From Chloroflexia bacterium SDU3-3 (GTDB taxonomy: Bacteria; Chloroflexota; Chloroflexia; Chloroflexales; Roseiflexaceae), in NCBI GenBank assembly GCA_009268125.1, contig WBOU01000016.1:1-64000 (forward strand): a DNA stretch of 64,000 nt. The letters run 5' to 3'. The notes beneath the pieces were generated by a model that worked only from the letters and a program-made list of their open reading frames with translations, was not told the origin of the DNA and ran no database searches. A program made the position numbers and the translations under genes. Below are positions 1-64,000 of this stretch, piece after piece; position 1 is the first letter of the stretch; each line of letters opens with the position of its first letter.

Positions 1-190
1 GGGCATGCACCACCATCCAAAAATGACCACTATCGACGAAGGCGCACCCAAGCCGAACGAATACCAACGCACCGTTTCGCTAAAACGGCCTCGGAACACC
101 CGATAAAGTGACACCATGTGAGGGCATGGCCCCTTGCAGTGATCGAGGGACAAGAGCCCCTGCTGCCACCCGCGCAGGGCATCCACCCAC
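1..190 (-). repeat. Family A intergenic repeat, partial copy at window edge
   Basis: This stretch matches other gene-free regions of the window nearly word for word, best at about 40960-41080. Shared text includes the TTTCGCTAAAACGG block, the CTCGGAACACCCGATAAAG block and the conserved end AGTGACACCATGTGAGGG. In the orientation where the element begins CCCTCACATGGTGTCAC this copy lies on the minus strand. No gene is visible in 1-284; the last 90 bases are GC-rich and unremarkable. Confidence 0.75.
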
Positions 191-284
191 CCGCCACGAG
201 AAACCTCTCTGGTGAATGAGGTAACCTGCATCGGGCCGCCCGCGCAGCGCTGCACGCAGTGCCTGTGGGCGGCCCGGCCCCGCC

Positions 285-845
285 CTACCCCAGCGCCACG
301 CGGTAGCGCAGCGTTTCCGTCCCGCCCATCGACGCCGGGCGGTTGAAGCGCTCCACCAGCACGCCGCCGTTGGCCTCGATCACCCGCTGCGAGGCGATGT
401 TGCCGGGGTCGGTGGTCAGCTCCACATACTCGCGCAGGCCCTCGGCGCGGGCCAGCGGCAGCAGCAGGGCCAGCGCCCGCGTGGCGTAGCCCCGCCGCCG
501 CTTCCAGGCCACCACGCTATAGCCCACGTGCCCCAGCACGTGCGGCGGCAGCGCGGCGGTGCCCGGCTGCCAGCGCAGGTTGATCGCGCCGCAGAACGCG
601 CCATCCCACATCCACAGCGCCACCCCCGGCAGCCGGTTCACCTGCGAGCCATCCGGCAGGGTGATCGGCCCGCCCGCCGCCTCGCGGTCGACCTTGCTGC
701 GCACAAACGCCGCCGCGTCGGCCCCGATCCGCGCCAGCTCCTCCTGCGCCGCCTCGGGGCGCATGGTGTTGGGCGACCAGCCCCGGCGCAGCGCATCCAC
801 ATAGCCGGGCAGATACGCCTCGGCAGGCCAGACAAGCTCGAACAT
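285..845 (-). CDS. GNAT-family N-acetyltransferase
   Basis: A 186-residue protein of the GCN5-related acetyltransferase type, which moves an acetyl group from acetyl-CoA to an amine. The C-terminal half shows the family pattern: a hydrophobic strand (GHVGYSVVAW), a basic pyrophosphate-binding loop (KRRRGYATRAL), then ELTTDPGNIASQRVIEANGG, the usual 'N..S..V.E..G' helix. The start is placed at MFELVW, six codons inside the longest frame, because AAAGGAGGTGG lies just upstream of it. It runs divergently from tag. The acceptor substrate cannot be told from sequence; small-molecule and ribosomal-protein acetylation are both possible. Confidence 0.8.
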   Translation of the reverse strand: MFELVWPAEAYLPGYVDALRRGWSPNTMRPEAAQEELARIGADAAAFVRSKVDREAAGGPITLPDGSQVNRLPGVALWMWDGAFCGAINLRWQPGTAALPPHVLGHVGYSVVAWKRRRGYATRALALLLPLARAEGLREYVELTTDPGNIASQRVIEANGGVLVERFNRPASMGGTETLRYRVALG

Positions 846-994
846 CGGCCACCTCCTTTGCATGGTGCGCAGTCTAGCACCCTGCGGGCCAACCTAGCTC
901 GCCCGCGCGGATGATCGCGCATCCGCCCTGGGCCGGATTGGCGCACCGTGCTATCATTGGGGTGGAAAATATGTTCGAGTGGAGGGGAGCGACC

Positions 995-1567
995 ATGGCA
1001 GACATACCCGAGCCGCAGCGCTGCGCCTGGGCGGGCGGCGACCCGCTGATGCAGCACTACCACGACACCGAGTGGGGCGTACCCGAGCGCGACAGCCGCG
1101 CCCTGTGGGAAAAGCTGATGCTCGACGGCTTCCAGGCCGGGCTATCGTGGCGCACCATCCTCCACAAGCGCGAGGCGTTCCGCCGCGCCTTCGAGGGCTT
1201 CAAGCCGGAGACCGTGGCGCAGTTTGGCCAGGCCGATGTCGAGCGGCTGCTGGGCGACGCGGGCATCGTGCGCTCGCGCGCCAAGATCGAGGGTGTGGTG
1301 CGCAACGCCCGCGCCTACCTGGCCATGCGCGACGCGGGCGAGGATTTCTCGACCTTTGTGTGGGGGATGGTCGGCGGCACGCCGCTGGACAACCCATGGG
1401 AGCGCGTCCAGCAGGTGCCCGCCAAGACCGCGCTCTCCGAGGCCATGTCCAAGGCGCTCAGGCAGCGCGGCTTCACCTTTGTCGGCCCGGTGATCGTCTA
1501 CGCCTGGATGCAGGCCACCGGCCTCGTCAACGACCACCAGGCTGCGTGCTTCGTACGCCAGCGCTAG
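995..1567 (+). CDS. tag: DNA-3-methyladenine glycosylase I
   Basis: A 190-residue base-excision repair enzyme that removes 3-methyladenine from alkylated DNA. The order of motifs is that of Tag: RCAWAGGDPLMQHYHDTEWG at the N terminus, GFQAGLSWRTIL after it, and VNDHQAACF at the C terminus. Cys10, His23, His181 and Cys185 fit the family's zinc site, and the length matches the usual 185-195 residues. The start at MADIPEP is chosen because GGAGGGGA sits 7 bases upstream; the frame is open further 5' but without a ribosome site. Its 3' end overlaps the 3' end of the convergent STAS gene by 41 bases. Confidence 0.93.
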   Translation: MADIPEPQRCAWAGGDPLMQHYHDTEWGVPERDSRALWEKLMLDGFQAGLSWRTILHKREAFRRAFEGFKPETVAQFGQADVERLLGDAGIVRSRAKIEGVVRNARAYLAMRDAGEDFSTFVWGMVGGTPLDNPWERVQQVPAKTALSEAMSKALRQRGFTFVGPVIVYAWMQATGLVNDHQAACFVRQR

Positions 1568-2663
1568 CCCCGCCCACCGTGGCCATGGCGTAGCGCACCG
1601 CCGACTGCAGGTTGGCCATAGTGTGCAGCTTGGTGGTGTCGATGCCCAGGCTCACCAAGAACTGCGCGCCCTCGGGGGCGATGCCCACGATGATCACATG
1701 CGCGCCCAGCAGCGAGCAGGCCTGCACCATGTTGATCAGCGCCTTGCCCGCCAGCATGTCCATCGTCTCGATGCCCGTCACATCCATCACGATCAGGCGG
1801 GCGCGCTGGCGCTCGATCTCGCTGAGCAGGTGGCGGTGCATCGCGCCAGCGCGCTGATCGTCGAAGATGCCCACCAGCGGGATGACCACCACCTGGGGCA
1901 GGATGGGCACCACCGGCGCGGCCTGGCGCACCATGTCGGCGCGCATGGCCTGCTTGCTGGCCTGCTCGCTGGCCAGCTGGGCCTCGCGCCGCTGCAGCTC
2001 GGCCACATTCGCGGCCATCGCCTCGTTCAGCTGCTGCTGGTGGGCCAGCAGCTGGTTCAGCTGCTGCAGGCTCTGCTCGCTGGCGACACGCGCCTGCGTG
2101 GCCTGCTCCAACGAGCGCCGCTCCTGCAGCGTCAGCACCGCAATCACCACCGACAGCACGATCATCACGCCGATCTGCAGCCCCAGGTTAAAGGTCAGGG
2201 CGCTACGGGTGGCCACCAGGGTCACCGGGATGCTGCCCGACAGCTGCAGCGCCGCCGTGACCCCTAGCGTGGCCGCGCTTACCACCGCGATGCTGATGGT
2301 GGCGATCGGGTTGCGCAGCACCAGCGCTGTGACGCACGGGCAGATCTGAAACAGCACCCAGGTGCCGCCGCCCAGCGTGCCGCTCAGCGGGTCGATCGCG
2401 GCGATCAGGAAGGTGATCGTGACGATCACCGCGAAGATGCAGGGCTGCACATAGCGCGTAGGCGCGAGAACGTAGAGCGCCGCCGTCGCGATCAGCGCCA
2501 GAGCCAGTATCCCGCTGGCCCAGTAGAGCTGCTGCGGATTTTGATCAGCGGGGTAGGCGAAGAATCCAGCCACAAATGCGATAATCTCAATAGCCAGAAA
2601 GAAGGCCGCCAGCAGACGGGTGCGCCGCACGAGGTCGAAGGCGGGTGAGTGCGATGCCGACAT
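1527..2663 (-). CDS. Membrane-anchored STAS-domain protein (RsbR/anti-anti-sigma type)
   Basis: A 378-residue protein in three parts. Residues about 15-180 hold five or six hydrophobic helices. Residues 180-245 are Gln/Glu/Ala-rich and look like a coiled coil. Residues 255-360 form a STAS domain with the typical stretch VMDVTGIETMD, where the Thr is in the position phosphorylated in RsbR/RsbS and SpoIIAA proteins. STAS proteins of this form act as platforms or switches in stress and partner-switching signalling; here the sensor part is a membrane bundle rather than a globin or PAS domain. No kinase or phosphatase partner is adjacent. An AAAGGA site precedes the start. The 3' end overlaps tag. 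Confidence 0.8.
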   Translation of the reverse strand: MSASHSPAFDLVRRTRLLAAFFLAIEIIAFVAGFFAYPADQNPQQLYWASGILALALIATAALYVLAPTRYVQPCIFAVIVTITFLIAAIDPLSGTLGGGTWVLFQICPCVTALVLRNPIATISIAVVSAATLGVTAALQLSGSIPVTLVATRSALTFNLGLQIGVMIVLSVVIAVLTLQERRSLEQATQARVASEQSLQQLNQLLAHQQQLNEAMAANVAELQRREAQLASEQASKQAMRADMVRQAAPVVPILPQVVVIPLVGIFDDQRAGAMHRHLLSEIERQRARLIVMDVTGIETMDMLAGKALINMVQACSLLGAHVIIVGIAPEGAQFLVSLGIDTTKLHTMANLQSAVRYAMATVGGASAGVRSTQPGGR

Positions 2664-2814
2664 AAGCGCTTATTCCTTTGCAGCCGTAACCGTACGGGTA
2701 GTGTACAAAAGTAAAGCGGTTCTGGCAAGCCTGCGCGGGGCTATTTGTTAAAATATCGTGGAATGAGTTTTCCTAGCCTCGTGGAAAGCTGTGTTTTTTT
2801 TCACATTACTGCCC

Positions 2815-2843
2815 TTTACATTTAATTTCAGGAGAGATATAAT
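2815..2843 (+). promoter_or_regulatory. Near-consensus sigma-70 promoter with palindrome over the -10
   Basis: TTTACA at 2815-2820, a 17-base spacer, and TATAAT at 2838-2843. The -10 lies inside the dyad AGAGATATAATCTCT (about 2833-2847), a possible operator. Expected transcription start is near 2850. It drives the short leader and the zinc-ribbon gene at 2935. Confidence 0.75.
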
Positions 2844-2888
2844 CTCTTGTGTAACGAAACCACTACAAAACACATCCGGCAACTGATG

Positions 2889-2916
2889 CCGATCTTGCGG
2901 CAAGATCGGTCTTTTT
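2889..2916 (+). terminator. Intrinsic terminator inside the leader of the zinc-ribbon gene
   Basis: CCGATCTTGC pairs perfectly with GCAAGATCGG (2889-2909), followed by TCTTTTT. It lies between the promoter at 2815 and the start codon at 2935, so it either ends a small RNA of roughly 65 nt or works as an attenuator. Confidence 0.7.
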
Positions 2917-2934
2917 ATGCCTTAGGAGGCACCT

Positions 2935-3147
2935 ATGTTGCAGCGCGAGACCCCCAACACCCCCCAGGTCTATCTCTGTCCTACCTGTGCCTGCAAGCTC
3001 CACGCCGAGGGAGAGCTGCTTGTATGCGCCAAGCATGGCGCGTTTTTTGCCTATGGGCCACACCTGCTCGTGCGTGCGCCGAGCAAGGCCCCGCGCGTGC
3101 AGGAGGCATCGATGCCCTGGGAGATCAACGCCGCGCAGCCGCGCTAG
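2935..3147 (+). CDS. Small zinc-ribbon-like protein, function unknown
   Basis: A 70-residue protein with CPTCACKLHAEGELLVCAKH near residues 15-34. CPTC plus the later Cys and His could hold one zinc ion. Beyond that I do not recognise a family. The start is well supported by TTAGGAGG six bases upstream. It has its own strong promoter and a terminator hairpin in its leader, unusual for so small a gene here. A GC hairpin with TTTT follows the gene at 3221-3244. Confidence 0.6.
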   Translation: MLQRETPNTPQVYLCPTCACKLHAEGELLVCAKHGAFFAYGPHLLVRAPSKAPRVQEASMPWEINAAQPR

Positions 3148-3220
3148 GCTGCCCGCCCGATCTGGCGCAGGCCCCATGCGGGCCATCCGTTGCCATACCA
3201 GCTATCGCGGTGGGTCTATC

Positions 3221-3244
3221 GCCCGCTCGTTCGAGTGGGCTTTT
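3221..3244 (+). terminator. Probable terminator after the zinc-ribbon gene
   Basis: GCCCGCTCG pairs with CGAGTGGGC (one G-T pair) across a two-base loop and is followed by TTTT. Confidence 0.55.
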
Positions 3245-3324
3245 GCGCTCGCCTACGATGCCGCGCCCCACGCGATAGATCCGTGCAGCAGAACACGATC
3301 GCGCTTCAGCTGTGACAAATAATC

Positions 3325-3357
3325 CGAAGGGCCAGGGGAACATCCCCTGGCCCTTCG
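3325..3357 (-). terminator. Strong terminator hairpin of the TPM gene
   Basis: A 14-bp perfect stem, CGAAGGGCCAGGGG with CCCCTGGCCCTTCG, loop of five. On the minus strand it follows the stop of the 3371-6262 gene. Confidence 0.7.
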
Positions 3358-3370
3358 CGCTGTGCGCTGC

Positions 3371-6262
3371 CTACCAGCCGCCGTCGCCGCCGCCGCCGCT
3401 ATCGCCGCCGCCGCCGCCCCAGTCGCCGCCGCCGCCGCCGCCGCTGCCCCAGCTGTCGTCGCTGCCGCCGCTGCCCCAGCTGCTGCCGCCGCTATCGCCG
3501 CTGCTGCTGCCGCCCCAGCTGCCGCCCCAGCCGCTGCCGCCGTGATGGTGGTGGCTGCCGCCGCCAAGCATCGAGCCGATCACCACGCCGCCGACAAAGT
3601 CGCCCATGCCGCCGCCGCGCTGCCCGCCGTAGCCGCCATAGCCGCCATAGCCGCCGTAGCCGCCCTGGTTGGCGTAGCTGCGGAACAGGCTGTCGGCGCT
3701 CTGCGCGTTTCGCTCGGCCTCCTGCGCGTTAGCGATCGCCTGCTGGGCCTCGGCCTCGGTGCGCACCGTGCCGATGCCGCTCATCAGCGCGTGGGCGCGC
3801 TCCAGCAGCTGGATACCCTCGGAGTTGCGCGGGATCATGTTGCTGTTGGTCTGCATCGAGCGCTCGGCCTGCTGGATGGCCAGCGTCGCCCGCTGCGCAT
3901 GCTGGTTCACCTGGGCGCGGATCTGCTCCACCGCCTGGAACTCGTTGTAGGCCTGCTGGTAGACCATGCCTGCGCTGTCGGCGAGCTTGCTGAAGCGATC
4001 CTGGGCCTGCCGCAGCGCGCTCGCGCGGGCATCCTCCTGGGCGCGCTCCGCCGCCGCGATCGCCTGCTCGGCCTGCTGCGCCTCCTGCTGGGCGCGCTGG
4101 AAGGCCGCGCTGGTGTCCGACGAGAGGTCGCCGGGGTGCAGCTGGGTGAAGTGGGTGAGCCGCTGCAGCTCGCCCAGCGCCAGCTGGCGGGCGGTGGCCA
4201 CCTGATCGCGCAGCTTGTCCATCGCGTCGAACTCGCCCTGGGCCTGGGCCAGCGCGTCGTCGGCCAGGCGGTTGGCCTCCTGGGCCTGCTTCACCAGCGC
4301 GATCCAGTCGGGCTTGGGCTGCGCGGCCTCGGCCTGGGCCGTGGCCAGCAGCTGCTCGGCCTGGCGCAGCGCCTGCTCGGGGGCCTTGCCCACATCGGCG
4401 TCATTCTCGCGGATGTACTGCCAGCCCTTCTCGATATCGGCCTGCGCCATATCGATCTCTTTGCGCGCGGCCACCTGCGCGGCCTTCAGGTCGTTCAATC
4501 GCTGGGTGATGGTATCGATCAGCGTGCGCGCTCGTTCGATCTCCTGCTCGGCGGCGTCGATATCCAGCTTCGCGCCGTAGAAATCCTGGTCCTCGCCAGC
4601 GTTGCGGGCCTTCGCTCGCTCCCACAGCGCCTTGGCGCGGGCCGCCGCCGCCTGGGCCTCGCTGCCGTTGCCGCGGATGTCGCTCCACGTGCTCTCGGCG
4701 TATTCGTCCACCTCGTCGAAGGCCACGCGGCCCTGCTCGATATGGGCCGGAAGCTGGCCGCCAGCCTGCTCGACCTGGGCCAGCCGCTTCTCGTTCTCGC
4801 GCTGGAGCGCGGGCATGCCGCCGCCGCGACCCACGCCCTCGGCGATCAAGGCCTCGACCTGGGCCAGCGGCTCGGCTGCGGCCTGCGCGCCCTTGCTCTG
4901 CAGCGCCAGCGCAGCGATCACCAGCTCGCTCTCGGCCTCAGAGAACGCGTCGAGGCCTGCCTGGGTCTTGTAGCCCTGCGTAGCCACCTGCTGGGCGTCG
5001 GCGCGGCCCGCCGAGATCTGCTCGCGCAGCGCGGCGAAGCGCCCCACCAGCTCGCCCAGGCCCTTGGCCGTGGCCTCGGCCTCCTGCGCGGCCTGGGAGG
5101 CCTCGGCGCTGTGGTGCTCGGCAAATAGCTGCTCGGCGCGGGCGATCTGCTCGCTGGCCTCGCGCGCCACCGCCTGCGGCTTGTCGAAGTCGCCTAGGCT
5201 GGCGGCCTGATCGACCACGGCCTGGGTGGCCTGCTTGGCCTTGGCGATGGCCTGCGGCACAGCGGCGTTGATCTTGTCCAGCTCGTCGCGGCGCTCGTTG
5301 GCCTGGGCCAGCTGGGCGCGGGCCTGCTCGATCTGCGCGGCTGCCGCCGCGTAGGCCGTGGCCAGCTCCTCGTACAGCTCGGGGGTGAGGCTGCTGGCCT
5401 CTTTGCCGCGCACACGCTCCTCGGCGGCGGCGTAGTGCTCCTGAGCCTCGGCGTAGGCCGCCTCGGCCTCCTGCTGCAGCCCGGTGATGTGCTTCACGTC
5501 GGCGGGCAGATAGGAGATGCGGTCGTACTGCGCCTTCTCCTTTGCATCCTGGAACAGCGGCAACGTATCGGCGATAGCAGCGCCCGCCTGCTTGCGGTTA
5601 TCCTCGTATTTCTCTCGCGCGCTGGCCACCACCTTCTGCTTACCCTGGCTCTTCTTCATCGAGTTGTAGGCCAAGGCCCCGCCGCCCACCAGCACGCCGC
5701 CGCCCAGCAGCCAGGGCCAGGCCGACCCATCGCTGGAGCTGCTGCTGCTGCCCACCGTGCCGGTGCTGCCGCTGCTGGTGCTGGCGCTTCCGCTGCTGGT
5801 GCCCGCCGAGCCAACCGCGCTGTTGATCGACTCAAGGGTATCGACCACGGCCTGGGTGAAATCGCCCGCTTTGAGGCCGCTGTTCAGATCGTTGGTGCGG
5901 ATAGTCTCGTAGCGGTTGTTGGTGCCCAGGGCCTTGGCCCAGTCATCGCCATAGCGGATGGCGCTGTACGACTTGCCAAAGCCGATAAAGATCGCGATCA
6001 TCTCGTCGCGCACCTGGCCGTTGCTGCGAGCCAGGTTGTCGGCGATCAAATACTGTTTAAAGGTCGACTCGTTGCCGTTGTTGGCGGTGTAGATGGCCAC
6101 CAGCGCGCCGCGCTGCATCAGCGGCTGGGCAGCCTCGGCCACCCTTGCGCGGTCGAGCTTGCCCGCATCGTCTTTGAAATAGAGCTGCCCCTGCGCAAAT
6201 GCCGGTGAGGCAAGCAGTATCAACAGCCCTATGGCCGCAAGCAGTCGTACAAGTTTGCGCAC
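3371..6262 (-). CDS. Secreted TPM-domain protein with long coiled coil and Gly-rich tail
   Basis: A 963-residue protein. Residues 1-23 are a signal peptide ending ASPAFA. Residues about 25-150 resemble a TPM domain (the YgcG/Psb32-like fold). A Ser/Thr/Gly linker follows, then one membrane helix (WPWLLGGGVLVGGGALAY) near residue 180. Roughly residues 205-870 are Ala/Gln/Glu-rich heptad-like helices. The tail carries GGYGG repeats, a His run and a Gly/Ser/Trp/Asp stretch ending GGW. TPM plus a Gly-rich C terminus is known from YgcG-like proteins; the 650-residue coiled-coil insert is unusual. Likely anchored in the membrane and exposed. Function unknown. A 14-bp terminator stem follows. Confidence 0.7.
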   Translation of the reverse strand: MRKLVRLLAAIGLLILLASPAFAQGQLYFKDDAGKLDRARVAEAAQPLMQRGALVAIYTANNGNESTFKQYLIADNLARSNGQVRDEMIAIFIGFGKSYSAIRYGDDWAKALGTNNRYETIRTNDLNSGLKAGDFTQAVVDTLESINSAVGSAGTSSGSASTSSGSTGTVGSSSSSSDGSAWPWLLGGGVLVGGGALAYNSMKKSQGKQKVVASAREKYEDNRKQAGAAIADTLPLFQDAKEKAQYDRISYLPADVKHITGLQQEAEAAYAEAQEHYAAAEERVRGKEASSLTPELYEELATAYAAAAAQIEQARAQLAQANERRDELDKINAAVPQAIAKAKQATQAVVDQAASLGDFDKPQAVAREASEQIARAEQLFAEHHSAEASQAAQEAEATAKGLGELVGRFAALREQISAGRADAQQVATQGYKTQAGLDAFSEAESELVIAALALQSKGAQAAAEPLAQVEALIAEGVGRGGGMPALQRENEKRLAQVEQAGGQLPAHIEQGRVAFDEVDEYAESTWSDIRGNGSEAQAAAARAKALWERAKARNAGEDQDFYGAKLDIDAAEQEIERARTLIDTITQRLNDLKAAQVAARKEIDMAQADIEKGWQYIRENDADVGKAPEQALRQAEQLLATAQAEAAQPKPDWIALVKQAQEANRLADDALAQAQGEFDAMDKLRDQVATARQLALGELQRLTHFTQLHPGDLSSDTSAAFQRAQQEAQQAEQAIAAAERAQEDARASALRQAQDRFSKLADSAGMVYQQAYNEFQAVEQIRAQVNQHAQRATLAIQQAERSMQTNSNMIPRNSEGIQLLERAHALMSGIGTVRTEAEAQQAIANAQEAERNAQSADSLFRSYANQGGYGGYGGYGGYGGQRGGGMGDFVGGVVIGSMLGGGSHHHHGGSGWGGSWGGSSSGDSGGSSWGSGGSDDSWGSGGGGGGDWGGGGGDSGGGGDGGW

Positions 6263-7495
6263 GCGAGAACTCCTTTTCCTCAGTGGTTCGCCTACTATTG
6301 CCTGTCTTTGATGTCTAAGACTGAGCTATATCTTTCTCGGGGGCCACGCCCTCAGTGCCCTGCTCTACACTCCGTGCGTTTCCCAAGCACCTAGGGCTAC
6401 ACTATCTGATACGAGTGAAGCATACGAAAAGTTCCTTTTGCATCATCCGTTCCAGCATAGCACACCTGCCCAAGCCGCCGCTTGGCTTTCGGCACGCCTC
6501 ATCCACGCCCTCGTGGTATTCGTCCCCTTGGTGCCTTGGTGCCTTGGTGCCTTGGTGGTGAATGGTGCGCCTTTCCCCGCGCGTCTTCAAAACTTCATGG
6601 TGATGGCTCTTGGATAGTGGTGGATGCCCTACGCGGGCGGCACCTAGGGGCCTGCCCCTAGCAACCCCGCAAGGGGATGCAACCCCTTCCATGGTGTCAC
6701 GTTGTACGACATTTCAAGGCTTTTTTGGCACCCATGCCCGATCGACTTCCGGTGCGATGCATTGCGATCATCGTATCCGACCCGATGATCGCAATGATTC
6801 ACCACGGGTGTAGGGGCGGACCTCGTGTCCGCCCCAGCGCGATGCGCCGCGTTCATCGCACCTCCATTCGATGCTCACGGCGCGTTCCGATGCGTGCCGT
6901 GAGCCTGCATCGCCTGCATCGCAGGGGCATTCGATGCAGGCGATGCAATGCGGCGTGGGCGGACACGAGGTCCGCCCCTACGGCAATGATGGCGTCGCGC
7001 GCATCCCAATCGCTGCCAGTGGCAACCAGCGGTCATGTCCCGGCACGCGGTTTTGCACCATGTGCCGTTTCCAGCGGCCCCACGCAAAAAAGTGATACCT
7101 GCTGAGGGTGCAACCCCCTTCAATCTCCCAATGTTCGGCGTTCCTATGCCATTCGCTGGCAGCTAGTGTTCATGCATATGGCCATCAAAACATCAGTGGA
7201 ACCTTCGCCGCATGGAAAAAGTGAGATGATGCGCTGCGATCATAGCTTGACGCACATTGCTTGTGGAAAACGCTAGTAGATAGAGCCAGGTTTTGGGCAT
7301 GAGCTAGCACCTAGTTTTGCTTTCTGTACCGCATTCAGATGCACCATATAAAAACCAACACTTGTTGAGACTTTGGTACCTTGGAATAGTGCATTTCTCC
7401 CCTTCGTGCCTTCGAGTCTTCGTGGTATTCGTTCCCTTGTCCCCTTGGTGTCTTGGTGGTAAGCCCATGTTGCCCCAATCAGGTACGCCTCGGCC
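6263..7495. repeat. Gene-free 1.2-kb repeat block (families A, B and C)
   Basis: No credible gene is present. It holds four direct copies of CCTTGGTG at 6526-6557 (family B), a partial family A copy at about 6600-6735, a REPIN-like family C inverted pair at 6811-6982, a second partial family A copy at about 7100-7235 containing GCATATGGCCATCAAAAC, and family B text (CTTGGTGTCTTGGTGGTAA) at about 7430-7462. The block separates the convergent-side ends of the TPM and MocR genes. Confidence 0.75.
6811..6982. repeat. REPIN-like inverted pair (family C)
   Basis: GTAGGGGCGGACCTCGTGTC at the left end and its reverse complement at the right end (CGAGGTCCGCCCCTAC) flank about 120 bases rich in GATGC/GCATC words. 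The copy at 47617-47780 has the same plan. Confidence 0.7.
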
Positions 7496-8896
7496 CTAGG
7501 GCAGGCCCAGCCGGGTCAGCCGCGCCACACCCTCGGCGATCTGCGGCTCGCTCAGGTGGCCATAGCCGAAGATCAGCTTGTCGCGGTGGTCGCTGGCGAT
7601 GGCGTGCTGGGCCACCGGGTGCAGCCGCAGGCCCTGCGCGGCCTGCCCCGCCAGCCACACGGCATCAAAATGACGCCCGGGCCACGCCACCGCCACATGG
7701 ATGCCGGTCGAGGCCCCCCACACACGGTGCTGGCCGGGGAAGTGGGCCTCCAGCGCGGCTAGCAGCGCATCGCGGCGGCGGCGGTAGGCCTGTTTCACCA
7801 CGCGGATATGGCGGTCGAGGTGGCCCTGGTCGATAAACTGGGCCAGCACCAGATGGTCGAGCGCGGGCGAGTGCAGGTCGGTCTGCCACTTGGCCTGCCG
7901 CGCCGCCGCCACCAGCGCGGGCGGCACGATCATGTAGCCCAGGCGCAGCGCGGGCGCGAGGATCTTGCTGAGCGTGCCGATGTAGATCACCTGCTCGGGG
8001 GCCAGGCCCTGCAGCGCGGGCACCGGCGCGCCATGGTAGCGTATCTCGCTGTCGTAGTCGTCCTCGATGATCAGGCTACCGCGCTCCTGGGCCAGCTGCA
8101 CCAGGGCCAGCCGCCGCGCGATGGGCAGCACGCCGCCCAGCGGGAACTGGTGCGAGGGCGTGACGTGGACCAGCCGGGGCCGCAGCGTGGCTGGCAGGCC
8201 TGCCAGGGTGATTCCGTGCTCGTCCACCGCCGCTGGCCACAGCTGCGCGCCCAGCGCGGCGTAGCGCCGCTGGATATCCACCGCCATCGGGTCTTCGGCC
8301 AGCACGGTGTCGCCTGGGCGGATGCACAGCTCGCCCGCGATCGCGAAGGCCTGGGCCGCTCCCGTGGTCATGATGATCTGGTCGGGGTGGCAGCGCACCC
8401 CGCGCGTGCGCCCGAGGTAGCCGCACAGCGACTGGCGCACGGCCAGGTGGCCCTCGGGCGGGCCGTAGCCCCACGGCGCGGCCCCCTGGTCGCGGCATAT
8501 GGCCTGAAACAGCCGACCCCAGGTGGCGCGTGGGATCAGCTCCAGCGCCGGGGTGCCCGCGCGGAAGTCGACCAGGCCGGGCGGGGCAGGCGGCGCGGGC
8601 GGCGGGGCAGGCGGCGCGGGCGGCGCGGGGTGCAGCAGCCCAGGGGCGACCCGCATCCCCGACTGCGGGCGGCTCTCCAGGTAGCCCTCGGCCAGCAGCT
8701 GATCGTAGGCGGCCAGCACCAGGTTGCGCGAGACACCCAGGCTGGTGGCCAAGGCCCGCGATGAGGGCACACGCTCGCCTGCGCGCAGCCCGCCCTGGTG
8801 GATGCGCTCGCGGATCTGCCAGTACATCTGCCGCCACAGCGGCTCGGCAGCGGCGCGGTCAAGCGTCAGCAGCAGCTCCAATGCTTCGTCTCTCAA
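7496..8896 (-). CDS. MocR/PdxR-type transcriptional regulator (GntR HTH fused to aminotransferase)
   Basis: A 466-residue fusion. Residues about 10-80 form a GntR winged helix (IRERIHQGGLRAGERVPSSR, ALATSLGVSRNLVLAAYDQL). A Pro/Ala linker follows at about 85-105. The rest is a fold-type I aminotransferase domain with the PLP lysine in IGTLSKILAPALRLGYM. MocR proteins use PLP or a PLP-amino acid adduct as effector rather than as a catalyst and often control pyridoxine or amino acid genes. No PLP-synthesis gene is adjacent, so the target is not indicated; autoregulation is plausible. The gene is flanked on both sides by repeat blocks. Confidence 0.88.
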   Translation of the reverse strand: MRDEALELLLTLDRAAAEPLWRQMYWQIRERIHQGGLRAGERVPSSRALATSLGVSRNLVLAAYDQLLAEGYLESRPQSGMRVAPGLLHPAPPAPPAPPPAPPAPPGLVDFRAGTPALELIPRATWGRLFQAICRDQGAAPWGYGPPEGHLAVRQSLCGYLGRTRGVRCHPDQIIMTTGAAQAFAIAGELCIRPGDTVLAEDPMAVDIQRRYAALGAQLWPAAVDEHGITLAGLPATLRPRLVHVTPSHQFPLGGVLPIARRLALVQLAQERGSLIIEDDYDSEIRYHGAPVPALQGLAPEQVIYIGTLSKILAPALRLGYMIVPPALVAAARQAKWQTDLHSPALDHLVLAQFIDQGHLDRHIRVVKQAYRRRRDALLAALEAHFPGQHRVWGASTGIHVAVAWPGRHFDAVWLAGQAAQGLRLHPVAQHAIASDHRDKLIFGYGHLSEPQIAEGVARLTRLGLP

Positions 8897-9282
8897 ACTG
8901 GTACCCGCACTTCGGCGTGCGACTGGCTCTTTCCCAGCGCCAGTGTCTCACCGTATGCTATTTCCTGCAACAGCGAGCGACAAGCGCGACGATTCTTTAC
9001 CACCAAGACACCAAGACACCAAGGGGACAAAGAGTTTTTCACCACACAGACCCGAAGGCACGAAGATCGGAAGGAACGAATGGGGCTGGCAATAGCGCGC
9101 ACGCCACAACAACCCGCCGACGTAGGGGCGGGCCTTGTGCCCGCCCGCATCGAAGCCACGGCGCGCATCGCGCCCTTCGCGCGCCCCGCCGATGATGCCG
9201 ATGCCTGCGGTGATGATTGCAGTGCGCAAGCCGAGCAATCAACATACCGCGCCGAGGCACGCAGCCAACAGAGGAGAGAACG
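8897..9282. repeat. Intergenic repeats: family B and one family C half
   Basis: Contains ACCACCAAGACACCAAGACA at about 9000 (family B), text with CACGAAG words to about 9080, and a single family C unit at about 9121-9150 (GTAGGGGCGGGCCTTGTGCC). A Shine-Dalgarno site for the DUF554 gene is at 9271-9278. No gene seen. Confidence 0.65.
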
Positions 9283-10029
9283 ATGACCCTGAGCTTTTGG
9301 ACGATGACCAGCGGGACATGGATCAACGCCGCCGGGGTGCTGGCGGGCACGGCGCTGGGCGCTGGCCTGCGCGCCCGCGCCGGGGGCATGTTTCAGCAGA
9401 CACTTCAGTATGCGGTGGGGCTGATCAGCCTGCTGCTGGGTATACAGATGGCCATGAAGCTGCCAGGCGTGGCGGTGGGGCCGGTGGATGGCATCCTGAT
9501 CGCGCTGGTGGCGCTGGCGCTGGGCGCGGCCACCGGCGAGGCCCTGCGGCTTGAGGAGCGGCTGGCGGCGCTAGGCGACTACGCGCGGCGAAAGATGGGC
9601 GGCGGCGGGCGCTTTAGCGAGGGGCTGATCACGCCGTTCCTACTGTTCTGCATCGGGCCGATGTCGCTGCTGGGCAGCATCGCCAACGGCGTGAGCGGCG
9701 ACATGCGACTGCTGCTGATCAAGGCCACGCTGGACAGCATCACCGCCGTGGCGCTGACATGCACACTCGGCCCGAGCGTGGGGCTGTCGACGCTGCCGCT
9801 GGTGCTGTTCCAGGCGAGCGTGTCGCTGATCGCGGGCGCGCTAGGGGCGGGCGCGGGCGACCCAAGCACATCGCCGATGTTCGTGATGGTGGTGGGCGTG
9901 GGCGGGGTGCTCATCCTGGGCATCACGCTGCGGCTGCTCGACCTGACGCCGGTGCGCACCGCCGCGCTGCTGCCCGCGCTGGTGTTCGCGCCCGTGCTCT
10001 ACGCGCTGTGCGCGCAGATCTTTGGCTAG
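9283..10029 (+). CDS. DUF554 family membrane protein (YqgA/YdfK type)
   Basis: A 248-residue integral membrane protein with about seven hydrophobic helices. Hallmarks of DUF554 are the Gly-rich N terminus (WINAAGVLAGTALGAGL), the stretch LLFCIGPMSLLGSI, and a Gly-rich C-terminal half (VVGVGGVLILGI). The family is widespread and its transport or other role is not established. The start at MTLSFW follows GAGGAGAG by five bases; an upstream ATG at 9217 lacks a site. It is followed after six bases by the B3/4 protein, so the two are likely co-transcribed. Confidence 0.82.
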   Translation: MTLSFWTMTSGTWINAAGVLAGTALGAGLRARAGGMFQQTLQYAVGLISLLLGIQMAMKLPGVAVGPVDGILIALVALALGAATGEALRLEERLAALGDYARRKMGGGGRFSEGLITPFLLFCIGPMSLLGSIANGVSGDMRLLLIKATLDSITAVALTCTLGPSVGLSTLPLVLFQASVSLIAGALGAGAGDPSTSPMFVMVVGVGGVLILGITLRLLDLTPVRTAALLPALVFAPVLYALCAQIFG

Positions 10030-10035
10030 AGAGGA

Positions 10036-10746
10036 ATGGTGACGCCGATGTACTTTTGCCACTCCGCCGCAATCTGGGCGGCCTTCCCCGCGCTGGTGCC
10101 GGGCGTGATGCTGGTGGAGGGCGTGCGCCCCGATGCGCAGGCCCTGCCGCTGCTGGAGCCATTGTTCGAGCAGGCCCGCGCACGGCTAGCCGCCACCCCC
10201 GAGTCGGCCATGCCCGAGGTGCAGGCCTGGCGGCAGGTGTTCGGGCAGATGGGCCTGAAGCCGACGCAGTACCGATCCGCCGCCGAGGCGCTGCTGCGGC
10301 GCTTTCGCAAGGAGGGCGCGCTGCCCAGCCTGCACCCGCTGGTGGATGCCTGCAACGCGGCCTCGCTGGCCTTCGCGCTGCCGGTGGCAGTGCTCGATCT
10401 GGATCATGTGGCAGGCTTCCTGGAGGTGCGGCAGGCCCTGGGCGATGAGGTATACCTCTCGTTCGGCGGCGAGATCGAGCACCCCGAGCCTGGCGAGGTG
10501 ATCTTCGCCGATGCGGAGGGCCACGCCCACGCCCGCCGCTGGGTGTTCCGCCAGAGCCGACAGTCAACCGTGGGCGCTGCGACCCGCCGCGCCCTGATTG
10601 TGTGCGAGGGCCAGCACGCCGGGGCAGCGCAGGATGTGCCCGCCTTGCTGGGGGCGCTGGCCGGGGTGCTGGACGCGCTGGGGATGCGATCTACGCCGCC
10701 CGCCGTGCTGCGCGCCGACGCGCCGCGCTGGCAGCCTACGCCGTAA
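10036..10746 (+). CDS. B3/B4 tRNA-binding domain protein (stand-alone PheT-like domain)
   Basis: A 236-residue protein that looks like a free copy of the B3/B4 domain of phenylalanyl-tRNA synthetase beta chain. Supporting text is GLKPTQYRSAAEALLRR, then LHPLVDACNAASLAFALPV, with a late strand region ALIVCEGQ. In PheT the domain carries the editing site; stand-alone copies are thought to act on aminoacyl-tRNA, but the role is inferred. The start is uncertain: ATG 10036 sits directly on the GAGAGGA site, and an in-frame ATG at 10048 gives a longer spacer. Probably co-transcribed with the DUF554 gene. Confidence 0.75.
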   Translation: MVTPMYFCHSAAIWAAFPALVPGVMLVEGVRPDAQALPLLEPLFEQARARLAATPESAMPEVQAWRQVFGQMGLKPTQYRSAAEALLRRFRKEGALPSLHPLVDACNAASLAFALPVAVLDLDHVAGFLEVRQALGDEVYLSFGGEIEHPEPGEVIFADAEGHAHARRWVFRQSRQSTVGAATRRALIVCEGQHAGAAQDVPALLGALAGVLDALGMRSTPPAVLRADAPRWQPTP

Positions 10747-10752
10747 GCAAGG

Positions 10753-10784
10753 CGGGCGGGGCTGCGGCGCAGGCTGCGGCCCCG
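10753..10784 (+). terminator. GC-rich hairpin after the B3/4 gene
   Basis: GGCGGGGC pairs with GCCCCGCC around a GC-rich loop that can itself pair. No T-run follows, so factor-independent termination is only possible. Confidence 0.4.
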
Positions 10785-10913
10785 CCATGGGCTGCTGGCC
10801 ACCAGCCGAGCAAAGCCCGCGCTGCTCGCGGCATCCCTGCACGCCGCGCACACCAAGATCGGGTGCCGCTGGGCTTTGCAGCGCGGCAGGCTTGGTTTTC
10901 TTTCTTCTTTTCT

Positions 10914-11281
10914 ATGCTTCCAAGCACCCGCGTTTCCTTTCCTCGCAACCCCCGCCATGCTTCCAAACGCCCGCGTTTCCTTTCCTCGCGACCCCCTCCA
11001 TGCTTCCAAACACCCGCGTTTCCTTTCCTCGCGACCCCCTCCATGCTTCCAAACGCCCGCGTTTCCTTTCCTCGCGACCCCCGCCATGCTTCCAAACGCC
11101 CGCGTTTCCTTTCTTCACACCCCCCTCCATGCTTCCAAACACCCGCGTTTCCTTTCCTCGCGCCCCCCTCCATGCTTCTTCACACCCCCCTCCATGCTTC
11201 TTCACACCCCCCTCCATGCTTCTTCACACCCCCCTCCATGCTTCTTCACACCCCCCTCCATGCTTCTTCACACTCCCCTCC
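10914..11281. repeat. Minisatellite: six 43-bp units then five 22-bp units
   Basis: The word ATGCTTC recurs at 10914, 10957, 11000, 11043, 11086 and 11129 (period 43), then at 11172, 11194, 11216, 11238, 11260 and 11282 (period 22). The 43-bp unit contains CCAAACRCCCGCGTTTCCTT; the 22-bp unit reads ATGCTTCTTCACACCCCCCTCC. The array stays open in several frames on both strands, but 43 is not a multiple of three, so these frames are by-products and not genes. The surrounding 10785-11411 has no other feature except the terminator at 11308. Confidence 0.9.
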
Positions 11282-11307
11282 ATGCTTCCAAACCTGGCAC
11301 AAAGAAA

Positions 11308-11352
11308 GCCCGCCCTGGGGTGCTGGCACGCGGCGAAGCACCACAGGCGGGC
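11308..11352 (-). terminator. Terminator of the DUF4177 gene
   Basis: On the minus strand GCCCGCCTG and GGTGCT pair with AGCACC and CAGGGCGGGC, and the stem is followed by TTTCTTTG. Confidence 0.55.
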
Positions 11353-11411
11353 AAAAAGCACCATGAGAAGGCCAGCGCAGGGCCGCGCCGCCGCTGGCCG
11401 CGCCCCTATGC

Positions 11412-11651
11412 CTAGATCGGGCGCTTGAGGATAGCTATGATGATCGCCGTGTAACCCTGGCCCTTTGTGACAGGAAGGACTGAGGTTAGCTCCCAACCAT
11501 CCATACCCGCTGTGTTGAGGGTTCGACTGATCTGAAGCTCGTCAATATTGGGGCCAAAGAAGCCATCGATGTTAAGAGTCACAGTCTGGTACTCCCAGCG
11601 CTGCGTGGGCGCTGTATGCAGGCGGGTGGTCGGCATTCCTTCTGATGACAT
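11412..11651 (-). CDS. DUF4177-like small protein
   Basis: A 79-residue protein with WEYQTVTLNIDGFFGPNIDE, then NTAGMDGWELTSVLPV and a closing AIIIAILKRP. The pattern 'W.Y....' early and 'G.EGWELV.V' later, ending in a short basic strand, is that of DUF4177 proteins, whose role is unknown. AAAGGAAA lies seven bases before the ATG. The upstream neighbour at 11704-11944 is a paralogue that opens with the same MSSEG sequence but has a frameshift. A terminator follows. Confidence 0.75.
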   Translation of the reverse strand: MSSEGMPTTRLHTAPTQRWEYQTVTLNIDGFFGPNIDELQISRTLNTAGMDGWELTSVLPVTKGQGYTAIIIAILKRPI

Positions 11652-11703
11652 GGCGTGGTTTCCTTTAGTTCTTTCAAAATGTGCTTTGCGTATAGAGCGC
11701 AGA

Positions 11704-11944
11704 TCATTGGCGCGGGCGCTTGAAGACCACCATCAGTCCAGCGGTGCCGCCCATCCCGTGCTGCACGGGCATCATCGACACCAGCTCCCATCGCTGCTCA
11801 CCGTGCTGATTAAGGTGGCGTTCCAGCACATCGGCATCGTCATCCGGCCCAAAGAAGCTATCGACACGAAACAGCAAGCACGCGATACTCCCAGCCTTGC
11901 GAGGCCGGGTCCAGACGAACCGTTGGTAGGCCTTCGGAAGACAT
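11704..11944 (-). pseudogene. Frameshifted DUF4177 paralogue
   Basis: From ATG 11944, with GAGAGGAAG at good spacing, the frame reads MSSEGLPTVRLDPASQGWEY and then runs into a stop after RVLAVSCR. Skipping one base (a G on the coding strand, about 11875) restores LLFRVDSFFGPDDDADVL and then HGEQRWELVSMMPV, which aligns along its length with the intact neighbour (WEYQTVTLNIDGFFGP against WEYRVLLFRVDSFFGP). So the gene is a one-base insertion away from intact. It is either a recent pseudogene, a sequencing error, or a programmed shift; the first two are likelier. Confidence 0.75.
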
Positions 11945-11974
11945 AGCCCACTTCCTCTCTGGTATAGGCAGCAG

Positions 11975-12511
11975 CTAGCCCCCAAACGGGATCAGCAGAC
12001 TGGCCGCGCCCTGGTACTCAAGGTCGAGCGCGGCGATGGCCGAGGACATGTAGGGGAAGACATCCTGCTGCAAGATAGTCCAGCGGCTGTCGCAGTAGCA
12101 GCGGTGAACCTCGTGGCTATCGGGGTACTGGTAGAAGGCCACGTAGGCGGGCCAGCTTGCGGCGCTGCCCATGGTACGCAGCGGCTTGGCCAGCGGGGTG
12201 GGGTTCACGCGATCATCGAGCGGGCCGTAGGCCAGGATGCGGGCCGTGCCGAACTGCATGGGCGGCAGCCGGATGGTGCGCGTGGATGGCTGGGCGGCGG
12301 AAAGCAGTGGCTCGGTGATGCGCGCGCCTGCGGCCTGCCAGCTATCGCGCAGGGCCGCCCTATCTACCAGGGGCGAGAGGTAGGTCTCGGCGTAGCCACA
12401 GGCCATACAGGCGTAGCGATCCAGGGCCACATCGGGCGCTGGCACGGCGGCGGGCGCGGGGTGAAAGAAAACTTGGTTGGAGCCACACTTGGGGCAGGTG
12501 CCATCTCGCAT
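11975..12511 (-). CDS. Zinc-ribbon hypothetical protein
   Basis: A 178-residue protein I do not recognise as a whole. The first 45 residues hold two CxxC knuckles, CPKCGS and CMACGY, 31 residues apart, which should bind zinc as a ribbon. The remainder is a mixed alpha/beta region with YCDSRWTILQQDVFPYMS and a hydrophobic C terminus. There is no signal peptide or membrane helix. The start ATG has no clear ribosome site. It lies 30 bases upstream of the frameshifted DUF4177 gene and reads in the same direction, so the three small genes may form a unit. Confidence 0.6.
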   Translation of the reverse strand: MRDGTCPKCGSNQVFFHPAPAAVPAPDVALDRYACMACGYAETYLSPLVDRAALRDSWQAAGARITEPLLSAAQPSTRTIRLPPMQFGTARILAYGPLDDRVNPTPLAKPLRTMGSAASWPAYVAFYQYPDSHEVHRCYCDSRWTILQQDVFPYMSSAIAALDLEYQGAASLLIPFGG

Positions 12512-12579
12512 TGCGCTACTCTTGGTTGGGCGGGTGCCACCATCAGATACGCAGCGCGGGGCGGCTAGGTTGCACGGGG

Positions 12580-12610
12580 CCGCAGGCCGAAGCTATAGCT
12601 CGGCCTGCGG
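12580..12610 (-). terminator. Hairpin overlapping the thiP stop
   Basis: CCGCAGGCCGA and TCGGCCTGCGG pair across nine bases; the stop codon of thiP lies in the loop side. No T-run is evident. Confidence 0.4.
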
Positions 12611-14317
12611 TGGGCGGGCGCGTTCAAGCAGGGCGAAGCAGGCCAGGCTCACCAGCATGAGGATGGTGCAGAGCGCCATGGCCTGGCCATAGTTCAGCCC
12701 GCCAGGGCGGCCAAGAAAGCGGTAGATCACCAGCGGAATGGTGGGGTACTCGTTCTGGCCGATCAGCAGCACCGCGCCAAAGTCGCCCAGCGAGATCGTG
12801 AAGGCGTAGACCGCGCCCACCAGCATGGCGGGGGCCAGCAGCGGCAGGTCGATCTGGCGCAGCACCTGCAGGGGCGAGGCACCAAGGGTGCGGGCGGCCT
12901 CGCGCAGGCGCTGGTCGAGCGCGCGAAGCGCGGGCAGCAGGCTGCGCACCACCAGCGGGAAGGCCAGCAGCGAGTGGGCCACCGGAACCATCAGCGGCGA
13001 GCGCTGCCAGCCCCACGCGCCGAACGCAACAATGTAGCCCAGGCCTAGAGTCACCGCGCTGGTGCCCAGCGGAAGGGTGAACAGCGGGTCAAGCACCCGC
13101 GTCAGCCAGCCGCCGCGCCTGCCCTGCGCCAGCAGGTAGGCCGCAGGTACGCCGACGGCCAGCGAGAGCGCCACCGTGGCCATGGCGAACAGCAGCGAGT
13201 TGCGTACCGCCACCAGCGGCGGCACAAAGAACAGCGAGCGCGTGGTATTCTGGCCCAGCGCGTGGTAGAAGGCCAGGGTAGGCGTGCCATCGGCGCTGGC
13301 AAGCGAGCGCAGGGCCAGGGCAGCCAGGGGCGTGCCGATCAGCAGTAGGATGAGCAGAGCATTTGCCACGATCAGCAGGCGCTCGCCCAGGGTGCGGGGC
13401 GGGCGGGCGTTTGCGCCGTGGCCGCGCGCGGCCAGCGCCAGCGAGGTACGCTCCTGCAGGCGGGTGTAGGCCATGGTGGCCAGCAGCGTGACGGCGATCT
13501 GCACCAGAGCCAGGGCCGAGGCCACATCCAGCCGCAGCATCTGGGCGGTCTGGCGGTAGATCTCCACCTCCACCGTGGCCATCTGCGCCCCGCCAAGGAT
13601 GAGCACGATGCTGAACGAGGCGAAGCAGTAGATGAAGACCAGCAGCGCCGCAGCGCCGATGGCCGGAAGCAGCAGCGGCAAGGTCACATAGCGGAAAGCC
13701 CGCCAGCGGCTCGCACCCAGCACCGCCGCTGCCTGCTCCAGCCGCACATCAATGCCCGCCCAGAAGCCCCCGACGATGCGCAGCACGATGCTGTAGTTAA
13801 AGAAAATGTGGGCCAGCAGCACCAGCCAGATCGACCGCTCAAGCGCCAGGGGTGGAGCACCAGCGGGCAACAGCCGAGCGAGGCCAGCGGGCAGCAGCCC
13901 GCGCGGCCCCAGCAGCTCGCCGAAGGCGGCGGCCACCACCACGGTGGGCAGCACAAAGGGAACCGTGGCCAGGGCGCGCAGCGCGACCGCGCCGGGGAAG
14001 CGAAAGCGGGCGAACATGTAGGCACCGGGCAGCGCCACCAGCAGCGTGAGCGCGGCGGAGGCCGCGCCGAGCCATGCGCTGAAGCCGACCACGCGCATGA
14101 AGTAGGCTAGGTCGTCGGCATCCACCGCCGTGCGCACGCCCACGCTTAGGCGCAGGATCGCGCCGAGCGGAAAGAAGAAGAACAGGGCCAGAAAGCCCAG
14201 CGGCAGCGCGTAGAGCAGCAGCGGCAGCAGGGCGGCGCGGGCGGCAGCAACCCGCCGCACGCCGCCAGCAGCCCCGCGCCCTAGCGCAGCACGGTCTGCG
14301 TCCATGCGTCTATCCAT
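12593..14317 (-). CDS. thiP: Thiamine ABC transporter permease, two fused permease halves
   Basis: A 574-residue inner-membrane permease with about twelve helices in two homologous halves. Each half carries an EAA loop, which docks the ATPase: EQAAAVLGASRWRAFRYVTL in the first and REAARTLGASPLQVLRQIDL in the second. This two-half design is typical of ThiP and the ferric FbpB family. The TPP riboswitch on the operon and the adjacent ThiB-like lipoprotein favour thiamine (or TPP). The start overlaps the end of thiB by up to 37 bases, implying translational coupling; an alternative ATG is at 14305. No thiQ ATPase gene is adjacent, so the ATPase must come from elsewhere. Confidence 0.85.
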   Translation of the reverse strand: MDRRMDADRAALGRGAAGGVRRVAAARAALLPLLLYALPLGFLALFFFFPLGAILRLSVGVRTAVDADDLAYFMRVVGFSAWLGAASAALTLLVALPGAYMFARFRFPGAVALRALATVPFVLPTVVVAAAFGELLGPRGLLPAGLARLLPAGAPPLALERSIWLVLLAHIFFNYSIVLRIVGGFWAGIDVRLEQAAAVLGASRWRAFRYVTLPLLLPAIGAAALLVFIYCFASFSIVLILGGAQMATVEVEIYRQTAQMLRLDVASALALVQIAVTLLATMAYTRLQERTSLALAARGHGANARPPRTLGERLLIVANALLILLLIGTPLAALALRSLASADGTPTLAFYHALGQNTTRSLFFVPPLVAVRNSLLFAMATVALSLAVGVPAAYLLAQGRRGGWLTRVLDPLFTLPLGTSAVTLGLGYIVAFGAWGWQRSPLMVPVAHSLLAFPLVVRSLLPALRALDQRLREAARTLGASPLQVLRQIDLPLLAPAMLVGAVYAFTISLGDFGAVLLIGQNEYPTIPLVIYRFLGRPGGLNYGQAMALCTILMLVSLACFALLERARPPQAEL

Positions 14318-15447
14318 TCGTCGCGGTGCGCGCTGATGTCCGCCGGGGCGATGTCCTTGGTGCTCTCGGGCAGCACGCTATACTTGGTGAAGGCCTCGGG
14401 GAGCGTGGCGCTGGGCAGCACTGGGTAGACAAACATCTGCAGCGGCATGTCCTGCTGGAAGGGCGCGCCCAGCATGAAGTCGATAAACTTCTGAGCCAGC
14501 TCGGGCTGCTTGCTGCCCTTCAGCACCCCGGCGAATTCGACCTGCAGGAAGCTGCCCGCCGTAATCACGCCGGTGGGCGCGTCGGTCAGCGGGGTCTCGC
14601 TGTAGATCACCTCGGCGGGCGGGCTGGATGTGTAGGAGACCACCAGGGGGCGCGGGCCTTTGCCGCTCGCGCCGCTGAACTGGGTGTTGTAGGCCTCATC
14701 CCAGCCGTCGCTCACCAGCACGTCGTTGGCGCGCAGCTCTTTCCAGAAATCGAGGTAGGTGTAGTCGCCGCTGGTGCCGAACTCGGCCACGGTGGCCAGC
14801 AGGAAGGCCAGCCCAGGCGAGGAGGTGGCGGGGTTCTCAACCACCAGCTTGCCCTTCCACTCGGGCTTGGTCAGGTCGCGAAGGCTGGCGGGCACGGCCA
14901 GATTGCTCTGGGCCAGGTAGGCCTTGTCGTAGTTCAGGCTGATGTAGCCGTAGTCGATCGGGGTAAGGCGGTAGCTCGGGTCAAGCTGGAACTTGGCGGG
15001 CACATCGGCCAGCGCGGGCGACTGATAGGGCGCGAAGATGTCGGCATCAAGCGCGCGGCTGAGGAAGGTGTTGTCCACGCCGAAGAACACATCGGCCTGG
15101 GGGGCATTTTTGTTCAAAATCGCCTGGTTCAGGGCCGACCCGGCGTCGCCCGACTGCAGAATCTTCACGCTGACGTTGTTCTGCTGCTCGAATGCCTTGA
15201 TCACATCGGCGCTTACGTTGAAGCTGTCGTGGCTCATCACCACCAGCTGCTGTCCAGGGGCCGAAGGCTCGGCGGCAGGGGCGGTCGCGGCGGCGGTAGG
15301 CTCGGTCGCGGCGGGCGCAGGCTCGGTCGCGGCGGGTGCGGGCGCGGTCGTGGCGGGCGCAGGCGTGGGCGTGGGGGCAGCGGCGCTCTGGCCGCAGGCC
15401 GCAAGCAGCGTGAGGGCAAGCATGGCGGCGGTCATCTGTCTTCGCAT
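14281..15447 (-). CDS. thiB: Thiamine ABC transporter substrate-binding lipoprotein
   Basis: A 388-residue lipoprotein of the ThiB/TbpA group. MRRQMTAAMLALTLLAACGQ is a lipoprotein signal with the lipobox LAAC. A low-complexity Ala/Pro/Thr spacer follows, then a type II periplasmic-binding fold with VMSHDSFNVSADVIKAFEQQ, AGSALNQAILNKNAPQADV and FFGVDNTFLSRALDADIF. These last motifs are strongly ThiB-like. The start is the ATG with GGAGAAG before it; an in-frame ATG at 15531 lies inside the riboswitch region and is not used. It is first in the thiBP operon, behind a TPP riboswitch and terminator. Confidence 0.88.
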   Translation of the reverse strand: MRRQMTAAMLALTLLAACGQSAAAPTPTPAPATTAPAPAATEPAPAATEPTAAATAPAAEPSAPGQQLVVMSHDSFNVSADVIKAFEQQNNVSVKILQSGDAGSALNQAILNKNAPQADVFFGVDNTFLSRALDADIFAPYQSPALADVPAKFQLDPSYRLTPIDYGYISLNYDKAYLAQSNLAVPASLRDLTKPEWKGKLVVENPATSSPGLAFLLATVAEFGTSGDYTYLDFWKELRANDVLVSDGWDEAYNTQFSGASGKGPRPLVVSYTSSPPAEVIYSETPLTDAPTGVITAGSFLQVEFAGVLKGSKQPELAQKFIDFMLGAPFQQDMPLQMFVYPVLPSATLPEAFTKYSVLPESTKDIAPADISAHRDEWIDAWTQTVLR

Positions 15448-15460
15448 GGCATCTTCTCCA

Positions 15461-15491
15461 CAAAACAAAAAGCCGACCAGCGTTGGTCGGC
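15461..15491 (-). terminator. Riboswitch-linked terminator before thiB
   Basis: On the minus strand GCCGACCA and TGGTCGGC form an eight-base-pair stem with a four-base loop, followed by TTTTTGTTTTG. It lies between the TPP aptamer and the thiB start, so TPP control is by transcription termination. Confidence 0.85.
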
Positions 15492-15512
15492 GTTCCGTTC
15501 GGTGTATCGGTG

Positions 15513-15601
15513 TGCTTCCCTTCGCTGGCATAACCCAGATCAGGTTCGGAGGGTTAGCAGCATTCGGGCCGCAGTCTCAGCCAGGCTCACCTGGCTCCCC
15601 T
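15513..15601 (-). promoter_or_regulatory. TPP riboswitch controlling thiBP
   Basis: On the minus strand the text GGGGAGCCAGGTGAGCCTGG, CTGAGACTGCGGCCC, CTAACCCTCCGAACCTGATC and GGGTTATGCCAGCGAAGGGA matches the THI-box aptamer: P1 and P3 arms, the conserved CTGAGA bulge and the ACCTGATCTGGRT-AT-CAGCGAAGGGAAG end. A second copy is at 25987. Confidence 0.95.
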
Positions 15602-15603
15602 AG

Positions 15604-15903
15604 CTATGTAGTTGTCTTCGCGTGGGGCTACGGTACCACCCACGGCGGCGCTTGTCAAATGGCAGCGCGGTGGTTTCGATGGCGCGGTGCGGGGTTTCGT
15701 TGATCACCATGCGGGCGGGCACGAGACCCGCCCCTCCATCGACGTGGGGCATGGCGGGTTCGATGGCGCGGCGCGGGGTTTCGATGGGTGCGGGGCGGGT
15801 TCGGTGATTATGTTGTGGGGGTTGGTGGGTCGGGCGCGGGGGCCGAAACATCGGGGCGATGTTTTAGAACATCGCCCCGATGCTATGGCTTGGCGGCGGA
15901 GAG
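15604..15903. repeat. Gene-free stretch with a family C repeat half
   Basis: Contains a family C unit (GGGCGGGCACGAGACCCGCC) at about 15712-15735, GGTTTCGATGGCGCGGTGCG-type imperfect duplications at 15671-15800, and the terminator of the M16 gene at 15850-15881. No gene seen. Confidence 0.55.
15850..15881 (-). terminator. Hairpin terminator of the M16 peptidase gene
   Basis: ATCGGGGCGATGTT pairs perfectly with AACATCGCCCCGAT around TTAG; on the minus strand it follows the M16 stop and is followed by GTTTC. Confidence 0.55.
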
Positions 15904-18819
15904 CTAGAGCACCTGCTCCACATGGAGCAGCCCTGGCCGCTCGGCGTTGGCCTGCTCGACGGCGGCCTGGCCGCCGATCGCCACCACCGAGGCCCGCTGG
16001 CTGAGCACATCCAAGGCCTGGCCCATCTTGTGGAAATCGGCCAGCGTGGTGCCAAGCACCTGGTCGCGGTAGATCTGGCGCAGCTCGTCGGTCTCGCCGA
16101 TCAGGTAGCGCACCAGCGAGGTGTAGCCCTTCGCATCGGGCAGCTGGTAGGCGTCCAGATCGCTGATAGTGCCGATGATGCTGCGGGTCAGCTCGGTCTC
16201 GCTCAGGTCGAGGCCGCGCAGGAACGCGCCAGTGCCATCGTAGACATCCAGCGTGCGCAGCAGGTTGGGGTCGCGGTAGGAGAGCATGCTCCACACGCCG
16301 GTGAGCCGATCGTAGCGCGAGAAGCCGCCATACGCGCCGCCGCGCACGCGCACCTGCTCCCACAGGTAGGCGGTGCGCAGATAGTTCGAGACCACCGCCA
16401 CCGCGCCACTAGGGGCGAATCCGGCGGCGGTGAGGCTGCCGCCCTTGGCCACATAGTTCACCTGGGCGGGGATGAGCAGGCCCTCGTCGGGCTGATCGAG
16501 GCCCTGCGGCCAGGGCGCGTGGCTGACAGGGGAGGAGGGAAGCTCGGAGAGCGCCGCATCGATCTGCGGGCGCACCTGCAGCCAGGAGGCGTGGTCGGCG
16601 GTGATGTTGCAGAGCATGGCGGCGCGGTTCAGCAGGGTGTCGCGGATCTGCTGCAGCGTGGCGCAAACGCCCTCCCAGTCCGAATCAATCCGCTGGATGA
16701 GCTGGCGGACGAACAGCAGGTAGCTGATGCCGCCCATCTGCTCGCCCGCCCAGTCGGCCTCGCTGAATCGGGCGCGCAGGCGGGCGTCGGCGAAGCTATG
16801 GCCCGACGGCACCAGCGACGACTCGAAGCGCGTCTTCTCCTGCAGGGCCATCTGGCGGAAGCGCTCGCGGTTATCCAGATTCACGCCGGTGATCACATCG
16901 CGCATGATCGCCAGCAGCTCGCCCACGTGCTCGGGCATGGCCTTGCCGCGCAGCAGCAGCCAGGCCGCGCTGCCGCGATCGCCCCGGCGGGTGGAGACCA
17001 GGCGGTCGACGTGGATGCCGCCGGTGCTGCGCCCGATGCGCTGCGAGAGCTGCACGTAGTCCTCGCGCTTGGTGCCCATCTCCAGCAGCGAGCGCCCGAA
17101 GAGCGGCAGGTAGGGCAGCAGCTCAGGGGCCAGCGTGCGCAGGTCGAAGCCCAGATCGAGGTAGACAATGCCGTTGGCGAAGATGTCGTGGTAGATCAGC
17201 TTCACCGCACCATCCAGCACCTCGATCGGAATGCTGCGCACCTGGCGGTCGAGGTCGGCGATGCCCAGGCTGGGGATGGTGGCGCGCACCTCGGGCGGGT
17301 CGGGGCGCTCCTGCAGCTCTTTCAGCTCGGCGGTGCGCAGCACGATGGCCTGCGCGGCCTGCTCGCTGAGCGCGGCCTGGGCCGCATCGAGGCGCGCGCG
17401 CTCCTGGGCGGCCAGCCGCTCGCCCAGCGCGGGGTCGGCCTTTAGCACCACGGTGGTGCGGTGCGGGTTATCGAGGAAGTAGCGCTGGATGAGCGCGCCA
17501 AAGTAGGCCGGGGCGTCGGCGGCGATGGCCTGCTTGAGCGCGGCGAGCGGGGCCTCGAAGCTGATCTGGTCGATCGGGTCGCGCCCGTAGAGCCAGCCGC
17601 CCAGCGCGCCAAGCATCAGGCTGATGCCGCGCGGGAACGAGCCGGTGTTATTCTCGCGCAGCGAGAACTCGACGGTGTTCATGGCCGCGTCGACCTCGCC
17701 CTGGGCGATGCCGCCATCGGCGAGGGCGCGCAGGGTGCCCAGCACCAGCTGCTCGATCTCGGCCACGCGCTGCGGGTCGGTGTTCTTCAGGCCGGTGGAG
17801 AAGGTCAGCTCGCGCAGGCTGTCGCCCAGGCCGCCGCCCACCACGTTCTCGCCCAGCCCGCTGTCGATCAGGGCCTTGCGCAGCGGCGCGGCGGGCGTGC
17901 CCAGCAGCATATGGTCGAGCACCACAAGCCCCAGCGTCTCCGTCAGGTCGCTCACCTCGCCCAGCTTCCAGCTGATGGCGACCATGGCCTTGCTGGCGTC
18001 GGCGTCGGCGGCGCTGGCGGCGTAGGTTCGCTCGACGGTGCGCGGCGCGGCGAAGCTGGGCTGCAGCGGCACATCGGACGGCACCTCGATCGGCTGGAAG
18101 GCATCGAGGTACTCGGCCAGCAGCGCGAAGCGGTGGGCGGGATCGTCGTTGCCGTAGAAGAAGATCCGGGCGTTGGAGGGGTGGTAGAAGGTGTCGTGGA
18201 AGCCCTTGAGCTGCTCGTAGGTAAGATCGGGGATGTGCGCGGGGTCGCCGCCCGAGTCGACGCCATAGGTGGTGTCGGGGAAAAGCGACTGCTGCACATA
18301 GCGGTGCAGCATACTGTCGGGCGAACTATACGCGCCCTTCATCTCGTTATAGACCACGCCCTTGTAGGCCAGCGGCTGCGCGGCGTCCTCTAGCTCGTAG
18401 TGCCAGCCCTCCTGCTCGAAGTGGTGGCGGGCGATGCGCGGGAAGAACACAGCGTCCAGATAGACATCCACCAGGTTGTAGAAATCCTGGGTGTTCTGCG
18501 AGGCCACCGGGTAGCAGGTCTTGTCGGGGTAGGTGAAGGCGTTGAGGAAGGTCTTGAGCGAGCCTTTGATCAGCTCGACGAAGGGATCTTTCAGCGGATA
18601 CTTGCGCGAGCCGCAGAGCGTGATGTGCTCAAGGATGTGGGCCACGCCGGTGGAGTCGCTCGGGGGCGTGCGGAAGGTGATGCCAAAGACCTTGTTCTCA
18701 TCGTCGTTCTCAATCGAGAGCAGCTCGGCCCCGGTGGCCACGTGGCGGTAGAGCAGGGCGCGGCTGTTCAGCTCGGGCACCTCCTGCTCGCGGACCAGCG
18801 CAAAGCCATGCGTGTTCAT
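15904..18819 (-). CDS. Insulinase-family (M16C) peptidase, presequence-protease type
   Basis: A 971-residue zinc metallopeptidase. The inverted zinc motif HILEH is at residues 61-65, with Glu159 in VVYNEMKGAYSS as third ligand, as in PreP. The full-length two-half M16C architecture (about 970 residues) is present, with the C-terminal substrate-handling YGGFSRYD and later ISDLDAY regions. PreP-type enzymes degrade short unstructured peptides, including cleaved signal or targeting peptides; there is no signal peptide, so this one is likely cytoplasmic. The start at MNTHGF is preceded by AAAGGA; an upstream in-frame ATG has no site. An extended -10 lies at 18921. It ends in a 14-bp hairpin. Confidence 0.92.
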   Translation of the reverse strand: MNTHGFALVREQEVPELNSRALLYRHVATGAELLSIENDDENKVFGITFRTPPSDSTGVAHILEHITLCGSRKYPLKDPFVELIKGSLKTFLNAFTYPDKTCYPVASQNTQDFYNLVDVYLDAVFFPRIARHHFEQEGWHYELEDAAQPLAYKGVVYNEMKGAYSSPDSMLHRYVQQSLFPDTTYGVDSGGDPAHIPDLTYEQLKGFHDTFYHPSNARIFFYGNDDPAHRFALLAEYLDAFQPIEVPSDVPLQPSFAAPRTVERTYAASAADADASKAMVAISWKLGEVSDLTETLGLVVLDHMLLGTPAAPLRKALIDSGLGENVVGGGLGDSLRELTFSTGLKNTDPQRVAEIEQLVLGTLRALADGGIAQGEVDAAMNTVEFSLRENNTGSFPRGISLMLGALGGWLYGRDPIDQISFEAPLAALKQAIAADAPAYFGALIQRYFLDNPHRTTVVLKADPALGERLAAQERARLDAAQAALSEQAAQAIVLRTAELKELQERPDPPEVRATIPSLGIADLDRQVRSIPIEVLDGAVKLIYHDIFANGIVYLDLGFDLRTLAPELLPYLPLFGRSLLEMGTKREDYVQLSQRIGRSTGGIHVDRLVSTRRGDRGSAAWLLLRGKAMPEHVGELLAIMRDVITGVNLDNRERFRQMALQEKTRFESSLVPSGHSFADARLRARFSEADWAGEQMGGISYLLFVRQLIQRIDSDWEGVCATLQQIRDTLLNRAAMLCNITADHASWLQVRPQIDAALSELPSSPVSHAPWPQGLDQPDEGLLIPAQVNYVAKGGSLTAAGFAPSGAVAVVSNYLRTAYLWEQVRVRGGAYGGFSRYDRLTGVWSMLSYRDPNLLRTLDVYDGTGAFLRGLDLSETELTRSIIGTISDLDAYQLPDAKGYTSLVRYLIGETDELRQIYRDQVLGTTLADFHKMGQALDVLSQRASVVAIGGQAAVEQANAERPGLLHVEQVL

Positions 18820-18920
18820 CGGCAGCGTTCCTTTCTGTGCGCGCACGCGGGTGTTGGATCAGGGTAGAAAAGGAGCCAGAGCACCAACGGCAGCGGTGCT
18901 CTGGATGCGGTACGCCATAT

Positions 18921-18929
18921 ATTGTAGCA
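18921..18929 (-). promoter_or_regulatory. Extended -10 promoter of the M16 gene
   Basis: Minus-strand TGCTACAAT about 100 bases before the start codon; no good -35 is seen. Confidence 0.5.
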
Positions 18930-18935
18930 GAAGGG

Positions 18936-19709
18936 CTAGCGGGTGGCGGCGAGCCGCGCGGCCAGCGCCTGCTTGCGGGCGCGGATGCCGCGCATGTGGG
19001 TGCGGAACACCACCAGCTTGACCCACAGCTGGATGAGGTGCACGCCGGTGCGCCACAGGCGGGGGAAGTTGAAGAACTGGCTCTGGCCATAGCTGCGGTG
19101 GAAGTGGTGGACGGGCACCTCGGCAAACTTAAACTGGGCGTCCTGGAGCTTCTTCACCAGCTCCAGCGGCAGCGTGCCGGTCACCGACTCTAGCTCGATC
19201 ACATCGAAGACCTCGCGGCGCATCAGGCGGAAGTCGCAGTCGACGTCGCGCAGCCTGAAGCCGAACAGCAGCTTGACGGTGTGGTGGTAGATGCGCCCGA
19301 TCACCTTGCGGTGGGCCGGGTCGCCACGGTCGATCTTCCAGCCGTTGACGATGTCGATGCCATCGCGCAGGGCGGGCAGCAGATCTTTGATCTCGCGCGG
19401 GTCATACTGAGCGTCGCCGTCGGTGTAGAACACCAGATCTTTCTTGGCCTCTTTGAAGCCAAGCCGCACCGCGCCGCCGTAACCCAGCGGCTCGCGGAAG
19501 GAGAAGTAGCGGAAGTGCGGGTGGCCCTTGGCCAGCTCCTCCAGCACATCCACTGTGTAGTCGGTGCTGCCGTTCTCGACGACGATCACCTCGTAGTCGT
19601 CGGTGATCTCGGCTAGGGTGTGCAGCATAGAGAGCACCATGCTGCCGATGGTGCCGCCATCGTTGTAGGCGGGAAATATCGCAGATATGCTCGGGCGATC
19701 AGCGTTCAT
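18936..19709 (-). CDS. Family 2 glycosyltransferase (dolichol-phosphate mannosyltransferase-like)
   Basis: A 257-residue GT-A enzyme. It begins ISAIFPAYNDGGTIG, the usual nucleotide-sugar strand, and has VIVVENGSTDYTVDVLEELA, then the metal-binding YTDGDAQYDPREI and later LRDVDCDFRLMRREVF. The last motif is typical of polyprenyl-phosphate mannosyl/glucosyl transferases, which make lipid-linked sugars for GT-C enzymes. The C-terminal segment (LIQLWVKLVVF) is hydrophobic and may lie on the membrane. Donor and acceptor are not certain. An extended -10 (TGCTATAAT) is about 35 bases upstream. Its GT-C partner could be the membrane protein at 33281, an inference only. Confidence 0.87.
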   Translation of the reverse strand: MNADRPSISAIFPAYNDGGTIGSMVLSMLHTLAEITDDYEVIVVENGSTDYTVDVLEELAKGHPHFRYFSFREPLGYGGAVRLGFKEAKKDLVFYTDGDAQYDPREIKDLLPALRDGIDIVNGWKIDRGDPAHRKVIGRIYHHTVKLLFGFRLRDVDCDFRLMRREVFDVIELESVTGTLPLELVKKLQDAQFKFAEVPVHHFHRSYGQSQFFNFPRLWRTGVHLIQLWVKLVVFRTHMRGIRARKQALAARLAATR

Positions 19710-19744
19710 GGATCATCCTTAGGTGTCGTGTTTCGCAGGTGCCG

Positions 19745-19753
19745 ATTATAGCA
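19745..19753 (-). promoter_or_regulatory. Extended -10 promoter of the glycosyltransferase gene
   Basis: Minus-strand TGCTATAAT, about 35 bases before the start codon. Confidence 0.6.
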
Positions 19754-20571
19754 GAAGAGCCGATTTACCACCAAGGCTCCTAGGCTCCAAGGAGGTGGAC
19801 CGAATACCACGAAGACGCGAAGGCGCGAGGGGGCGGGGGAACCGTTACCACCAAGACGCCAAGGCTCCAAGGAACAAAAGGGACCGAATACCACGAAGAC
19901 GCGAAGGCGCAAGGGGGCCGGGGAACCGTTACCACCAAGACGCCAAGGCTCCAAGGAACAAAAGGGGCCGAATACCACGAAGACGCGAAGGCGCGAGGGC
20001 GATCAGAAAGACAAACACCTCACATAGTGTCACTCTTCGGGGCTTTTCGGGCGCGATTCACGATGGTGGTTCCGCTCGGGCGGTGGGTGGGTGCCCTGCG
20101 CGGGCGGCGGCTAGGGGCCAGCCCCTAGCAACCCTGCGAGGGGGCTACGCCCCCTTCGATCCCCCAATGTTGGGCGTTCCCGTGCTGCACGCTGGCAGCT
20201 CATGTTCGTGCATATGGCCATCAAGACCTGAGCAGCGCCTTCGCCGCATGGGCCAGGTGGGTAGGGTTAGCACTGCACGCTTCGTCGGGCCGACCTACGG
20301 TCGGCCCGACCGGCTGCGGCCTCGATCACGATGGTTGCTCGCGATTGCTGGGCGACTGCCCTATGCGGGCGGCACCTTCGCCGCGTGGGAAAGGTGGGCC
20401 GGTGCGCGACGATCAAAGAGCCTTCACCACCAAGACTCCAAGGACCCAAGGGCGATGGGCAAGGGAGCGCGGGTGGCACAGAAGGGAAGATGGATGATGT
20501 GGAGGGGAATGCGGAAAACGACCGCGCATCCGAGAGAAGCGCCGCGCCGACCGCGCAAAAATGGTATGATA

Positions 20572-20580
20572 GCCCCCGAG
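20572..20580 (+). promoter_or_regulatory. Extended -10 promoter of hisC
   Basis: TGGTATGAT ending 24 bases before the start codon; no clear -35. The GAGGAAG ribosome site is at 20595-20601. Confidence 0.6.
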
Positions 20581-20604
20581 CAAAGCAAACACCCGAGGAA
20601 GACC

Positions 20605-21711
20605 ATGCCCGACATCTCGCACCTGCTGCGCCCCGACATCGCCGCGCTGGAGCCGTACACCCCCATCGTCCCGCTGGAGGTGCTGGCCGAGCGGCTGGGC
20701 CGCCCGATCGACCAGATCATCAAGCTCGACGCCAACGAGAACCCCTACGGCGCATCGCCGCGCGCCCTGGCGGCGCTGGCCAGCTACCCGCACTACGCCA
20801 TCTACCCCGACCCCGAGCACACCGCGCTGCGGGCCGCGCTCAGCGCCTACACCGGCCAGCCCGCCGCGCGCCTGATCTGCGGCGCGGGGTCGGATGAGCT
20901 GATCGACCTGCTGATGCGGGCCTTCCTGATGCCGGGCGACGCCATCATCAACTGCGGGCCGACCTTCGGCATGTACCCCTTCGACGCCCAGCTGTTCGCG
21001 GCCAGGGTCATCGCGGTGCCGCGCACCGAGGGATTCGCGGTGGACATCGAGGCGGTGGCCGACGCGGCCCAGGCCCACGGCGCAAAGATGGTATTTTTGG
21101 CCAACCCCAACAACCCCACCGGCACGCTCACGCCCCGCGCCGAGATCGAGCGCCTGCTGGAGCTGCCCATGCTGGTGGTGGTGGACGAGGCCTACGCCGA
21201 GTTCGCAGGGCAGAGCCTGATCGACATGGTGGGCAGCCGACCCAACCTAGTGGTGCTGCGCACGTTCTCGAAGTGGGCGGGGCTGGCCGGGCTGCGGGTG
21301 GGCTACGCCGCCGTGCCCGAGGAGCTGATCGCACACCTGTGGAAGATCAAGCAGCCCTACAACGTAAACTGCGCCGCCGAGCAGGCCGCGCTGGCCAGCC
21401 TGGCCGACATGCCGTACCTGCAGGGCCTGATCGACCAGATCGTGGCCGAGCGCGGGCGGCTGATGGCGGCCCTGGCCGAGCTACCGCTGCTGCGGCCCTT
21501 CCCCAGCAGCGCAAACTTCGTGCTGTGCCGCGTGGCCGCCGAGCCGGGCGCGGGGCCGCAGCGGGCGATGGCGATCAAGCGCCACCTAGAGGAGCGCGGC
21601 ATCCTCATCCGCTACTACACCACCCCGGCCCTGGCCGACTGCATCCGCATCAGCGTGGGCCGGCCCGAGCAGAACGACGCGCTGCTGGCCGCGCTGCGCG
21701 AGCTGGCCTAG
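20605..21711 (+). CDS. hisC: Histidinol-phosphate aminotransferase
   Basis: A 368-residue fold-type I PLP enzyme that converts imidazole-acetol phosphate and glutamate to histidinol phosphate. Visible marks are [20 protein letters not shown] near the N terminus, [27 protein letters not shown], and the PLP lysine in [17 protein letters not shown]. The C terminus [11 protein letters not shown] binds the substrate carboxylate region. The length fits the family. The frame is open for about 290 codons further upstream, but that part is repeat sequence; the start at MPDISHLL is fixed by GAGGAAG and the -10 at 20572. A protease gene and an hisN-like gene follow closely on the same strand. Confidence 0.92.
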
Positions 21712-21746
21712 GAACCGCCGCCCGCTCTTGATTGAGGAGTTGCCGC

Positions 21747-23627
21747 ATGCGGCGAACGTTTTCGTTTGGGCGCTACTGGGGCGTCGACCTGCAGATCCAC
21801 TGGCTGCTGCCGCTGTTTCTGGTCTACATCGTCTGGATCAACCGGCCCAGCGACATGCGCGGCGTGGGCTACGCGCTGCTGGGCGGCGTGCTGCTGCTGC
21901 TCTCGGTGCTGCTGCACGAGGTGGGGCACGCGGTGGTGGCCAGGGTCTGCGGCTTCCGCACGCGCTCGATCGTGCTGTGGCCGCTGGGCGGCTTCGCCAA
22001 TATCGAGATGGGCGGCGCAGCGCGCTGGCAGCGGGCGGTGATCCTGCTGGCCGGGCCTGCGGCCAACGCGGCGCTGGGCCTGATCTGCGGCGGGGCCTGG
22101 CTGGCGGCGCGCACGGCGCTGCGCGCGCCTGTGGAGCTGACCGCCATGCTGAGCTACGCGACCATGGCCAACGGCGTGCTGTGCGTGTTCAACATGCTGC
22201 CCGCCTACCCGCTGGATGGCGGCCAGATCGCATGGCTGCTGCTCGACCGGCTGCTGGGCCAGCCCTGGGCGGCGCGGGTGATGATCGGCATCAGCGCGGC
22301 GCTGGCGGCGCTGATCGTGGGCGCGAGCGTGGCCCTGGGCGACCCGCTGATGGGCGTGGTGGCGCTGTTCATCGTGGCCGGGTCGATCAGCCTGAACCCG
22401 CAGGCCAGCGCGTGGATGACGCGGCAGATCGGCCTGCGGGCCGACCCGGGCTACCGCTTCATCGAGCGCAAGGAGTACCAGCGGGCGGTCGACCACTACA
22501 GCCGCACCATCCCGCGCAAGGCTTCAAATGCGAACTACCACAACAACCGCGGCTACGCCTACCTATGCCTGGGAGACCCCGCGCAGGCCATCCCCGACTT
22601 CAGCCGCGCGATCGCGCTGAGCCCTGGGGCGGCGCTCATCTACATGAACCGGGGCAACGCCTACCTGGCGCTCCACCAGCCCGAGCTAGCCCTGGCCGAC
22701 TTTCACCGCGCGGCGGAGCTGGAGCCGAGCAACGTGTTTGCCTTCGCGCAGGCCGCCCACGGCTACATCGCCCAGGGCGACTTCGACCGCGCGCTAGAGC
22801 AGGCCGACCGCGCCATGGCCGTCGCGCCGGGGCACGTGGCTGGCCCGCTGGCGCGCGCCCTAGTGTACATGCACCGCAGCCCGGTAGGCCACGCCGACCA
22901 CCAGCTGGCCATCGCCGAGAACACGCGCATGATCGCGCTCGCCCCCGCCGAGGACACGGGCTACAACAACCGCGGCTACGTGCGCTTCCTGAACGGCGAT
23001 CTGGCCGGGGCCGAGGCCGACTACCAGCTGGCGTTCGCGCGCCTGCCCGACAGCATGCACCTGCTGAGCGGCAAGGCCGAGCTGCTGGCGGCGCGCGGCG
23101 ACGCCGAGGGCGCGCTGGCCGAGTACCAGCGCCTGGCCGCGCTCGACCCCAAGCATATGTTCAACCACCGCGAGCTAGCCGCGCTCTCCTTCCAGCGCGG
23201 CGACCAGCGCCGCGCCGCCGAGCACGCCGCGCTGGCGCTCGCTGCCGACGCGCGCGGCGTGCTGGCCCCCAGCCCGTGCGTTATGTCGTACTATGTGCGC
23301 GGGCGGCTCGACTTCCAGCTGTTCGTGTGCCGCTGCGCCCAGGATCAGCAGGTCGACCCGGCGCTGGTGCACCTGGGCCGCGCCGAGGCCCACCGCGCCA
23401 ACGGCCAGCCCGAGCAGTCGGTGGAGCACTACCGCGCCGCGCTGGTGGCCCGCCCATCCTGGGAGGCCGCGCTGTTCGGGCGGGGCATGGCCTACGCCGC
23501 CATGGGCCGGGCCAGCGAGGCCCGCTTCGACCTGGTGGCCGTGGCCGAGCGCGGCGGCAACCGCTTCCTGCAGCGGCTGGCCCGCGAGCAGCTGGCCGCC
23601 CAATCTTCTATCCTGCAACCCTCGTGA
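21747..23627 (+). CDS. Site-2 protease (M50) fused to a TPR domain
   Basis: A 626-residue membrane protein. Residues 1-225 are an intramembrane zinc protease: HEVGH at 57-61, the second-ligand motif NMLPAYPLDGG with Asp157, and about six membrane helices. Residues about 235-620 are TPR repeats (for example NNRGYAYLCLGDPAQAIPDF, YMNRGNAYLALHQPELALAD). S2P enzymes cleave membrane-bound regulators; the TPR tail should recruit a substrate or partner on the cytoplasmic side. TTGAGGAG precedes the start. It lies 35 bases after hisC and 13 before the hisN-like gene, so all three are probably one transcript. The substrate is unknown. Confidence 0.87.
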   Translation: MRRTFSFGRYWGVDLQIHWLLPLFLVYIVWINRPSDMRGVGYALLGGVLLLLSVLLHEVGHAVVARVCGFRTRSIVLWPLGGFANIEMGGAARWQRAVILLAGPAANAALGLICGGAWLAARTALRAPVELTAMLSYATMANGVLCVFNMLPAYPLDGGQIAWLLLDRLLGQPWAARVMIGISAALAALIVGASVALGDPLMGVVALFIVAGSISLNPQASAWMTRQIGLRADPGYRFIERKEYQRAVDHYSRTIPRKASNANYHNNRGYAYLCLGDPAQAIPDFSRAIALSPGAALIYMNRGNAYLALHQPELALADFHRAAELEPSNVFAFAQAAHGYIAQGDFDRALEQADRAMAVAPGHVAGPLARALVYMHRSPVGHADHQLAIAENTRMIALAPAEDTGYNNRGYVRFLNGDLAGAEADYQLAFARLPDSMHLLSGKAELLAARGDAEGALAEYQRLAALDPKHMFNHRELAALSFQRGDQRRAAEHAALALAADARGVLAPSPCVMSYYVRGRLDFQLFVCRCAQDQQVDPALVHLGRAEAHRANGQPEQSVEHYRAALVARPSWEAALFGRGMAYAAMGRASEARFDLVAVAERGGNRFLQRLAREQLAAQSSILQPS

Positions 23628-23640
23628 GGAGGTTTCCCCT

Positions 23641-24408
23641 ATGGCCCAAGAGACGCTAGAGGCCCTGCGCGAGTTCGCCGCCGAGCTGGCGTGGAACGCC
23701 GGGCGGGTGACGCTGCGCTACTTCCAGACCGCGCTGGACACCGAGCTGAAGGCCGATGAGTCGCCCGTGACGATCGCCGACCGCCAGTCGGAGCGCCTGA
23801 TGCGCGAGATGATCGAGGCCCGCTACCCGCGCCACTCCATCCTGGGCGAGGAGGAGGGCGAGACCAGGCCGGGGGCCACGTTCCGCTGGATCCTCGACCC
23901 GATCGATGGCACCAAGACCTTTGTGCGCGGCGTGCCCATGTACGCGGTGCTGGTGGGCCTAGAGCGCGAGGGCGAGGTGGTGGTGGGCGCAGTGAACATC
24001 CCGCCCATGGCCGAGCTGCTGGTGGCCGCCAAGGGCCTGGGCTGCTCGTGGAACGGACGAGCAGCCCATGTCTCCGCCACGGCCAGCCTGGGCGAGGCGC
24101 TGCTACTCTCCACCGATAGCGAGAGCATGGAGAAGTACGGCCGGGGCGCGGCCTACCGCCGCCTGGTGGCCGCCACCAAGATGCAGCGCACCTGGGGCGA
24201 CGCCTACGGCTACGCGCTGGTGGCCACGGGCCGCGCCGAGCTGATGCTGGACGCCGCCATGAGCATCTGGGACTGCGCCGCGCTCTACCCGGTGCTCACC
24301 GAGGCGGGCGGCACCTTCACCGACTGGCAGGGCAACCCGACCATCACGGCCAACGAGGCCATCGCCACCAACGGCGCGCTGCTGCCCGAGGTGCTGCGCC
24401 TGGTGTAG
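23641..24408 (+). CDS. hisN: Inositol-monophosphatase-family phosphatase, probable histidinol-phosphatase
   Basis: A 255-residue metal-dependent phosphatase. The catalytic motifs are GEEEGE at 69-74, DPIDGT at 86-91 and SIWDCAAL near 213-220, in the right order and spacing for the IMPase family. Family members hydrolyse inositol-1-phosphate, fructose-1,6-bisphosphate, PAP or histidinol phosphate. Location two genes after hisC favours histidinol-phosphatase (HisN), the step after HisC. An inositol-phosphate synthase at 46211 leaves inositol monophosphatase as an alternative. GAGGAGG lies at good distance before the ATG. Confidence 0.82.
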   Translation: MAQETLEALREFAAELAWNAGRVTLRYFQTALDTELKADESPVTIADRQSERLMREMIEARYPRHSILGEEEGETRPGATFRWILDPIDGTKTFVRGVPMYAVLVGLEREGEVVVGAVNIPPMAELLVAAKGLGCSWNGRAAHVSATASLGEALLLSTDSESMEKYGRGAAYRRLVAATKMQRTWGDAYGYALVATGRAELMLDAAMSIWDCAALYPVLTEAGGTFTDWQGNPTITANEAIATNGALLPEVLRLV

Positions 24409-24519
24409 GCGCACCCCTGGCGGGCCGCACGCGCCACCCGCGGCCCGCCCCCCACTGGAACCGCCTGCGCCCACACGGGCCTGACATGTCGCCTGGGGCA
24501 TCACAATCGGGAGGCTGCT

Positions 24520-25629
24520 ATGCACATTCCTCACCACCACATTTCCCCGCTCATCCTCGCGCTCATCCTGGCGCTGGGCGCGCTGGGCGCGGCGGCGCTG
24601 CTGCACGCCCCGCCGCCCGCCTTCTCGCAGGCGGCCTCGGCCAGCTGCGGCGTGGCGCAGGGCCAGGGCGCGCAGCGCACCCTGGTGCTGGTGGACGACC
24701 TGCCCAAGGCCCAGCCCGCCGCCTACAAGGTCTGGCACCTGCGCTCGGGGGACGGCGGGCGCAGCTGGGCCACCGAGCGCTGGTATATCTCGCGCGGGGC
24801 TGGGCTGGCCGGCTGCCCGCGCGCGCGGGTGGCTGGCGGCGCAGGCCTGTGGTGGAAGCCCGCCCGCCTGGGCGAGCGCGCCGACGACGGAGGTCTGCTG
24901 GCCACCGACGACGGCGGCAAGACCTGGCGCACGATCTACCGGGGCAGCCCGGTGGCGGCGGCCCAGCGCATCTCGGCCAGCGAGGGCTTTGTGGCCAGCG
25001 AGGATGGCCAGCTGCTCTACACCGCCGACGGCGGCCAGCTGTGGGATGTGCGCACCAGCGGGGTGAGGCTGGCCGAGCTGGCCTTCGTGAGCGCCCGCTA
25101 CGGCTACGCCCAGCGCGCCGAGGGGCTGGCCTTCACGGGGGACGGCGGGCGCAGCTGGCGCACGGTGGAGACGCCCTGCGCCGCCCAGGGCGCGAGCATG
25201 GCGCGGGTGGGGGCCACCACGATCTTCCTGATCTGCCGCGCCCAGCCGGGCCAGCAGCCGCCCGCGCTCATGCGCTCCGACAACGCTGGCCTGCGCTGGG
25301 CCAGCATCCACCGCCCCCCCGAGCAGAGCTGGCAGGCCGTGACCGGCGGTGCGGCGCAGGTGGGCGATATGTTCTTTCTGAACGCCTACCACGGCTGGCT
25401 CGTGGTAGAGCTTGACGGCCAGCCCCGCCGCTCGGCGCTGCGCACCACCTGGGATGGCGGGCGCACCTGGCGCACCATCCTGACCACCAGCGGCAGCATG
25501 GGCGGCGTCAGCTTCGACAACAGCCAGCACGGCCAGCTGTGGGTGGATGCCAGCGACGACGGGGCCGACAACCCCGTGCCGATGGTGACGGCGGACGCCG
25601 GGCGCACCTGGCTGTTTGGCGACGAGTAG
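24520..25629 (+). CDS. Secreted BNR/Ycf48-like repeat protein
   Basis: A 369-residue exported protein. Residues about 8-36 are a signal peptide or signal anchor (LILALILALGALGAAALL). The body contains repeated Asp-box motifs: SGDGGRSWAT, TDDGGKTWRT, TADGGQLWDV, TGDGGRSWRT, TWDGGRTWRT and TADAGRTWLF. Such repeats form a beta-propeller, as in sialidases, VPS10 and the photosystem II assembly factor Ycf48. No sialidase catalytic residues are evident, so the propeller is more likely a binding or assembly protein. Function unknown. It stands alone, about 110 bases after hisN. Confidence 0.75.
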   Translation: MHIPHHHISPLILALILALGALGAAALLHAPPPAFSQAASASCGVAQGQGAQRTLVLVDDLPKAQPAAYKVWHLRSGDGGRSWATERWYISRGAGLAGCPRARVAGGAGLWWKPARLGERADDGGLLATDDGGKTWRTIYRGSPVAAAQRISASEGFVASEDGQLLYTADGGQLWDVRTSGVRLAELAFVSARYGYAQRAEGLAFTGDGGRSWRTVETPCAAQGASMARVGATTIFLICRAQPGQQPPALMRSDNAGLRWASIHRPPEQSWQAVTGGAAQVGDMFFLNAYHGWLVVELDGQPRRSALRTTWDGGRTWRTILTTSGSMGGVSFDNSQHGQLWVDASDDGADNPVPMVTADAGRTWLFGDE

Positions 25630-25906
25630 CCCGCACGGTGCAGGCGCATTTCTCTGCTCTTTTTTATGAAAAAAAGTGTGGTCAGCACCATCACCGCCAT
25701 CGCCATCATTGTTGATTATGGCCAGCTGGCGGGCGCAGCACCTTCGCCGCATGGGCTGGGTGGGTAGGGCGGCCTCGGCTCTTTTCTGCGCGCCGTCTTC
25801 GTGGTAAAACCGTTCTTCTCGCCCTTGGGGCCTTGGTGTCTTGGTGGTAAACAGTCTCCCCCTTCGCGCCTTCGTGTCTTCGTGGTAAACGGTCTCCCCC
25901 TCGCGC
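25630..25906. repeat. Intergenic stretch with partial family A and family B repeats
   Basis: A partial family A right end (CACCTTCGCCGCATGGGCTG) is at about 25740-25765, followed by family B text (CTTGGTGTCTTGGTGGTAAA, CTTCGTGTCTTCGTGGTAAA) to about 25890. No gene seen. Confidence 0.6.
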
Positions 25907-25935
25907 TTGACAGCGCCCGAGCCGCGCTATACAAT
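25907..25935 (+). promoter_or_regulatory. Sigma-70 promoter of the thiamine salvage operon
   Basis: TTGACA at 25907-25912, a 17-base spacer and TACAAT at 25930-25935. The predicted transcript starts about 45 bases before the TPP aptamer. Confidence 0.8.
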
Positions 25936-25986
25936 CACGCCATCCAAACAACTTTGGCCACCCACCAAACGTGGATGTGGCGACGC

Positions 25987-26077
25987 TAGGGGAGCCGGGA
26001 GAGCCCGGCTGAGATTGCGGCCCCAATGCCGCTAACCCTCCGAACCTGATCTGGGTCATTCCAGCGAAGGGAAGCGA
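25987..26077 (+). promoter_or_regulatory. TPP riboswitch of the cytX-thiEMWD operon
   Basis: GGGGAGCCGGGAGAGCCCGG, CTGAGATTGCGGCCCC, CTAACCCTCCGAACCTGATC and GGGTCATTCCAGCGAAGGGA reproduce the THI-box aptamer. It is nearly identical in its core to the copy at 15513. Confidence 0.96.
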
Positions 26078-26091
26078 TAGGCTGCACATGT

Positions 26092-26121
26092 GCGCCGACG
26101 GCTTTCCGTCGGCGCTTTTTT
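26092..26121 (+). terminator. Riboswitch-linked terminator before cytX
   Basis: GCGCCGACGG pairs perfectly with CCGTCGGCGC around CTTT, followed by TTTTTTG. It sits between the aptamer and the cytX start, indicating control by premature termination. Confidence 0.9.
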
Positions 26122-26162
26122 GTTGCCATCGCCTCCTCGTGCTGGCGCACAGTGGAGGTGCT

Positions 26163-27434
26163 ATGCCATCAACCGACGAGGCGCTGCCTCACACCCCCGT
26201 GCCGCAGGAGCGGCGCACCCTTGGCTTTCTCGACCACGCCGCGCTCTGGCTGAGCCTGGGCGTAGGCCTGCTGGTGCTGCAGTCCGGCGCGCTGCTGGTG
26301 CCGCTGGGGCTGCCCGCCGCGCTGGCCGCCATCGCACTTGGCTCGGCTGCGGGCGTGGCGCTGCTGGGGCTAGCTGGCGTGGTGGGCGCGCGCACCGGCC
26401 TGCCCGCCATGGCTACGCTGCGCCCGGCCCTGGGCGAGCGCGGCATCATCATCCCCGCCCTGGCCAACATCGTGCAGCTGGTAGGCTGGGGCGCGTTCGA
26501 GCTGATCGTGATGCGCGACAGCGCCGACGCCATCGGCCAGCGGCTGGGGCTGCCCTCGGCCCCGCTGCTGTGGACACTGGCCTGGGGCGGGCTGGCCACC
26601 CTGATGGCCTGGGGCGGGCCGCTGGCGCTGGTGCGCCGCGTGCTGCGCCGCTGGGGCATCTGGCTGGTGCTCGGCTCGGCGCTCTGGCTCAGCTTCCAGC
26701 TCCTGGCCAGCTTCGACCTAAGCGACCTGCTCGCCGCCCCCAGCGATGGCAGCATGGCCTTCCCCGCCGCCCTCGATCTGGTGATCGCCATGCCGCTCTC
26801 GTGGCTGCCGCTGATCGCCGACTACGCCCGCTTCGGGCGCAGCCCGCGCGGGGTGTTCTGGGGCAGCGCGCTGGGCTACCTGCTGGCCAATGTGTGGTTC
26901 TACGCGCTGGGCGCGGGCTACGCGCTGGCCCTGGGCGGCCAGGCGCTGCTGCCCGCGCTGCTGGGTGCCTCTGGCGGGGCTGTGGCCCTGGCCCTCATCC
27001 TCTTCGACGAGTCGGATAACGCCTTCGCCGACCTCTACTCGGCGGCGGTCTCGGCCAGCACGCTGCTGCCACAGCTGCCCGCGCCACGGCTGGCCCTGGC
27101 CTTCGGGGCGCTCTCCACCGCGCTGGCGCTGCTGGTGCCTGCCGCATCCTACGAGTCCTTCCTGCTGCTGATCGGCTCGGTGTTCGCGCCGCTGTTCGCG
27201 GTGGTGCTGTGCGAGCACTTTCTGGTGCGCGACGCCGCGCCCGCGCGGGCCTGGGGCTGGCGCGGCATCGCCGCGTGGCTCGCCGGGGTGCTGGCATATC
27301 AGCTGGCTGGCTACGCCGCACCCGCGCTGGGGGCCACGCTGCCCAGCATGCTGCTGGCCGGGCTGCTCTACACCGCGCTGCGCTGGCGATGGTCGGTGTT
27401 CTCCCGCCCCAGCGCCGCAGCAGGGGAAGCCTAG
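26163..27434 (+). CDS. cytX: Putative hydroxymethylpyrimidine transporter, NCS1 family
   Basis: A 423-residue permease with about twelve hydrophobic helices, of the cytosine/purine/thiamine (NCS1) family. Marks are the N-terminal helix LGVGLLVLQSGALLVPLGLP, the Gly-rich GVVGARTGLPAMATLRPALG, and SWLPLIADYARFGRSPRGVF in the middle, a CodB/CytX motif. TPP-riboswitch control and the following thi genes make hydroxymethylpyrimidine the likely substrate. The start is the ATG with GGAGG six bases upstream, after the terminator; an ATG inside the riboswitch leader is rejected. The stop is two bases from the thiE start. Confidence 0.87.
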   Translation: MPSTDEALPHTPVPQERRTLGFLDHAALWLSLGVGLLVLQSGALLVPLGLPAALAAIALGSAAGVALLGLAGVVGARTGLPAMATLRPALGERGIIIPALANIVQLVGWGAFELIVMRDSADAIGQRLGLPSAPLLWTLAWGGLATLMAWGGPLALVRRVLRRWGIWLVLGSALWLSFQLLASFDLSDLLAAPSDGSMAFPAALDLVIAMPLSWLPLIADYARFGRSPRGVFWGSALGYLLANVWFYALGAGYALALGGQALLPALLGASGGAVALALILFDESDNAFADLYSAAVSASTLLPQLPAPRLALAFGALSTALALLVPAASYESFLLLIGSVFAPLFAVVLCEHFLVRDAAPARAWGWRGIAAWLAGVLAYQLAGYAAPALGATLPSMLLAGLLYTALRWRWSVFSRPSAAAGEA

Positions 27435-27436
27435 CC

Positions 27437-28087
27437 ATGCGCCACAACTACACGCTGATGCTGGTGACGGATGAGCGCACCTTCGCCGACCGCCCGATCG
27501 AGGATGTGGTGGCGCTGGCGCTGCGCGGCGGCGCGACCATGGTGCAGCTGCGCCACAAGCTGCTGCCCGCCCGCGAGCTGGTGGCGCTAGGCCGCGCCCT
27601 GCACGCGATCACCCGCGCCGCCGGGGTGCCGCTGGTGGTGAACGACCGCGTGGATGTGGCGCTGGCCATCGGGGCCGAGGGCGCGCACGTGGGCCAGGGC
27701 GACATGCCCGCGCGCGACGCCCGCGCCCTGCTCGGCCCGCAGGCCATCCTAGGCGTCTCCACGGCCACGCTGGATGAGGCCTGGGCGGCGCGGGCCGACG
27801 GGGCCAGCTACCTGGGCGTGGGCGACATCTTCGGCACGGCCAGCAAGGATGACGCGGGCGCGCCAGTGGGGCTGGCCCGCCTGCGCCAGATCGCGGCGGC
27901 GGTGGGCCTGCCGGTGGTGGCCATCGGCGGCATCACCGTGGCCAATGCGCCCCAGGTAGCGGCGGCGGGCGCGGCGGGCGCGGCGGTGATCTCGGCCATC
28001 GTGGGCGTGCCCGACCCCGAGGTCGCGGCGCGGCTGCTGCGCCGCGCGTTTGAGCATGAGCTTTCGCAGACGATAGGAAAGGAGTAG
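27437..28087 (+). CDS. thiE: Thiamine-phosphate synthase
   Basis: A 216-residue TIM-barrel enzyme that joins HMP-pyrophosphate and thiazole phosphate into thiamine monophosphate. Motifs in order are GGATMVQLRHK, VVNDRVDVALAIGAEGAHVG, GVSTATLDEA, YLGVGDIFGTASKDDAGAP and VAIGGITVANAPQV, all typical of ThiE. The start follows the cytX stop at once, and the gene ends two bases before thiM, so translation is probably coupled. Confidence 0.95.
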   Translation: MRHNYTLMLVTDERTFADRPIEDVVALALRGGATMVQLRHKLLPARELVALGRALHAITRAAGVPLVVNDRVDVALAIGAEGAHVGQGDMPARDARALLGPQAILGVSTATLDEAWAARADGASYLGVGDIFGTASKDDAGAPVGLARLRQIAAAVGLPVVAIGGITVANAPQVAAAGAAGAAVISAIVGVPDPEVAARLLRRAFEHELSQTIGKE

Positions 28088-28089
28088 CG

Positions 28090-28899
28090 ATGCCAACCTA
28101 CGCAGAGCAGGCGGCGGCGGCGCTGGAGCGCCTGCGCTCAGCCCACCCGCTGATCCACCAGATCACCAACTTCGTGGTGATGAACGACTCGGCCAATATG
28201 ACGCTGCACTTCGGCGGGCTGCCGGTGATGGCCCACGGCATCGACGAGGTGGAGGAGATGGTGGCCCACGCCGGGGCGCTGGTGCTGAACCTGGGCACGC
28301 TGACCCCCGACTGGGTGGACGCGATGGAGCGGGCGGGCCGCCGCGCCAACGAGCTGGGCGTGCCGGTGGTGCTCGACCCGGTGGGCGCGGGGGCGACCAG
28401 CCTGCGCACCAGCATGGCCAGGCGGCTGCTGGATGAGCTGCACGTGACGGTGCTGCGCGGCAACGCGGGCGAGATCGCCGCGCTGGTGGGCGCGGGCGGC
28501 GAGGTGCGCGGCGTGGAGAGCGTGGGCGCGCTAGCGGACCCGCAGGCGGTGGCAACCCGCGCCGCACAGGCGTTCCGCACCACGGTGGCGATGACGGGCA
28601 GGCGCGACCTGATCTGCGACGGCAGGCGGGCGCTGGCGGTGGAGAACGGCCACAGCTGGCTGCCCACGCTCACCGGCACGGGCTGCATGGCCTCGGCGGT
28701 GGCGGGCTGCTTCGCGGCGGTGGAGCCGGATGCGCTGGTGGCGGCTGCGGCGGCGCTGGCATCCTATGGCCTGGCAGCCGAGCTGGCCGCCGAGGGCGCG
28801 CGCGGCCCCGCCAGCTTCAAGCTGGCCTTCTTCGACCAGGCCTACCACCTGACGCCCGCCCAGGTGCTGGAGGGGGCGCGGATCACGCAGCTGGCCTAG
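28090..28899 (+). CDS. thiM: Hydroxyethylthiazole kinase
   Basis: A 269-residue ribokinase-fold enzyme that phosphorylates hydroxyethylthiazole for use by ThiE. The N terminus HPLIHQITNFVVMNDSANMT is diagnostic. Also visible are VVLDPVGAGATSLRT, VLRGNAGEIAALVG and the anion-hole/catalytic stretch LTGTGCMASAVAGCF. It is a salvage enzyme. GGAAAGGAG lies directly upstream. A 147-base tandem array and a repeat separate it from thiW. Confidence 0.95.
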   Translation: MPTYAEQAAAALERLRSAHPLIHQITNFVVMNDSANMTLHFGGLPVMAHGIDEVEEMVAHAGALVLNLGTLTPDWVDAMERAGRRANELGVPVVLDPVGAGATSLRTSMARRLLDELHVTVLRGNAGEIAALVGAGGEVRGVESVGALADPQAVATRAAQAFRTTVAMTGRRDLICDGRRALAVENGHSWLPTLTGTGCMASAVAGCFAAVEPDALVAAAAALASYGLAAELAAEGARGPASFKLAFFDQAYHLTPAQVLEGARITQLA

Positions 28900-28909
28900 C
28901 GGCCTGGAC

Positions 28910-29056
28910 GGTGGTGGATCGATCCCACGCGGTGGTGGATCGATCTGCAGCGGTGGCGGAACGATGCGCCGTGGTGGTGGATCGATGCGCCGTGGTGGTG
29001 GATCGATCTGCAGCGGTGGTGGATCGATCTGCGGCGGTGGTGGATCGATGTCCACG
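28910..29056. repeat. Tandem array, seven 21-bp units, inside the thi operon
   Basis: Seven units of GGTGGTGGATCGATCTGCAG-type sequence with exact 21-base period from 28910; the GGTGGTGGATCGAT core is nearly constant and the last seven bases vary. It begins 11 bases after thiM. Multiples of three keep frames open on both strands, but no start or ribosome site supports a gene. A family C half (GGGCGGGCACGAGACCCGCC) follows at about 29069-29092. The rest of 28900-29263 is featureless. Confidence 0.9.
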
Positions 29057-29263
29057 ACGCCCCAGCGCGGGCGGGCACGAGACCCGCCCCTACGTCGGCG
29101 ATTGGTGTGGCGCGGCCTCGCCCATCCGGCGAAGGCGCTGCGCTGGGGCGGCTGGCCATAATCCAGCCCGCAGAGACGAGGGCGGGATCGACGAGACGGC
29201 CGGTTTCATTTCCGATGCGCTGCGGCCACACGCACGGCGCAACATGAACAAAGGAGCGACCAG

Positions 29264-29773
29264 ATGAATGCGACACTGACCATGCGGCCTACCGTGCGCC
29301 GCGCCACCATCAGCCTGATCCTGACGATCGCCGCCGTGGCGCTCTCGCAGGTGAGCATCCCGGTGGGCATCGCCCGCATCTCGCCCACGCAGCACTGTAT
29401 CAACGTGCTGGCAGCCGTTCTGGTGGGGCCGTGGTGGGGCCTGGGCGTGGCGCTGGCCACCTCGGCGGCGCGGCTGGGGCTGGGGCTGGGCACGCCGCTG
29501 GCCTTCCCGGGCAGCGTGTTCGGGGTGCTGCTGGCCAGCTGGCTATTCCAGCGCAGCCGCACGCTGCTGCTGGCGGCGCTGGGCGAGCTGGTGGGCACGG
29601 GGCTGATCGGCGCGCTGGCGGGCGCGGCGCTGGTGGCCCCCTATGTGATGGGGCAGCCGGTGGCGCTGACCGTGCTGATCGTGCCGTTCGCGCTCTCGTC
29701 GGCGGTGGGGGCGGCGCTGGCGCTACTGATGCTGCACCTGGCCGGGGTCGGCGGCGAGGAGGCGGGCCGATGA
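29264..29773 (+). CDS. thiW: ThiW, thiazole-uptake S component of an ECF transporter
   Basis: A 169-residue membrane protein with five or six helices. Matching text for ThiW is VALSQVSIPVGIARISPTQH near residues 27-46, then NVLAAVLVGPWWGLGVAL and PGSVFGVLLASWL. ThiW is predicted to bind thiazole and work with a shared ECF energising module, which is not in this window. The start has AAAGGAG upstream. Its stop overlaps the thiD start (ATGA). The position after thiM fits supply of thiazole to the kinase. Confidence 0.88.
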   Translation: MNATLTMRPTVRRATISLILTIAAVALSQVSIPVGIARISPTQHCINVLAAVLVGPWWGLGVALATSAARLGLGLGTPLAFPGSVFGVLLASWLFQRSRTLLLAALGELVGTGLIGALAGAALVAPYVMGQPVALTVLIVPFALSSAVGAALALLMLHLAGVGGEEAGR

Positions 29774-30570
29774 GGAAGGTGCTGAGCATCGCGGGGTCGG
29801 ACTCGGGCGGCGGCGCGGGCATCCAGGCCGACCTGAAGGCCTGCGCCGCCCACGGGGTCTACTGCGCCACGGCGCTGACCGCCGTGACGGCCCAAAACAC
29901 GCTGGGCGTGACGGCGGTGCAGCTGCTGCCGCCGCCCATGGTAGAGGCGCAGATCGCGGCGGTGCTGTCCGACATCGGGGCCGACGCGGTGAAGACCGGC
30001 ATGCTGGGCGACGCGGCGATCATCGCGGCGGTGGCGGCGGCGCTGGGGCACTTCGGGGTGCGCCAGCTGGTGGTGGACCCGGTGATGGTGGCCAAGGGCG
30101 GCGACCAGCTGCTGGCGCGGGATGCGGTGGCGGCGCTGCGCGAGCTGCTGCTGCCCCGCGCGCTACTGCTGACGCCCAACCTGCCCGAGGCCGAGGTACT
30201 GCTGGGCCGCGCGGTGCGCCGCGAGCAGGACATGCGCGACGCGGCCCGCGACCTGCTGGCGATGGGGCCGCAGGCGGTGCTGCTGAAGGGCGGGCACCTG
30301 GAGGGCGAGCCGGTGGATGTGCTGTGCGATGGCGCAGGGCTGGTGGAGCTGCGCTCGCGGCGGGTCGACACGCCGAACACGCACGGGACGGGCTGCACCT
30401 ACGCGGCGGCTATCGCGGCGCTGCTGGCGCTGGGCGCGCCGCTGCGCGAGGCGGTGGCGCGGGCGCACGCCTACCTGGCGGGGGCGATAGCGCACGCCGT
30501 GCCGCTGGGCGGCGGGCACGGGCCGGTGAACCACCTGTACCGCGGGATGGCCTACAGCGAGCTGGGGTGA
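29770..30570 (+). CDS. thiD: Hydroxymethylpyrimidine (phosphate) kinase
   Basis: A 266-residue ribokinase-fold enzyme that phosphorylates HMP twice to HMP-pyrophosphate. It opens SIAGSDSGGGAGIQADLKAC, the ThiD signature, then has ALTAVTAQNTLGV, AVKTGMLGD, VVDPVMVAKGG and the C-terminal catalytic NTHGTGCTYAAAIAALLALG. It is the last gene of the operon and overlaps thiW by four bases. Confidence 0.96.
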   Translation: MRKVLSIAGSDSGGGAGIQADLKACAAHGVYCATALTAVTAQNTLGVTAVQLLPPPMVEAQIAAVLSDIGADAVKTGMLGDAAIIAAVAAALGHFGVRQLVVDPVMVAKGGDQLLARDAVAALRELLLPRALLLTPNLPEAEVLLGRAVRREQDMRDAARDLLAMGPQAVLLKGGHLEGEPVDVLCDGAGLVELRSRRVDTPNTHGTGCTYAAAIAALLALGAPLREAVARAHAYLAGAIAHAVPLGGGHGPVNHLYRGMAYSELG

Positions 30571-31645
30571 GCGGTGCGCCTATGAGGCGGGCCTAGGTAG
30601 TGGGCCTGCCCTCACATGGTGTCACTTGGTGCGGCGTTCCGAGGCCTTTTTGGTAAAAATGTGTGTTGCCATCGGGCTGATCAGGATACGTTTTCATTCA
30701 TGGGGGGGCTTTCTTGGTTGGCGGGTGGATGCCCTGCGCGGGCGGCACCGAGGGGCCTGCCTCTCGGAACCCCGCCAGGGGGCACCGCCCTCACATAATG
30801 TCACTTTCATGAGGGGGCCTCTGGATGCGGTACATGCTGCAAACCCGCATGCCGTGCCATACAAACCATGCACATTGTGCCACCTCATGATCGGGACGAA
30901 CCCTCCCACCGTTCCCATGCGGCGAAGGTGCTGCTGATGTTTTACTGGCCATATGCACGAACATCAGCGGCCAGCATTCAGCATCGGAACGCTGCAAATT
31001 GGGGTTCCAAGGGGCGATGCCCCTGGCGGGGTTCCAAGGGCGCGGAGCCCTTGGTGCCGCCCGCACAGGGCATCCACCACCATCCACGAAGACTCACTAT
31101 TCCACGAAGGCATACCCTGGCCGTATCAACGGCAACGCGCCGTTTCGTCAACAACGCCTCAGAAAACCATACAAAGTGACACCATGTGAGGGGCACCGCC
31201 CTCACATGGTGTCACTTTTTGATGGGTTTCCCATCCGTGATGGCAGTGGTAGGTGGTTGGCGGGTGGATGCCCTGCGCGGGCGGTTCCTAGGGGCCAGCC
31301 CCTAGGAACCCCGCCAGGGGGTGTAACCCCCTTCGAAACCCCCAATTTGAAGCATTCCTATGCCGTTTCCTGGCGGCTGGTGTTGGTGCATATGGCCATC
31401 AAAACACTATTGGCACCTTCGCCGCATGGGCCGGGTGGGTCAGGTTTGCGCGGTGTGCTATTCCCTTTTCTCCCCTTCGTGCCTTGGTGTCTTGGTGGTA
31501 AAGCGGTCCTTTTCTTCCCTTCGTGGTAAAGCGGCCCTTGCGCGTCTTGGTGTCTTGGTATCTTGGTGGTAAACGGTTCTCTTTTTGCGCGTCTTGGTGG
31601 TAAATGGTTCCCCTCGCGCCTTCGCGTCATCGTGGTGAGTCGGAG
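30571..31645. repeat. Gene-free 1.1-kb block with three family A copies
   Basis: Copy one runs forward from about 30610 (GCCCTCACATGGTGTCACTT) to about 30800. Copy two is inverted, about 30885-31192. Copy three is forward, about 31199-31442. Copies two and three meet head to head as a perfect inverted repeat at 31173-31218. From about 31470 to 31640 several family B units follow (CTTGGTGTCTTGGTGGTAAA and variants). No gene is credible. Confidence 0.8.
31199..31442 (+). repeat. Family A element, type copy of about 245 bp
   Basis: Order of parts: CCCTCACATGGTGTCAC; GGTGGATGCCCTGCGCGGGC; the palindrome CTAGGGGCCAGCCCCTAG; CCCCGCCAGGGGG with GTAACCCCCTTCGAAACCCC; GCATATGGCCATCAAAAC; and CACCTTCGCCGCATGGGCCG. 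The same parts in the same order occur at about 20023-20275 and, inverted, at about 30885-31192 and 40795-41080. Confidence 0.75.
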
Positions 31646-33070
31646 CTAGGCCGCCAGCACCGAGGCGAAGGCGTCCACGGCGTCGGCGCAGAGCCGCACG
31701 CCCGCCTCGCGGCGCAGCAGGCCCAGCAGCGCGCCGGGGTCGAGGGCGCGGCGGTAGGGGCGCTCGACCGAGAGCGCCTCGGCCACATCGGCGACCGAGA
31801 GGATGTGGGTGAGCTGGGGGATCTCGTCGGCGCGCAGGTGGTAGGGGTAGCCGCTGCCGTCGAGGCGCTCGTGGTGGGCGGCGGCGATGGCGGCCATAGT
31901 GTGGAACGCGCCGACGTGCTCCAGGATGCGCTGGGTGTGAATGGGGTGCATCCGCACCACCGCAAACTCGTGCTCGTCGAGCTTGCCGGGCTTGTTCAGG
32001 ATGCTGTTGGGGATGCCGAGCTTGCCGATATCGTGCAGCAGCGCGGCGCGGCGCAGGGTCACGCGGTCCTCGGGCGAGACGCCCATGGCCACGGCCACGC
32101 GCTCGGCGATGGCGGCCACGCGGGTGGAGTGGCGGTAGGTCCACGGCGAGCGGGCGTCGATCACCTGCGCGAAGCCCTCGGCCAGCTGGTCGATCTGCTC
32201 GGGCGTGGCGTCGAGCGCATGGGGCAGCGGCTCGACGATGGCCGAGATGTCGCCGCAGGGCTGGGCCAGCCGCCGCCAGAAGGCCAGATCGCAGGCGAAG
32301 CGCTCCAGCGCCCGCACCAGCTGCGGGTCGAACCAGGTGCCGCAGCGCTGGCGGGCCACGGCGTAGGCGTGCTCGTGGCCGTAGGCGGTGCGCAGGATGT
32401 CGAAGGTCTGGGCCAGGCTGGCGATGCGCGCGATGATCGGGATCTGCTCGCCGACCATGCTCGCGGGGTGGCCCATGCCGTCCCAGCGGGCGTCGAGCGC
32501 GCCGATGGCCTGCACCGCCGCGTCGGGCAGGCCGATCAGCTGGGCGATGCGTGCGCCGCGCGCGAGGCCCGGCGGCTGGCCCAGCAGCAGGCCGCCCTCG
32601 GCCAGCAGCGGCGTCGCGGGCAGGGGGCCGCTGCCCATGCCGCCGCGCACGATGTTGAGCGCCTGCTCAACGATGGTCTGCTTGGCGGTGGGGCGCTCGC
32701 CGCCCCACGAGGCCAGGCCCGGCAAGGCGGGCCACTCGGACAGCCGCAGGTTGGGGCTGGCCGCCATATCGGCGACGCCAAGCTGCCGAGCGATCTGCGC
32801 GGTGGTGTTGGGGCTGCCCAGATCTTTCAGCAGCAGGGTGTAGTAGAGCGCGGCGCGCAGGTCGCCCGGCAGCCCAATCTCGTCAGCGATCCGCATCCCA
32901 ATGGCGCATGTGCGCAGCGCGTGACCCTCTGGCTGGCCCTCGGTGAGGTCGAGCGCGTGGGAGAGCGCCAGCAGCACCTCGGAGAGCTGGATGCGCACGG
33001 TGGGCGCGACACGCGGCGAGGCGCACTCGAAGCGCGCCTCGCTGGTGAGATCGGGCGAGGGTAGAAACAT
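31646..33070 (-). CDS. HD-GYP phosphohydrolase with degenerate second HD domain
   Basis: A 474-residue protein. The C-terminal half is an intact HD-GYP domain: HSTRVAAIAE, LLHDIGKLGIPN, HHERLDGSGYPYHL and ADVAEALSVERPYR. HD-GYP enzymes hydrolyse cyclic di-GMP or related dinucleotides. The N-terminal half repeats the fold with changed ligands: GHALRTCAIGMRIADEIGLP, then LLLKDLG where the HD pair is replaced by KD, and ARWDGMGHP in place of the GYP loop. Such a second copy may sense or regulate. The start at MFLPSP is chosen because GAGG lies six bases before it; MRPAMF is four codons earlier. No GGDEF partner is near. Confidence 0.85.
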   Translation of the reverse strand: MFLPSPDLTSEARFECASPRVAPTVRIQLSEVLLALSHALDLTEGQPEGHALRTCAIGMRIADEIGLPGDLRAALYYTLLLKDLGSPNTTAQIARQLGVADMAASPNLRLSEWPALPGLASWGGERPTAKQTIVEQALNIVRGGMGSGPLPATPLLAEGGLLLGQPPGLARGARIAQLIGLPDAAVQAIGALDARWDGMGHPASMVGEQIPIIARIASLAQTFDILRTAYGHEHAYAVARQRCGTWFDPQLVRALERFACDLAFWRRLAQPCGDISAIVEPLPHALDATPEQIDQLAEGFAQVIDARSPWTYRHSTRVAAIAERVAVAMGVSPEDRVTLRRAALLHDIGKLGIPNSILNKPGKLDEHEFAVVRMHPIHTQRILEHVGAFHTMAAIAAAHHERLDGSGYPYHLRADEIPQLTHILSVADVAEALSVERPYRRALDPGALLGLLRREAGVRLCADAVDAFASVLAA

Positions 33071-33237
33071 AGCGGGCCTCATCTGGGTTGATCGGGACTA
33101 CGATTTATGGTAACAGATATTTAGGGGTTGTGAAGGTTTTTAAAACGGGTATGACAGGATTGCAATAAATCTAAAGATCCAATGAGAGCCGACCGAGGGC
33201 TGGGCGAGGTCGCTGATGCGAACCGCCCCCATCAAAG

Positions 33238-33274
33238 CCTCGGCGGATGCCTGATGAGCGGGCATCCGCCGAGG
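33238..33274 (-). terminator. Terminator of the large membrane-protein gene
   Basis: CCTCGGCGGATGCC pairs perfectly with GGCATCCGCCGAGG across nine bases. On the minus strand it follows the 33281-36541 stop and precedes CTTTG. Confidence 0.6.
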
Positions 33275-33280
33275 GCTGGG

Positions 33281-36200
33281 CTAGGGCAGGATCTGCACGC
33301 CGCCGAACAGCACGCCCAGGCTGCGCCCGTCGCCGCTGGTCGTGGTGTCGCGCGCAGGCACCCAGGGCTGGCTCTCCAGCCGCAGCAGCACATCGCCCGC
33401 AGGCATGCTGGCGTCGCCCACCGTCACATCCACATCGCCCACCGTCTCACCCAGCGCGGCGCAGCGGATGGGCGTGAACGGCCCACGCGCCTGGGGATCG
33501 TCGCCTGCGCGCTCGACAAGGTACGAAAAGCACACCTGGGCCGCGCCAAGGCTGGCAGGGCGCTCGCCGGGGGCGAGGGTGAGCCGTAGGCGCAGCGGGC
33601 CACCCTGGCCGCGCAGGCGTAGCGTGGCCGCGCCGTCGGTCCAGGCCATGGTCTGTCCCTGGATCTGCTCGGGCTGGTAGAACCCGCCGACCTGAGCCGC
33701 GTAGTCGGTGGGGCCGACCTGCGCGGGGGCGGGGCTGGCGTCGGTCAGGCGGTAGACCGTGTAGGTCAAGTTCTGCGTGTAGCTGTTCGTAGGCTTCTGG
33801 TTGGTCAGCTGCTCGAACTCGCGCAGGCTCAGCTGGAAGCTGCGCACCTTCTCCTGCCCGATGCCGGGCAGGCCGACCGCACCGCTCGGCCCCAGCAGCA
33901 GGTAGACCTGTCGCCCCTGCGACTGCCAGTGGCGGATATAGCCCACCAGCGCCGCGCCGTACTTCTCGGGGAACTGGCTCTTGATCGTGAGCGCGTGGCG
34001 GTCGAAGGCGTAGATCAGCGGCGTGCCCAGCACATCGGGGATATCGCGGGCGGCGCCGAACACCGGCGCGCCGCCGCGCATCAGGATGATGTCGTCGGGG
34101 CCGAAGCTGCTGGCCACCTCGCCGATCTGGTCGAGCGCGCCCTCGTACTCGGTGTGGGCGTAGAGCCGCAGGTTGGTGGCGGCCATGAAGGCCAGCAGCA
34201 CCACCGCCAGGGCCAGCGGCACCAGCCGCGCCGCGCGGCCCGCCCAGCCCCGCAGCCGCCCGCCCAGCCCGGCCAAACGCGCTAGGCTGTAGGCGATGCA
34301 CAGGCAGAAGAACGGGTAGACGAGCGGCACGAAACGGCGCAGGATGTAGATGTAGGTCTGGTCGTCGGTGCCGTAGGCCTGCTGGATGAAGAAGTAGGTC
34401 GAGAGTCCGCCCACCACCAGCAGCAGCCACGAGTCGGAGCGCATGCGCCACCACCACAGGGCCAGCCCCAGCACGCCCAGCGCGATGCCCAGCGGCGAGA
34501 GGTACCAGCCGAAGCGGGCGAAGCTGCCCTGGTAGATAGCAAACTTCGCAGCCTCGCTGGGATTACCGGGCGAGAGCGTGGTGGCCCAGCGTGGGTTGAC
34601 CAGCCGCGCCAGGATCTTATCCTCCTGCACCGGCAGCGGCGCGGGCTGCGCCCCGCCCAGCGCGGCGATATCGGCCCAGCCGGTGACGCCGCGCGCATCG
34701 CGCACCAGAAAGGAGAGGCCATCCTTGCTCTGGGCCAGCAGCTCCACCTGCTCGCCCGCCGCGATCTGGTCGAGCGTGGCCCCCGGCGAGGGCCTGCCCT
34801 CCATGGTCGGCAGGTCGCGCACGGCGGCGGGCTGGGGCGCGGCCACCGTGGCCAGCGCGGCCAGCCTGGGCTGGCGCGGCAGCTTCTGCAGCGTGTCCAG
34901 CGCATAGGCCAGCGGGTCGGGGTTGGTGGGCGGGGCGATCGGCGCGCCGATGTAGCCCTGAATGGCCAGGCAGGCCGCGCTGGCCTGGCGCGGCTGGGCC
35001 AGGCAGCCAGGCAGCTGGGCCAGCACCGAGGGCGTGAAAATCTGGGGCCGCACCAGGTAGGCGTAGCCGCACACCAGCACGATCAGCGCCGCCGAGAGGG
35101 CCAGCGCCCAGCCGGACACGCGCGCGGCCAGCCGCTCAAACCACACGATCGGGCGCTGCCAGCGGCGCAGCAGCACCAGCGCCACCACCACCACCACCAG
35201 CGCCGCCAGCTCCATGGGCAGCCGGGCCGGGTTGCGCAGCAGGCTGCGCGGCGTGGTCTGGTAGATCGTGCGCAGGTTCTCGGTGAGGAAGGGCAGCGTC
35301 AGGTAGGCAACAATCGCCGACTTATCCTGCAGGCGGGCGAACAGCGTGTCGAAGAAGTAGCCGCGCGCAATAAAGGCGATGTGCAGCGCCGCCTGGGCCA
35401 GCATCGCGCCCATGGATGTGGCCAGCGCGGTGTGCGCGCGCGACCAGCGGCGGCTGAGCCAGCAGTACAGCAGGTAGGCCGTCACAGGCCCCACCACCAG
35501 CACGAACTCGATCCGCGTCAGCGCCCACTGGCCCAGCGCCAGCCCGGCCAGCACCCCGTAGAGCGGCGCGTCGCCATCGCGCTGGCGCTGGCGCATGGCC
35601 GCGAAGGCGTACAGCCCCGCGAAGGTCAGGAACTGCGCGGTGGTCTCGGTGGTGGAGTAGCGGCTGAACCAGATCTGCACGCCGTTGAGCGCCAGCAGCA
35701 GCGCCGCCAGCAGGCCCACCCACGGCCCGGCCAGCCGCCGCCCCAGCATGCCCACACCCCACACGCCCAGCAGCCCCATCAGCCCGGGGGCCAGCAGGCC
35801 GCCCTGCATGCCCAGCAGGCTGGCCAGCAGCCCGATCCACACCGGGAAGAGATGGAAGCCCTGCGGCACCACCCGGCCCTCGGCCTCGCGCTCGCGGTCG
35901 AAGAAGAAGCCTGCGATCCGCAGCCCATTCAGCAGAAAGCGGTCCTCGTTCTGCTTGCCCAGAAAGTTGGTCTCGGCCTGGGCCGCGCCCGCCGCCAGCG
36001 CCGGGTCGGCGCTGGCGCGATCGGCCCCGATCTGGGCCACAACCGCATCGTGCTGCCAGATACTACCGTGTTTGGCGATGGCGAAGCCGGTGTTGGCGTA
36101 GGTGCCAGCGTCGCGCAGGCCCAGCACCACCTCGAACGGGCGGCCCACCAGCACCACCAGCAGCACGCCCAGCGCCAGCGCCACCGCCAGCGGTAGCCGC

Positions 36201-36541
36201 GCGTCGCGCCACCCGGCCCACGGCCTAGCCCACGCCCGAGGTGCGGCGCTGGCCACCAGGCCCAGCGGGCGCGACGGCATAGCCCCCCGCCGCGCCGCCG
36301 CAAAGGCCGCCGCGCCGCAGGCCAGCGCCAGCAGCAGCAGGAACAGCCAGAGCGTGAATACGCCAAGCTCGGCCAGGGTCAGCGCCAGCCATCCGGCCAG
36401 CAGCGCGCCCAGCACGGTGCGCTCGTAGTGTCGCTCAAGCGGGTCGGGGTTGGCAAGGCGTCCGCGCAGGGCGCGCTCCAGAAGGTAGCCGGGGATGTAT
36501 AGCAGCGGCGCAAGCACCGCAGTGGCAATCAGGGCCAGCAC
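33281..36541 (-). CDS. Large GT-C-like membrane protein with SH3-like insert
   Basis: A 1086-residue membrane protein. The N-terminal half has about a dozen hydrophobic helices and, near residues 160-300, a loop with ETNFLGKQNEDRFLLNG and NGVQIWFSRYSTTETTAQF, which resembles ArnT/PMT-like GT-C glycosyltransferases. Residues about 575-645 form an SH3b-like domain (GEQVELLAQSKDGLSFLVRD, then GVTGWADIAALG). More helices follow, then a soluble C-terminal beta-rich part. The start is GTG 36541, supported by AGAGGAGA five bases before it and a TATAAT at 36576; the frame stays open upstream through unrelated sequence. Probably transfers sugars from a lipid carrier, but the substrate is not known. 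Confidence 0.7.
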   Translation of the reverse strand: MLALIATAVLAPLLYIPGYLLERALRGRLANPDPLERHYERTVLGALLAGWLALTLAELGVFTLWLFLLLLALACGAAAFAAARRGAMPSRPLGLVASAAPRAWARPWAGWRDARLPLAVALALGVLLVVLVGRPFEVVLGLRDAGTYANTGFAIAKHGSIWQHDAVVAQIGADRASADPALAAGAAQAETNFLGKQNEDRFLLNGLRIAGFFFDREREAEGRVVPQGFHLFPVWIGLLASLLGMQGGLLAPGLMGLLGVWGVGMLGRRLAGPWVGLLAALLLALNGVQIWFSRYSTTETTAQFLTFAGLYAFAAMRQRQRDGDAPLYGVLAGLALGQWALTRIEFVLVVGPVTAYLLYCWLSRRWSRAHTALATSMGAMLAQAALHIAFIARGYFFDTLFARLQDKSAIVAYLTLPFLTENLRTIYQTTPRSLLRNPARLPMELAALVVVVVALVLLRRWQRPIVWFERLAARVSGWALALSAALIVLVCGYAYLVRPQIFTPSVLAQLPGCLAQPRQASAACLAIQGYIGAPIAPPTNPDPLAYALDTLQKLPRQPRLAALATVAAPQPAAVRDLPTMEGRPSPGATLDQIAAGEQVELLAQSKDGLSFLVRDARGVTGWADIAALGGAQPAPLPVQEDKILARLVNPRWATTLSPGNPSEAAKFAIYQGSFARFGWYLSPLGIALGVLGLALWWWRMRSDSWLLLVVGGLSTYFFIQQAYGTDDQTYIYILRRFVPLVYPFFCLCIAYSLARLAGLGGRLRGWAGRAARLVPLALAVVLLAFMAATNLRLYAHTEYEGALDQIGEVASSFGPDDIILMRGGAPVFGAARDIPDVLGTPLIYAFDRHALTIKSQFPEKYGAALVGYIRHWQSQGRQVYLLLGPSGAVGLPGIGQEKVRSFQLSLREFEQLTNQKPTNSYTQNLTYTVYRLTDASPAPAQVGPTDYAAQVGGFYQPEQIQGQTMAWTDGAATLRLRGQGGPLRLRLTLAPGERPASLGAAQVCFSYLVERAGDDPQARGPFTPIRCAALGETVGDVDVTVGDASMPAGDVLLRLESQPWVPARDTTTSGDGRSLGVLFGGVQILP

Positions 36542-36575
36542 GTGTTTCTCCTCTACAAAGCCGTACGAGCGCCTG

Positions 36576-36584
36576 ATTATAGCA
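36576..36584 (-). promoter_or_regulatory. Extended -10 promoter of the membrane-protein gene
   Basis: Minus-strand TGCTATAAT, 35-45 bases before the GTG start. Confidence 0.6.
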
Positions 36585-36599
36585 CGGGCCGCCGCCGCC

Positions 36600-36981
36600 A
36601 CGGCGGGAGCCGCTGCGCTCCACGCAGGGCCAGGATCGCTAATGATGGCAGGTCTTGCCCAAGAAGCAGGTGAGCGCCCCAGAGAGGCATGGAAGAAAAA
36701 TCGCGCCGCCTCGTGCGCAGCCGCCACTCCGCTACGGTCTGGATGATGGCCAGAAGCCACCACCGCACACCTTCGCCGGATGGGCCAGGCCGCATGTTGC
36801 AATACGCACCCACCCCACCATTCCCATGCGGCGAAGGTGCCGCTTGCGTTTTGATGGCCATATGCACGACCATCAGCCGCCAGCATAATGACCGCCATCG
36901 ACGAAGGCGCACCCTGGTCAGCCCGACAGCAACCTTGCCTGTTCACCAAAAGGCAAGGAGCGGAATCCTCGCGCCAAGGCC
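36600..36981. repeat. Intergenic stretch with partial inverted family A copy
   Basis: Recognisable family A pieces on the minus strand are CACCTTCGCCGGATGGGCC-like text at about 36768-36790, CATGCGGCGAAGGTGC at 36827-36842 and GATGGCCATATGCACGA at 36853-36870. No gene seen. Confidence 0.6.
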
Positions 36982-37012
36982 TTGACTTCGAGCGCGCTCG
37001 AAGGTGTATAGT
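36982..37012 (+). promoter_or_regulatory. MerR-type promoter with 19-bp spacer and perfect operator palindrome
   Basis: TTGACT at 36982-36987 and TATAGT at 37007-37012 are separated by 19 bases, the long spacer typical of promoters that MerR proteins untwist. Between them lies CTTCGAGCGCGCTCGAAG (36986-37003), a perfect 18-base palindrome. Transcription should start at about 37018-37020, on or next to the start codon. Confidence 0.85.
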
Positions 37013-37019
37013 GCCAGCT

Positions 37020-37412
37020 ATGAACGACGAGCTACTCACCATCCAAGAGGCCGCCGCGCACACCGGCCTGAGCGTGCACACGCTGCGCTACTACGAGCGG
37101 GCCGGGCTGCTCAGCCCGGTGGGGCGCGCCGCCAACGGCTACCGCCGCTACGACAGCGCCACGCTGGGCGCGGTGCGCTTCCTGTGCAGGCTGCGCGCCA
37201 CCGGCATGGGCATCCGCCAGATGCGCCGCTACGCCGACCTGCTGCGCCAGGGCGAGGCCACGCTGGCCGAGCGCCGCGCCATGCTTGAGCAGCACCGCCA
37301 GGCCGTGGAGGCCCACATCGCCCTGCTGGAGGAGAACCTAGACCTGATCAGCAGGAAGATCGACCTCTACCAACAGCGCGAGGCCGAGGCCAGCGAGCGC
37401 GCCGTAGGCTAG
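37020..37412 (+). CDS. MerR-family transcriptional regulator
   Basis: A 130-residue regulator. The N-terminal winged helix is classical: [47 protein letters not shown]. The dimerisation helix follows, with repeated heptads ([20 protein letters not shown]). There is no C-terminal Cys metal site, so a metal sensor is unlikely; the AdhR/YhdM-like aldehyde or stress group fits better, as does the aldo-keto reductase gene next door. The ATG is within a few bases of the expected transcription start, so the mRNA is probably leaderless, and the operator in the spacer implies autoregulation. Confidence 0.9.
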
Positions 37413-37515
37413 GCGCGGCGAAAGAGCAGCGCAGGCGGGAGGCCTTGCGCCGCCCGCGCGTGATCGTGCGCCCTCGGGATGGAGAGGCAGCAGCCAAGAA
37501 AGAGGAGAGAACACC

Positions 37516-38502
37516 ATGGAGCAGCGAGCACTTGGCACACAGGGCCTGCGCGTCTCGGCGCTGGGGCTGGGGTGCATGGGCATGTCCGACTTCTACGGGG
37601 CGCGCGACGACGCCGAGTCGATCGCCACCATCCACCGCGCCATCGAGCTGGGCGTGACCCTGTTCGACACCGCCGACATGTACGGCCCCTTCACCAATGA
37701 GCAGCTGGTGGGCCGCGCCCTGCGGGGCAAGCGCGACCAGGTGGTGCTGGCCACCAAGTTTGGCATCCAGCGCGGCGAGAACCCGCACCAGCGCAGCATC
37801 AACGGCAGGCCCGAGTACGTGCGCGCCGCCTGCGAGGCCTCGCTCCAGCGGCTGGGGGTGGACCACATCGACCTCTACTACCAGCACCGCGTCGACCCCA
37901 CCGTGCCGATCGAGGAGACCGTGGGCGCGATGGCCCAGCTGGTGTCCGAGGGCAAGGTGCGCTACCTCGGCCTCTCCGAGGCTGGCCCCGAGACTATCCG
38001 CCGCGCCCACGCCACCCACCCGATCAGCGCCCTGCAGAGCGAGTACTCGCTGTGGAGCCGCGACGCCGAGGATGGCATCCTAGACACCGTGCGCGAGCTG
38101 GGCATCGGCTTTGTGGCCTACAGCCCGCTGGGGCGCGGCTTTCTCACCGGCCAGATCCAGCGCATTGAGGATCTGGACGCCGACGACTACCGCCGCCTCT
38201 CGCCGCGCTTCCAGGGCGAAAACTTCCAGAAGAACCTGGATGTGGTGGCCCGCGTGCGCGAGCTGGCCACCGCCAGGGGCGTGACGCCCGGGCAGCTGGC
38301 GCTGGCCTGGGTGCTAGCCCAGGGCCAGGAGATCGTGGCCATCCCGGGCACCAAGCGCCGGAGCTACCTGGAGGAGAACGTGGCCGCCGCCCAGGTGGCG
38401 CTTACCCCCGCCGAGCTGGCCACGATCAGCGCCGCGCTCCCGGCAGGGCTGGCCGCTGGCGAGCGCTACCCCGTGCAGAACATGGCGTCGCTCAACCGCT
38501 AG
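37516..38502 (+). CDS. Aldo/keto reductase
   Basis: A 328-residue NADPH-dependent TIM-barrel oxidoreductase. The catalytic tetrad is visible as Asp in [10 protein letters not shown], Tyr in the same motif, Lys in LATKFGIQ and His in [11 protein letters not shown]. The NADP-binding end has [15 protein letters not shown]. It belongs to the AKR11/AKR13-like group (YhdN, YakC). These enzymes reduce aldehydes and ketones; as target of the upstream MerR gene it would serve in electrophile detoxification, which is inference. GAGGAGAG precedes the ATG. A strong terminator follows. Confidence 0.92.
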
Positions 38503-38524
38503 GCGGGCCATAGGTTCAAAGACA

Positions 38525-38560
38525 GCGCGGCTGGCTTTTGTTTGCCAGCCGCGCCGTTTT
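38525..38560 (+). terminator. Terminator of the aldo/keto reductase gene
   Basis: GCGCGGCTGGC pairs with GCCAGCCGCGC across an eight-base T-rich loop and is followed by CGTTTTG. Family B text (CTTGGTGTCTTGGAGCCTTG) follows at about 38615-38665. Confidence 0.75.
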
Positions 38561-38669
38561 GTGCCCGCCGCTCAGACTCTTGATGAAAAAAACCTCGCGC
38601 CCTTGTGAAAAAAACCTTGGTGTCTTGGAGCCTTGGTGGTAAAACCTTTGCGCCTTCGTGGTAAAGAAG

Positions 38670-39218
38670 CTACGGCCTATACGCATCCAGGATGATCGAG
38701 GTGAAGCCCAGTGCGCCGCCCTGATTGCGGTGGTCGAAGCGCAGCGAGCGGTAGATCATGCCGCCCGCCGCATCCCAGTGGTGGTAGTGAAAGCGGCCCC
38801 GCTCGTCGCAGTGCTCCAGCATGTCGACCGCGAAGCCAGCCTGCTCGAACAGGCGCTGCAGCCGCGTGTAGGTGTAGACCACCTTGTGGTCGGCGGCGGG
38901 GTGATCGGCGGGGCCGGGGCCGCCCACCTGCACCGTGCGCTGGTAGGCCGCGTCGGGGAAGTAGGCGTCGGGCACGGCCACGCGCAGGTAGCCGCCGGGG
39001 CGCAGGAAGTCATAGCAGAGCCGCGCGGCGGCCAGGCCCTCGGCCTCGCTCAGGTGCTCCCACACGTGCTCGCACAGCAGCGCGTCGGCGCGGCGCTGCC
39101 CGAAGAAGGCCTCCCAGGTCTCGCGGCGCAGCAGGTCGAGCTGCTCGCGCTGGGTGGGCACCCAGCCCGCGTAGCGCTGCTCGCCCGCGCCGATGATCAC
39201 GCGCAGTTCATCGCTCAT
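38670..39218 (-). CDS. Predicted SAM-dependent methyltransferase
   Basis: A 182-residue protein like the shorter class I methyltransferases found with glycosyltransferases. LLCEHVWEHLSEAEGLAAAR is the post-motif II helix seen in that group, followed by FLRPGGYLRVAVPDAYFPD, the usual motif III. The N-terminal SAM-binding Gly loop is reduced (VIIGAGEQRYAGW), so it may be a truncated or divergent member. It starts on the stop of the small gene upstream (ATGA), and the pair follows an acetyltransferase gene. Confidence 0.7.
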   Translation of the reverse strand: MSDELRVIIGAGEQRYAGWVPTQREQLDLLRRETWEAFFGQRRADALLCEHVWEHLSEAEGLAAARLCYDFLRPGGYLRVAVPDAYFPDAAYQRTVQVGGPGPADHPAADHKVVYTYTRLQRLFEQAGFAVDMLEHCDERGRFHYHHWDAAGGMIYRSLRFDHRNQGGALGFTSIILDAYRP

Positions 39219-39511
39219 GGTGTGCTCCAGCGGGCATCAAGCGCCGCATCATCGGTGTGGCCAGCCACGCCCAGCAGCAGCTTGAACGCCCAGCGCCGCT
39301 TGGCCTGCGCGTGCAGACCGTGCCTATTCAGCACCAGAACCGCGTAGCCCACCCAGCAGCGCAGGTAGAGGTGCGAGAACGCGTGCGGCCACGCCGCGCC
39401 CGCAATCCGCCGCTCGACACCGTCCGCGTACTCGTGCTCGGTCGAGAGCGGCCACGGGTTGCCAAGCCCGCACTCGACAAAGTGGTTCATCGGCAACGCG
39501 TCAGCACCCAT
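39215..39511 (-). CDS. Small hypothetical protein, coupled to neighbours
   Basis: A protein of about 98 residues with no family I recognise. It contains FVECGLGNPWPLSTEHEYAD and a hydrophobic stretch (LYLRCWVGYAVLVLNRHG) followed by basic residues. Support for it being real is context: its stop overlaps the methyltransferase start by four bases, and its likely start overlaps the end of the acetyltransferase gene by eleven. ATGs at 39520, 39511 and 39490 are all possible and none has a clear ribosome site. Confidence 0.5.
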   Translation of the reverse strand: MGADALPMNHFVECGLGNPWPLSTEHEYADGVERRIAGAAWPHAFSHLYLRCWVGYAVLVLNRHGLHAQAKRRWAFKLLLGVAGHTDDAALDARWSTP

Positions 39512-40013
39512 CGCCCGCACCGCCCGCCAGCGCCTCGTACTCGCGGCGCAGCATACCCATCAGCACCAGCGAGTCGCGCCCGCCGTCGGGGGTGGCGTGG
39601 CACTCGCGCAGCGTGCCCTCCTCCACAAAGCCCTCGGCGGCGTAGAGGTGCCGCGCCCTGGCGTTGCGCTCGATCACATCCAGCCACAGCCGGTGCGCGC
39701 CATGCTCCTCGAAGGCCAGCCGCTTGGCCCAGCGCAGCGCCGCGTGGCCGTGGCCCCGCCCCTTCTCGGTGATCACCAGCCGCATCAGCTCCACGGTGCG
39801 GTCGGGGTTCGCCAGCCCGCGCACGATCGTGTAGCCCACCGCGCGCATGTCGGCGGGATCGCACAGGATGCGGTGGGCGCAGTCGGCGCTGGCCATAGCC
39901 TGCAGGTGCTGCTCGCGGCTCCACTGGCCCACGAAGGGCCAGTTGTCGGGGTGGCTCTCGGCGGCCAGCACAAAGTCAAGGTCCGACTCCTCGGTCGGGC
40001 GTGCGGTGATCAT
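39501..40013 (-). CDS. GNAT acetyltransferase, RimJ/RimL-like
   Basis: A 170-residue acetyltransferase. It opens ITARPTEESDLDFVLAAESH, the usual RimJ/RimL beginning, and has VELMRLVITEKGRGHGHAAL, the acetyl-CoA pyrophosphate loop, then LWLDVIERNARARHLYAAEG and FVEEGTLREC, the 'N..A..LY...GF...G' ending. RimJ/RimL-type enzymes acetylate N termini of ribosomal proteins or small amines. AAAGGAG precedes the ATG and TGCTACACT at about 40049 is a possible -10. First gene of a three-gene cluster with overlapping ends. Confidence 0.85.
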   Translation of the reverse strand: MITARPTEESDLDFVLAAESHPDNWPFVGQWSREQHLQAMASADCAHRILCDPADMRAVGYTIVRGLANPDRTVELMRLVITEKGRGHGHAALRWAKRLAFEEHGAHRLWLDVIERNARARHLYAAEGFVEEGTLRECHATPDGGRDSLVLMGMLRREYEALAGGAGDGC

Positions 40014-40063
40014 GGGTGCGCTCCTTTTCCAGAGGACAACGCCCGCTAGTGTAGCAGAAAACG

Positions 40064-40630
40064 CTACTGCGCCGAGAACTGCTTCTTGAGCTTCAGCTTC
40101 AGCTCCTCGGAGATCGGCAGCGCGTCGATCTGCTGGTGGATCTCGCCCAGGGTCGCACCCTCCTCGCGCTGGGCGTTGAAGGTCGAGACCAGCACCGCCT
40201 CGATGCCGTACTTGCTCACCGAGTCGGCGATCACGGTGAGCAGGCCCAGCGCCGCCAGCCCGCCCAGCATGCCTAGCGGCCCGCCCAGCATGGCCAGGGC
40301 CGTTGTGACCACCGCGCCGCCCGCCAGGCCCATGCCCGCCGCCGTGGAGGCGGCCACCGCGAACAGCAGCGCGGGCGTGCCCAGCGAGGCCAGCTTGCGC
40401 CCCAGCTCATCCAGCGGCGGCGGCTCGACCGACGCGGCCTGGTCCTTCACAAAGGTCGTGGCCGCATCCACCTGCTGCTGCGCGGCCATATAGGCCTTCT
40501 GCGCGGTGTAGCCCGCCACCTCGGCGGCGCTGCTGATTGCAGGCCCCACCTGCGCGCCCAGATCCTTGGCCGCCTGCTCGAAGCTGGCCGCCGCCGCCTG
40601 GATATCCTTCCACATGTTGTCGAAGCTCAT
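40064..40630 (-). CDS. Hypothetical protein, amphipathic helix plus Gly-rich membrane segment
   Basis: A 188-residue protein of unknown function. Residues about 1-80 are an Ala/Gln-rich amphipathic helix (AAASFEQAAKDLGAQVGPAI, YTAQKAYMAAQQQVDAATTF) somewhat like phasins. Residues about 95-145 are hydrophobic and Gly-rich (AASTAAGMGLAGGAVVTTAL, MLGGPLGMLGGLAALGLL), suggesting two closely packed membrane helices. The C terminus is charged (ISEELKLKLKKQFSAQ). The start at MSFDNM is fixed by GAGGAGG; the longer frame lacks support. AGTATA at 40668 gives a minus-strand TATACT as a -10. Confidence 0.6.
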   Translation of the reverse strand: MSFDNMWKDIQAAAASFEQAAKDLGAQVGPAISSAAEVAGYTAQKAYMAAQQQVDAATTFVKDQAASVEPPPLDELGRKLASLGTPALLFAVAASTAAGMGLAGGAVVTTALAMLGGPLGMLGGLAALGLLTVIADSVSKYGIEAVLVSTFNAQREEGATLGEIHQQIDALPISEELKLKLKKQFSAQ

Positions 40631-40689
40631 GCCGCCCTCCTCGAAGCTGGTCGGTGTCGTGGGCACAGTATAGAAGATTTTCGACGCCA

Positions 40690-41286
40690 AAAGAACCATT
40701 TCACCACGAAGATGCGAAAGTTTTTACCACCAAGACGCCAAGACACCAAGTTTTTTGCACCGCAAAGGCGCGAAGGAAATAGAGAGAGCCAACCCTACCC
40801 ACCCGGCCCATGCGGCGAAGGTGCCGCTCATGCAAACTGGCCATATGCACGAACACCAGCCGCCAGCATTCAGCAGAGGAACGCTCAAAATTGGGGGTTC
40901 CAAGGGGGCGATGCCCCCTGGTGGGGTTCCGAGGGGCTAGCCCCTCGGCGCCGCCCGCGCAGGGCATGCACCACCATCCAAAAACGCCCACTATCGACGA
41001 AGGCGCACCCGAGACAAACTGCCATTTCGCTAAAACGGCCTCGGAACACCCGATAAAGTGACACCATGTCAGGGGCGATGCCCCCGCGCAGGGTCACGAG
41101 GGGCATCCCCCCAGACGCCGCCCGCGCAGGGCATGCACCATCATCCAAAAACGACCGCCATCATCAAAGGCACGCCCTCGCAGAACCAACCCATCTGGAG
41201 TCTTGGTAGTGAAAAACCGACGCTCTGTCGCGTACGCATAGGCCCCGCGCCCGAGGCCGTCGCCCCGCAGCCGAGCCAGCCGCCCG
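40690..41286. repeat. Intergenic repeats: family B and two inverted family A copies
   Basis: Family B (TACCACCAAGACGCCAAGAC) is at about 40724-40755. An inverted, nearly full family A copy runs about 40795-41080, with GATGCCCCCTGGTGGGGTTC, GGCTAGCCCC and GTGACACCATG at its end. A partial second copy follows to about 41180. A short family B trace is at about 41200. No gene is credible. Confidence 0.75.
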
Positions 41287-41295
41287 TGCTACAAT
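41287..41295 (+). promoter_or_regulatory. Extended -10 promoter of treS
   Basis: TGCTACAAT about 90 bases before the start codon. Confidence 0.5.
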
Positions 41296-41387
41296 AGCGG
41301 CTAAACAGGTTTTGGCCCAAAAGTTGCGGAAGGGCAGCACAAAGCCCACCGCCTTTGTATCCCACATATTGTAATGGAGCACACTGT

Positions 41388-43025
<1,638 letters not shown>

Positions 43026-43135
43026 GGTCGCACATCCACCAGGCCGGCCACGCGTAGCTATACCATGGGCGGCCTGGTCGCGCGGAGCGCCATGGCGTTG
43101 GGGTGCGCCGCCGTGCGACGAGCGATTGTGCATTG

Positions 43136-43144
43136 TGGTACAAT
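43136..43144 (+). promoter_or_regulatory. Extended -10 promoter of lpdA
   Basis: TGGTACAAT, about 35 bases before the GTG start. Confidence 0.6.
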
Positions 43145-43178
43145 AAACCCGTCCGCTTCGAAGAAAGGTAGGATTCAC

Positions 43179-44600
43179 GTGAGCGAATCACGATATGATG
43201 TTGTTGTGCTGGGCGCAGGGCCGGGCGGCTACGTGGCCGCGATTCGCTGCGCGCAGCTTGGGCTAAAGACCGCGATCGTCGAGCGACAGTATATGGGCGG
43301 CGTCTGTCTGAACGTCGGCTGCATCCCCACCAAGGCCCTTTTGCACAGCGCCGAGCTGTACGACGAGGTGCGCGAGATGGAGAAGTTCGGCATCAAGATC
43401 AGCGGTGCCGAGCTGGACTGGCCGGGCGTGATGGCAAACAAGGATCGCGTTGTCAAGAAGATGACCGGCGGCGTCAGCTTCCTGATGAAGAAAAATAAGA
43501 TCGACGTCCACAACGGCACCGGCAAGCTGGCCAACAGCCACACCATCGTCGTCACCGACAACAATGGCAAGGAGACCTCGGTCGAGGCCAACACCATCAT
43601 CCTGGCGCTGGGCGGCAAGTGGGGCCGCGACATCGCCCAGATCGGCGCGATCATCGACGAGGACCGCATCCTCTCCTCCACCGGCGGCCTGAACCAGAAG
43701 TCGGTTCCCAAGTCGCTGATCGTGGTGGGCGCGGGCGCGGTGGGCTGCGAGTTCAGCTCGATGTACCGTGGCTTTGGCAGCGAGGTGACACTGCTGGAGA
43801 TGATGCCTCGCCTGGTGCCCAACGAGGACCAGGAGGTCGGCGAGGAGCTGATGCGCAACTTCTCCAAGCGCGGCATCAAGGTCAAGGCTGGCGTCAAGGT
43901 CAGCAAGGTCGAGAAGGCCGCCGACTCGGTGACGGCCACCTACACCACCGCCGACGGCAAGGAGGAGAGCGTGACCGCCGAGAAGATGATCCTCGGCATC
44001 GGCGCGCCCATCCCCAACACCCGCGACGTAGGCCTGAACGAGACCGGCGTGGAGCTGGATGATCGCGGCTACATCAAGGTCAACACCTTCATGCAGACCA
44101 GCGTGCCCAACATCTACGCCATCGGCGACTGCGTGGACAAGGGGCCGTACCTGGCCCACAAGGCATCCGCCGAGGGCGTGGTGGCCGCCGAGGCTATCGC
44201 GGGCCACCACGCGCAGCCGATCGACTACAGCAAGGTGCCCGCCTGCACCTACTGCTACCCCGAGATCGGCAGCGTGGGCCTGACCGAGCAGAAGGCCCGC
44301 GAGAAGGGCTACGAGGTGAAGGTCGGCAAGTTCCCGTTCTCGGCCAACGGTCGCGCCACCATCCTCGGCCAGAACGGCGGCTTCGTGAAGATCGTCTCCG
44401 ACGCGAAGTATGACGAGGTGCTGGGCGTCCACATCATCGGCCCCAACGCCACCGAGCTGATCGCCGAGGGCGCGGTGGCGCTCACGCACGAGGCCACCAC
44501 CGAGTCGCTGATGCGCACCATCCACGCCCACCCCACGCTCTACGAGGCGCTGGGCGAGGCCGAGCACGCCGCATCGTCCGGCGCGGCCATCCACGTCTAG
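43179..44600 (+). CDS. lpdA: Dihydrolipoyl dehydrogenase
   Basis: A 473-residue flavoenzyme that reoxidises the lipoyl arm of 2-oxoacid dehydrogenase and glycine-cleavage complexes, passing electrons to NAD. The FAD loop is VVVLGAGPGGYVAAI, the redox disulfide is Cys43/Cys48 in GGVCLNVGCIPTKALL, the NAD loop is VVGAGAVGCEFSSMY, and the dimer-interface His-Glu is in IHAHPTLYEALGEAEH. The start is GTG 43179, with AAAGGTAGGA upstream; the frame extends further 5' across the promoter. No other complex subunits are adjacent. A terminator follows. Confidence 0.94.
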   Translation: MSESRYDVVVLGAGPGGYVAAIRCAQLGLKTAIVERQYMGGVCLNVGCIPTKALLHSAELYDEVREMEKFGIKISGAELDWPGVMANKDRVVKKMTGGVSFLMKKNKIDVHNGTGKLANSHTIVVTDNNGKETSVEANTIILALGGKWGRDIAQIGAIIDEDRILSSTGGLNQKSVPKSLIVVGAGAVGCEFSSMYRGFGSEVTLLEMMPRLVPNEDQEVGEELMRNFSKRGIKVKAGVKVSKVEKAADSVTATYTTADGKEESVTAEKMILGIGAPIPNTRDVGLNETGVELDDRGYIKVNTFMQTSVPNIYAIGDCVDKGPYLAHKASAEGVVAAEAIAGHHAQPIDYSKVPACTYCYPEIGSVGLTEQKAREKGYEVKVGKFPFSANGRATILGQNGGFVKIVSDAKYDEVLGVHIIGPNATELIAEGAVALTHEATTESLMRTIHAHPTLYEALGEAEHAASSGAAIHV

Positions 44601-44611
44601 GCAGCAACCAC

Positions 44612-44646
44612 GGCGGGCTGCGGCACCCACCGCAGCCCGCCCTTTC
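44612..44646 (+). terminator. Terminator of lpdA
   Basis: GGCGGGCTGCGG pairs perfectly with CCGCAGCCCGCC across six bases, followed by CTTTCC. Confidence 0.6.
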
Positions 44647-44673
44647 CCCAGGCACCCCACAGGAGGCCCAGCA

Positions 44674-45015
44674 ATGCCCGTTCTGATCAACCTCACCACC
44701 GCCGAGCACGGCGGCAAGGTCGCGGCCTGCGGCTCGCATGAGAGCTGCGGCGTCAACTGCACCTGCGGCTGCCCCTACACCGCCATGGTCGAGAAGGGCC
44801 GCGTCGAGCTGATCGCCGATATCGAGCAGCGCTACCCCGAGCAGTGGCTTGGCTTCGTCATCCCCCCCGGCGAGGACGAGTTCCAGCCCGAGCGCGGCAT
44901 GCTGGTGGTCTACAGCAGCAGCGACGACGAGGTGTGGGACGCGGTGAGCCAGGTGACCCACAACCAGATCGTCCACGTCTACTACAACGGCATGCGCGAC
45001 CCCTTCGCGGCCTAG
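44674..45015 (+). CDS. Small Cys-rich hypothetical protein
   Basis: A 113-residue soluble protein of unknown family. Residues 19-34 contain five cysteines and a histidine (CGSHESCGVNCTCGCPY), which could bind a metal or cluster. The rest is an alpha/beta stretch with a clear strand-helix pattern (GMLVVYSSSDDEVWDAVSQV). GGAGG lies about ten bases upstream. Its stop overlaps the stop of the convergent pentapeptide-repeat gene by four bases. Nothing in the neighbourhood points to a role. Confidence 0.6.
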   Translation: MPVLINLTTAEHGGKVAACGSHESCGVNCTCGCPYTAMVEKGRVELIADIEQRYPEQWLGFVIPPGEDEFQPERGMLVVYSSSDDEVWDAVSQVTHNQIVHVYYNGMRDPFAA

Positions 45016-45692
45016 CCCCGCGCCGCAGCGGCCTCCTCGGGCTGGATGTCCAGCCCGAACAGCGCCGCCAGCTCCGCCGCCTGCGTGGGCGTCACGATCA
45101 GCCCCTTCATCTCCACCGGGGTGATCTGCACGCCGCTCAGGTCGCAGCCCCGCACATCTGCGCCCTTCAGCTTGGCCCGCCGCAGATCGCACCCGCTCAT
45201 ATTACAGCCGCGAAACACCGCCCCGCCTAGGTTGCTGCCCTCGAACGAGGCTGCCTTCAGCGAGCAGCCCTCGAACCGCGTGCCCCGGAACGACGACGCC
45301 CAGAAGCGCGCCGCCTCGGCATTGCAGCCCTGGATCAGCAGATTATCGCACTGCGCGTCCTGGATGGTCATGCCCAGCAGCCTACAGCCCAGCAGCTCGG
45401 CGCGCTGGATGTGCGGCTTCTCCCAGCGGGCGCTGGCCAGGTCGCAGCCGTCCATCCGCACATCCAGCAGCTGCAGCAGCTTCCACTGACTATTGGCAAA
45501 GTGGCCCCGCCGGATCAGCACCCGGTCGAACAGCACATCGGCGGTGATCGAGTCGCTCAGATCGATCTCGCTCAGCAGCGCCTGCGCAAAGGCGCTCTGA
45601 TCGCCAAAGCTCTCTGGCTCGACCCAGCTGTGCGGCAGGGTCTCGGGTAGCGCGGGCGGCTCAATCGCGCGCGCGGGGGTTGGGCGAGGCAT
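45012..45692 (-). CDS. Pentapeptide-repeat protein
   Basis: A 226-residue protein. Residues from about 45 to 190 follow the A(D/N)LXX pentapeptide pattern loosely, and clearly in the second half: FRGTRFEGCSLKAASFEGSN, LGGAVFRGCNMSGCDLRRAK and LKGADVRGCDLSGVQI. This forms a right-handed beta helix. Roles range from gyrase protection (Qnr, MfpA) to scaffolds; none can be assigned. The start is MPRPTP, preceded by AGGAG; an upstream TTG is a worse choice. The C-terminal 35 residues are helical. Confidence 0.8.
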   Translation of the reverse strand: MPRPTPARAIEPPALPETLPHSWVEPESFGDQSAFAQALLSEIDLSDSITADVLFDRVLIRRGHFANSQWKLLQLLDVRMDGCDLASARWEKPHIQRAELLGCRLLGMTIQDAQCDNLLIQGCNAEAARFWASSFRGTRFEGCSLKAASFEGSNLGGAVFRGCNMSGCDLRRAKLKGADVRGCDLSGVQITPVEMKGLIVTPTQAAELAALFGLDIQPEEAAAARG

Positions 45693-45796
45693 CACATGCT
45701 CCTGATTCAAAAAGAGTTATTGCCCCTTTATACACCAAAACAGGCGAACAGATGAGCGCTAGAGGCACGTGACTTTTTCGTAGAATGTCGGAAAAT

Positions 45797-46153
45797 GTGC
45801 CCAGCGCTCGGGGTGACATGCTCAGCGCTCGGGATGACGTGCTCAGTGCTCGGGAAGGCGTGCTCAGTGCTCGGGATGACGTGCTCAGTGCTCGGGATGA
45901 CGTGCTCAGTGCTTGGGATGACGTGCTCAGTGCTTGGGATGACGTGCTCAGTGCTCGGGATGACGTGCTCTGCGCTCGGGATGACGTGCTCAGTGCTCGG
46001 GATGACGTGCTCAGTGCTCGGGATGACGTGCTCAGTGCTCGGGATGACATGCTCAGTGCTCGGGATGACGTGCTCTGCGCTCGGGGTGACGTGCTCAGTG
46101 CTCGGGATGACGTGCTCAGTGCTCGGGAAGGCCTGCTCTACGCTTGGGAAGAT
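45797..46153. repeat. Tandem array of seventeen 21-bp units
   Basis: Seventeen exact 21-base units of GTGCTCAGTGCTCGGGATGA(C) from 45797 to 46153. Variants change GTG to ATG, GTGCTC to GCGCTC, GATGAC to GAAGGC. Since 21 is divisible by three, several frames stay open on both strands, giving (SARDDVL)n on plus and (VIPSTEH)n on minus. There is no ribosome site for either, so I call it non-coding. It lies between the pentapeptide gene start and the ips terminator. Confidence 0.92.
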
Positions 46154-46168
46154 TGCACAGCAGGGGCA

Positions 46169-46200
46169 CAAAAAAAGCGCGGGGGCCGAAGCCCCCGCGC
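46169..46200 (-). terminator. Terminator of the inositol-phosphate synthase gene
   Basis: On the minus strand GCGCGGGGGC, TTCG, GCCCCCGCGC, then TTTTTTTG: a ten-base-pair stem with a stable tetraloop and a T-run. Confidence 0.9.
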
Positions 46201-46210
46201 CCTCACTCGG

Positions 46211-47311
46211 CTAGCGGTACTGCGCCGCGCTCTCACCTGCGATAAACTCCTCCACCTTCTGGCGAGCCTCGTCGTCGGTGAACTGGACGGGCGGCGACTT
46301 CATCAGGTAGGAGGAGGGGGCCTCTAGCTGGCCGGAGATGCCCCGGTCGAGCGCCAGCTTGGCGCAGCGCACCGCGTCGATCACCACGCCCGCCGAGTTC
46401 GGGCTATCCCAGACCTCAAGCTTCAGCTCCAGGTTCAGCGGCACGTTGCCGAAGGTGGTGCCCTCGATGCGGATGTGGCACCACTTGCGGTCGGTCAGCC
46501 AGGGCACATAGTCGGAAGGGCCGACGTGCACCGCCTCATCGGGCAGCGGCACATTCAGCTGGCTCGTCACCGCCTGGGTCTTCGAGATCTTCTTCGACTC
46601 AAGCCGCTCGCGCTCCAGCATGTTGTAGAAATCCATGTTGCCGCCAAAGTTCAGCTGGTAGGTGCGGTCGATGCGCACGCCACGGTCGCGGAACAGGTTG
46701 GTGAGCACGCGGTGCACGATCGTCGCGCCCACCTGGCTCTTGATATCGTCGCCGATGATCGGCAGGCCGGCCTCGCGGAAGCGCGACTGCCACTCGGGGC
46801 GCGAGGCGATGAACACGGGGATGCAGTTCACGAAGGCGCAGCCCGCCTCCAGCGCGGCGGTGGCGTAGAACTGGGTGGCCTCCTCCGAGCCGACCGGCAG
46901 GTAGTTCACCACCACATCGGTCTTGGTCTCGCGCAGCACCTTGGCCACATCCACCGGCTCGGCGGGTGACTCGGTGACGACGGTGGAGACATACTTGCCC
47001 AGGCCATCCAGCGTGGGGCCGCGCTGCACCGTGATGCCCAGCTCGGGGATCTTGGCGAACTCGATGGTATTATTCGGCTCGGCGGCCAGCGCCAGCGACA
47101 GATCTTTGCCGACCTTGGCCTCGTTAACATCAAATGCTGCGGAGAACTCCACATCGGCCACGTGGTAGCCGCCCAAGTTCACATGCATCAGCCCAGGCAC
47201 AAAATCATCCTCGCTGGCGTTGCGGTAGAACTCCACACCCTGCACCAGCGACGACGCGCAGTTCCCGACGCCCACAATCGCAACCCGCACCTTTTTTCGT
47301 TGCGCGTTCAC
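46211..47311 (-). CDS. Inositol-3-phosphate synthase
   Basis: A 366-residue NAD-dependent enzyme that turns glucose-6-phosphate into myo-inositol-3-phosphate, the precursor of phosphatidylinositol and other inositol compounds. NAD loop: [20 protein letters not shown]. Family text: [61 protein letters not shown], and a run with the catalytic lysines ([10 protein letters not shown]). It is of the short bacterial/actinobacterial type. The start is GTG 47311, supported by GGAGG five bases upstream; the ATG at 47365 has no site. An extended -10 and a strong terminator frame it. Confidence 0.93.
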
Positions 47312-47363
47312 ACAGTCCTCCAGATAGGTATCTGATATGTTCAATCCTCGCGTGAGTGCCGAC

Positions 47364-47372
47364 ATAGTACCA
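47364..47372 (-). promoter_or_regulatory. Extended -10 promoter of the inositol-phosphate synthase gene
   Basis: Minus-strand TGGTACTAT, about 55 bases before the GTG start. Confidence 0.5.
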
Positions 47373-47399
47373 CAGTCACGCTTCCTTTTGTACAGCCAT

Positions 47400-47880
47400 T
47401 AGGATGATCGTGTTAAGACCTTTAATGCAAACGCAGGTGTGGGCGAAACGGATCTGGGCATCGCCCTACGGGAGCGGCAACGAGGGGATAGCTCGTCAAC
47501 AGGTGTCATTGTTGACGGCTTTTGTGCTTTTTTGGCAAAAAGGCGCGGTCGGATGTCGATGGCAGAGCATTGCCGCATCGCATCCAACCCGATGCCCGCA
47601 ATGATACCCAATGGCTGTAGGGGCGGGCCTCGTGTCCGCCCCAGCACGATGCGCCGCCCGCATCGTAACCCCGCCCGATGCCCACGGCGCGTGGCGATGC
47701 GTTTCACGCCGCGTGCATCGTCGGGGCATTCGATGTGCCCAATGCCCACGGCGCGGGCGGGCACGAGGCCCGCCCCTACGGCGATGAACACGCGCAGGCA
47801 TGCCTTCGCATCCTTGTGGTGAAGAACTCCCGTGGGCCGAGGCCATCAGCCGCATCTCATCGACTAGGGCGGGGGGCGCG
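47400..47880. repeat. Gene-free stretch with REPIN-like family C pair
   Basis: Contains a family A left-end trace (GTGTCATTGTTGACGGC, then TTTTTTGGCAAAAAGG) at about 47506-47545, and an inverted family C pair at 47617-47780. A family B trace is at about 47810. No gene seen. Confidence 0.65.
47617..47780. repeat. REPIN-like inverted pair (family C), second copy
   Basis: Left unit GTAGGGGCGGGCCTCGTGTC, right unit CACGAGGCCCGCCCCTAC, with a 110-base centre rich in GATGC/GCATC words and ACGGCGCG. The plan and the flanking 70 bases match 6811-6982. Confidence 0.7.
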
Positions 47881-47889
47881 TGCTATAAT
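47881..47889 (+). promoter_or_regulatory. Extended -10 promoter of the DUF697 gene
   Basis: TGCTATAAT about 80 bases before the GTG start. Confidence 0.6.
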
Positions 47890-47969
47890 GAGGGAAGCTG
47901 CTACTGCCACGCGCACTAGCCTTGGCGAAACACACGGATCCTACGCCGCGTTCACTATGAGGTGCGTTC

Positions 47970-49121
47970 GTGCCCAAATGGTCAGACTTCGGCAACATCT
48001 GGTCAACCCTGCGCGAGATCGACGTCAGCGCCATCCGCGTCGAGGCCGAGAAGCCCTTCTCGATCGTCGCCGTCGGCCACCCCGCAGCCATCGACGCCAT
48101 CGACAAGCTGCTGCACACCGGCGACGACCGCTACGGCCAGGTGGGGCTCAACCCCATCGAGCACATTCCCTTCGAGCAGGCCAACCAGCAGAGCGCCAGC
48201 ATCCGCAGCGCCACGTTGCTGATCATCGCTGTCGACGCGCGCGCGCCGCTGGCCCAGGCCGACGCCGATGCGCTGGCCCTAGTGGAGCGCGCCAGCATCC
48301 CCACGCTGATCGCGCTGGTGTTCGGCACCGCGCCGCTGGGCGGCGTCACGCTGCCGCGCGCGCTGGCTCCCACCACCGTCATCCTGCCCGACCCGGCGGC
48401 GCTGAACGCCTCGGACAATCTGGCCTCGGCGGTGTTCGAGCGGCTGCCCAGCGAGCTGCACCTGGCCGCCGCGCGGCGGCTGCCGGGGCTGCGCATCCCC
48501 TACACCCGCGATCTGGTCAACACCAGCAGCTTCACCAACGCCACCTACGCGCTGGGCACCAGCCTGCCCGAACAGATCCCCGTGATCAGCGTGCCGTTCG
48601 CGATCGCCGACATCGTGGTGCTCACCAAGAACCAGGCGCTGATGGTCTACCGCATGGCGCTGGCCCACGGCGCGAAGCCCGACTTCCAGGAGCGGATCAT
48701 GGAGCTCGCGCCGGTGATCGGCGGCGGCTTCGTGTGGCGGCAGCTGGCCCGCACCCTGGTGGGCCTGGTGCCGGTGTGGGGCGTGGTGCCCAAGGTGGCG
48801 ATCGCCTACGGCGGCACCTACGCCACCGGCGTGGCGGCCTGGGGCTGGTTCGCGCGCGGCGAGATGCTGACCAAAGAGCAGCTGAACACCATTACCCAGC
48901 AGGCCATCGGCATCGGCAGGCAGCGCGCCAAGGAGCTGGCCGACAAGGCCAAGCAGATGACGCCCGGCAAGAAGCCCGGCGAGCCAGCCCAGCTGCCCGG
49001 GCCAGCGCCCGAGCTGGCCGCCCCCGCAGCCGAGAAGCCGGGCATCTTCCAGCGCATCCGCAGCATGCTGCCCGGCCAGAAGAAGCCCGACCAGGCCATC
49101 GAGGATCAGAGCGAAAAGTAG
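47970..49121 (+). CDS. DUF697-like membrane-associated protein
   Basis: A 383-residue protein. The N-terminal half looks like a degenerate GTPase fold: FSIVAVGHPAAIDAID at the place of a P-loop but without GKS/T, and ATLLIIAVDARAPLAQADAD like the switch/G3 region. The middle has LARTLVGLVPVWGVVPKVAI followed by YGGTYATGVAAWGWFA, the hydrophobic Gly/Pro-rich pair of helices of DUF697 proteins. The C-terminal 80 residues are charged and Pro-rich, probably unstructured. DUF697 proteins often accompany Era-like GTPases. The start is GTG, with GAGG eight bases upstream. Confidence 0.65.
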   Translation: MPKWSDFGNIWSTLREIDVSAIRVEAEKPFSIVAVGHPAAIDAIDKLLHTGDDRYGQVGLNPIEHIPFEQANQQSASIRSATLLIIAVDARAPLAQADADALALVERASIPTLIALVFGTAPLGGVTLPRALAPTTVILPDPAALNASDNLASAVFERLPSELHLAAARRLPGLRIPYTRDLVNTSSFTNATYALGTSLPEQIPVISVPFAIADIVVLTKNQALMVYRMALAHGAKPDFQERIMELAPVIGGGFVWRQLARTLVGLVPVWGVVPKVAIAYGGTYATGVAAWGWFARGEMLTKEQLNTITQQAIGIGRQRAKELADKAKQMTPGKKPGEPAQLPGPAPELAAPAAEKPGIFQRIRSMLPGQKKPDQAIEDQSEK

Positions 49122-49240
49122 CATAGCCCACCAGCTCGCGGCGCAGGGGATCGGGGCCAGCCCGACCTTCCTGCGCCGCGCTGTCTACCCCAGCCAAGAA
49201 CAACACGATTGAAACCCAACACACATCTCTAGGAGTCACT

Positions 49241-50524
49241 GTGGAAAGCTTTACCATCGAGGGCGGCCAGCAGCTCAGCGGCACCATCACCCCAGCGGGC
49301 AACAAAAACGCGGCGCTGCCGCTGATCGCCGCCACGCTGCTGACCGACAAAGAAGTGGTGCTGCACAACGTCCCCCAGATCGGCGATGTGGCCAACAAGC
49401 TGGCGCTGATCGAGAAGTTAGGGGCGCGGGTCGAGCGGCGCGGCGAGCACTCGTGGGCGATCTGCGCCGCTGGGGTCGGCGACACCCAGCCCGAGGTCGC
49501 CACCGCCCGCAAGATCCGCACGTCCATCCTGCTGGCCGGGCCGCTGCTGGCGCGGCGCGGCTTCGTCACCCTGCCGCGCCCCGGCGGCGATCTGATCGGG
49601 CGGCGGCGGCTGGACACCCACTTTCTGGCCCTGCAGGAGCTAGGCGCGTCGATCGAGGTGACGCCCACCGCCTACGTGCTGCGCGCCGAGCGGCTGCGCG
49701 GCACCGACATCTTCCTGGATGAGATGAGCGTCACCGGCACCGAGCAGGCGATCATGGCCGCCGTGCTGGCCGAGGGCACCACCGTCATCCGCAACGCTGC
49801 ATCCGAGCCGCACGTGCAGGATCTGTGCACCATGCTCAACACGCTGGGGGCCAAGATCGGCGGCGTGGGCACCAACCTGCTCACGATCGAGGGCGTGGCA
49901 GCGCTGGGCGGCGGCGAGCACACTATCGGGCCAGATTTCATGGAGGTGGCCTCATTCATCGGCCTGGCCGCCGTCACCCGCAGCAGCATCCGGATCGCCC
50001 AGTGCCGCCCCGACGAGCACCGCATGACCGCCATCGCCTTCGGCAAGCTGGGCGTGCGCTGGGATGTGGATGGCGGCGACATCGTGGTGCCCGCCCAGCA
50101 GGAGCTGTGCGTGCGCGAGGACGCCCACAACGCCATCCCCAAGATCGACTCGGCCCCCTGGCCCGGCTTCAACCCCGACCTGATCAGCATCGCGCTGGTG
50201 GTGGCCACCCAGGCTCGCGGCACCATCCTGATCCACGAGAAGATGTTCGAGAGCCGCCTGTTCTTCGTCGACCGCCTGATCGGCATGGGCGCGCGAATCG
50301 TGCTGTGCGACCCGCACCGGGCGGTCGTCACCGGGGCCAGCCAGCTCTACGGCGAGCCAGAGGGCCTGCCAAGCCCCGACATCCGCGCGGGCATGGCCCT
50401 GCTGATCGCGGCGCTCTGCGCCCAGGGCCGCAGCGTGATCTATAATATTAATCAGATCGACCGTGGCTACGAGCGCATCGACCAGCGGCTGCAGGCGCTG
50501 GGGGCGCGCATCCGGCGCGTGTAG
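49241..50524 (+). CDS. murA: UDP-N-acetylglucosamine 1-carboxyvinyltransferase, Cys-to-Asp variant
   Basis: A 427-residue enzyme that moves enolpyruvate from PEP to UDP-GlcNAc, the first committed step of peptidoglycan synthesis. Both inverted alpha-beta domains are present, with [15 protein letters not shown] at the N terminus and [15 protein letters not shown] near the C terminus. The catalytic loop reads [15 protein letters not shown]; the residue that is Cys115 in Escherichia coli is Asp117 here. The same change in Mycobacterium and Chlamydia keeps activity and gives fosfomycin insensitivity. The start is GTG, with AGGAG five bases upstream. Confidence 0.93.
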
Positions 50525-50531
50525 CCGCCGC

Positions 50532-50559
50532 GCTGGGGGCGCGCCTGCTCGCCCCCAGC
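50532..50559 (+). terminator. Hairpin after murA
   Basis: GCTGGGGGCG pairs perfectly with CGCCCCCAGC across eight bases, but no T-run follows. Confidence 0.4.
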
Positions 50560-50679
50560 CGCCCGGCGGGCAGCGGCACCTCGGCACGAAACCTGCTCAT
50601 CTCGCCAGCGCAATCTTCTTCCTCTGCCCCAGGGTGCGCCGCGCTGCCTCACGGCCAGCGGTGCAAAGGCAGGAAGCTA

Positions 50680-50688
50680 TGCTACAAT
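50680..50688 (+). promoter_or_regulatory. Extended -10 promoter of the NtrC-type gene
   Basis: TGCTACAAT, 38 bases before the GTG start. Confidence 0.6.
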
Positions 50689-50725
50689 ACAGGCCACACG
50701 AAACACAGAAAGCAAAGGAAGAACC

Positions 50726-52099
50726 GTGGCATCAGAACCAACCACCCGCGAGCGTATTCTCATCGCGGATGATGAGGAAGGGCTGCGCGAGCTACTTTCC
50801 GACCTGCTGACCGACGAGGGCTACGAGGTCGATGCCGTCGCATCGGGCACCGATGTGATGAGCCGCATCGACGGCGGCGAGACCTATGGCCTGCTGCTGC
50901 TCGACCTCAAGATGCCTGGGATCAGCGGCATAGATATTCTGGAAAAGCTGCGCGCCAACAACAACGACGTGCCGGTGATCATGATCACGGGCTACGGCAC
51001 ATCGTCGAGCGCGATCCGCGCCATGCAGATGGGCGCATACGACTACCTGATGAAGCCCTTCGACAACGAGGAGGTGGTCGTCACCATCCGCCGCCTGTTC
51101 GAGCACCGCGCCCTGGCCTCGCGCGTGCGCCAGCTTGAGCAGCGCTCGCCCGAGGACCGCATGATCGGGCGCAGCCCCGCCATGCGCGAGATCTACAAGA
51201 CCGTGGGCCTGGTGGCCGCATCCGAGGCGTCGGTGCTGATCACCGGCGAGACTGGCACCGGCAAGGAGCTGGTGGCCAACATCATCCACCAGAACTCGGG
51301 GCGCAAGGGCGCGTTCATCCCGGTGAACTGCGCGGCCCTGCCCGAGACCCTGATCGAGAGCGAGCTGTTCGGCCACGAGAAGGGCGCGTTCACCGGCGCG
51401 ATGGCCCAGCGCAAGGGCCGCTTCGAGCTGGCCAATAAGGGCACGATCTTCCTGGATGAGGTGGGCGAGATCTCGCTGCCGGTGCAGAAGAAGCTGCTGC
51501 GCGTGCTCCAGGAGAGCGAGATCGAGCGCGTGGGCGGCGCGGGCGCGTTCAAAGTGGATGTGCGCGTGATCGCCGCCACCAACCGCGACCTGCTTGAGGA
51601 GGTGCGGCTGGGCAACTTCCGCGAGGATCTGTACTACCGGCTCAACGTGGTCAACATCCACATGCCGCCGCTGCGCGAGCGCCGGGGCGATCTGGCGCTG
51701 CTGGTCGAGCACTTTCTCAACAAGTATCGCTTCAAGCCCACCGCCCAGCCTACCCGTATCTCGGAAGAGGCCATGCAGCGCATCGAGGAGTACGACTGGC
51801 CCGGCAACGTGCGCCAGCTCGAAAACGAGATCGAGCGCGCCGTCACGCTCTCGCAGGGCCGGGTGGTCACCAGCCAGATCCTCAGCCTGGGCACGGCAGG
51901 CCAGCCCGCCCAGATCGACCTGGCAAACCGCGTGCGCAACCGCGACGGCCTGGCCCAGGTGCTGGCCGACGTCGAGCGGATCTTGCTGCAGGAGGCGCTG
52001 CGCCAGGCCGACGGCGACGCCGACGAGGCCGCCCGCAGGCTTCAGATCTCCACTGCCGAGCTGGGCAAGCGCCTGAAGACCCACAGCCTCTCGGTCTAG
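50726..52099 (+). CDS. Sigma-54-dependent response regulator, NtrC family
   Basis: A 457-residue activator of RpoN polymerase. Receiver domain 10-125 with phosphoacceptor Asp60 ([10 protein letters not shown]). AAA+ domain about 148-385 with Walker A GETGTGKE (174-181), the sigma-54-contacting GAFTGA loop (220-225), Walker B IFLDE (241-245) and the arginine fingers in [13 protein letters not shown]-terminal Fis-like helix-turn-helix ends the protein ([20 protein letters not shown]). All parts needed for activation are intact. The start is GTG. RpoN is encoded 0.8 kb downstream and a histidine kinase with its own receiver lies at 55776; either could be part of its pathway. Confidence 0.94.
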
Positions 52100-52109
52100 C
52101 GCACACAAA

Positions 52110-52135
52110 GGCCCGCAGGCTGTCGCCTGCGGGCC
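52110..52135 (+). terminator. Hairpin after the NtrC-type gene
   Basis: GGCCCGCAGGC pairs perfectly with GCCTGCGGGCC around TGTC. There is no T-run. It also lies after the stop of the convergent 52173 gene. Confidence 0.5.
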
Positions 52136-52172
52136 TGCGGCCGAGCCGCCCACGCTCCCCCTCGTCGCAACA

Positions 52173-52622
52173 CTACCGCGCTATCGTATAGATCACCAGC
52201 GTGCTCGCGCCGCGTGCGTCGCGCAGCACCTCGCGCACCTGGCTCGGCGCAACCTCGCCTCGGCTCAGCGGGTCGTAGCCGCGCTGCCCCTCAACGTAGT
52301 AGTAGTAGCTGGTGCCACCCACGCTCAGGCCGCGCACGCTGCTGGCCGGAGCCAGCGCGCCCGCCCCGGCTTCCACCATAGGGTCGGCAGCCACACCATC
52401 CAGTCGATCCAGCACCGCCGTGCGTACCGCCATCACGTCCGCCGCAGCGGCCACCGGCGTGGCCGCAGGCACTGCCGCCGCGCTAATCGAGACGCCAGCC
52501 ACAATCGCAACCAGCAGCACCACACCCATAGCCAGCAGCAGCGGCATGCCCAGCCGCACGCGCCGCGACGATGAGGCCGTCTCGTTCGATTTGGTGAAGG
52601 TTGTCGAGGGAGCGTGGATCAT
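52173..52622 (-). CDS. Hypothetical single-pass membrane protein, candidate sigma-54 target
   Basis: A 149-residue protein. A basic N terminus (SSRRVRLG) leads into one membrane helix (MPLLLAMGVVLLVAIVAGVS) and an Ala-rich linker. The exposed C-terminal part has SVGGTSYYYYVEGQRGYDPL and SQVREVLRDARGASTLVIYT; no family is recognised. AAAGGAGAG precedes the ATG. It lies between the NtrC-type gene and rpoN, on the opposite strand, and upstream of it is a GG-N10-GC sigma-54-type element. That makes it the best local candidate for RpoN control. Confidence 0.6.
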   Translation of the reverse strand: MIHAPSTTFTKSNETASSSRRVRLGMPLLLAMGVVLLVAIVAGVSISAAAVPAATPVAAAADVMAVRTAVLDRLDGVAADPMVEAGAGALAPASSVRGLSVGGTSYYYYVEGQRGYDPLSRGEVAPSQVREVLRDARGASTLVIYTIAR

Positions 52623-52708
52623 ATGCGTCTCTCCTTTTTGAGCGACGAGAGAAAACTCTCATTTTTATCAGCGCCGTGCGAGCAAACGGTGGTACGGTTC
52701 TTGAAAAG

Positions 52709-52724
52709 AGCAGGAAGTGTGCCA
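52709..52724 (-). promoter_or_regulatory. Candidate sigma-54 promoter
   Basis: Minus-strand TGGCACACTTCCTGCT has the invariant GG and GC exactly ten bases apart and the TGGCAC -24 box. Transcription would start near 52698, about 75 bases before the 52622 start codon. A related element, TGGCACGTTTTTTGTA, lies 117 bases further upstream (52826-52841) but has GT in place of GC. An imperfect inverted repeat at 52751-52772 between them could bind an activator. Confidence 0.6.
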
Positions 52725-52915
52725 CCGTGAAGATCTGCCCTGAGCATATCATCGTAGTATCCTACCGACGATAGCGAGCGGCTGAGCGATCTGTGACACG
52801 CTGCTGATGTACCTGAGATACACACTACAAAAAACGTGCCACCAGAGCTTTTTGGTCCCCATCTCTGGCGGCGGGCGCAGAAAACTGTTGGGGAACTAGC
52901 AACGAGGATGCACAG

Positions 52916-54295
52916 ATGATGGATATGTCGATGGGGATGGGGCTGCTGCCGCAGCAGCAGATGCGTGCATCGCCCGCACTGATCGCGCTCAACAACATGC
53001 TGGTGCTCTCGAACACCGAGCTGCAGCAGCTGGTGCAGCAGGAGATCGAGGACAACCCGGCCCTTGAGCAGCTGGAGAGCGAGGAGTCGCTGTGCAGCCG
53101 CTGCGGTCGCCCGCTGAGCGGTGCGACCTGCATCTACTGCCTCCACGAGGACATGCGCCTAGCCGAGGCCGAGCGCGACGATAGCAGCGGCACGCCGCCC
53201 GACGACGAGTTCGACCCCATGCTGGCCATCGCCGCGCCGATCTCGCTGCAGGAGAGCCTGCAGCGCGACCTGCACATCTCGCTGCCCCAGGAGGATCACG
53301 GCATCGCCGACTACCTGCTCGGCTCGCTCAACGACCAAGGCTTCCTCGACGATGATGTCGATATTATCGCCGATATCCTGCGCACCGATGCCCCACGCGT
53401 CGAGCGCGTGCTCAAGAAGCTCCAGGAGCTTGGCCCGGCGGGCGTGGGCGCGCGCAACATCCAGGAGTGCCTGCTCATCCAGATCGATAGGCTTGAGGCC
53501 ACCGGCATCAGCAACCCCCACATCCACAAGATCGTAGCTGACCACTGGCTCGATCTCGGCGAGCACCGCTACGGCGTGATCGCCCAGGCCCTCGGCATCA
53601 GCTACGAGGATGTGGTGGAGGCCCGCGACTTCATGCGCCAGCACCTGCGGCCCTTCCCGCTGGAGAGCACCGGCGACGGCCACACCACATCCGAGACCAC
53701 CTACCTCATCCCCGACGTGATCATCCGCGAGGAGGCCGACAAGCTGGTGATCGAAGTGGTTGAGTCGCGCCGCTTCTACCTGCGGCTCAGCCCGATCTAC
53801 CAGGATCTCACCCAGGCCGTCACCGCTGGCGAGCAGCAGGTCTCCGTCGAGGAGCGCGACCACCTGCGCACCTTCGTGTCGCGGGCGCGGCTGTTCCTCA
53901 CCAACATCCGCCAGCGCCGCGAGACCATCCGCCGCATCGCCGAGTATCTGGTGGAGCGGCAGGAGGCCTACCTGCGCCACGGCGTGCGCCACCTGGAGCC
54001 GCTGACCCGCGCCGAGGTGGCCAACGCGGTGGGCGTGCACGAGTCGACGGTGAGCCGCGCCACCGCCAACAAGTTTGTGCAGCTCCCCAGCAAGCAGATC
54101 GTCCCCTTCAGCCACTTCTTCACCGCATCGCTCTCGATCAAGGATGTGATCCAGGAGCTGGTCAACAACGAGAAGGTGCCGCTCACCGATCAAGAGCTAG
54201 TGGAGATGCTAGGTGAGCGCGGGTTCGACGTGGCCCGCCGCACGGTGGCCAAATACCGCGCGCAGCTGGGCATCCTGCCCTCTACGCTGCGCTAG
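52916..54295 (+). CDS. rpoN: RNA polymerase sigma-54 factor with zinc-ribbon-like insert
   Basis: A 459-residue sigma-54. Region I, the Gln/Leu-rich activator-responsive part, is residues 1-50 (NMLVLSNTELQQLVQQEIED, NPALEQLE). Region II follows. The core-binding region includes SLQESLQRDLHISLP and GPAGVGARNIQECLLIQI. The DNA-binding part has the helix-turn-helix TRAEVANAVGVHESTVSRAT and the RpoN box ARRTVAKYR at 440-448. Unusual is CSRCGRPLSGATCIYC (Cys60, 63, 72, 75) in region II, a likely zinc ribbon. GAGGATG precedes the start; ATG 52919 is equally possible. Confidence 0.95.
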   Translation: MMDMSMGMGLLPQQQMRASPALIALNNMLVLSNTELQQLVQQEIEDNPALEQLESEESLCSRCGRPLSGATCIYCLHEDMRLAEAERDDSSGTPPDDEFDPMLAIAAPISLQESLQRDLHISLPQEDHGIADYLLGSLNDQGFLDDDVDIIADILRTDAPRVERVLKKLQELGPAGVGARNIQECLLIQIDRLEATGISNPHIHKIVADHWLDLGEHRYGVIAQALGISYEDVVEARDFMRQHLRPFPLESTGDGHTTSETTYLIPDVIIREEADKLVIEVVESRRFYLRLSPIYQDLTQAVTAGEQQVSVEERDHLRTFVSRARLFLTNIRQRRETIRRIAEYLVERQEAYLRHGVRHLEPLTRAEVANAVGVHESTVSRATANKFVQLPSKQIVPFSHFFTASLSIKDVIQELVNNEKVPLTDQELVEMLGERGFDVARRTVAKYRAQLGILPSTLR

Positions 54296-54520
54296 TAGGG
54301 GCTATTCGTTACCCAGCCGTTGCGCTGGGGCGAACGGGCAACGCGCCAAGCAGTGCCGACGTTTGCCCCAGCGCAGAATGGACCCGCTGCGAGCGATTGC
54401 CATTTCCCCTTCATATCTTTGTGGTATTCGTCCCCTTGGAGTCTTGGTGGTACATATTGTTGGTGTTTCGATCATGCGTAGGCCCTAGCTGCGCTAGGCC
54501 GCGCCAGCGCCGGGGGAAGA
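54296..54520. other. Intergenic hairpin and family B repeat after rpoN
   Basis: TGCGCTGGGGCGAACG at 54321-54336 pairs, with one mismatch-like wobble, with CGTTTGCCCCAGCGCA at 54360-54375: a probable terminator without a T-run. Family B text (TTTGTGGTATTCGTCCCCTT, GGAGTCTTGGTGGTACA) is at about 54417-54455. No gene seen. Confidence 0.55.
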
Positions 54521-54529
54521 TGGTATGAT
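54521..54529 (+). promoter_or_regulatory. Extended -10 promoter of the YggT-like gene cluster
   Basis: TGGTATGAT, 38 bases before the ATG at 54567. Confidence 0.6.
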
Positions 54530-54566
54530 AGCGCATCTCGATACGTATCCGAAAGGAAATGATCGC

Positions 54567-54863
54567 ATGCGCTATCTCCCTCCGCTGCTCAGCGCCCTCG
54601 GGGCCATCGAGGCCCTGCTGATCGCGCGGCTGCTGCTGCGGCTTATGGCGGCCCGCCCCGACAACCCGGCCTTCGCGGCGCTGCTGGCCGTCACCGGTGT
54701 GCTGCGCGCACCCCTGGCCGCCCTCGATGCTGGGCAGCCGCAATTTGGCGCGACGCTTGAATTCTCCACGCTGGCGCTGCTCGTGCTGCTGGCCGCCATC
54801 ATGCTGGCGCTAGGGCTGCTGGCCCGGCGTAGCACCCAAACCGCAAGGATATCGCATGGATAA
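54567..54863 (+). CDS. YggT-like small membrane protein
   Basis: A 98-residue protein with two or three hydrophobic helices. The first half, LIARLLLRLMAARPDNPAFA followed by LLAVTGVLRAPLAAL, resembles the YggT repeat (R..L.L....NP....L...T.P...P), and the second half is a long hydrophobic helix (LEFSTLALLVLLAAIMLALG). The family is linked to cell-surface or osmotic functions without firm proof. AAAGGAAATG precedes the ATG. Its end overlaps the next gene by eight bases. Confidence 0.7.
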   Translation: MRYLPPLLSALGAIEALLIARLLLRLMAARPDNPAFAALLAVTGVLRAPLAALDAGQPQFGATLEFSTLALLVLLAAIMLALGLLARRSTQTARISHG

Positions 54864-55326
54864 TGCTTTCACCCAGTTCCTAGCCATATTTGGCATCATC
54901 GCCGCCACATGCGTCATCATCGGCCTGCTTGGGCTGGCGCTGCTGGTGCGCTCCATCCGCCAGCTCGACATCCCGCGCGACGCCGACTTCTTCACCACCA
55001 TGCGCCATGTGCCGATTGCGCTGGTCATTATGCTCGACCTGCTGGATCTAGGGATGGACATCTTCGCCACGCCGATCGTGTGGATCTTTCTTGACCGCAT
55101 GGGCCTGCCCAGCCTGCGTAACAAGGCTCTGATCGAGGCGCTCATCCCCTTCACCGGCCCCATCCCCACCTTCACCATTGGGTGGATCGCCGCGCGGTGG
55201 CTGAACCTTGGCGAGGCCGACCTACATATGGCCCGGCAGCTCGCGCAGGGCATCCGCCCGCAGATCATCGATATGGACGAGGGCGGGCCGACGCGCTACA
55301 ATGCACCCAGGAAAGAGATCCGCTAG
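54856..55326 (+). CDS. Hypothetical membrane protein
   Basis: A 156-residue protein with about three hydrophobic helices: FLAIFGIIAATCVIIGLLGL, then MRHVPIALVIMLDLLDLGMD, then PFTGPIPTFTIGWIAARWLN. The C-terminal tail is hydrophilic (RPQIIDMDEGGPTRYNAPRK). I do not recognise a family. Overlap with the YggT-like gene indicates coupled translation, and the GlsB-like gene follows 60 bases on, so the three form a small membrane-protein operon. Confidence 0.6.
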   Translation: MDNAFTQFLAIFGIIAATCVIIGLLGLALLVRSIRQLDIPRDADFFTTMRHVPIALVIMLDLLDLGMDIFATPIVWIFLDRMGLPSLRNKALIEALIPFTGPIPTFTIGWIAARWLNLGEADLHMARQLAQGIRPQIIDMDEGGPTRYNAPRKEIR

Positions 55327-55388
55327 CAATAGCGATGGTCTCAACTCCTCCCGGCGCGCTCTGCCGCGCCCGCATATGGAGAGACAAC

Positions 55389-55712
55389 ATGGACCTGCTG
55401 CTTGAGATCATTATGGCGGTGACGATCGTGGGGATCTGCGGCGCGATCGCCGAGTTCGTGGTGGGCTACAGCCCCGGCCAGATCCTGCTGGTGATGCTGG
55501 TGGGCGTGGTAGGCGCATACCTTGGCAACGGTATCGCGATTGGGCTGGCGGCCTTCATCCCATCGCTGCCATCGCTCATCCTGATCAGGGTCGGCACCTT
55601 TACCTTCGACCTGATCTGGACCTTCCTTGGCTCGTGCCTCATCCTGCTGGTGCTTTCGCTGCTGCGCGGCGGGCGGCGGCGCACGATCTTCGCCAACGGC
55701 GCTGGCGAGTAG
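55389..55712 (+). CDS. GlsB/YeaQ/YmgE-type small membrane protein
   Basis: A 107-residue protein with three or four hydrophobic helices. ICGAIAEFVVGYSPGQILLV is the beginning of the transglycosylase-associated protein family, although the usual Gly-rich 'G..A..I..G' pattern is only partly kept, and FTFDLIWTFLGSCLILLVLS closes it. Family members are induced by general stress in many bacteria but their role is unclear. GGAGAG lies before the ATG. Its stop codon begins the left arm of a 21-bp inverted repeat. Confidence 0.65.
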   Translation: MDLLLEIIMAVTIVGICGAIAEFVVGYSPGQILLVMLVGVVGAYLGNGIAIGLAAFIPSLPSLILIRVGTFTFDLIWTFLGSCLILLVLSLLRGGRRRTIFANGAGE

Positions 55713-55759
55713 GCATAGCAACGCGCTGGCGGGTGGCTCCGCCAGCGCGTTGCTATGCC
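55712..55759. terminator. Perfect 21-bp inverted repeat between convergent genes
   Basis: GGCATAGCAACGCGCTGGCG(G) at 55712-55732 pairs perfectly with its complement at 55739-55759 around GTGGCT. It serves the GlsB-like gene on plus and possibly the kinase gene on minus, so a bidirectional terminator is likely. Confidence 0.65.
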
Positions 55760-55775
55760 CTAGAGAAATATGTAG

Positions 55776-57671
55776 CTAGCCGATCGCAGGCAGCAACACC
55801 ACAAACGCCGTCCCACCCTCAGTCGCCTCCACCGTGATCGTCCCCGAGTGCTGCTCGATAATGCTGTAGCTCACCGCCAGGCTCAGGCCGGTGCGATCTA
55901 CCTTGGTGCTGTAGAACGGCTCAAACAGGCTGCCCATCGACTCAGGGTCGATTCCGCCGCCCGTATCCGAGATCACCACCCGCACCATCCGCCCGCTTGG
56001 CGAATCCACCGCCGCCGTCTGCAGCACCAGCCTGCCCCCGGAGGGCATGGCCTCACTGGCGTTCTGGATCAGGCTGCCGAGCACCTGGCGCAGCTGGCTG
56101 GCCACCCCGCGCACCCGTGGCAGATAGGCATCCCACAGGCGCTCCACCGCCACGCCCTGCGCCTGCAGCTGCGGCGCATAGGCCGACAGCACCGACTCAA
56201 GCAGCTCGTGCAACGAGATCGGGCGCATGCCCTCGCGCATGGCTGGCCGGTAGAGGTCCATCATCTGCTGCACCACCCCCACCAGCTGCGCGACCTGCGC
56301 GTTAGCCATCTGGATGATCTGGCGGTGGCGATCTGCCGAGAGGCGATTCTCAAGCAGCAGGTTGATCGAGCTTTGCAGCGCCTGCAGCGGGTTGTTTACC
56401 TCGTGGGCAATCGATGCGCTCAGCCGCCCCATGCCCGAGAGCTTCTCGGCGCGGATGGCCTGCTGGGTCTGGCGATTGCGCTCGCGTATGTCGCGGGCGA
56501 TCACCAGCAGGTAGGGGCGATCGGCATATGCGATCGCGCTAACCGCCACCGATACTGCAATCTTATGTCCACCGCGCGCATGCAGGGTAGCCTCAAACTC
56601 GGGCGCGTTTACGCGTGTTTCCAGGCCATACACATAGTCGGCAGCGATCAGGGCCTGCGGGGCCAGCTTCTGCAGCGCATCCTGGCTGTACCCGCTGAGC
56701 GCCACAGTCGCCGCATTGGCCTCTACAATCCGCTGCGATTTCCCATCCAGCAGCAGTGCGCAATCTTGGGACTGTGCCAGCACCGCCCGATACGAGGCCA
56801 GCAGGCCAGCCAGCGCACCGCGCGACCGCATCTGGCTGATGGCCACCGCCGCAATACTGGCGATCGCCAGCAACATGTCGTGCTGCGCGGCACCCCAGCC
56901 GCCAGAGGTGCGCCGCTCGATCAGGAGCGCGCCCGCCACTCGCTGCTCAAACAGCATCGGCACCGCTACATAGGTATGCTGGGGGTCAAAGGCCAGATCG
57001 GCGATCCCATCGGGGCGCGGCATATCGGGCACCACCGAAAGCACGCGCCCGTGGGCGATCACCCACTCGGCGCGGTCTAGCCAGCGCGCCGACTCGTCGG
57101 GCGGCAGCAGCGATGCCGCCAGCGAGGGCACCCCGCCCTCCACCAGCACCAGCAGCACCTGTTCGAGCGCCAGCACCTCGTGGGTCACATCGACAATCTG
57201 CTGATAGAGACGGGAAAGATCCGCCTGGCCCATGAGCCGCTCGCTCACCATGCCGAGCGGATGAGCAAGCATGGGCGTCTGGGGCGGCGCGCCCATAGCG
57301 CCCGGCACAACCTCGCGCGCCAGCGAGCGCAGCAGCTCGATGGAAAACGGCTTGAGCAGCACGGCGCGCGCCCCCAGGCGGGTCGCCTCATCGGAGTGCG
57401 CCGAGGAGCCATAGCCCGTCATCACCACCACCATCGTCGATGGGCTTGATCGGCGAAGCTCGCGCAGCACCTCGATCCCGCCAACGCGCGGCAGGTGGAC
57501 ATCCACCAGCACCAGATCGAAAGGATCCGCGGTGCCGATCAGCTCCAGCGCCACATCACCATCGTCGGCCTGCTCGACGTAGTAGCCAAGCTGGGCCAGC
57601 ACCATCACGCACAGCTCGCGGATGGAGCGCTCATCATCTATTACCAACGCGCGGCCAGAATCGGTGCCCAT
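55776..57671 (-). CDS. REC-GAF-PAS histidine kinase
   Basis: A 631-residue cytoplasmic signalling protein. Receiver 8-125 with Asp57 (DLVLVDVHLP) and Lys107. A GAF domain spans about 145-285 and a PAS domain about 300-400 (CALLLDGKSQRIVEANAATV). HisKA has His423 in SASIAHEVNNPLQAL, and the ATPase domain has LGSLIQNASEAMPSG (N box), VISDTGGGIDPESMG (G1) and LFEPFYSTKVDRTG (F box). The G2 loop GLSLAVSYSI lacks one of the usual glycines. An N-terminal receiver before a kinase suggests it is itself a phosphorelay target. No membrane segment is seen. It may pair with the NtrC-type regulator at 50726. Confidence 0.9.
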   Translation of the reverse strand: MGTDSGRALVIDDERSIRELCVMVLAQLGYYVEQADDGDVALELIGTADPFDLVLVDVHLPRVGGIEVLRELRRSSPSTMVVVMTGYGSSAHSDEATRLGARAVLLKPFSIELLRSLAREVVPGAMGAPPQTPMLAHPLGMVSERLMGQADLSRLYQQIVDVTHEVLALEQVLLVLVEGGVPSLAASLLPPDESARWLDRAEWVIAHGRVLSVVPDMPRPDGIADLAFDPQHTYVAVPMLFEQRVAGALLIERRTSGGWGAAQHDMLLAIASIAAVAISQMRSRGALAGLLASYRAVLAQSQDCALLLDGKSQRIVEANAATVALSGYSQDALQKLAPQALIAADYVYGLETRVNAPEFEATLHARGGHKIAVSVAVSAIAYADRPYLLVIARDIRERNRQTQQAIRAEKLSGMGRLSASIAHEVNNPLQALQSSINLLLENRLSADRHRQIIQMANAQVAQLVGVVQQMMDLYRPAMREGMRPISLHELLESVLSAYAPQLQAQGVAVERLWDAYLPRVRGVASQLRQVLGSLIQNASEAMPSGGRLVLQTAAVDSPSGRMVRVVISDTGGGIDPESMGSLFEPFYSTKVDRTGLSLAVSYSIIEQHSGTITVEATEGGTAFVVLLPAIG

Positions 57672-57813
57672 GGGTTCTGTGACCTTTACCCTTCACAAGC
57701 ATGGCGGGCAACACCAGAGTGCAGCCTCCAGAGATAGAGGTATAGCATTGGGGGCGCGTCGCAACGCGGCGTGCCCCCACAGCGCACAAGCCAGGCCAGC
57801 GCAGCCGTGTGGC

Positions 57814-58425
57814 CTAGCCGCCGTGCCGCCCACGTAGCTCGGCCAGCACCGACTCAAGCGGCAAGCCCTGGTCCTCTAGCAGCACCAAGCTGTGGTAGAG
57901 CAGATCGGCCAGCTCCCAAGAAAGCTCGGTGTGCGAGGCATTTTTCGCTGCGATCACCACCTCGGTCGCCTCCTCGCCGATCTTCTTGCCGATCCGATCG
58001 ACCCCGCCGATCAGCAGCTTGGTGGTGTACGAGCCCTCAGGGCGCTCGGCATTGCGCTTCTTGACCACATCGGCCAGCCGTGAGAGCTCGGCCAGCGCAG
58101 GGACTGGCTCGTGGTGGATCTCGCCCTCAAGATCGCGGTGGAAGCAAGTCGGCTCGCCGGTGTGGCAGGTCGGGCCGTGTGGCTCGGCCAGCACCAGCAG
58201 CGCATCGCCATCGCAGTCCTGGCGAATCGCGACCAGATCCAGCACATTCCCCGATGTCTCGCCCTTGGTCCAGTAGCTCTGGCGGCTGCGGCTCCAGAAT
58301 GTCACCTGCCGTGTCTCGCGCGTCCTTCGCAGGGCCTCCTCGTTCATGTAGCCCAGCATCAGCACCTCGCCGCTGCGGGCGTGCTGCACGATCACCGGGA
58401 TGAGGCCGTTGTCGTCGTATTTCAC
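57814..58425 (-). CDS. hisIE: Bifunctional phosphoribosyl-AMP cyclohydrolase / phosphoribosyl-ATP pyrophosphatase
   Basis: A 203-residue enzyme of histidine synthesis, steps two and three. The HisI half has EVLMLGYMNEEALRRTRETR, WTKGETSGN and the zinc ligands in RQDCDGDALLV and CHTGEPTCF. The HisE half begins about residue 110 and has GSYTTKLL, KKIGEEATEVVIAAKN and ELSWELADLLYHSLVLL. Both halves are complete. It lies downstream of purH on the same strand; both steps meet at AICAR, which HisF/H releases and PurH consumes. A hairpin between them suggests separate transcripts or partial read-through. Confidence 0.95.
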   Translation of the reverse strand: MKYDDNGLIPVIVQHARSGEVLMLGYMNEEALRRTRETRQVTFWSRSRQSYWTKGETSGNVLDLVAIRQDCDGDALLVLAEPHGPTCHTGEPTCFHRDLEGEIHHEPVPALAELSRLADVVKKRNAERPEGSYTTKLLIGGVDRIGKKIGEEATEVVIAAKNASHTELSWELADLLYHSLVLLEDQGLPLESVLAELRGRHGG

Positions 58426-58441
58426 CGATCTCTCCAGACCA

Positions 58442-58475
58442 GAGCGGCATGGGGCACATGCGCCCCATGCCGCTC
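58442..58475 (-). terminator. Hairpin between purH and hisIE
   Basis: GAGCGGCATGGGGC pairs perfectly with GCCCCATGCCGCTC across six bases; no clear T-run follows on the minus strand. Confidence 0.5.
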
Positions 58476-58481
58476 GCTTGC

Positions 58482-59999
58482 TTAGTGGCGGAAGTGCCGC
58501 CGCCCCGTAAACACCATCGCCAGCCCCAACCGATCCGCCGCCGCGATCACCGCGTCGTCGCGCACCGACCCGCCCGGCTGGATGACCGCCGTCGCCCCCG
58601 CCGCCGCCGCAACCTCCACCCCGTCGGGGAAGGGGAAGAGCGCATCCGATGCGATCGCGCAGCCCTGGAGCGACAGCCCGGCGCGGGCCGCCTTCTCCAC
58701 CGCCACGCGCGAGCTATCGACGCGGCTCATCTGGCCAGCGCCCACGCCCAGCGTGCGGTCTGCGCCCACGTACACGATGGCGTTCGACTTCACGTGCTTC
58801 ACCACCCGCCAGCCAAAGCGCATGGCCAGCTCCTCGCTGGGCGTGGGCGCGCGCTTTGTCACCACCTGCCACTCCTCGCCCGCCAGCGGCGCGCGGTCCC
58901 ACTCCTGGGCCAGCAGGCCGCCGGGCACACTGTGCAGCATCAGCCTGCGCTCCGCCGAGACCGGGCGCAGCGCGCGCACCAGACGGCGGTTCTTCTTCTT
59001 GCGCAGCAGCTCCAGCGCCTCGGGGGTGAAATCGGGCGCGATCAAGATCTCGGTGAAGAGCTCATCGATCGCCTGGGCCAGCGATAGCTCCATGGGATGG
59101 TTGATCGCGATGACCCCGCCAAACGGTGCCTCACGATCAGTCGCAAAAGCAGCCTCCCAAGCCTCCAGCTGGGTCGCCCCCACGCCCACACCACAGGGGT
59201 TGGTGTGCTTCACGATCGTCAGCGCGCAGCCCTCGGCAGCAGGGAACTCTTCGGTCAGCTCCTGGGCTGCGGCGATATCGAGGATATTGATGTAGGAAAG
59301 CTCTTTGCCATGCAGCGTCTCGAAGAACTGGCCAAAGTCGCCATAGAGCGCAGCCTGCTGATGCGGGTTCTCGCCGTAGCGCAGCTCCTGCGCCTTGGGC
59401 AGCCCCACATTCAGCGTCGCGGGCAGAGCATCGCCGCCAAGGTACTGGGTGATCGCCGCATCGTAGGCGCTGGTGTGGGAGAAAGCCTTGGCCGCCAGCC
59501 GCCGCCGCAGCTCGGGCGTCACCGCGTTGGCACGCAGCGCATCCAGCACCGGCACGTAGTCGGCAGGGTCCACCACCACCAGCACATCCTGGTGATTTTT
59601 GGCCGCCGAGCGCACCATCGAGGGGCCACCGATATCGATATTCTCTATCGCATCCTCGAAGGTCACATCGGGTCGGGCTACGGTCTGCTGAAAGGGGTAG
59701 AGGTTGACCACCACAAGGTCGATCGGCCCAATCCCATGCGCCTTGATCGTGTCCATGTGCTCGGGCAGATCGCGCCGCGCCAAGATCCCGCCGTGGATGT
59801 TGGGATGCAGCGTCTTCACGCGGCCATCAAGGATCTCGGGGAAACCCGTCAGATCGCTCACTTTGGAGACGGGGATACCGGCCTGGGCCAGCGCCTTGGC
59901 GGTATTCCCCGTCGAAACAATAGCAACCCCCAGCTCGTGCAACCCTCGCGCAAACGCGTCCAGACCATCTTTTGCAGAAACACTAATGAGTGCGCGCAC
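58482..59999 (-). CDS. purH: Bifunctional AICAR formyltransferase / IMP cyclohydrolase
   Basis: A 505-residue enzyme for the last two steps of IMP synthesis. The MGS-like cyclohydrolase half has ALISVSAKDGLDAFARGL, STGNTAKAL, GRVKTLHPNIHGGIL and the IENIDIGGPSMVRSAAKNHQ motif. The formyltransferase half has LRYGENPHQQAALYGDF, VKHTNPCGVGVG, VKSNAIVYV and ASDALFPFPDGVE. The start is taken as GTG 59999, with AAAGGTAG seven bases upstream; an ATG ten codons earlier has no site. A minus-strand TGCTATAAT lies about 100 bases upstream, with a hairpin at the 5' end of the transcript. Confidence 0.96.
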   Translation of the reverse strand: MRALISVSAKDGLDAFARGLHELGVAIVSTGNTAKALAQAGIPVSKVSDLTGFPEILDGRVKTLHPNIHGGILARRDLPEHMDTIKAHGIGPIDLVVVNLYPFQQTVARPDVTFEDAIENIDIGGPSMVRSAAKNHQDVLVVVDPADYVPVLDALRANAVTPELRRRLAAKAFSHTSAYDAAITQYLGGDALPATLNVGLPKAQELRYGENPHQQAALYGDFGQFFETLHGKELSYINILDIAAAQELTEEFPAAEGCALTIVKHTNPCGVGVGATQLEAWEAAFATDREAPFGGVIAINHPMELSLAQAIDELFTEILIAPDFTPEALELLRKKKNRRLVRALRPVSAERRLMLHSVPGGLLAQEWDRAPLAGEEWQVVTKRAPTPSEELAMRFGWRVVKHVKSNAIVYVGADRTLGVGAGQMSRVDSSRVAVEKAARAGLSLQGCAIASDALFPFPDGVEVAAAAGATAVIQPGGSVRDDAVIAAADRLGLAMVFTGRRHFRH

Positions 60000-60065
60000 G
60001 GTACTACCTTTGGTCTCTAATGCGGCCAAACGCCTAGGGAAACCATGGCCGCAACAAACGGCAAC

Positions 60066-60095
60066 GGCCCTGCCCCCAACGGCAGGGGCAGGGCC
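60066..60095 (-). promoter_or_regulatory. Hairpin at the 5' end of the purH leader
   Basis: GGCCCTGCCCC pairs perfectly with GGGGCAGGGCC across eight bases. It begins where the purH transcript should start, so it could protect the mRNA end or regulate it. No T-run follows. Confidence 0.45.
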
Positions 60096-60098
60096 GCG

Positions 60099-60107
60099 AT
60101 TATAGCA
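60099..60107 (-). promoter_or_regulatory. Extended -10 promoter of purH
   Basis: Minus-strand TGCTATAAT. Confidence 0.6.
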
Positions 60108-60136
60108 CGAATAGCCTTAGGATGACCAATAAGGCT

Positions 60137-60946
60137 CTAGGCGATAGCCCCGAAGACCTCTTGGATATAGGACCGGACATCATTGGCGGGCTGGCGCACG
60201 CGGTTGGGGCCAAACACACGGTTGGCGCTGGCCTCAAACACATTCACTGCCGAGAGCGCCTGATCTTGCGTCACCACCGAGCGGTTCTCGATGCCAGCGC
60301 GGATGTAGGCGTCTTCCAGCAGGCCCCGCGCCGAGGGGCCAAGCGCGCTGGTGACGATCCGCTCAAGCTCGGGGTAGAGCGAGTCGACCAGGTTGGTCTC
60401 GCGCCGCTCGATCAGGCCGTTGCTGAGCAGGCGGGCGATGATCTCGCAGGTGCGAAGCTCGCCCAGGCCGCTGCGCTGAGAGATCTGAGCGATTGTATTC
60501 TTGCCGTTCACCATAGTTAGGACGCGCCACTCCTCGGCCTCGATATTGATCTCGTTGCTTGTCGAGGAGGGGTTTGTGACCAGCCGAGGAACCATTGACA
60601 GCGAGGGCAGCTGCGACTGCAGCTTCTCCCACGCCTCCTGGCGCATGATCCCCTCCATGATCATCATCTCATTGCTCAGCGTGATCGGCGAGCCTTCGAT
60701 GGAGACGTCATCGTGGAAGCGGAACGGACCAGAGGAAAAGGTGAAGAAGGTATACGCCGCCTCAAGCGGGGGCAGATTGCCAAGCTGTGCGCCGACGATC
60801 TTTCCATCGCGAAAGTAGAGCCAACCCTCAAGTGTTTCTGCGCCGCGCGCCCCCTGCAGAAACACCCCGCCGGTCTTCTTGCTCAGATCGACCAGCTGGA
60901 TGATATCGGTCAGGTGGAACTCGCTCAGATCGCCTTCAAGCGCCAT
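60137..60946 (-). CDS. DUF4388 (PATAN-type) signalling protein
   Basis: A 269-residue protein. Residues 1-105 form a DUF4388 domain: MALEGDLSEFHLTDIIQLVD, KKTGGVFLQG, LYFRDGKIVGAQLG and AYTFFTFSSGPFRF. These domains are common in gliding and predatory bacteria next to Ras-like GTPases. A middle winged-helix-like part follows (WRVLTMVNGKNTIAQISQRS, CEIIARLLSNGLIERR), then a helical C terminus. It lies about 100 bases after the MglA gene on the same strand. The start at MALEGD is chosen because homologous domains begin there; the upstream frame covers a tRNA-like scrap. Confidence 0.8.
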   Translation of the reverse strand: MALEGDLSEFHLTDIIQLVDLSKKTGGVFLQGARGAETLEGWLYFRDGKIVGAQLGNLPPLEAAYTFFTFSSGPFRFHDDVSIEGSPITLSNEMMIMEGIMRQEAWEKLQSQLPSLSMVPRLVTNPSSTSNEINIEAEEWRVLTMVNGKNTIAQISQRSGLGELRTCEIIARLLSNGLIERRETNLVDSLYPELERIVTSALGPSARGLLEDAYIRAGIENRSVVTQDQALSAVNVFEASANRVFGPNRVRQPANDVRSYIQEVFGAIA

Positions 60947-60994
60947 ACGACAGTTCTCAGTTCTAAGTTTTGAGTTGCTGAGCGGGCATCGCAA

Positions 60995-61022
60995 TGGTAT
61001 CGACGATAGGGATCGAACCTGC
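60995..61022 (-). other. tRNA 3'-end-like fragment
   Basis: On the minus strand GCAGGTTCGATCCCTAT, then CGTCGATACCA. This has a T-loop TTCGATC, a five-base T-stem with one mismatch, seven acceptor bases, a discriminator A and CCA, all in correct register. The 5' partner strand of the acceptor stem is missing, so it is not a working tRNA. Confidence 0.45.
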
Positions 61023-61044
61023 GAGCTCAAAACTCAAAGCTCGA

Positions 61045-61632
61045 TCACAGCTTGCTTATGACCAACCGACTAATTGCCTTCAGGGTATCAAAGACCCCGT
61101 CGCCGCGCGTCGCCACTGCCTCAATGCGCGGCCAGTTGGTGCCAAGCGATGGCGGGTTGAGAAACTGATCGAGCTTGTCGGAAGGCAGGCGATTGGGGAG
61201 ATCGGCTTTGTTGTACTGAAGGACGATCGGGAACTCCCGAAAGTTCTTATTCATCTTCGTGATGTTTTGGGCAAGCTCGCGCAGGCTCTTGAGGTTTTCC
61301 TCAAGTTTGTGCCGCTGCGAGTCGGCCACGAACACCACGCCGTCAGCGCCGTTGAGCACCGCCACACGGGTGCGCTCGTAGAGCACCTGGCCAGGCACGG
61401 TGTAGAGATGGAATCGCGTCTGGAAGCCACGCACCTTGCCGAGGTCAAGCGGCAGGAAGTCGAAGAAAAGGGTGCGCTCGGTTTCAGTTGCGATGGAGAG
61501 AAGCTCGCCCTTGACCTCTTTGGGGACGGCGCTGTGAATGTACTGCAGATTGCTCGTCTTACCGCCCATACCAGGGCCATAGTAGACAATCTTGCAGTGG
61601 ATCTCGCGTGCTGCAACGTTAATCAGGGCCAT
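61045..61632 (-). CDS. mglA: MglA-type small Ras-like GTPase
   Basis: A 195-residue cytoplasmic GTPase. P-loop GPGMGGKTSN at 19-28, switch region ETERTLFFDFLPLDLG, the MglA form of the G3 motif LYTVPGQVLYERTR, ADGVVFVADSQ, and NKAD in IVLQYNKADLP as G4. MglA sets cell polarity and drives gliding or pilus positioning in Myxococcus and Thermus, switched by the Roadblock protein MglB. The Roadblock gene lies 65 bases upstream on the same strand and a DUF4388 gene downstream. Confidence 0.93.
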   Translation of the reverse strand: MALINVAAREIHCKIVYYGPGMGGKTSNLQYIHSAVPKEVKGELLSIATETERTLFFDFLPLDLGKVRGFQTRFHLYTVPGQVLYERTRVAVLNGADGVVFVADSQRHKLEENLKSLRELAQNITKMNKNFREFPIVLQYNKADLPNRLPSDKLDQFLNPPSLGTNWPRIEAVATRGDGVFDTLKAISRLVISKL

Positions 61633-61697
61633 ACGGTCCTCTCGTATGCCATAACTCTCAGGGAAAGTACAAGCGTCATTAGAAGGCGGCCCCGCGG

Positions 61698-62192
61698 CTA
61701 ATCACGGAACAGCAGATCGATCGTATCTTCCATAGAAGTGCGGAAAGACGAACCAAGAACATCATCCCGGGCCTTGTGCTGTTGCCGCACGCGCTCGAGC
61801 ACGGCGCTCAGCTCGTCGGTGGCCTTCTTGGTCAGCACCTTGACAAGGCCGATGTGCGTACCTTTGTTGAAGATAATGCAGAGAATCCACTGCTCTTCGA
61901 TCAGAGCAATGAAGATGTTTTCGCGCACGCCCTGCTGAAAGAGCATGCGGAAATCTTTCTCACGCAGCAGCTTTGCGACTTCGCGCGAGGACGCAAAGGT
62001 ACCAGCTATCAGCGCGCCCAGCGCGGTAATATCCTGGCGGCTGCTATCGCCCTGAGATGCAATGACTTGCCCACTTTTGTCGAGAAGCAGAGCATGGTTC
62101 CCCTGCGTATCCTCGACAAGGTGCGCCAGACACTCCTCGATCTGGGCTACCTCTTCAGTCGGGACAATGACACTGGTGAGCTGTGGATCCAT
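61698..62192 (-). CDS. Roadblock/LC7 protein, MglB-like
   Basis: A 164-residue protein. Residues about 15-125 form a Roadblock/LC7 domain: IEECLAHLVEDTQGNHALLL, DKSGQVIASQGD, ITALGALIAGTFASSREVAK and WILCIIFNKGTHIGLVK. In MglAB pairs it acts as GTPase-activating partner of MglA. The C-terminal tail (RDDVLGSSFRTSMEDTIDLL) ends in an acidic hydrophobic helix. It is the first gene of the cluster; a minus-strand TATAAT at 62259 is a likely -10. Confidence 0.85.
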   Translation of the reverse strand: MDPQLTSVIVPTEEVAQIEECLAHLVEDTQGNHALLLDKSGQVIASQGDSSRQDITALGALIAGTFASSREVAKLLREKDFRMLFQQGVRENIFIALIEEQWILCIIFNKGTHIGLVKVLTKKATDELSAVLERVRQQHKARDDVLGSSFRTSMEDTIDLLFRD

Positions 62193-62258
62193 GGCGTATC
62201 CTATCCTGTTTGCTGTGGTACCCGCGCCGGGGAAACGCGATCCTGCCCGACGCTGCTA

Positions 62259-62264
62259 TTATAC
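62259..62264 (-). promoter_or_regulatory. -10 of the Roadblock-MglA cluster
   Basis: Minus-strand TATAAT, about 70 bases before the 62192 start codon. Confidence 0.55.
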
Positions 62265-62292
62265 TACATTCGTCAGCGAGACGCGCCTGCGA

Positions 62293-62580
62293 TCATGCCT
62301 CGGCGCCATTCGCGCGCTCTTTCTCTTTCGGCGGCCGACCAGTGCGGATGTTCCGCAGCGAGTGAATAGTAGCAGAAATTGCGCGATCTGCCCACCCGTA
62401 GATGGTTGGGCGGCTCTTGCTGAGATCGTCGGCGATCTGAGTAACATTTGTTCGGTATTCAGGATCAAACGTTGCGAGGTTAATCCGCGCCGATGCCACA
62501 ATCTGAAGGATTTCTTCCTCGGTGAGGTTATGATCGCGGATAAGCTTTTTTGCACGTTTGCTACTCAGATCCAGGCGCAT
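62293..62580 (-). CDS. Small helix-turn-helix protein
   Basis: A 95-residue, strongly basic and helical protein. VTQIADDLSKSRPTIYGWAD at residues about 46-65 is a helix-turn-helix, and the tail has TGRPPKEKE, which resembles an AT-hook. The N-terminal half (LSSKRAKKLIRDHNLTEEEI) is also helical. Family not recognised. AAGGAGGG precedes the ATG and TATGAT at 62669 on the minus strand is a plausible -10. It lies upstream of the Roadblock gene and might regulate it, which is inference. Confidence 0.7.
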   Translation of the reverse strand: MRLDLSSKRAKKLIRDHNLTEEEILQIVASARINLATFDPEYRTNVTQIADDLSKSRPTIYGWADRAISATIHSLRNIRTGRPPKEKERANGAEA

Positions 62581-62890
62581 ATGCGCCCTCCTTACCGCAT
62601 GTGCTGATTCGCAGCCCTGCCGTCGGACACGGAAGACAGGATATCGGGTCGGAATTGTTTGTCATCATATCATACCCACCACGGGCTGTCCAGTACTGTT
62701 TGTAAATAGTAATCGGCGGGTGCGCTCATAGGTATAGCATAGTACTCATGTCACTACAAAGCATAGCGATGACCTAGGCTTAGCCTGTGCGAAATCGAGA
62801 TGCACAGCAGATCGTGGCCGCGAGGGCCGACACTTACAGCGCCGCTTTGGCCCAAGCTGGCGGCGAAGTGTAAATGTTTGCCCAGCAAAA
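62581..62890. other. Intergenic stretch, no gene seen
   Basis: Lower in GC than its surroundings, with short AT-rich words such as TATAGCATAGTACT at about 62733-62746 and the minus-strand TATGAT for the HTH gene. The only clear structure beyond this is the hsp20 terminator that follows. Confidence 0.4.
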
Positions 62891-62891
62891 C

Positions 62892-62927
62892 AAAAAAGGC
62901 GCGGCCACACGATCGTGTGGCCGCGCC
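62892..62927 (-). terminator. Terminator of hsp20
   Basis: GGCGCGGCCACACGA and TCGTGTGGCCGCGCC form a 30-base perfect palindrome, followed on the minus strand by TTTTTTG. Confidence 0.85.
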
Positions 62928-62973
62928 CCAGCGCGGGTGCCTAGCCGCCAAACGGCCAGGCATGCTGCCAAGC

Positions 62974-63456
62974 TTAGTTGTTGCTCGCCGCCAGCTCGGG
63001 CTGGCCAGCGCCCACGCTCACGCTGATCTTGCGCGGCTTGAGCGCCTCGGCCTTGGGGATGACTAGGTTGAGCACGCCGTGCTCTAGGCTGGCGCGGATG
63101 CCCTCGGCGTTGACCGTGGTGGGCAGCGAGATGCTGCGCTGGAACGCGCCAAACCGGCGCTCGACACGGTGGTAGCTGCGCTCCTTGCTCTCCTGATCCT
63201 GCTTGACCTCGCCACGGATGGTGAGCACGTTGTTCTCGACGGTGATGTCCAGATCCTCAGGCTTCAGGCCGGGCACGGCGGCCTCGACCACAAAGGCGTC
63301 CTTGGTCTCGCTCAGATCCATGGCGGGGGCGAAGGCAGCGCCTGGGCGGCGCGGGGCGGCAGCAGGCGAGACGACACTATCCTCAAACAGCTGCTGCATG
63401 GCCTCGCGCAGAGTCATCATGTCCTGGACAGGGTCCCAGCGATTCAGGCTTGTCAT
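62974..63456 (-). CDS. Small heat-shock protein, Hsp20/alpha-crystallin family
   Basis: A 160-residue chaperone that binds unfolding proteins. Residues about 45-145 form the alpha-crystallin domain: FVVEAAVPGLKPEDLDITVE, NNVLTIRGEVK, YHRVERRFGAFQRSISLPTT, and the C-terminal ASLEHGVLNLVIPKAEALKP signature. The N terminus is the usual MMTLREAMQQLFED. The start at MTSLNRW is supported by AAGGAGAAG; an ATG seven codons earlier is less likely. I found no CIRCE or other heat-shock operator upstream. It is divergent from the GAF gene at 63592. Confidence 0.94.
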   Translation of the reverse strand: MTSLNRWDPVQDMMTLREAMQQLFEDSVVSPAAAPRRPGAAFAPAMDLSETKDAFVVEAAVPGLKPEDLDITVENNVLTIRGEVKQDQESKERSYHRVERRFGAFQRSISLPTTVNAEGIRASLEHGVLNLVIPKAEALKPRKISVSVGAGQPELAASNN

Positions 63457-63591
63457 GGCAACTTCTCCTTGTATCATTTATCTATGTCAGGTGGCCCGCG
63501 GCTCGACTTTTGCTGTCCATCTGCCGCGTTGCCGTACGTGTATTAGTATATTCAGCGTATGTTAGAATAGCGTCTGTGGAGCGCTAGAGCA

Positions 63592-64000
63592 ATGTTAGAT
63601 ACCTCCGACAAACGACTTCGCCAGCGCGAGCTGCTGCTGCGGATCAGCAGCGCCCTGACCGAGCAGCTCGACCTTGGGTACGTGCTCAACCTCGTGATCG
63701 ATGTGGCCGTGGATCTGCTGGCCGGCACATCCGGCCTGATCGGCCTGCGCGACGAGGATGGGCAGGTGCGCGTGCACGCCGCCGCCCGCCTGCCTAGAGA
63801 GACATGGTCGGCCTTCGAGCCGCTGCTGGCGCTGCCCCCCACCGAGAGCTACGCCGTGGGCCGCGCCTTGGGCGAGATCGCCCGCACCACCGCGCTGCCG
63901 CTGCGCCAGGCTATTGCGCTGCCGCTGGTGTTTCGCGGCAATGCTATCGGCATCATCTATGTGTTTCGCGCCGCCGTGAACGTGGCCTTCACCCGCGAGG
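63592..64000 (+). CDS. GAF-domain sensor protein, 5' part only
   Basis: The first 136 codons of a gene cut by the window end. MLDTSDKRLRQRELLLRISS is a short helical lead, followed by LDLGYVLNLVIDVAVDLLAG, GLIGLRDEDGQVRVHAAARL and QAIALPLVFRGNAIGIIYVF, which make up a GAF domain. Such N-terminal GAF domains usually precede a histidine kinase or another output domain. No clear ribosome site; GGAGCG lies about 12 bases upstream. Confidence 0.75.
   Translation, partial: MLDTSDKRLRQRELLLRISSALTEQLDLGYVLNLVIDVAVDLLAGTSGLIGLRDEDGQVRVHAAARLPRETWSAFEPLLALPPTESYAVGRALGEIARTTALPLRQAIALPLVFRGNAIGIIYVFRAAVNVAFTRE

Follow-up and report, generated by a model that had tools for sequence, protein, structure and literature searches.

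The window analysed here is a 64,000-nucleotide stretch of DNA from a Kouleothrix-like Chloroflexota genome of 6.76 Mb (G000 in the following). It carries the genome's sole sigma-54 gene, rpoN, and a gene for an NtrC-type response regulator. Between the two lies an open reading frame of 149 codons on the opposite strand, which is separated from rpoN by a 293-bp gap with several sigma-54-like elements. The features of this region are as follows:

50726-52099, plus strand: NtrC/AtoC-type response regulator with a receiver domain, an AAA+ domain with the GAFTGA motif and a degenerate Fis-type helix-turn-helix (HTH)
52173-52622, minus strand: gene for a 149-residue protein with one predicted membrane helix (residues 26-50) and a C-terminal alpha/beta domain
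52690-52705, plus strand: weak sigma-54-like element TGGTACGGTTCTTGAA, directed toward rpoN and converging on the proximal element
52709-52724, minus strand: very probable proximal sigma-54 (-24/-12) promoter TGGCACACTTCCTGCT of the 149-residue gene, judged by exact GG-N10-GC spacing, a leave-out matrix and a shared core in the relative G008
52751-52772, no strand: imperfect dyad, not above chance
52826-52841, minus strand: distal sigma-54-like element TGGCACGTTTTTTGTA with GT for GC at -12; weak, function doubtful
52916-54295, plus strand: rpoN (TIGR02395, above cut-off)
54567-54863, plus strand: small membrane gene, YggT-like by resemblance, which follows rpoN in several relatives
54856-55326, plus strand: 156-residue membrane protein after rpoN, in conserved order
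55389-55712, plus strand: GlsB/YeaQ-like (Transgly_assoc) membrane protein, of a family common to many putative sigma-54 targets elsewhere in the genome
55776-57671, minus strand: receiver-GAF-PAS-histidine kinase, a candidate input to the activator

Elsewhere in the window, positions 45785-46200 hold a tandem array of short repeats (SSRALST / VLGMTCS), which leaves several reading frames open for about 130-180 codons.

RpoN possesses both its core-binding and its DNA-binding domains. The 149-residue protein features a conserved YYYYxEG..FDPLSRG stretch and matched no Pfam or NCBIfam family. Its structure prediction yielded a fair model (pLDDT 80.8, pTM 0.56), the fold of which had no PDB match with an E-value below 0.7.

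The proximal element TGGCACACTTCCTGCT lies 86 nt from the ATG of this small gene and combines TGGCAC and TGCW boxes in the exact GG-N10-GC spacing that a preliminary description of the locus had reported; transcription from it is predicted to start near 52695-52698. On motif alone, it is unremarkable, since TGGCACN6TGCW occurs once in the 64-kb window against 0.71 expected occurrences, and context has to decide. In the context of the genome, the element is highly significant: with a 32-position matrix trained on other promoters of the genome, the window site being excluded, it scores 22.7 bits and ranks 11th among the 2.52 million positions of a scan that covered 1.26 Mb (about 19% of the genome). 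The 12 top-scoring sites all face genes, a result that is partly circular because the training sites, to which 10 of the 12 belong, were in part picked as gene-facing. In G008, the closest of the relatives that share this gene order, TGGCACGTTATCTGCT is found 71 nt upstream of the same small gene and shares the core motif, with a score of only 8.8 bits under the full matrix. The proximal element does not have the GGCAG initiator found in many other promoters of the genome. We consider it very probably a functional sigma-54 promoter, and the recurrence of the core in G008 supports the earlier suggestion that the small gene depends on sigma-54 by way of this element.

This element belongs to a larger set. 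TGGCAC-N6-TGCW occurs at 57 sites in the genome, 31 of which face a gene within 300 nt, with 18 located 30-75 nt upstream (gene calls by our own simple codon-score script). Enrichment is confined to the N6 spacing, which gives 11 facing sites in 1.26 Mb; the remaining spacings between N2 and N11 give 0-2 each, with a mean of 0.9 (Poisson probability about 3e-9). Among rpoN-less relatives, 2 of 30 sites are gene-facing in G010, and no such site was found in 0.4 Mb of G009, for which the gene calls are poor (55% coding). Furthermore, a CAG starts 12 nt past the element in 9 of 25 promoters, just where a sigma-54 transcript would start, and as an independent feature this initiator supports the view that the promoters are real. 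The promoter set, its spacing and its initiator are direct observations, and from them we infer promoter activity. Whole-genome motif counts against a reversed-pattern control were also tried; they proved misleading, because rpoN-less genomes show an excess too, and were dropped for tests of position, spacing and target.

The genes behind these sites are of a consistent kind. Pfam identifies five copies of GlsB/Transgly_assoc genes with consensus elements and one with a single mismatch, alongside two KGG proteins, a Dps-type ferritin, catalase, Fe/Mn superoxide dismutase, ChaB, topoisomerase IB, a YegS-type lipid kinase, YflT/DUF1269 and DUF326; GlgE, an amylase-family enzyme and YggT follow elements with one mismatch. 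Housekeeping or transport genes lie behind a minority of the sites, at greater distances, and malate dehydrogenase and binding-protein lipoproteins are targets outside the stress category. Judged by these identities, most of the predicted targets are genes for general stress, desiccation or envelope protection under coordinated promoters, as in a stress regulon, and the presence of this promoter set before stress genes suggests that in these Chloroflexota sigma-54 works with one activator as a stress-response switch.

Likewise, the genes faced by elements in the Herpetosiphon-like G063, a member of another family, are those for Dps, a GlsB pair, another GlsB, DUF1269 and a CsbD-like protein, as well as for trehalose-phosphate synthase-like, TerC-like and HU-like proteins. 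Apart from GlsB, these names are our own reading of the sequences; 38 of the 53 consensus sites in G063 lie inside genes, and a second batch of sites was chosen by hand. The GlsB pair of this genome is preceded by three tandem copies of TGGCACACTTTCTGCA (G063:C1:4893864-4894032; L348:3365-3533). Across the class, an element with at most 1.5 mismatches precedes 14 of 22 GlsB loci in rpoN-containing genomes from six families, whereas the reverse strand gives one of 22 and the rpoN-less genomes none of eight. This contrast mixes paralogue loss with element loss, as rpoN-less genomes mostly do not have the element-bearing GlsB paralogue. A family search for KGG proteins in the relatives gave no match, but its very short model of 22 positions makes this result uninformative.

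A search of the genome with PF00158 returned two strong sigma-54-interaction proteins, of which one is the window regulator. The other (L070:10378-12336, on G000:C29) was considered as a second sigma-54 activator and rejected: GYEGQH replaces GAFTGA, and the gene belongs to a glycerol/dihydroxyacetone operon, where it adjoins dhaK/dhaL, glpK and glycerol-phosphate dehydrogenase genes and reads as a DhaR-type regulator. This leaves the window regulator as the sole evident sigma-54 activator and the only GAFTGA-bearing one found in the genome. It scores 441.6 bits against the NtrC model TIGR01818, below the equivalog cut-off of 558.6, and also falls below that of AtoC.

The distribution of the activator follows that of rpoN, which is present in 61 of 115 genomes of the class. 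Orthologues with at least 50% identity were found in 16 of 17 rpoN-containing genomes, the exception being the fragmentary G052, and in none of four rpoN-less genomes. G005 (L283) and G009 (L296) retain murA, the small gene, the YggT-like gene, GlsB and the kinase, and are without exactly ntrC and rpoN, which appear to have been lost jointly (or to be jointly absent) there, as expected of an obligate pair. By gene content, then, sigma factor and NtrC-type activator form a pair; the receiver-GAF-PAS-histidine kinase persists in rpoN-less relatives. Some genomes of the same order contain decayed or fragmentary rpoN copies with in-frame stops (G033:C40, G037:C57 and G050:C4), and in G001 a second and more distant rpoN is accompanied by an activator of its own, with a GlsB gene close by (L352; G001:C2:313000-327000).

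Among 150 genomes of the class, 33 have a homolog of the small membrane gene, many of them rpoN-less, and an upstream element is seen only where the gene adjoins rpoN: clearly in G000 and G008, and weakly in G001, which has the same gene order, yet 2.5 mismatches in its element. No element was detected before the gene in the rpoN-containing genomes in which it lies away from rpoN (G028, G041, G049, G052, G054, G056 and G057). As the small gene is widespread where rpoN and the element are missing, it is best described, on present sequences, as a lineage-specific regulon member and not as an obligate partner. The preliminary description had conceived of activator, sigma factor and target as one unit. 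The pairing of the first two holds, but the small gene is not obligate and most predicted targets are located elsewhere in the genome. The conservation in relatives that it had proposed as a check is similarly divided: the core is kept in G008, the element is weak in G001, and none is seen where the gene lies away from rpoN. Outside the closest lineage, this is the outcome that the preliminary description had named as refuting its idea, namely relatives that keep the gene but not the elements.

The remaining elements of the gap are weaker. The distal element TGGCACGTTTTTTGTA, located 117 bases upstream of TGGCACACTTCCTGCT, likewise faces the small gene and has GT at -12, as had been described. 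It reaches 10.2 bits, a score that 119 positions equal or exceed (about 0.03 expected in the 293-bp gap on both strands), and is followed by a CAG 11 nt downstream; with the -12 GC absent, it does not clearly exceed background, and its function is doubtful. The proposed tandem arrangement is therefore not borne out, the distal element being weak and G008 having a single element. The dyad, put forward as an activator site between the two, was dropped: its arms match at six of nine positions, and seven matches are usual in dinucleotide-shuffled versions of this gap. On the plus strand, TGGTACGGTTCTTGAA, which had escaped the preliminary description, also does not have the -12 GC (5.85 bits, rank 673) and is possibly a remnant of rpoN autoregulation. 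Better rpoN-facing elements with at most one mismatch are present in G028, G054, G063, L004 and L005, and make such autoregulation plausible elsewhere in the class. They lie 107-148 nt upstream of rpoN (L004:5843-5858, L005:5845-5860, L343 and L342 for G028 and G054, and L344 for G063).

Given these findings, we think that the proximal element is probably one member of a genome-wide RpoN regulon made up mainly of general stress-protection genes. In such a system, RpoN holoenzyme would sit as a closed complex at TGGCAC-N6-TGCW promoters until the only NtrC-type response regulator, the product of a gene beside rpoN, is phosphorylated by a kinase. The AAA+ ring of this regulator would then open these promoters together. 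The output would comprise Dps, catalase, superoxide dismutase, GlsB, KGG proteins and glucan enzymes, with trehalose enzymes and CsbD-like proteins in a relative, and in the present lineage it would include the small membrane protein encoded next to these regulators. A broader reading, for which we would not claim even odds, is that sigma-54 may have become the general stress sigma factor in the class Chloroflexia. One AAA+ response regulator, once phosphorylated, would switch the whole regulon with no need of dedicated enhancer sites, and whole lineages would have dropped this regulator and the sigma factor together.

Several other readings of the locus have to be weighed against this one. 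An rpoN gene near an NtrC-type gene calls to mind classical nitrogen control, in which the pair would respond to nitrogen limitation and the small gene would encode a nitrogen-controlled membrane protein. The activator does resemble the AtoC and NtrC models, and one consensus site is located 149 nt before an amino-acid-type binding-protein gene; but the activator stays below the equivalog cut-offs of both models, and, that gene aside, no nitrogen-assimilation gene is among the faced proteins that we read, which stress genes dominate, so that this is the least probable of the readings considered. It is also unlikely, if slightly less so, that the elements constitute a local module, with tandem promoters and an activator site serving the small gene only. 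Adjacency and the element in G000 and G008, together with the gene order in G001, would fit such a module, but not the many homologs of the small gene without rpoN and element, the chance-level dyad, the weak distal element and the dozens of similar promoters elsewhere in the genome.

We attach the same low probability to a chance match, with the small gene transcribed from another promoter: the bare motif is indeed expected 0.7 times per 64 kb and the GGCAG initiator is missing, but the rank of the site under a matrix that excluded it and the recurrence of the core before the same gene in G008 speak against it. Rather more credit, although still little, is due to the idea that the distal and plus-strand elements are used as well, giving the small gene two starts or forming a convergent pair that limits RpoN synthesis. 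It gains from the rpoN-facing elements of the five relatives, the three tandem elements before the GlsB pair of G063 and the CAG downstream of the distal element, and loses from the fact that both elements score like background and do not have the -12 GC. The genome-wide stress regulon thus remains our preferred reading.

Within this reading, the least certain step concerns how the activator reaches its promoters. Mean column identity in the activator is 0.79 for the AAA+ domain and 0.61 for the receiver, but drops to 0.42 for the recognition helix; about 5 of 18 orthologues have this helix in truncated form. An expectation-maximisation search for a common upstream activator site produced nothing convincing, as the likelihoods were only modestly above Markov controls and the consensus was GC-rich and codon-like; moreover, the -24 box often directly adjoins the gene before it, at its 3' end or terminator. 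From the missing shared site, the weak recognition helix, the abutted -24 box and the precedent of FlgR and CtcC, we infer that the activator works without dedicated enhancers. However, HTH_8 is detected in 16 of the 18 activators, though the recognition helix is poorly conserved, and enhancer sites may therefore exist unseen.

With its RpoN domains, its -24/-12 promoters of the GG-N10-GC type and an activator that joins a receiver to a GAFTGA-bearing AAA+ domain, the system resembles other sigma-54/NtrC-type systems, but it differs from them in that it would govern a general stress regulon through the one activator found in the genome, with no shared enhancer site detected. In this respect, it is reminiscent of Chlamydia CtcC, Helicobacter FlgR and Borrelia Rrp2, where the RpoN regulon likewise depends on one response-regulator ATPase. 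Published listings give FlgR and CtcC no HTH, and CtcC no DNA-binding domain (PMC7175178, PMC7482065). Unlike these proteins, the Chloroflexia activator keeps a recognisable, but unconserved and sometimes truncated HTH, and its predicted targets are stress genes instead of flagellar or infection-cycle genes. In a published survey, sigma-54 was reported in only some Chloroflexi, and the common theme suggested for it was control of the bacterial exterior (PMC3162934). In the literature that we searched, we found no description of the sigma-54 regulon of Chloroflexi, nor of a sigma-54 stress regulon there.

The phage shock response, in which PspF acts with sigma-54, also links this factor to stress and to membrane proteins. 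PspF, however, has no receiver domain and controls few genes, whereas a response regulator and dozens of promoters appear to be involved here. General stress responses are otherwise known to be run by sigma-70-family factors, namely SigB in Bacillus, RpoS in enterics and EcfG in alphaproteobacteria, whose regulons include targets such as Dps, catalase, GsiB-like KGG, CsbD and YflT proteins. The kinds of target overlap with those described here, but the promoters are of the sigma-54 type, with ATP-driven opening, and not of the sigma-70 family. The parts are thus of known kinds, and it is the wiring, with RpoN as a general stress factor under one activator, that appears to be new. If this is true, stress genes would become predictable from their elements in a poorly studied phylum, and sigma-54 could act as a general stress factor, for which ATP-driven opening would provide a tight on/off switch.
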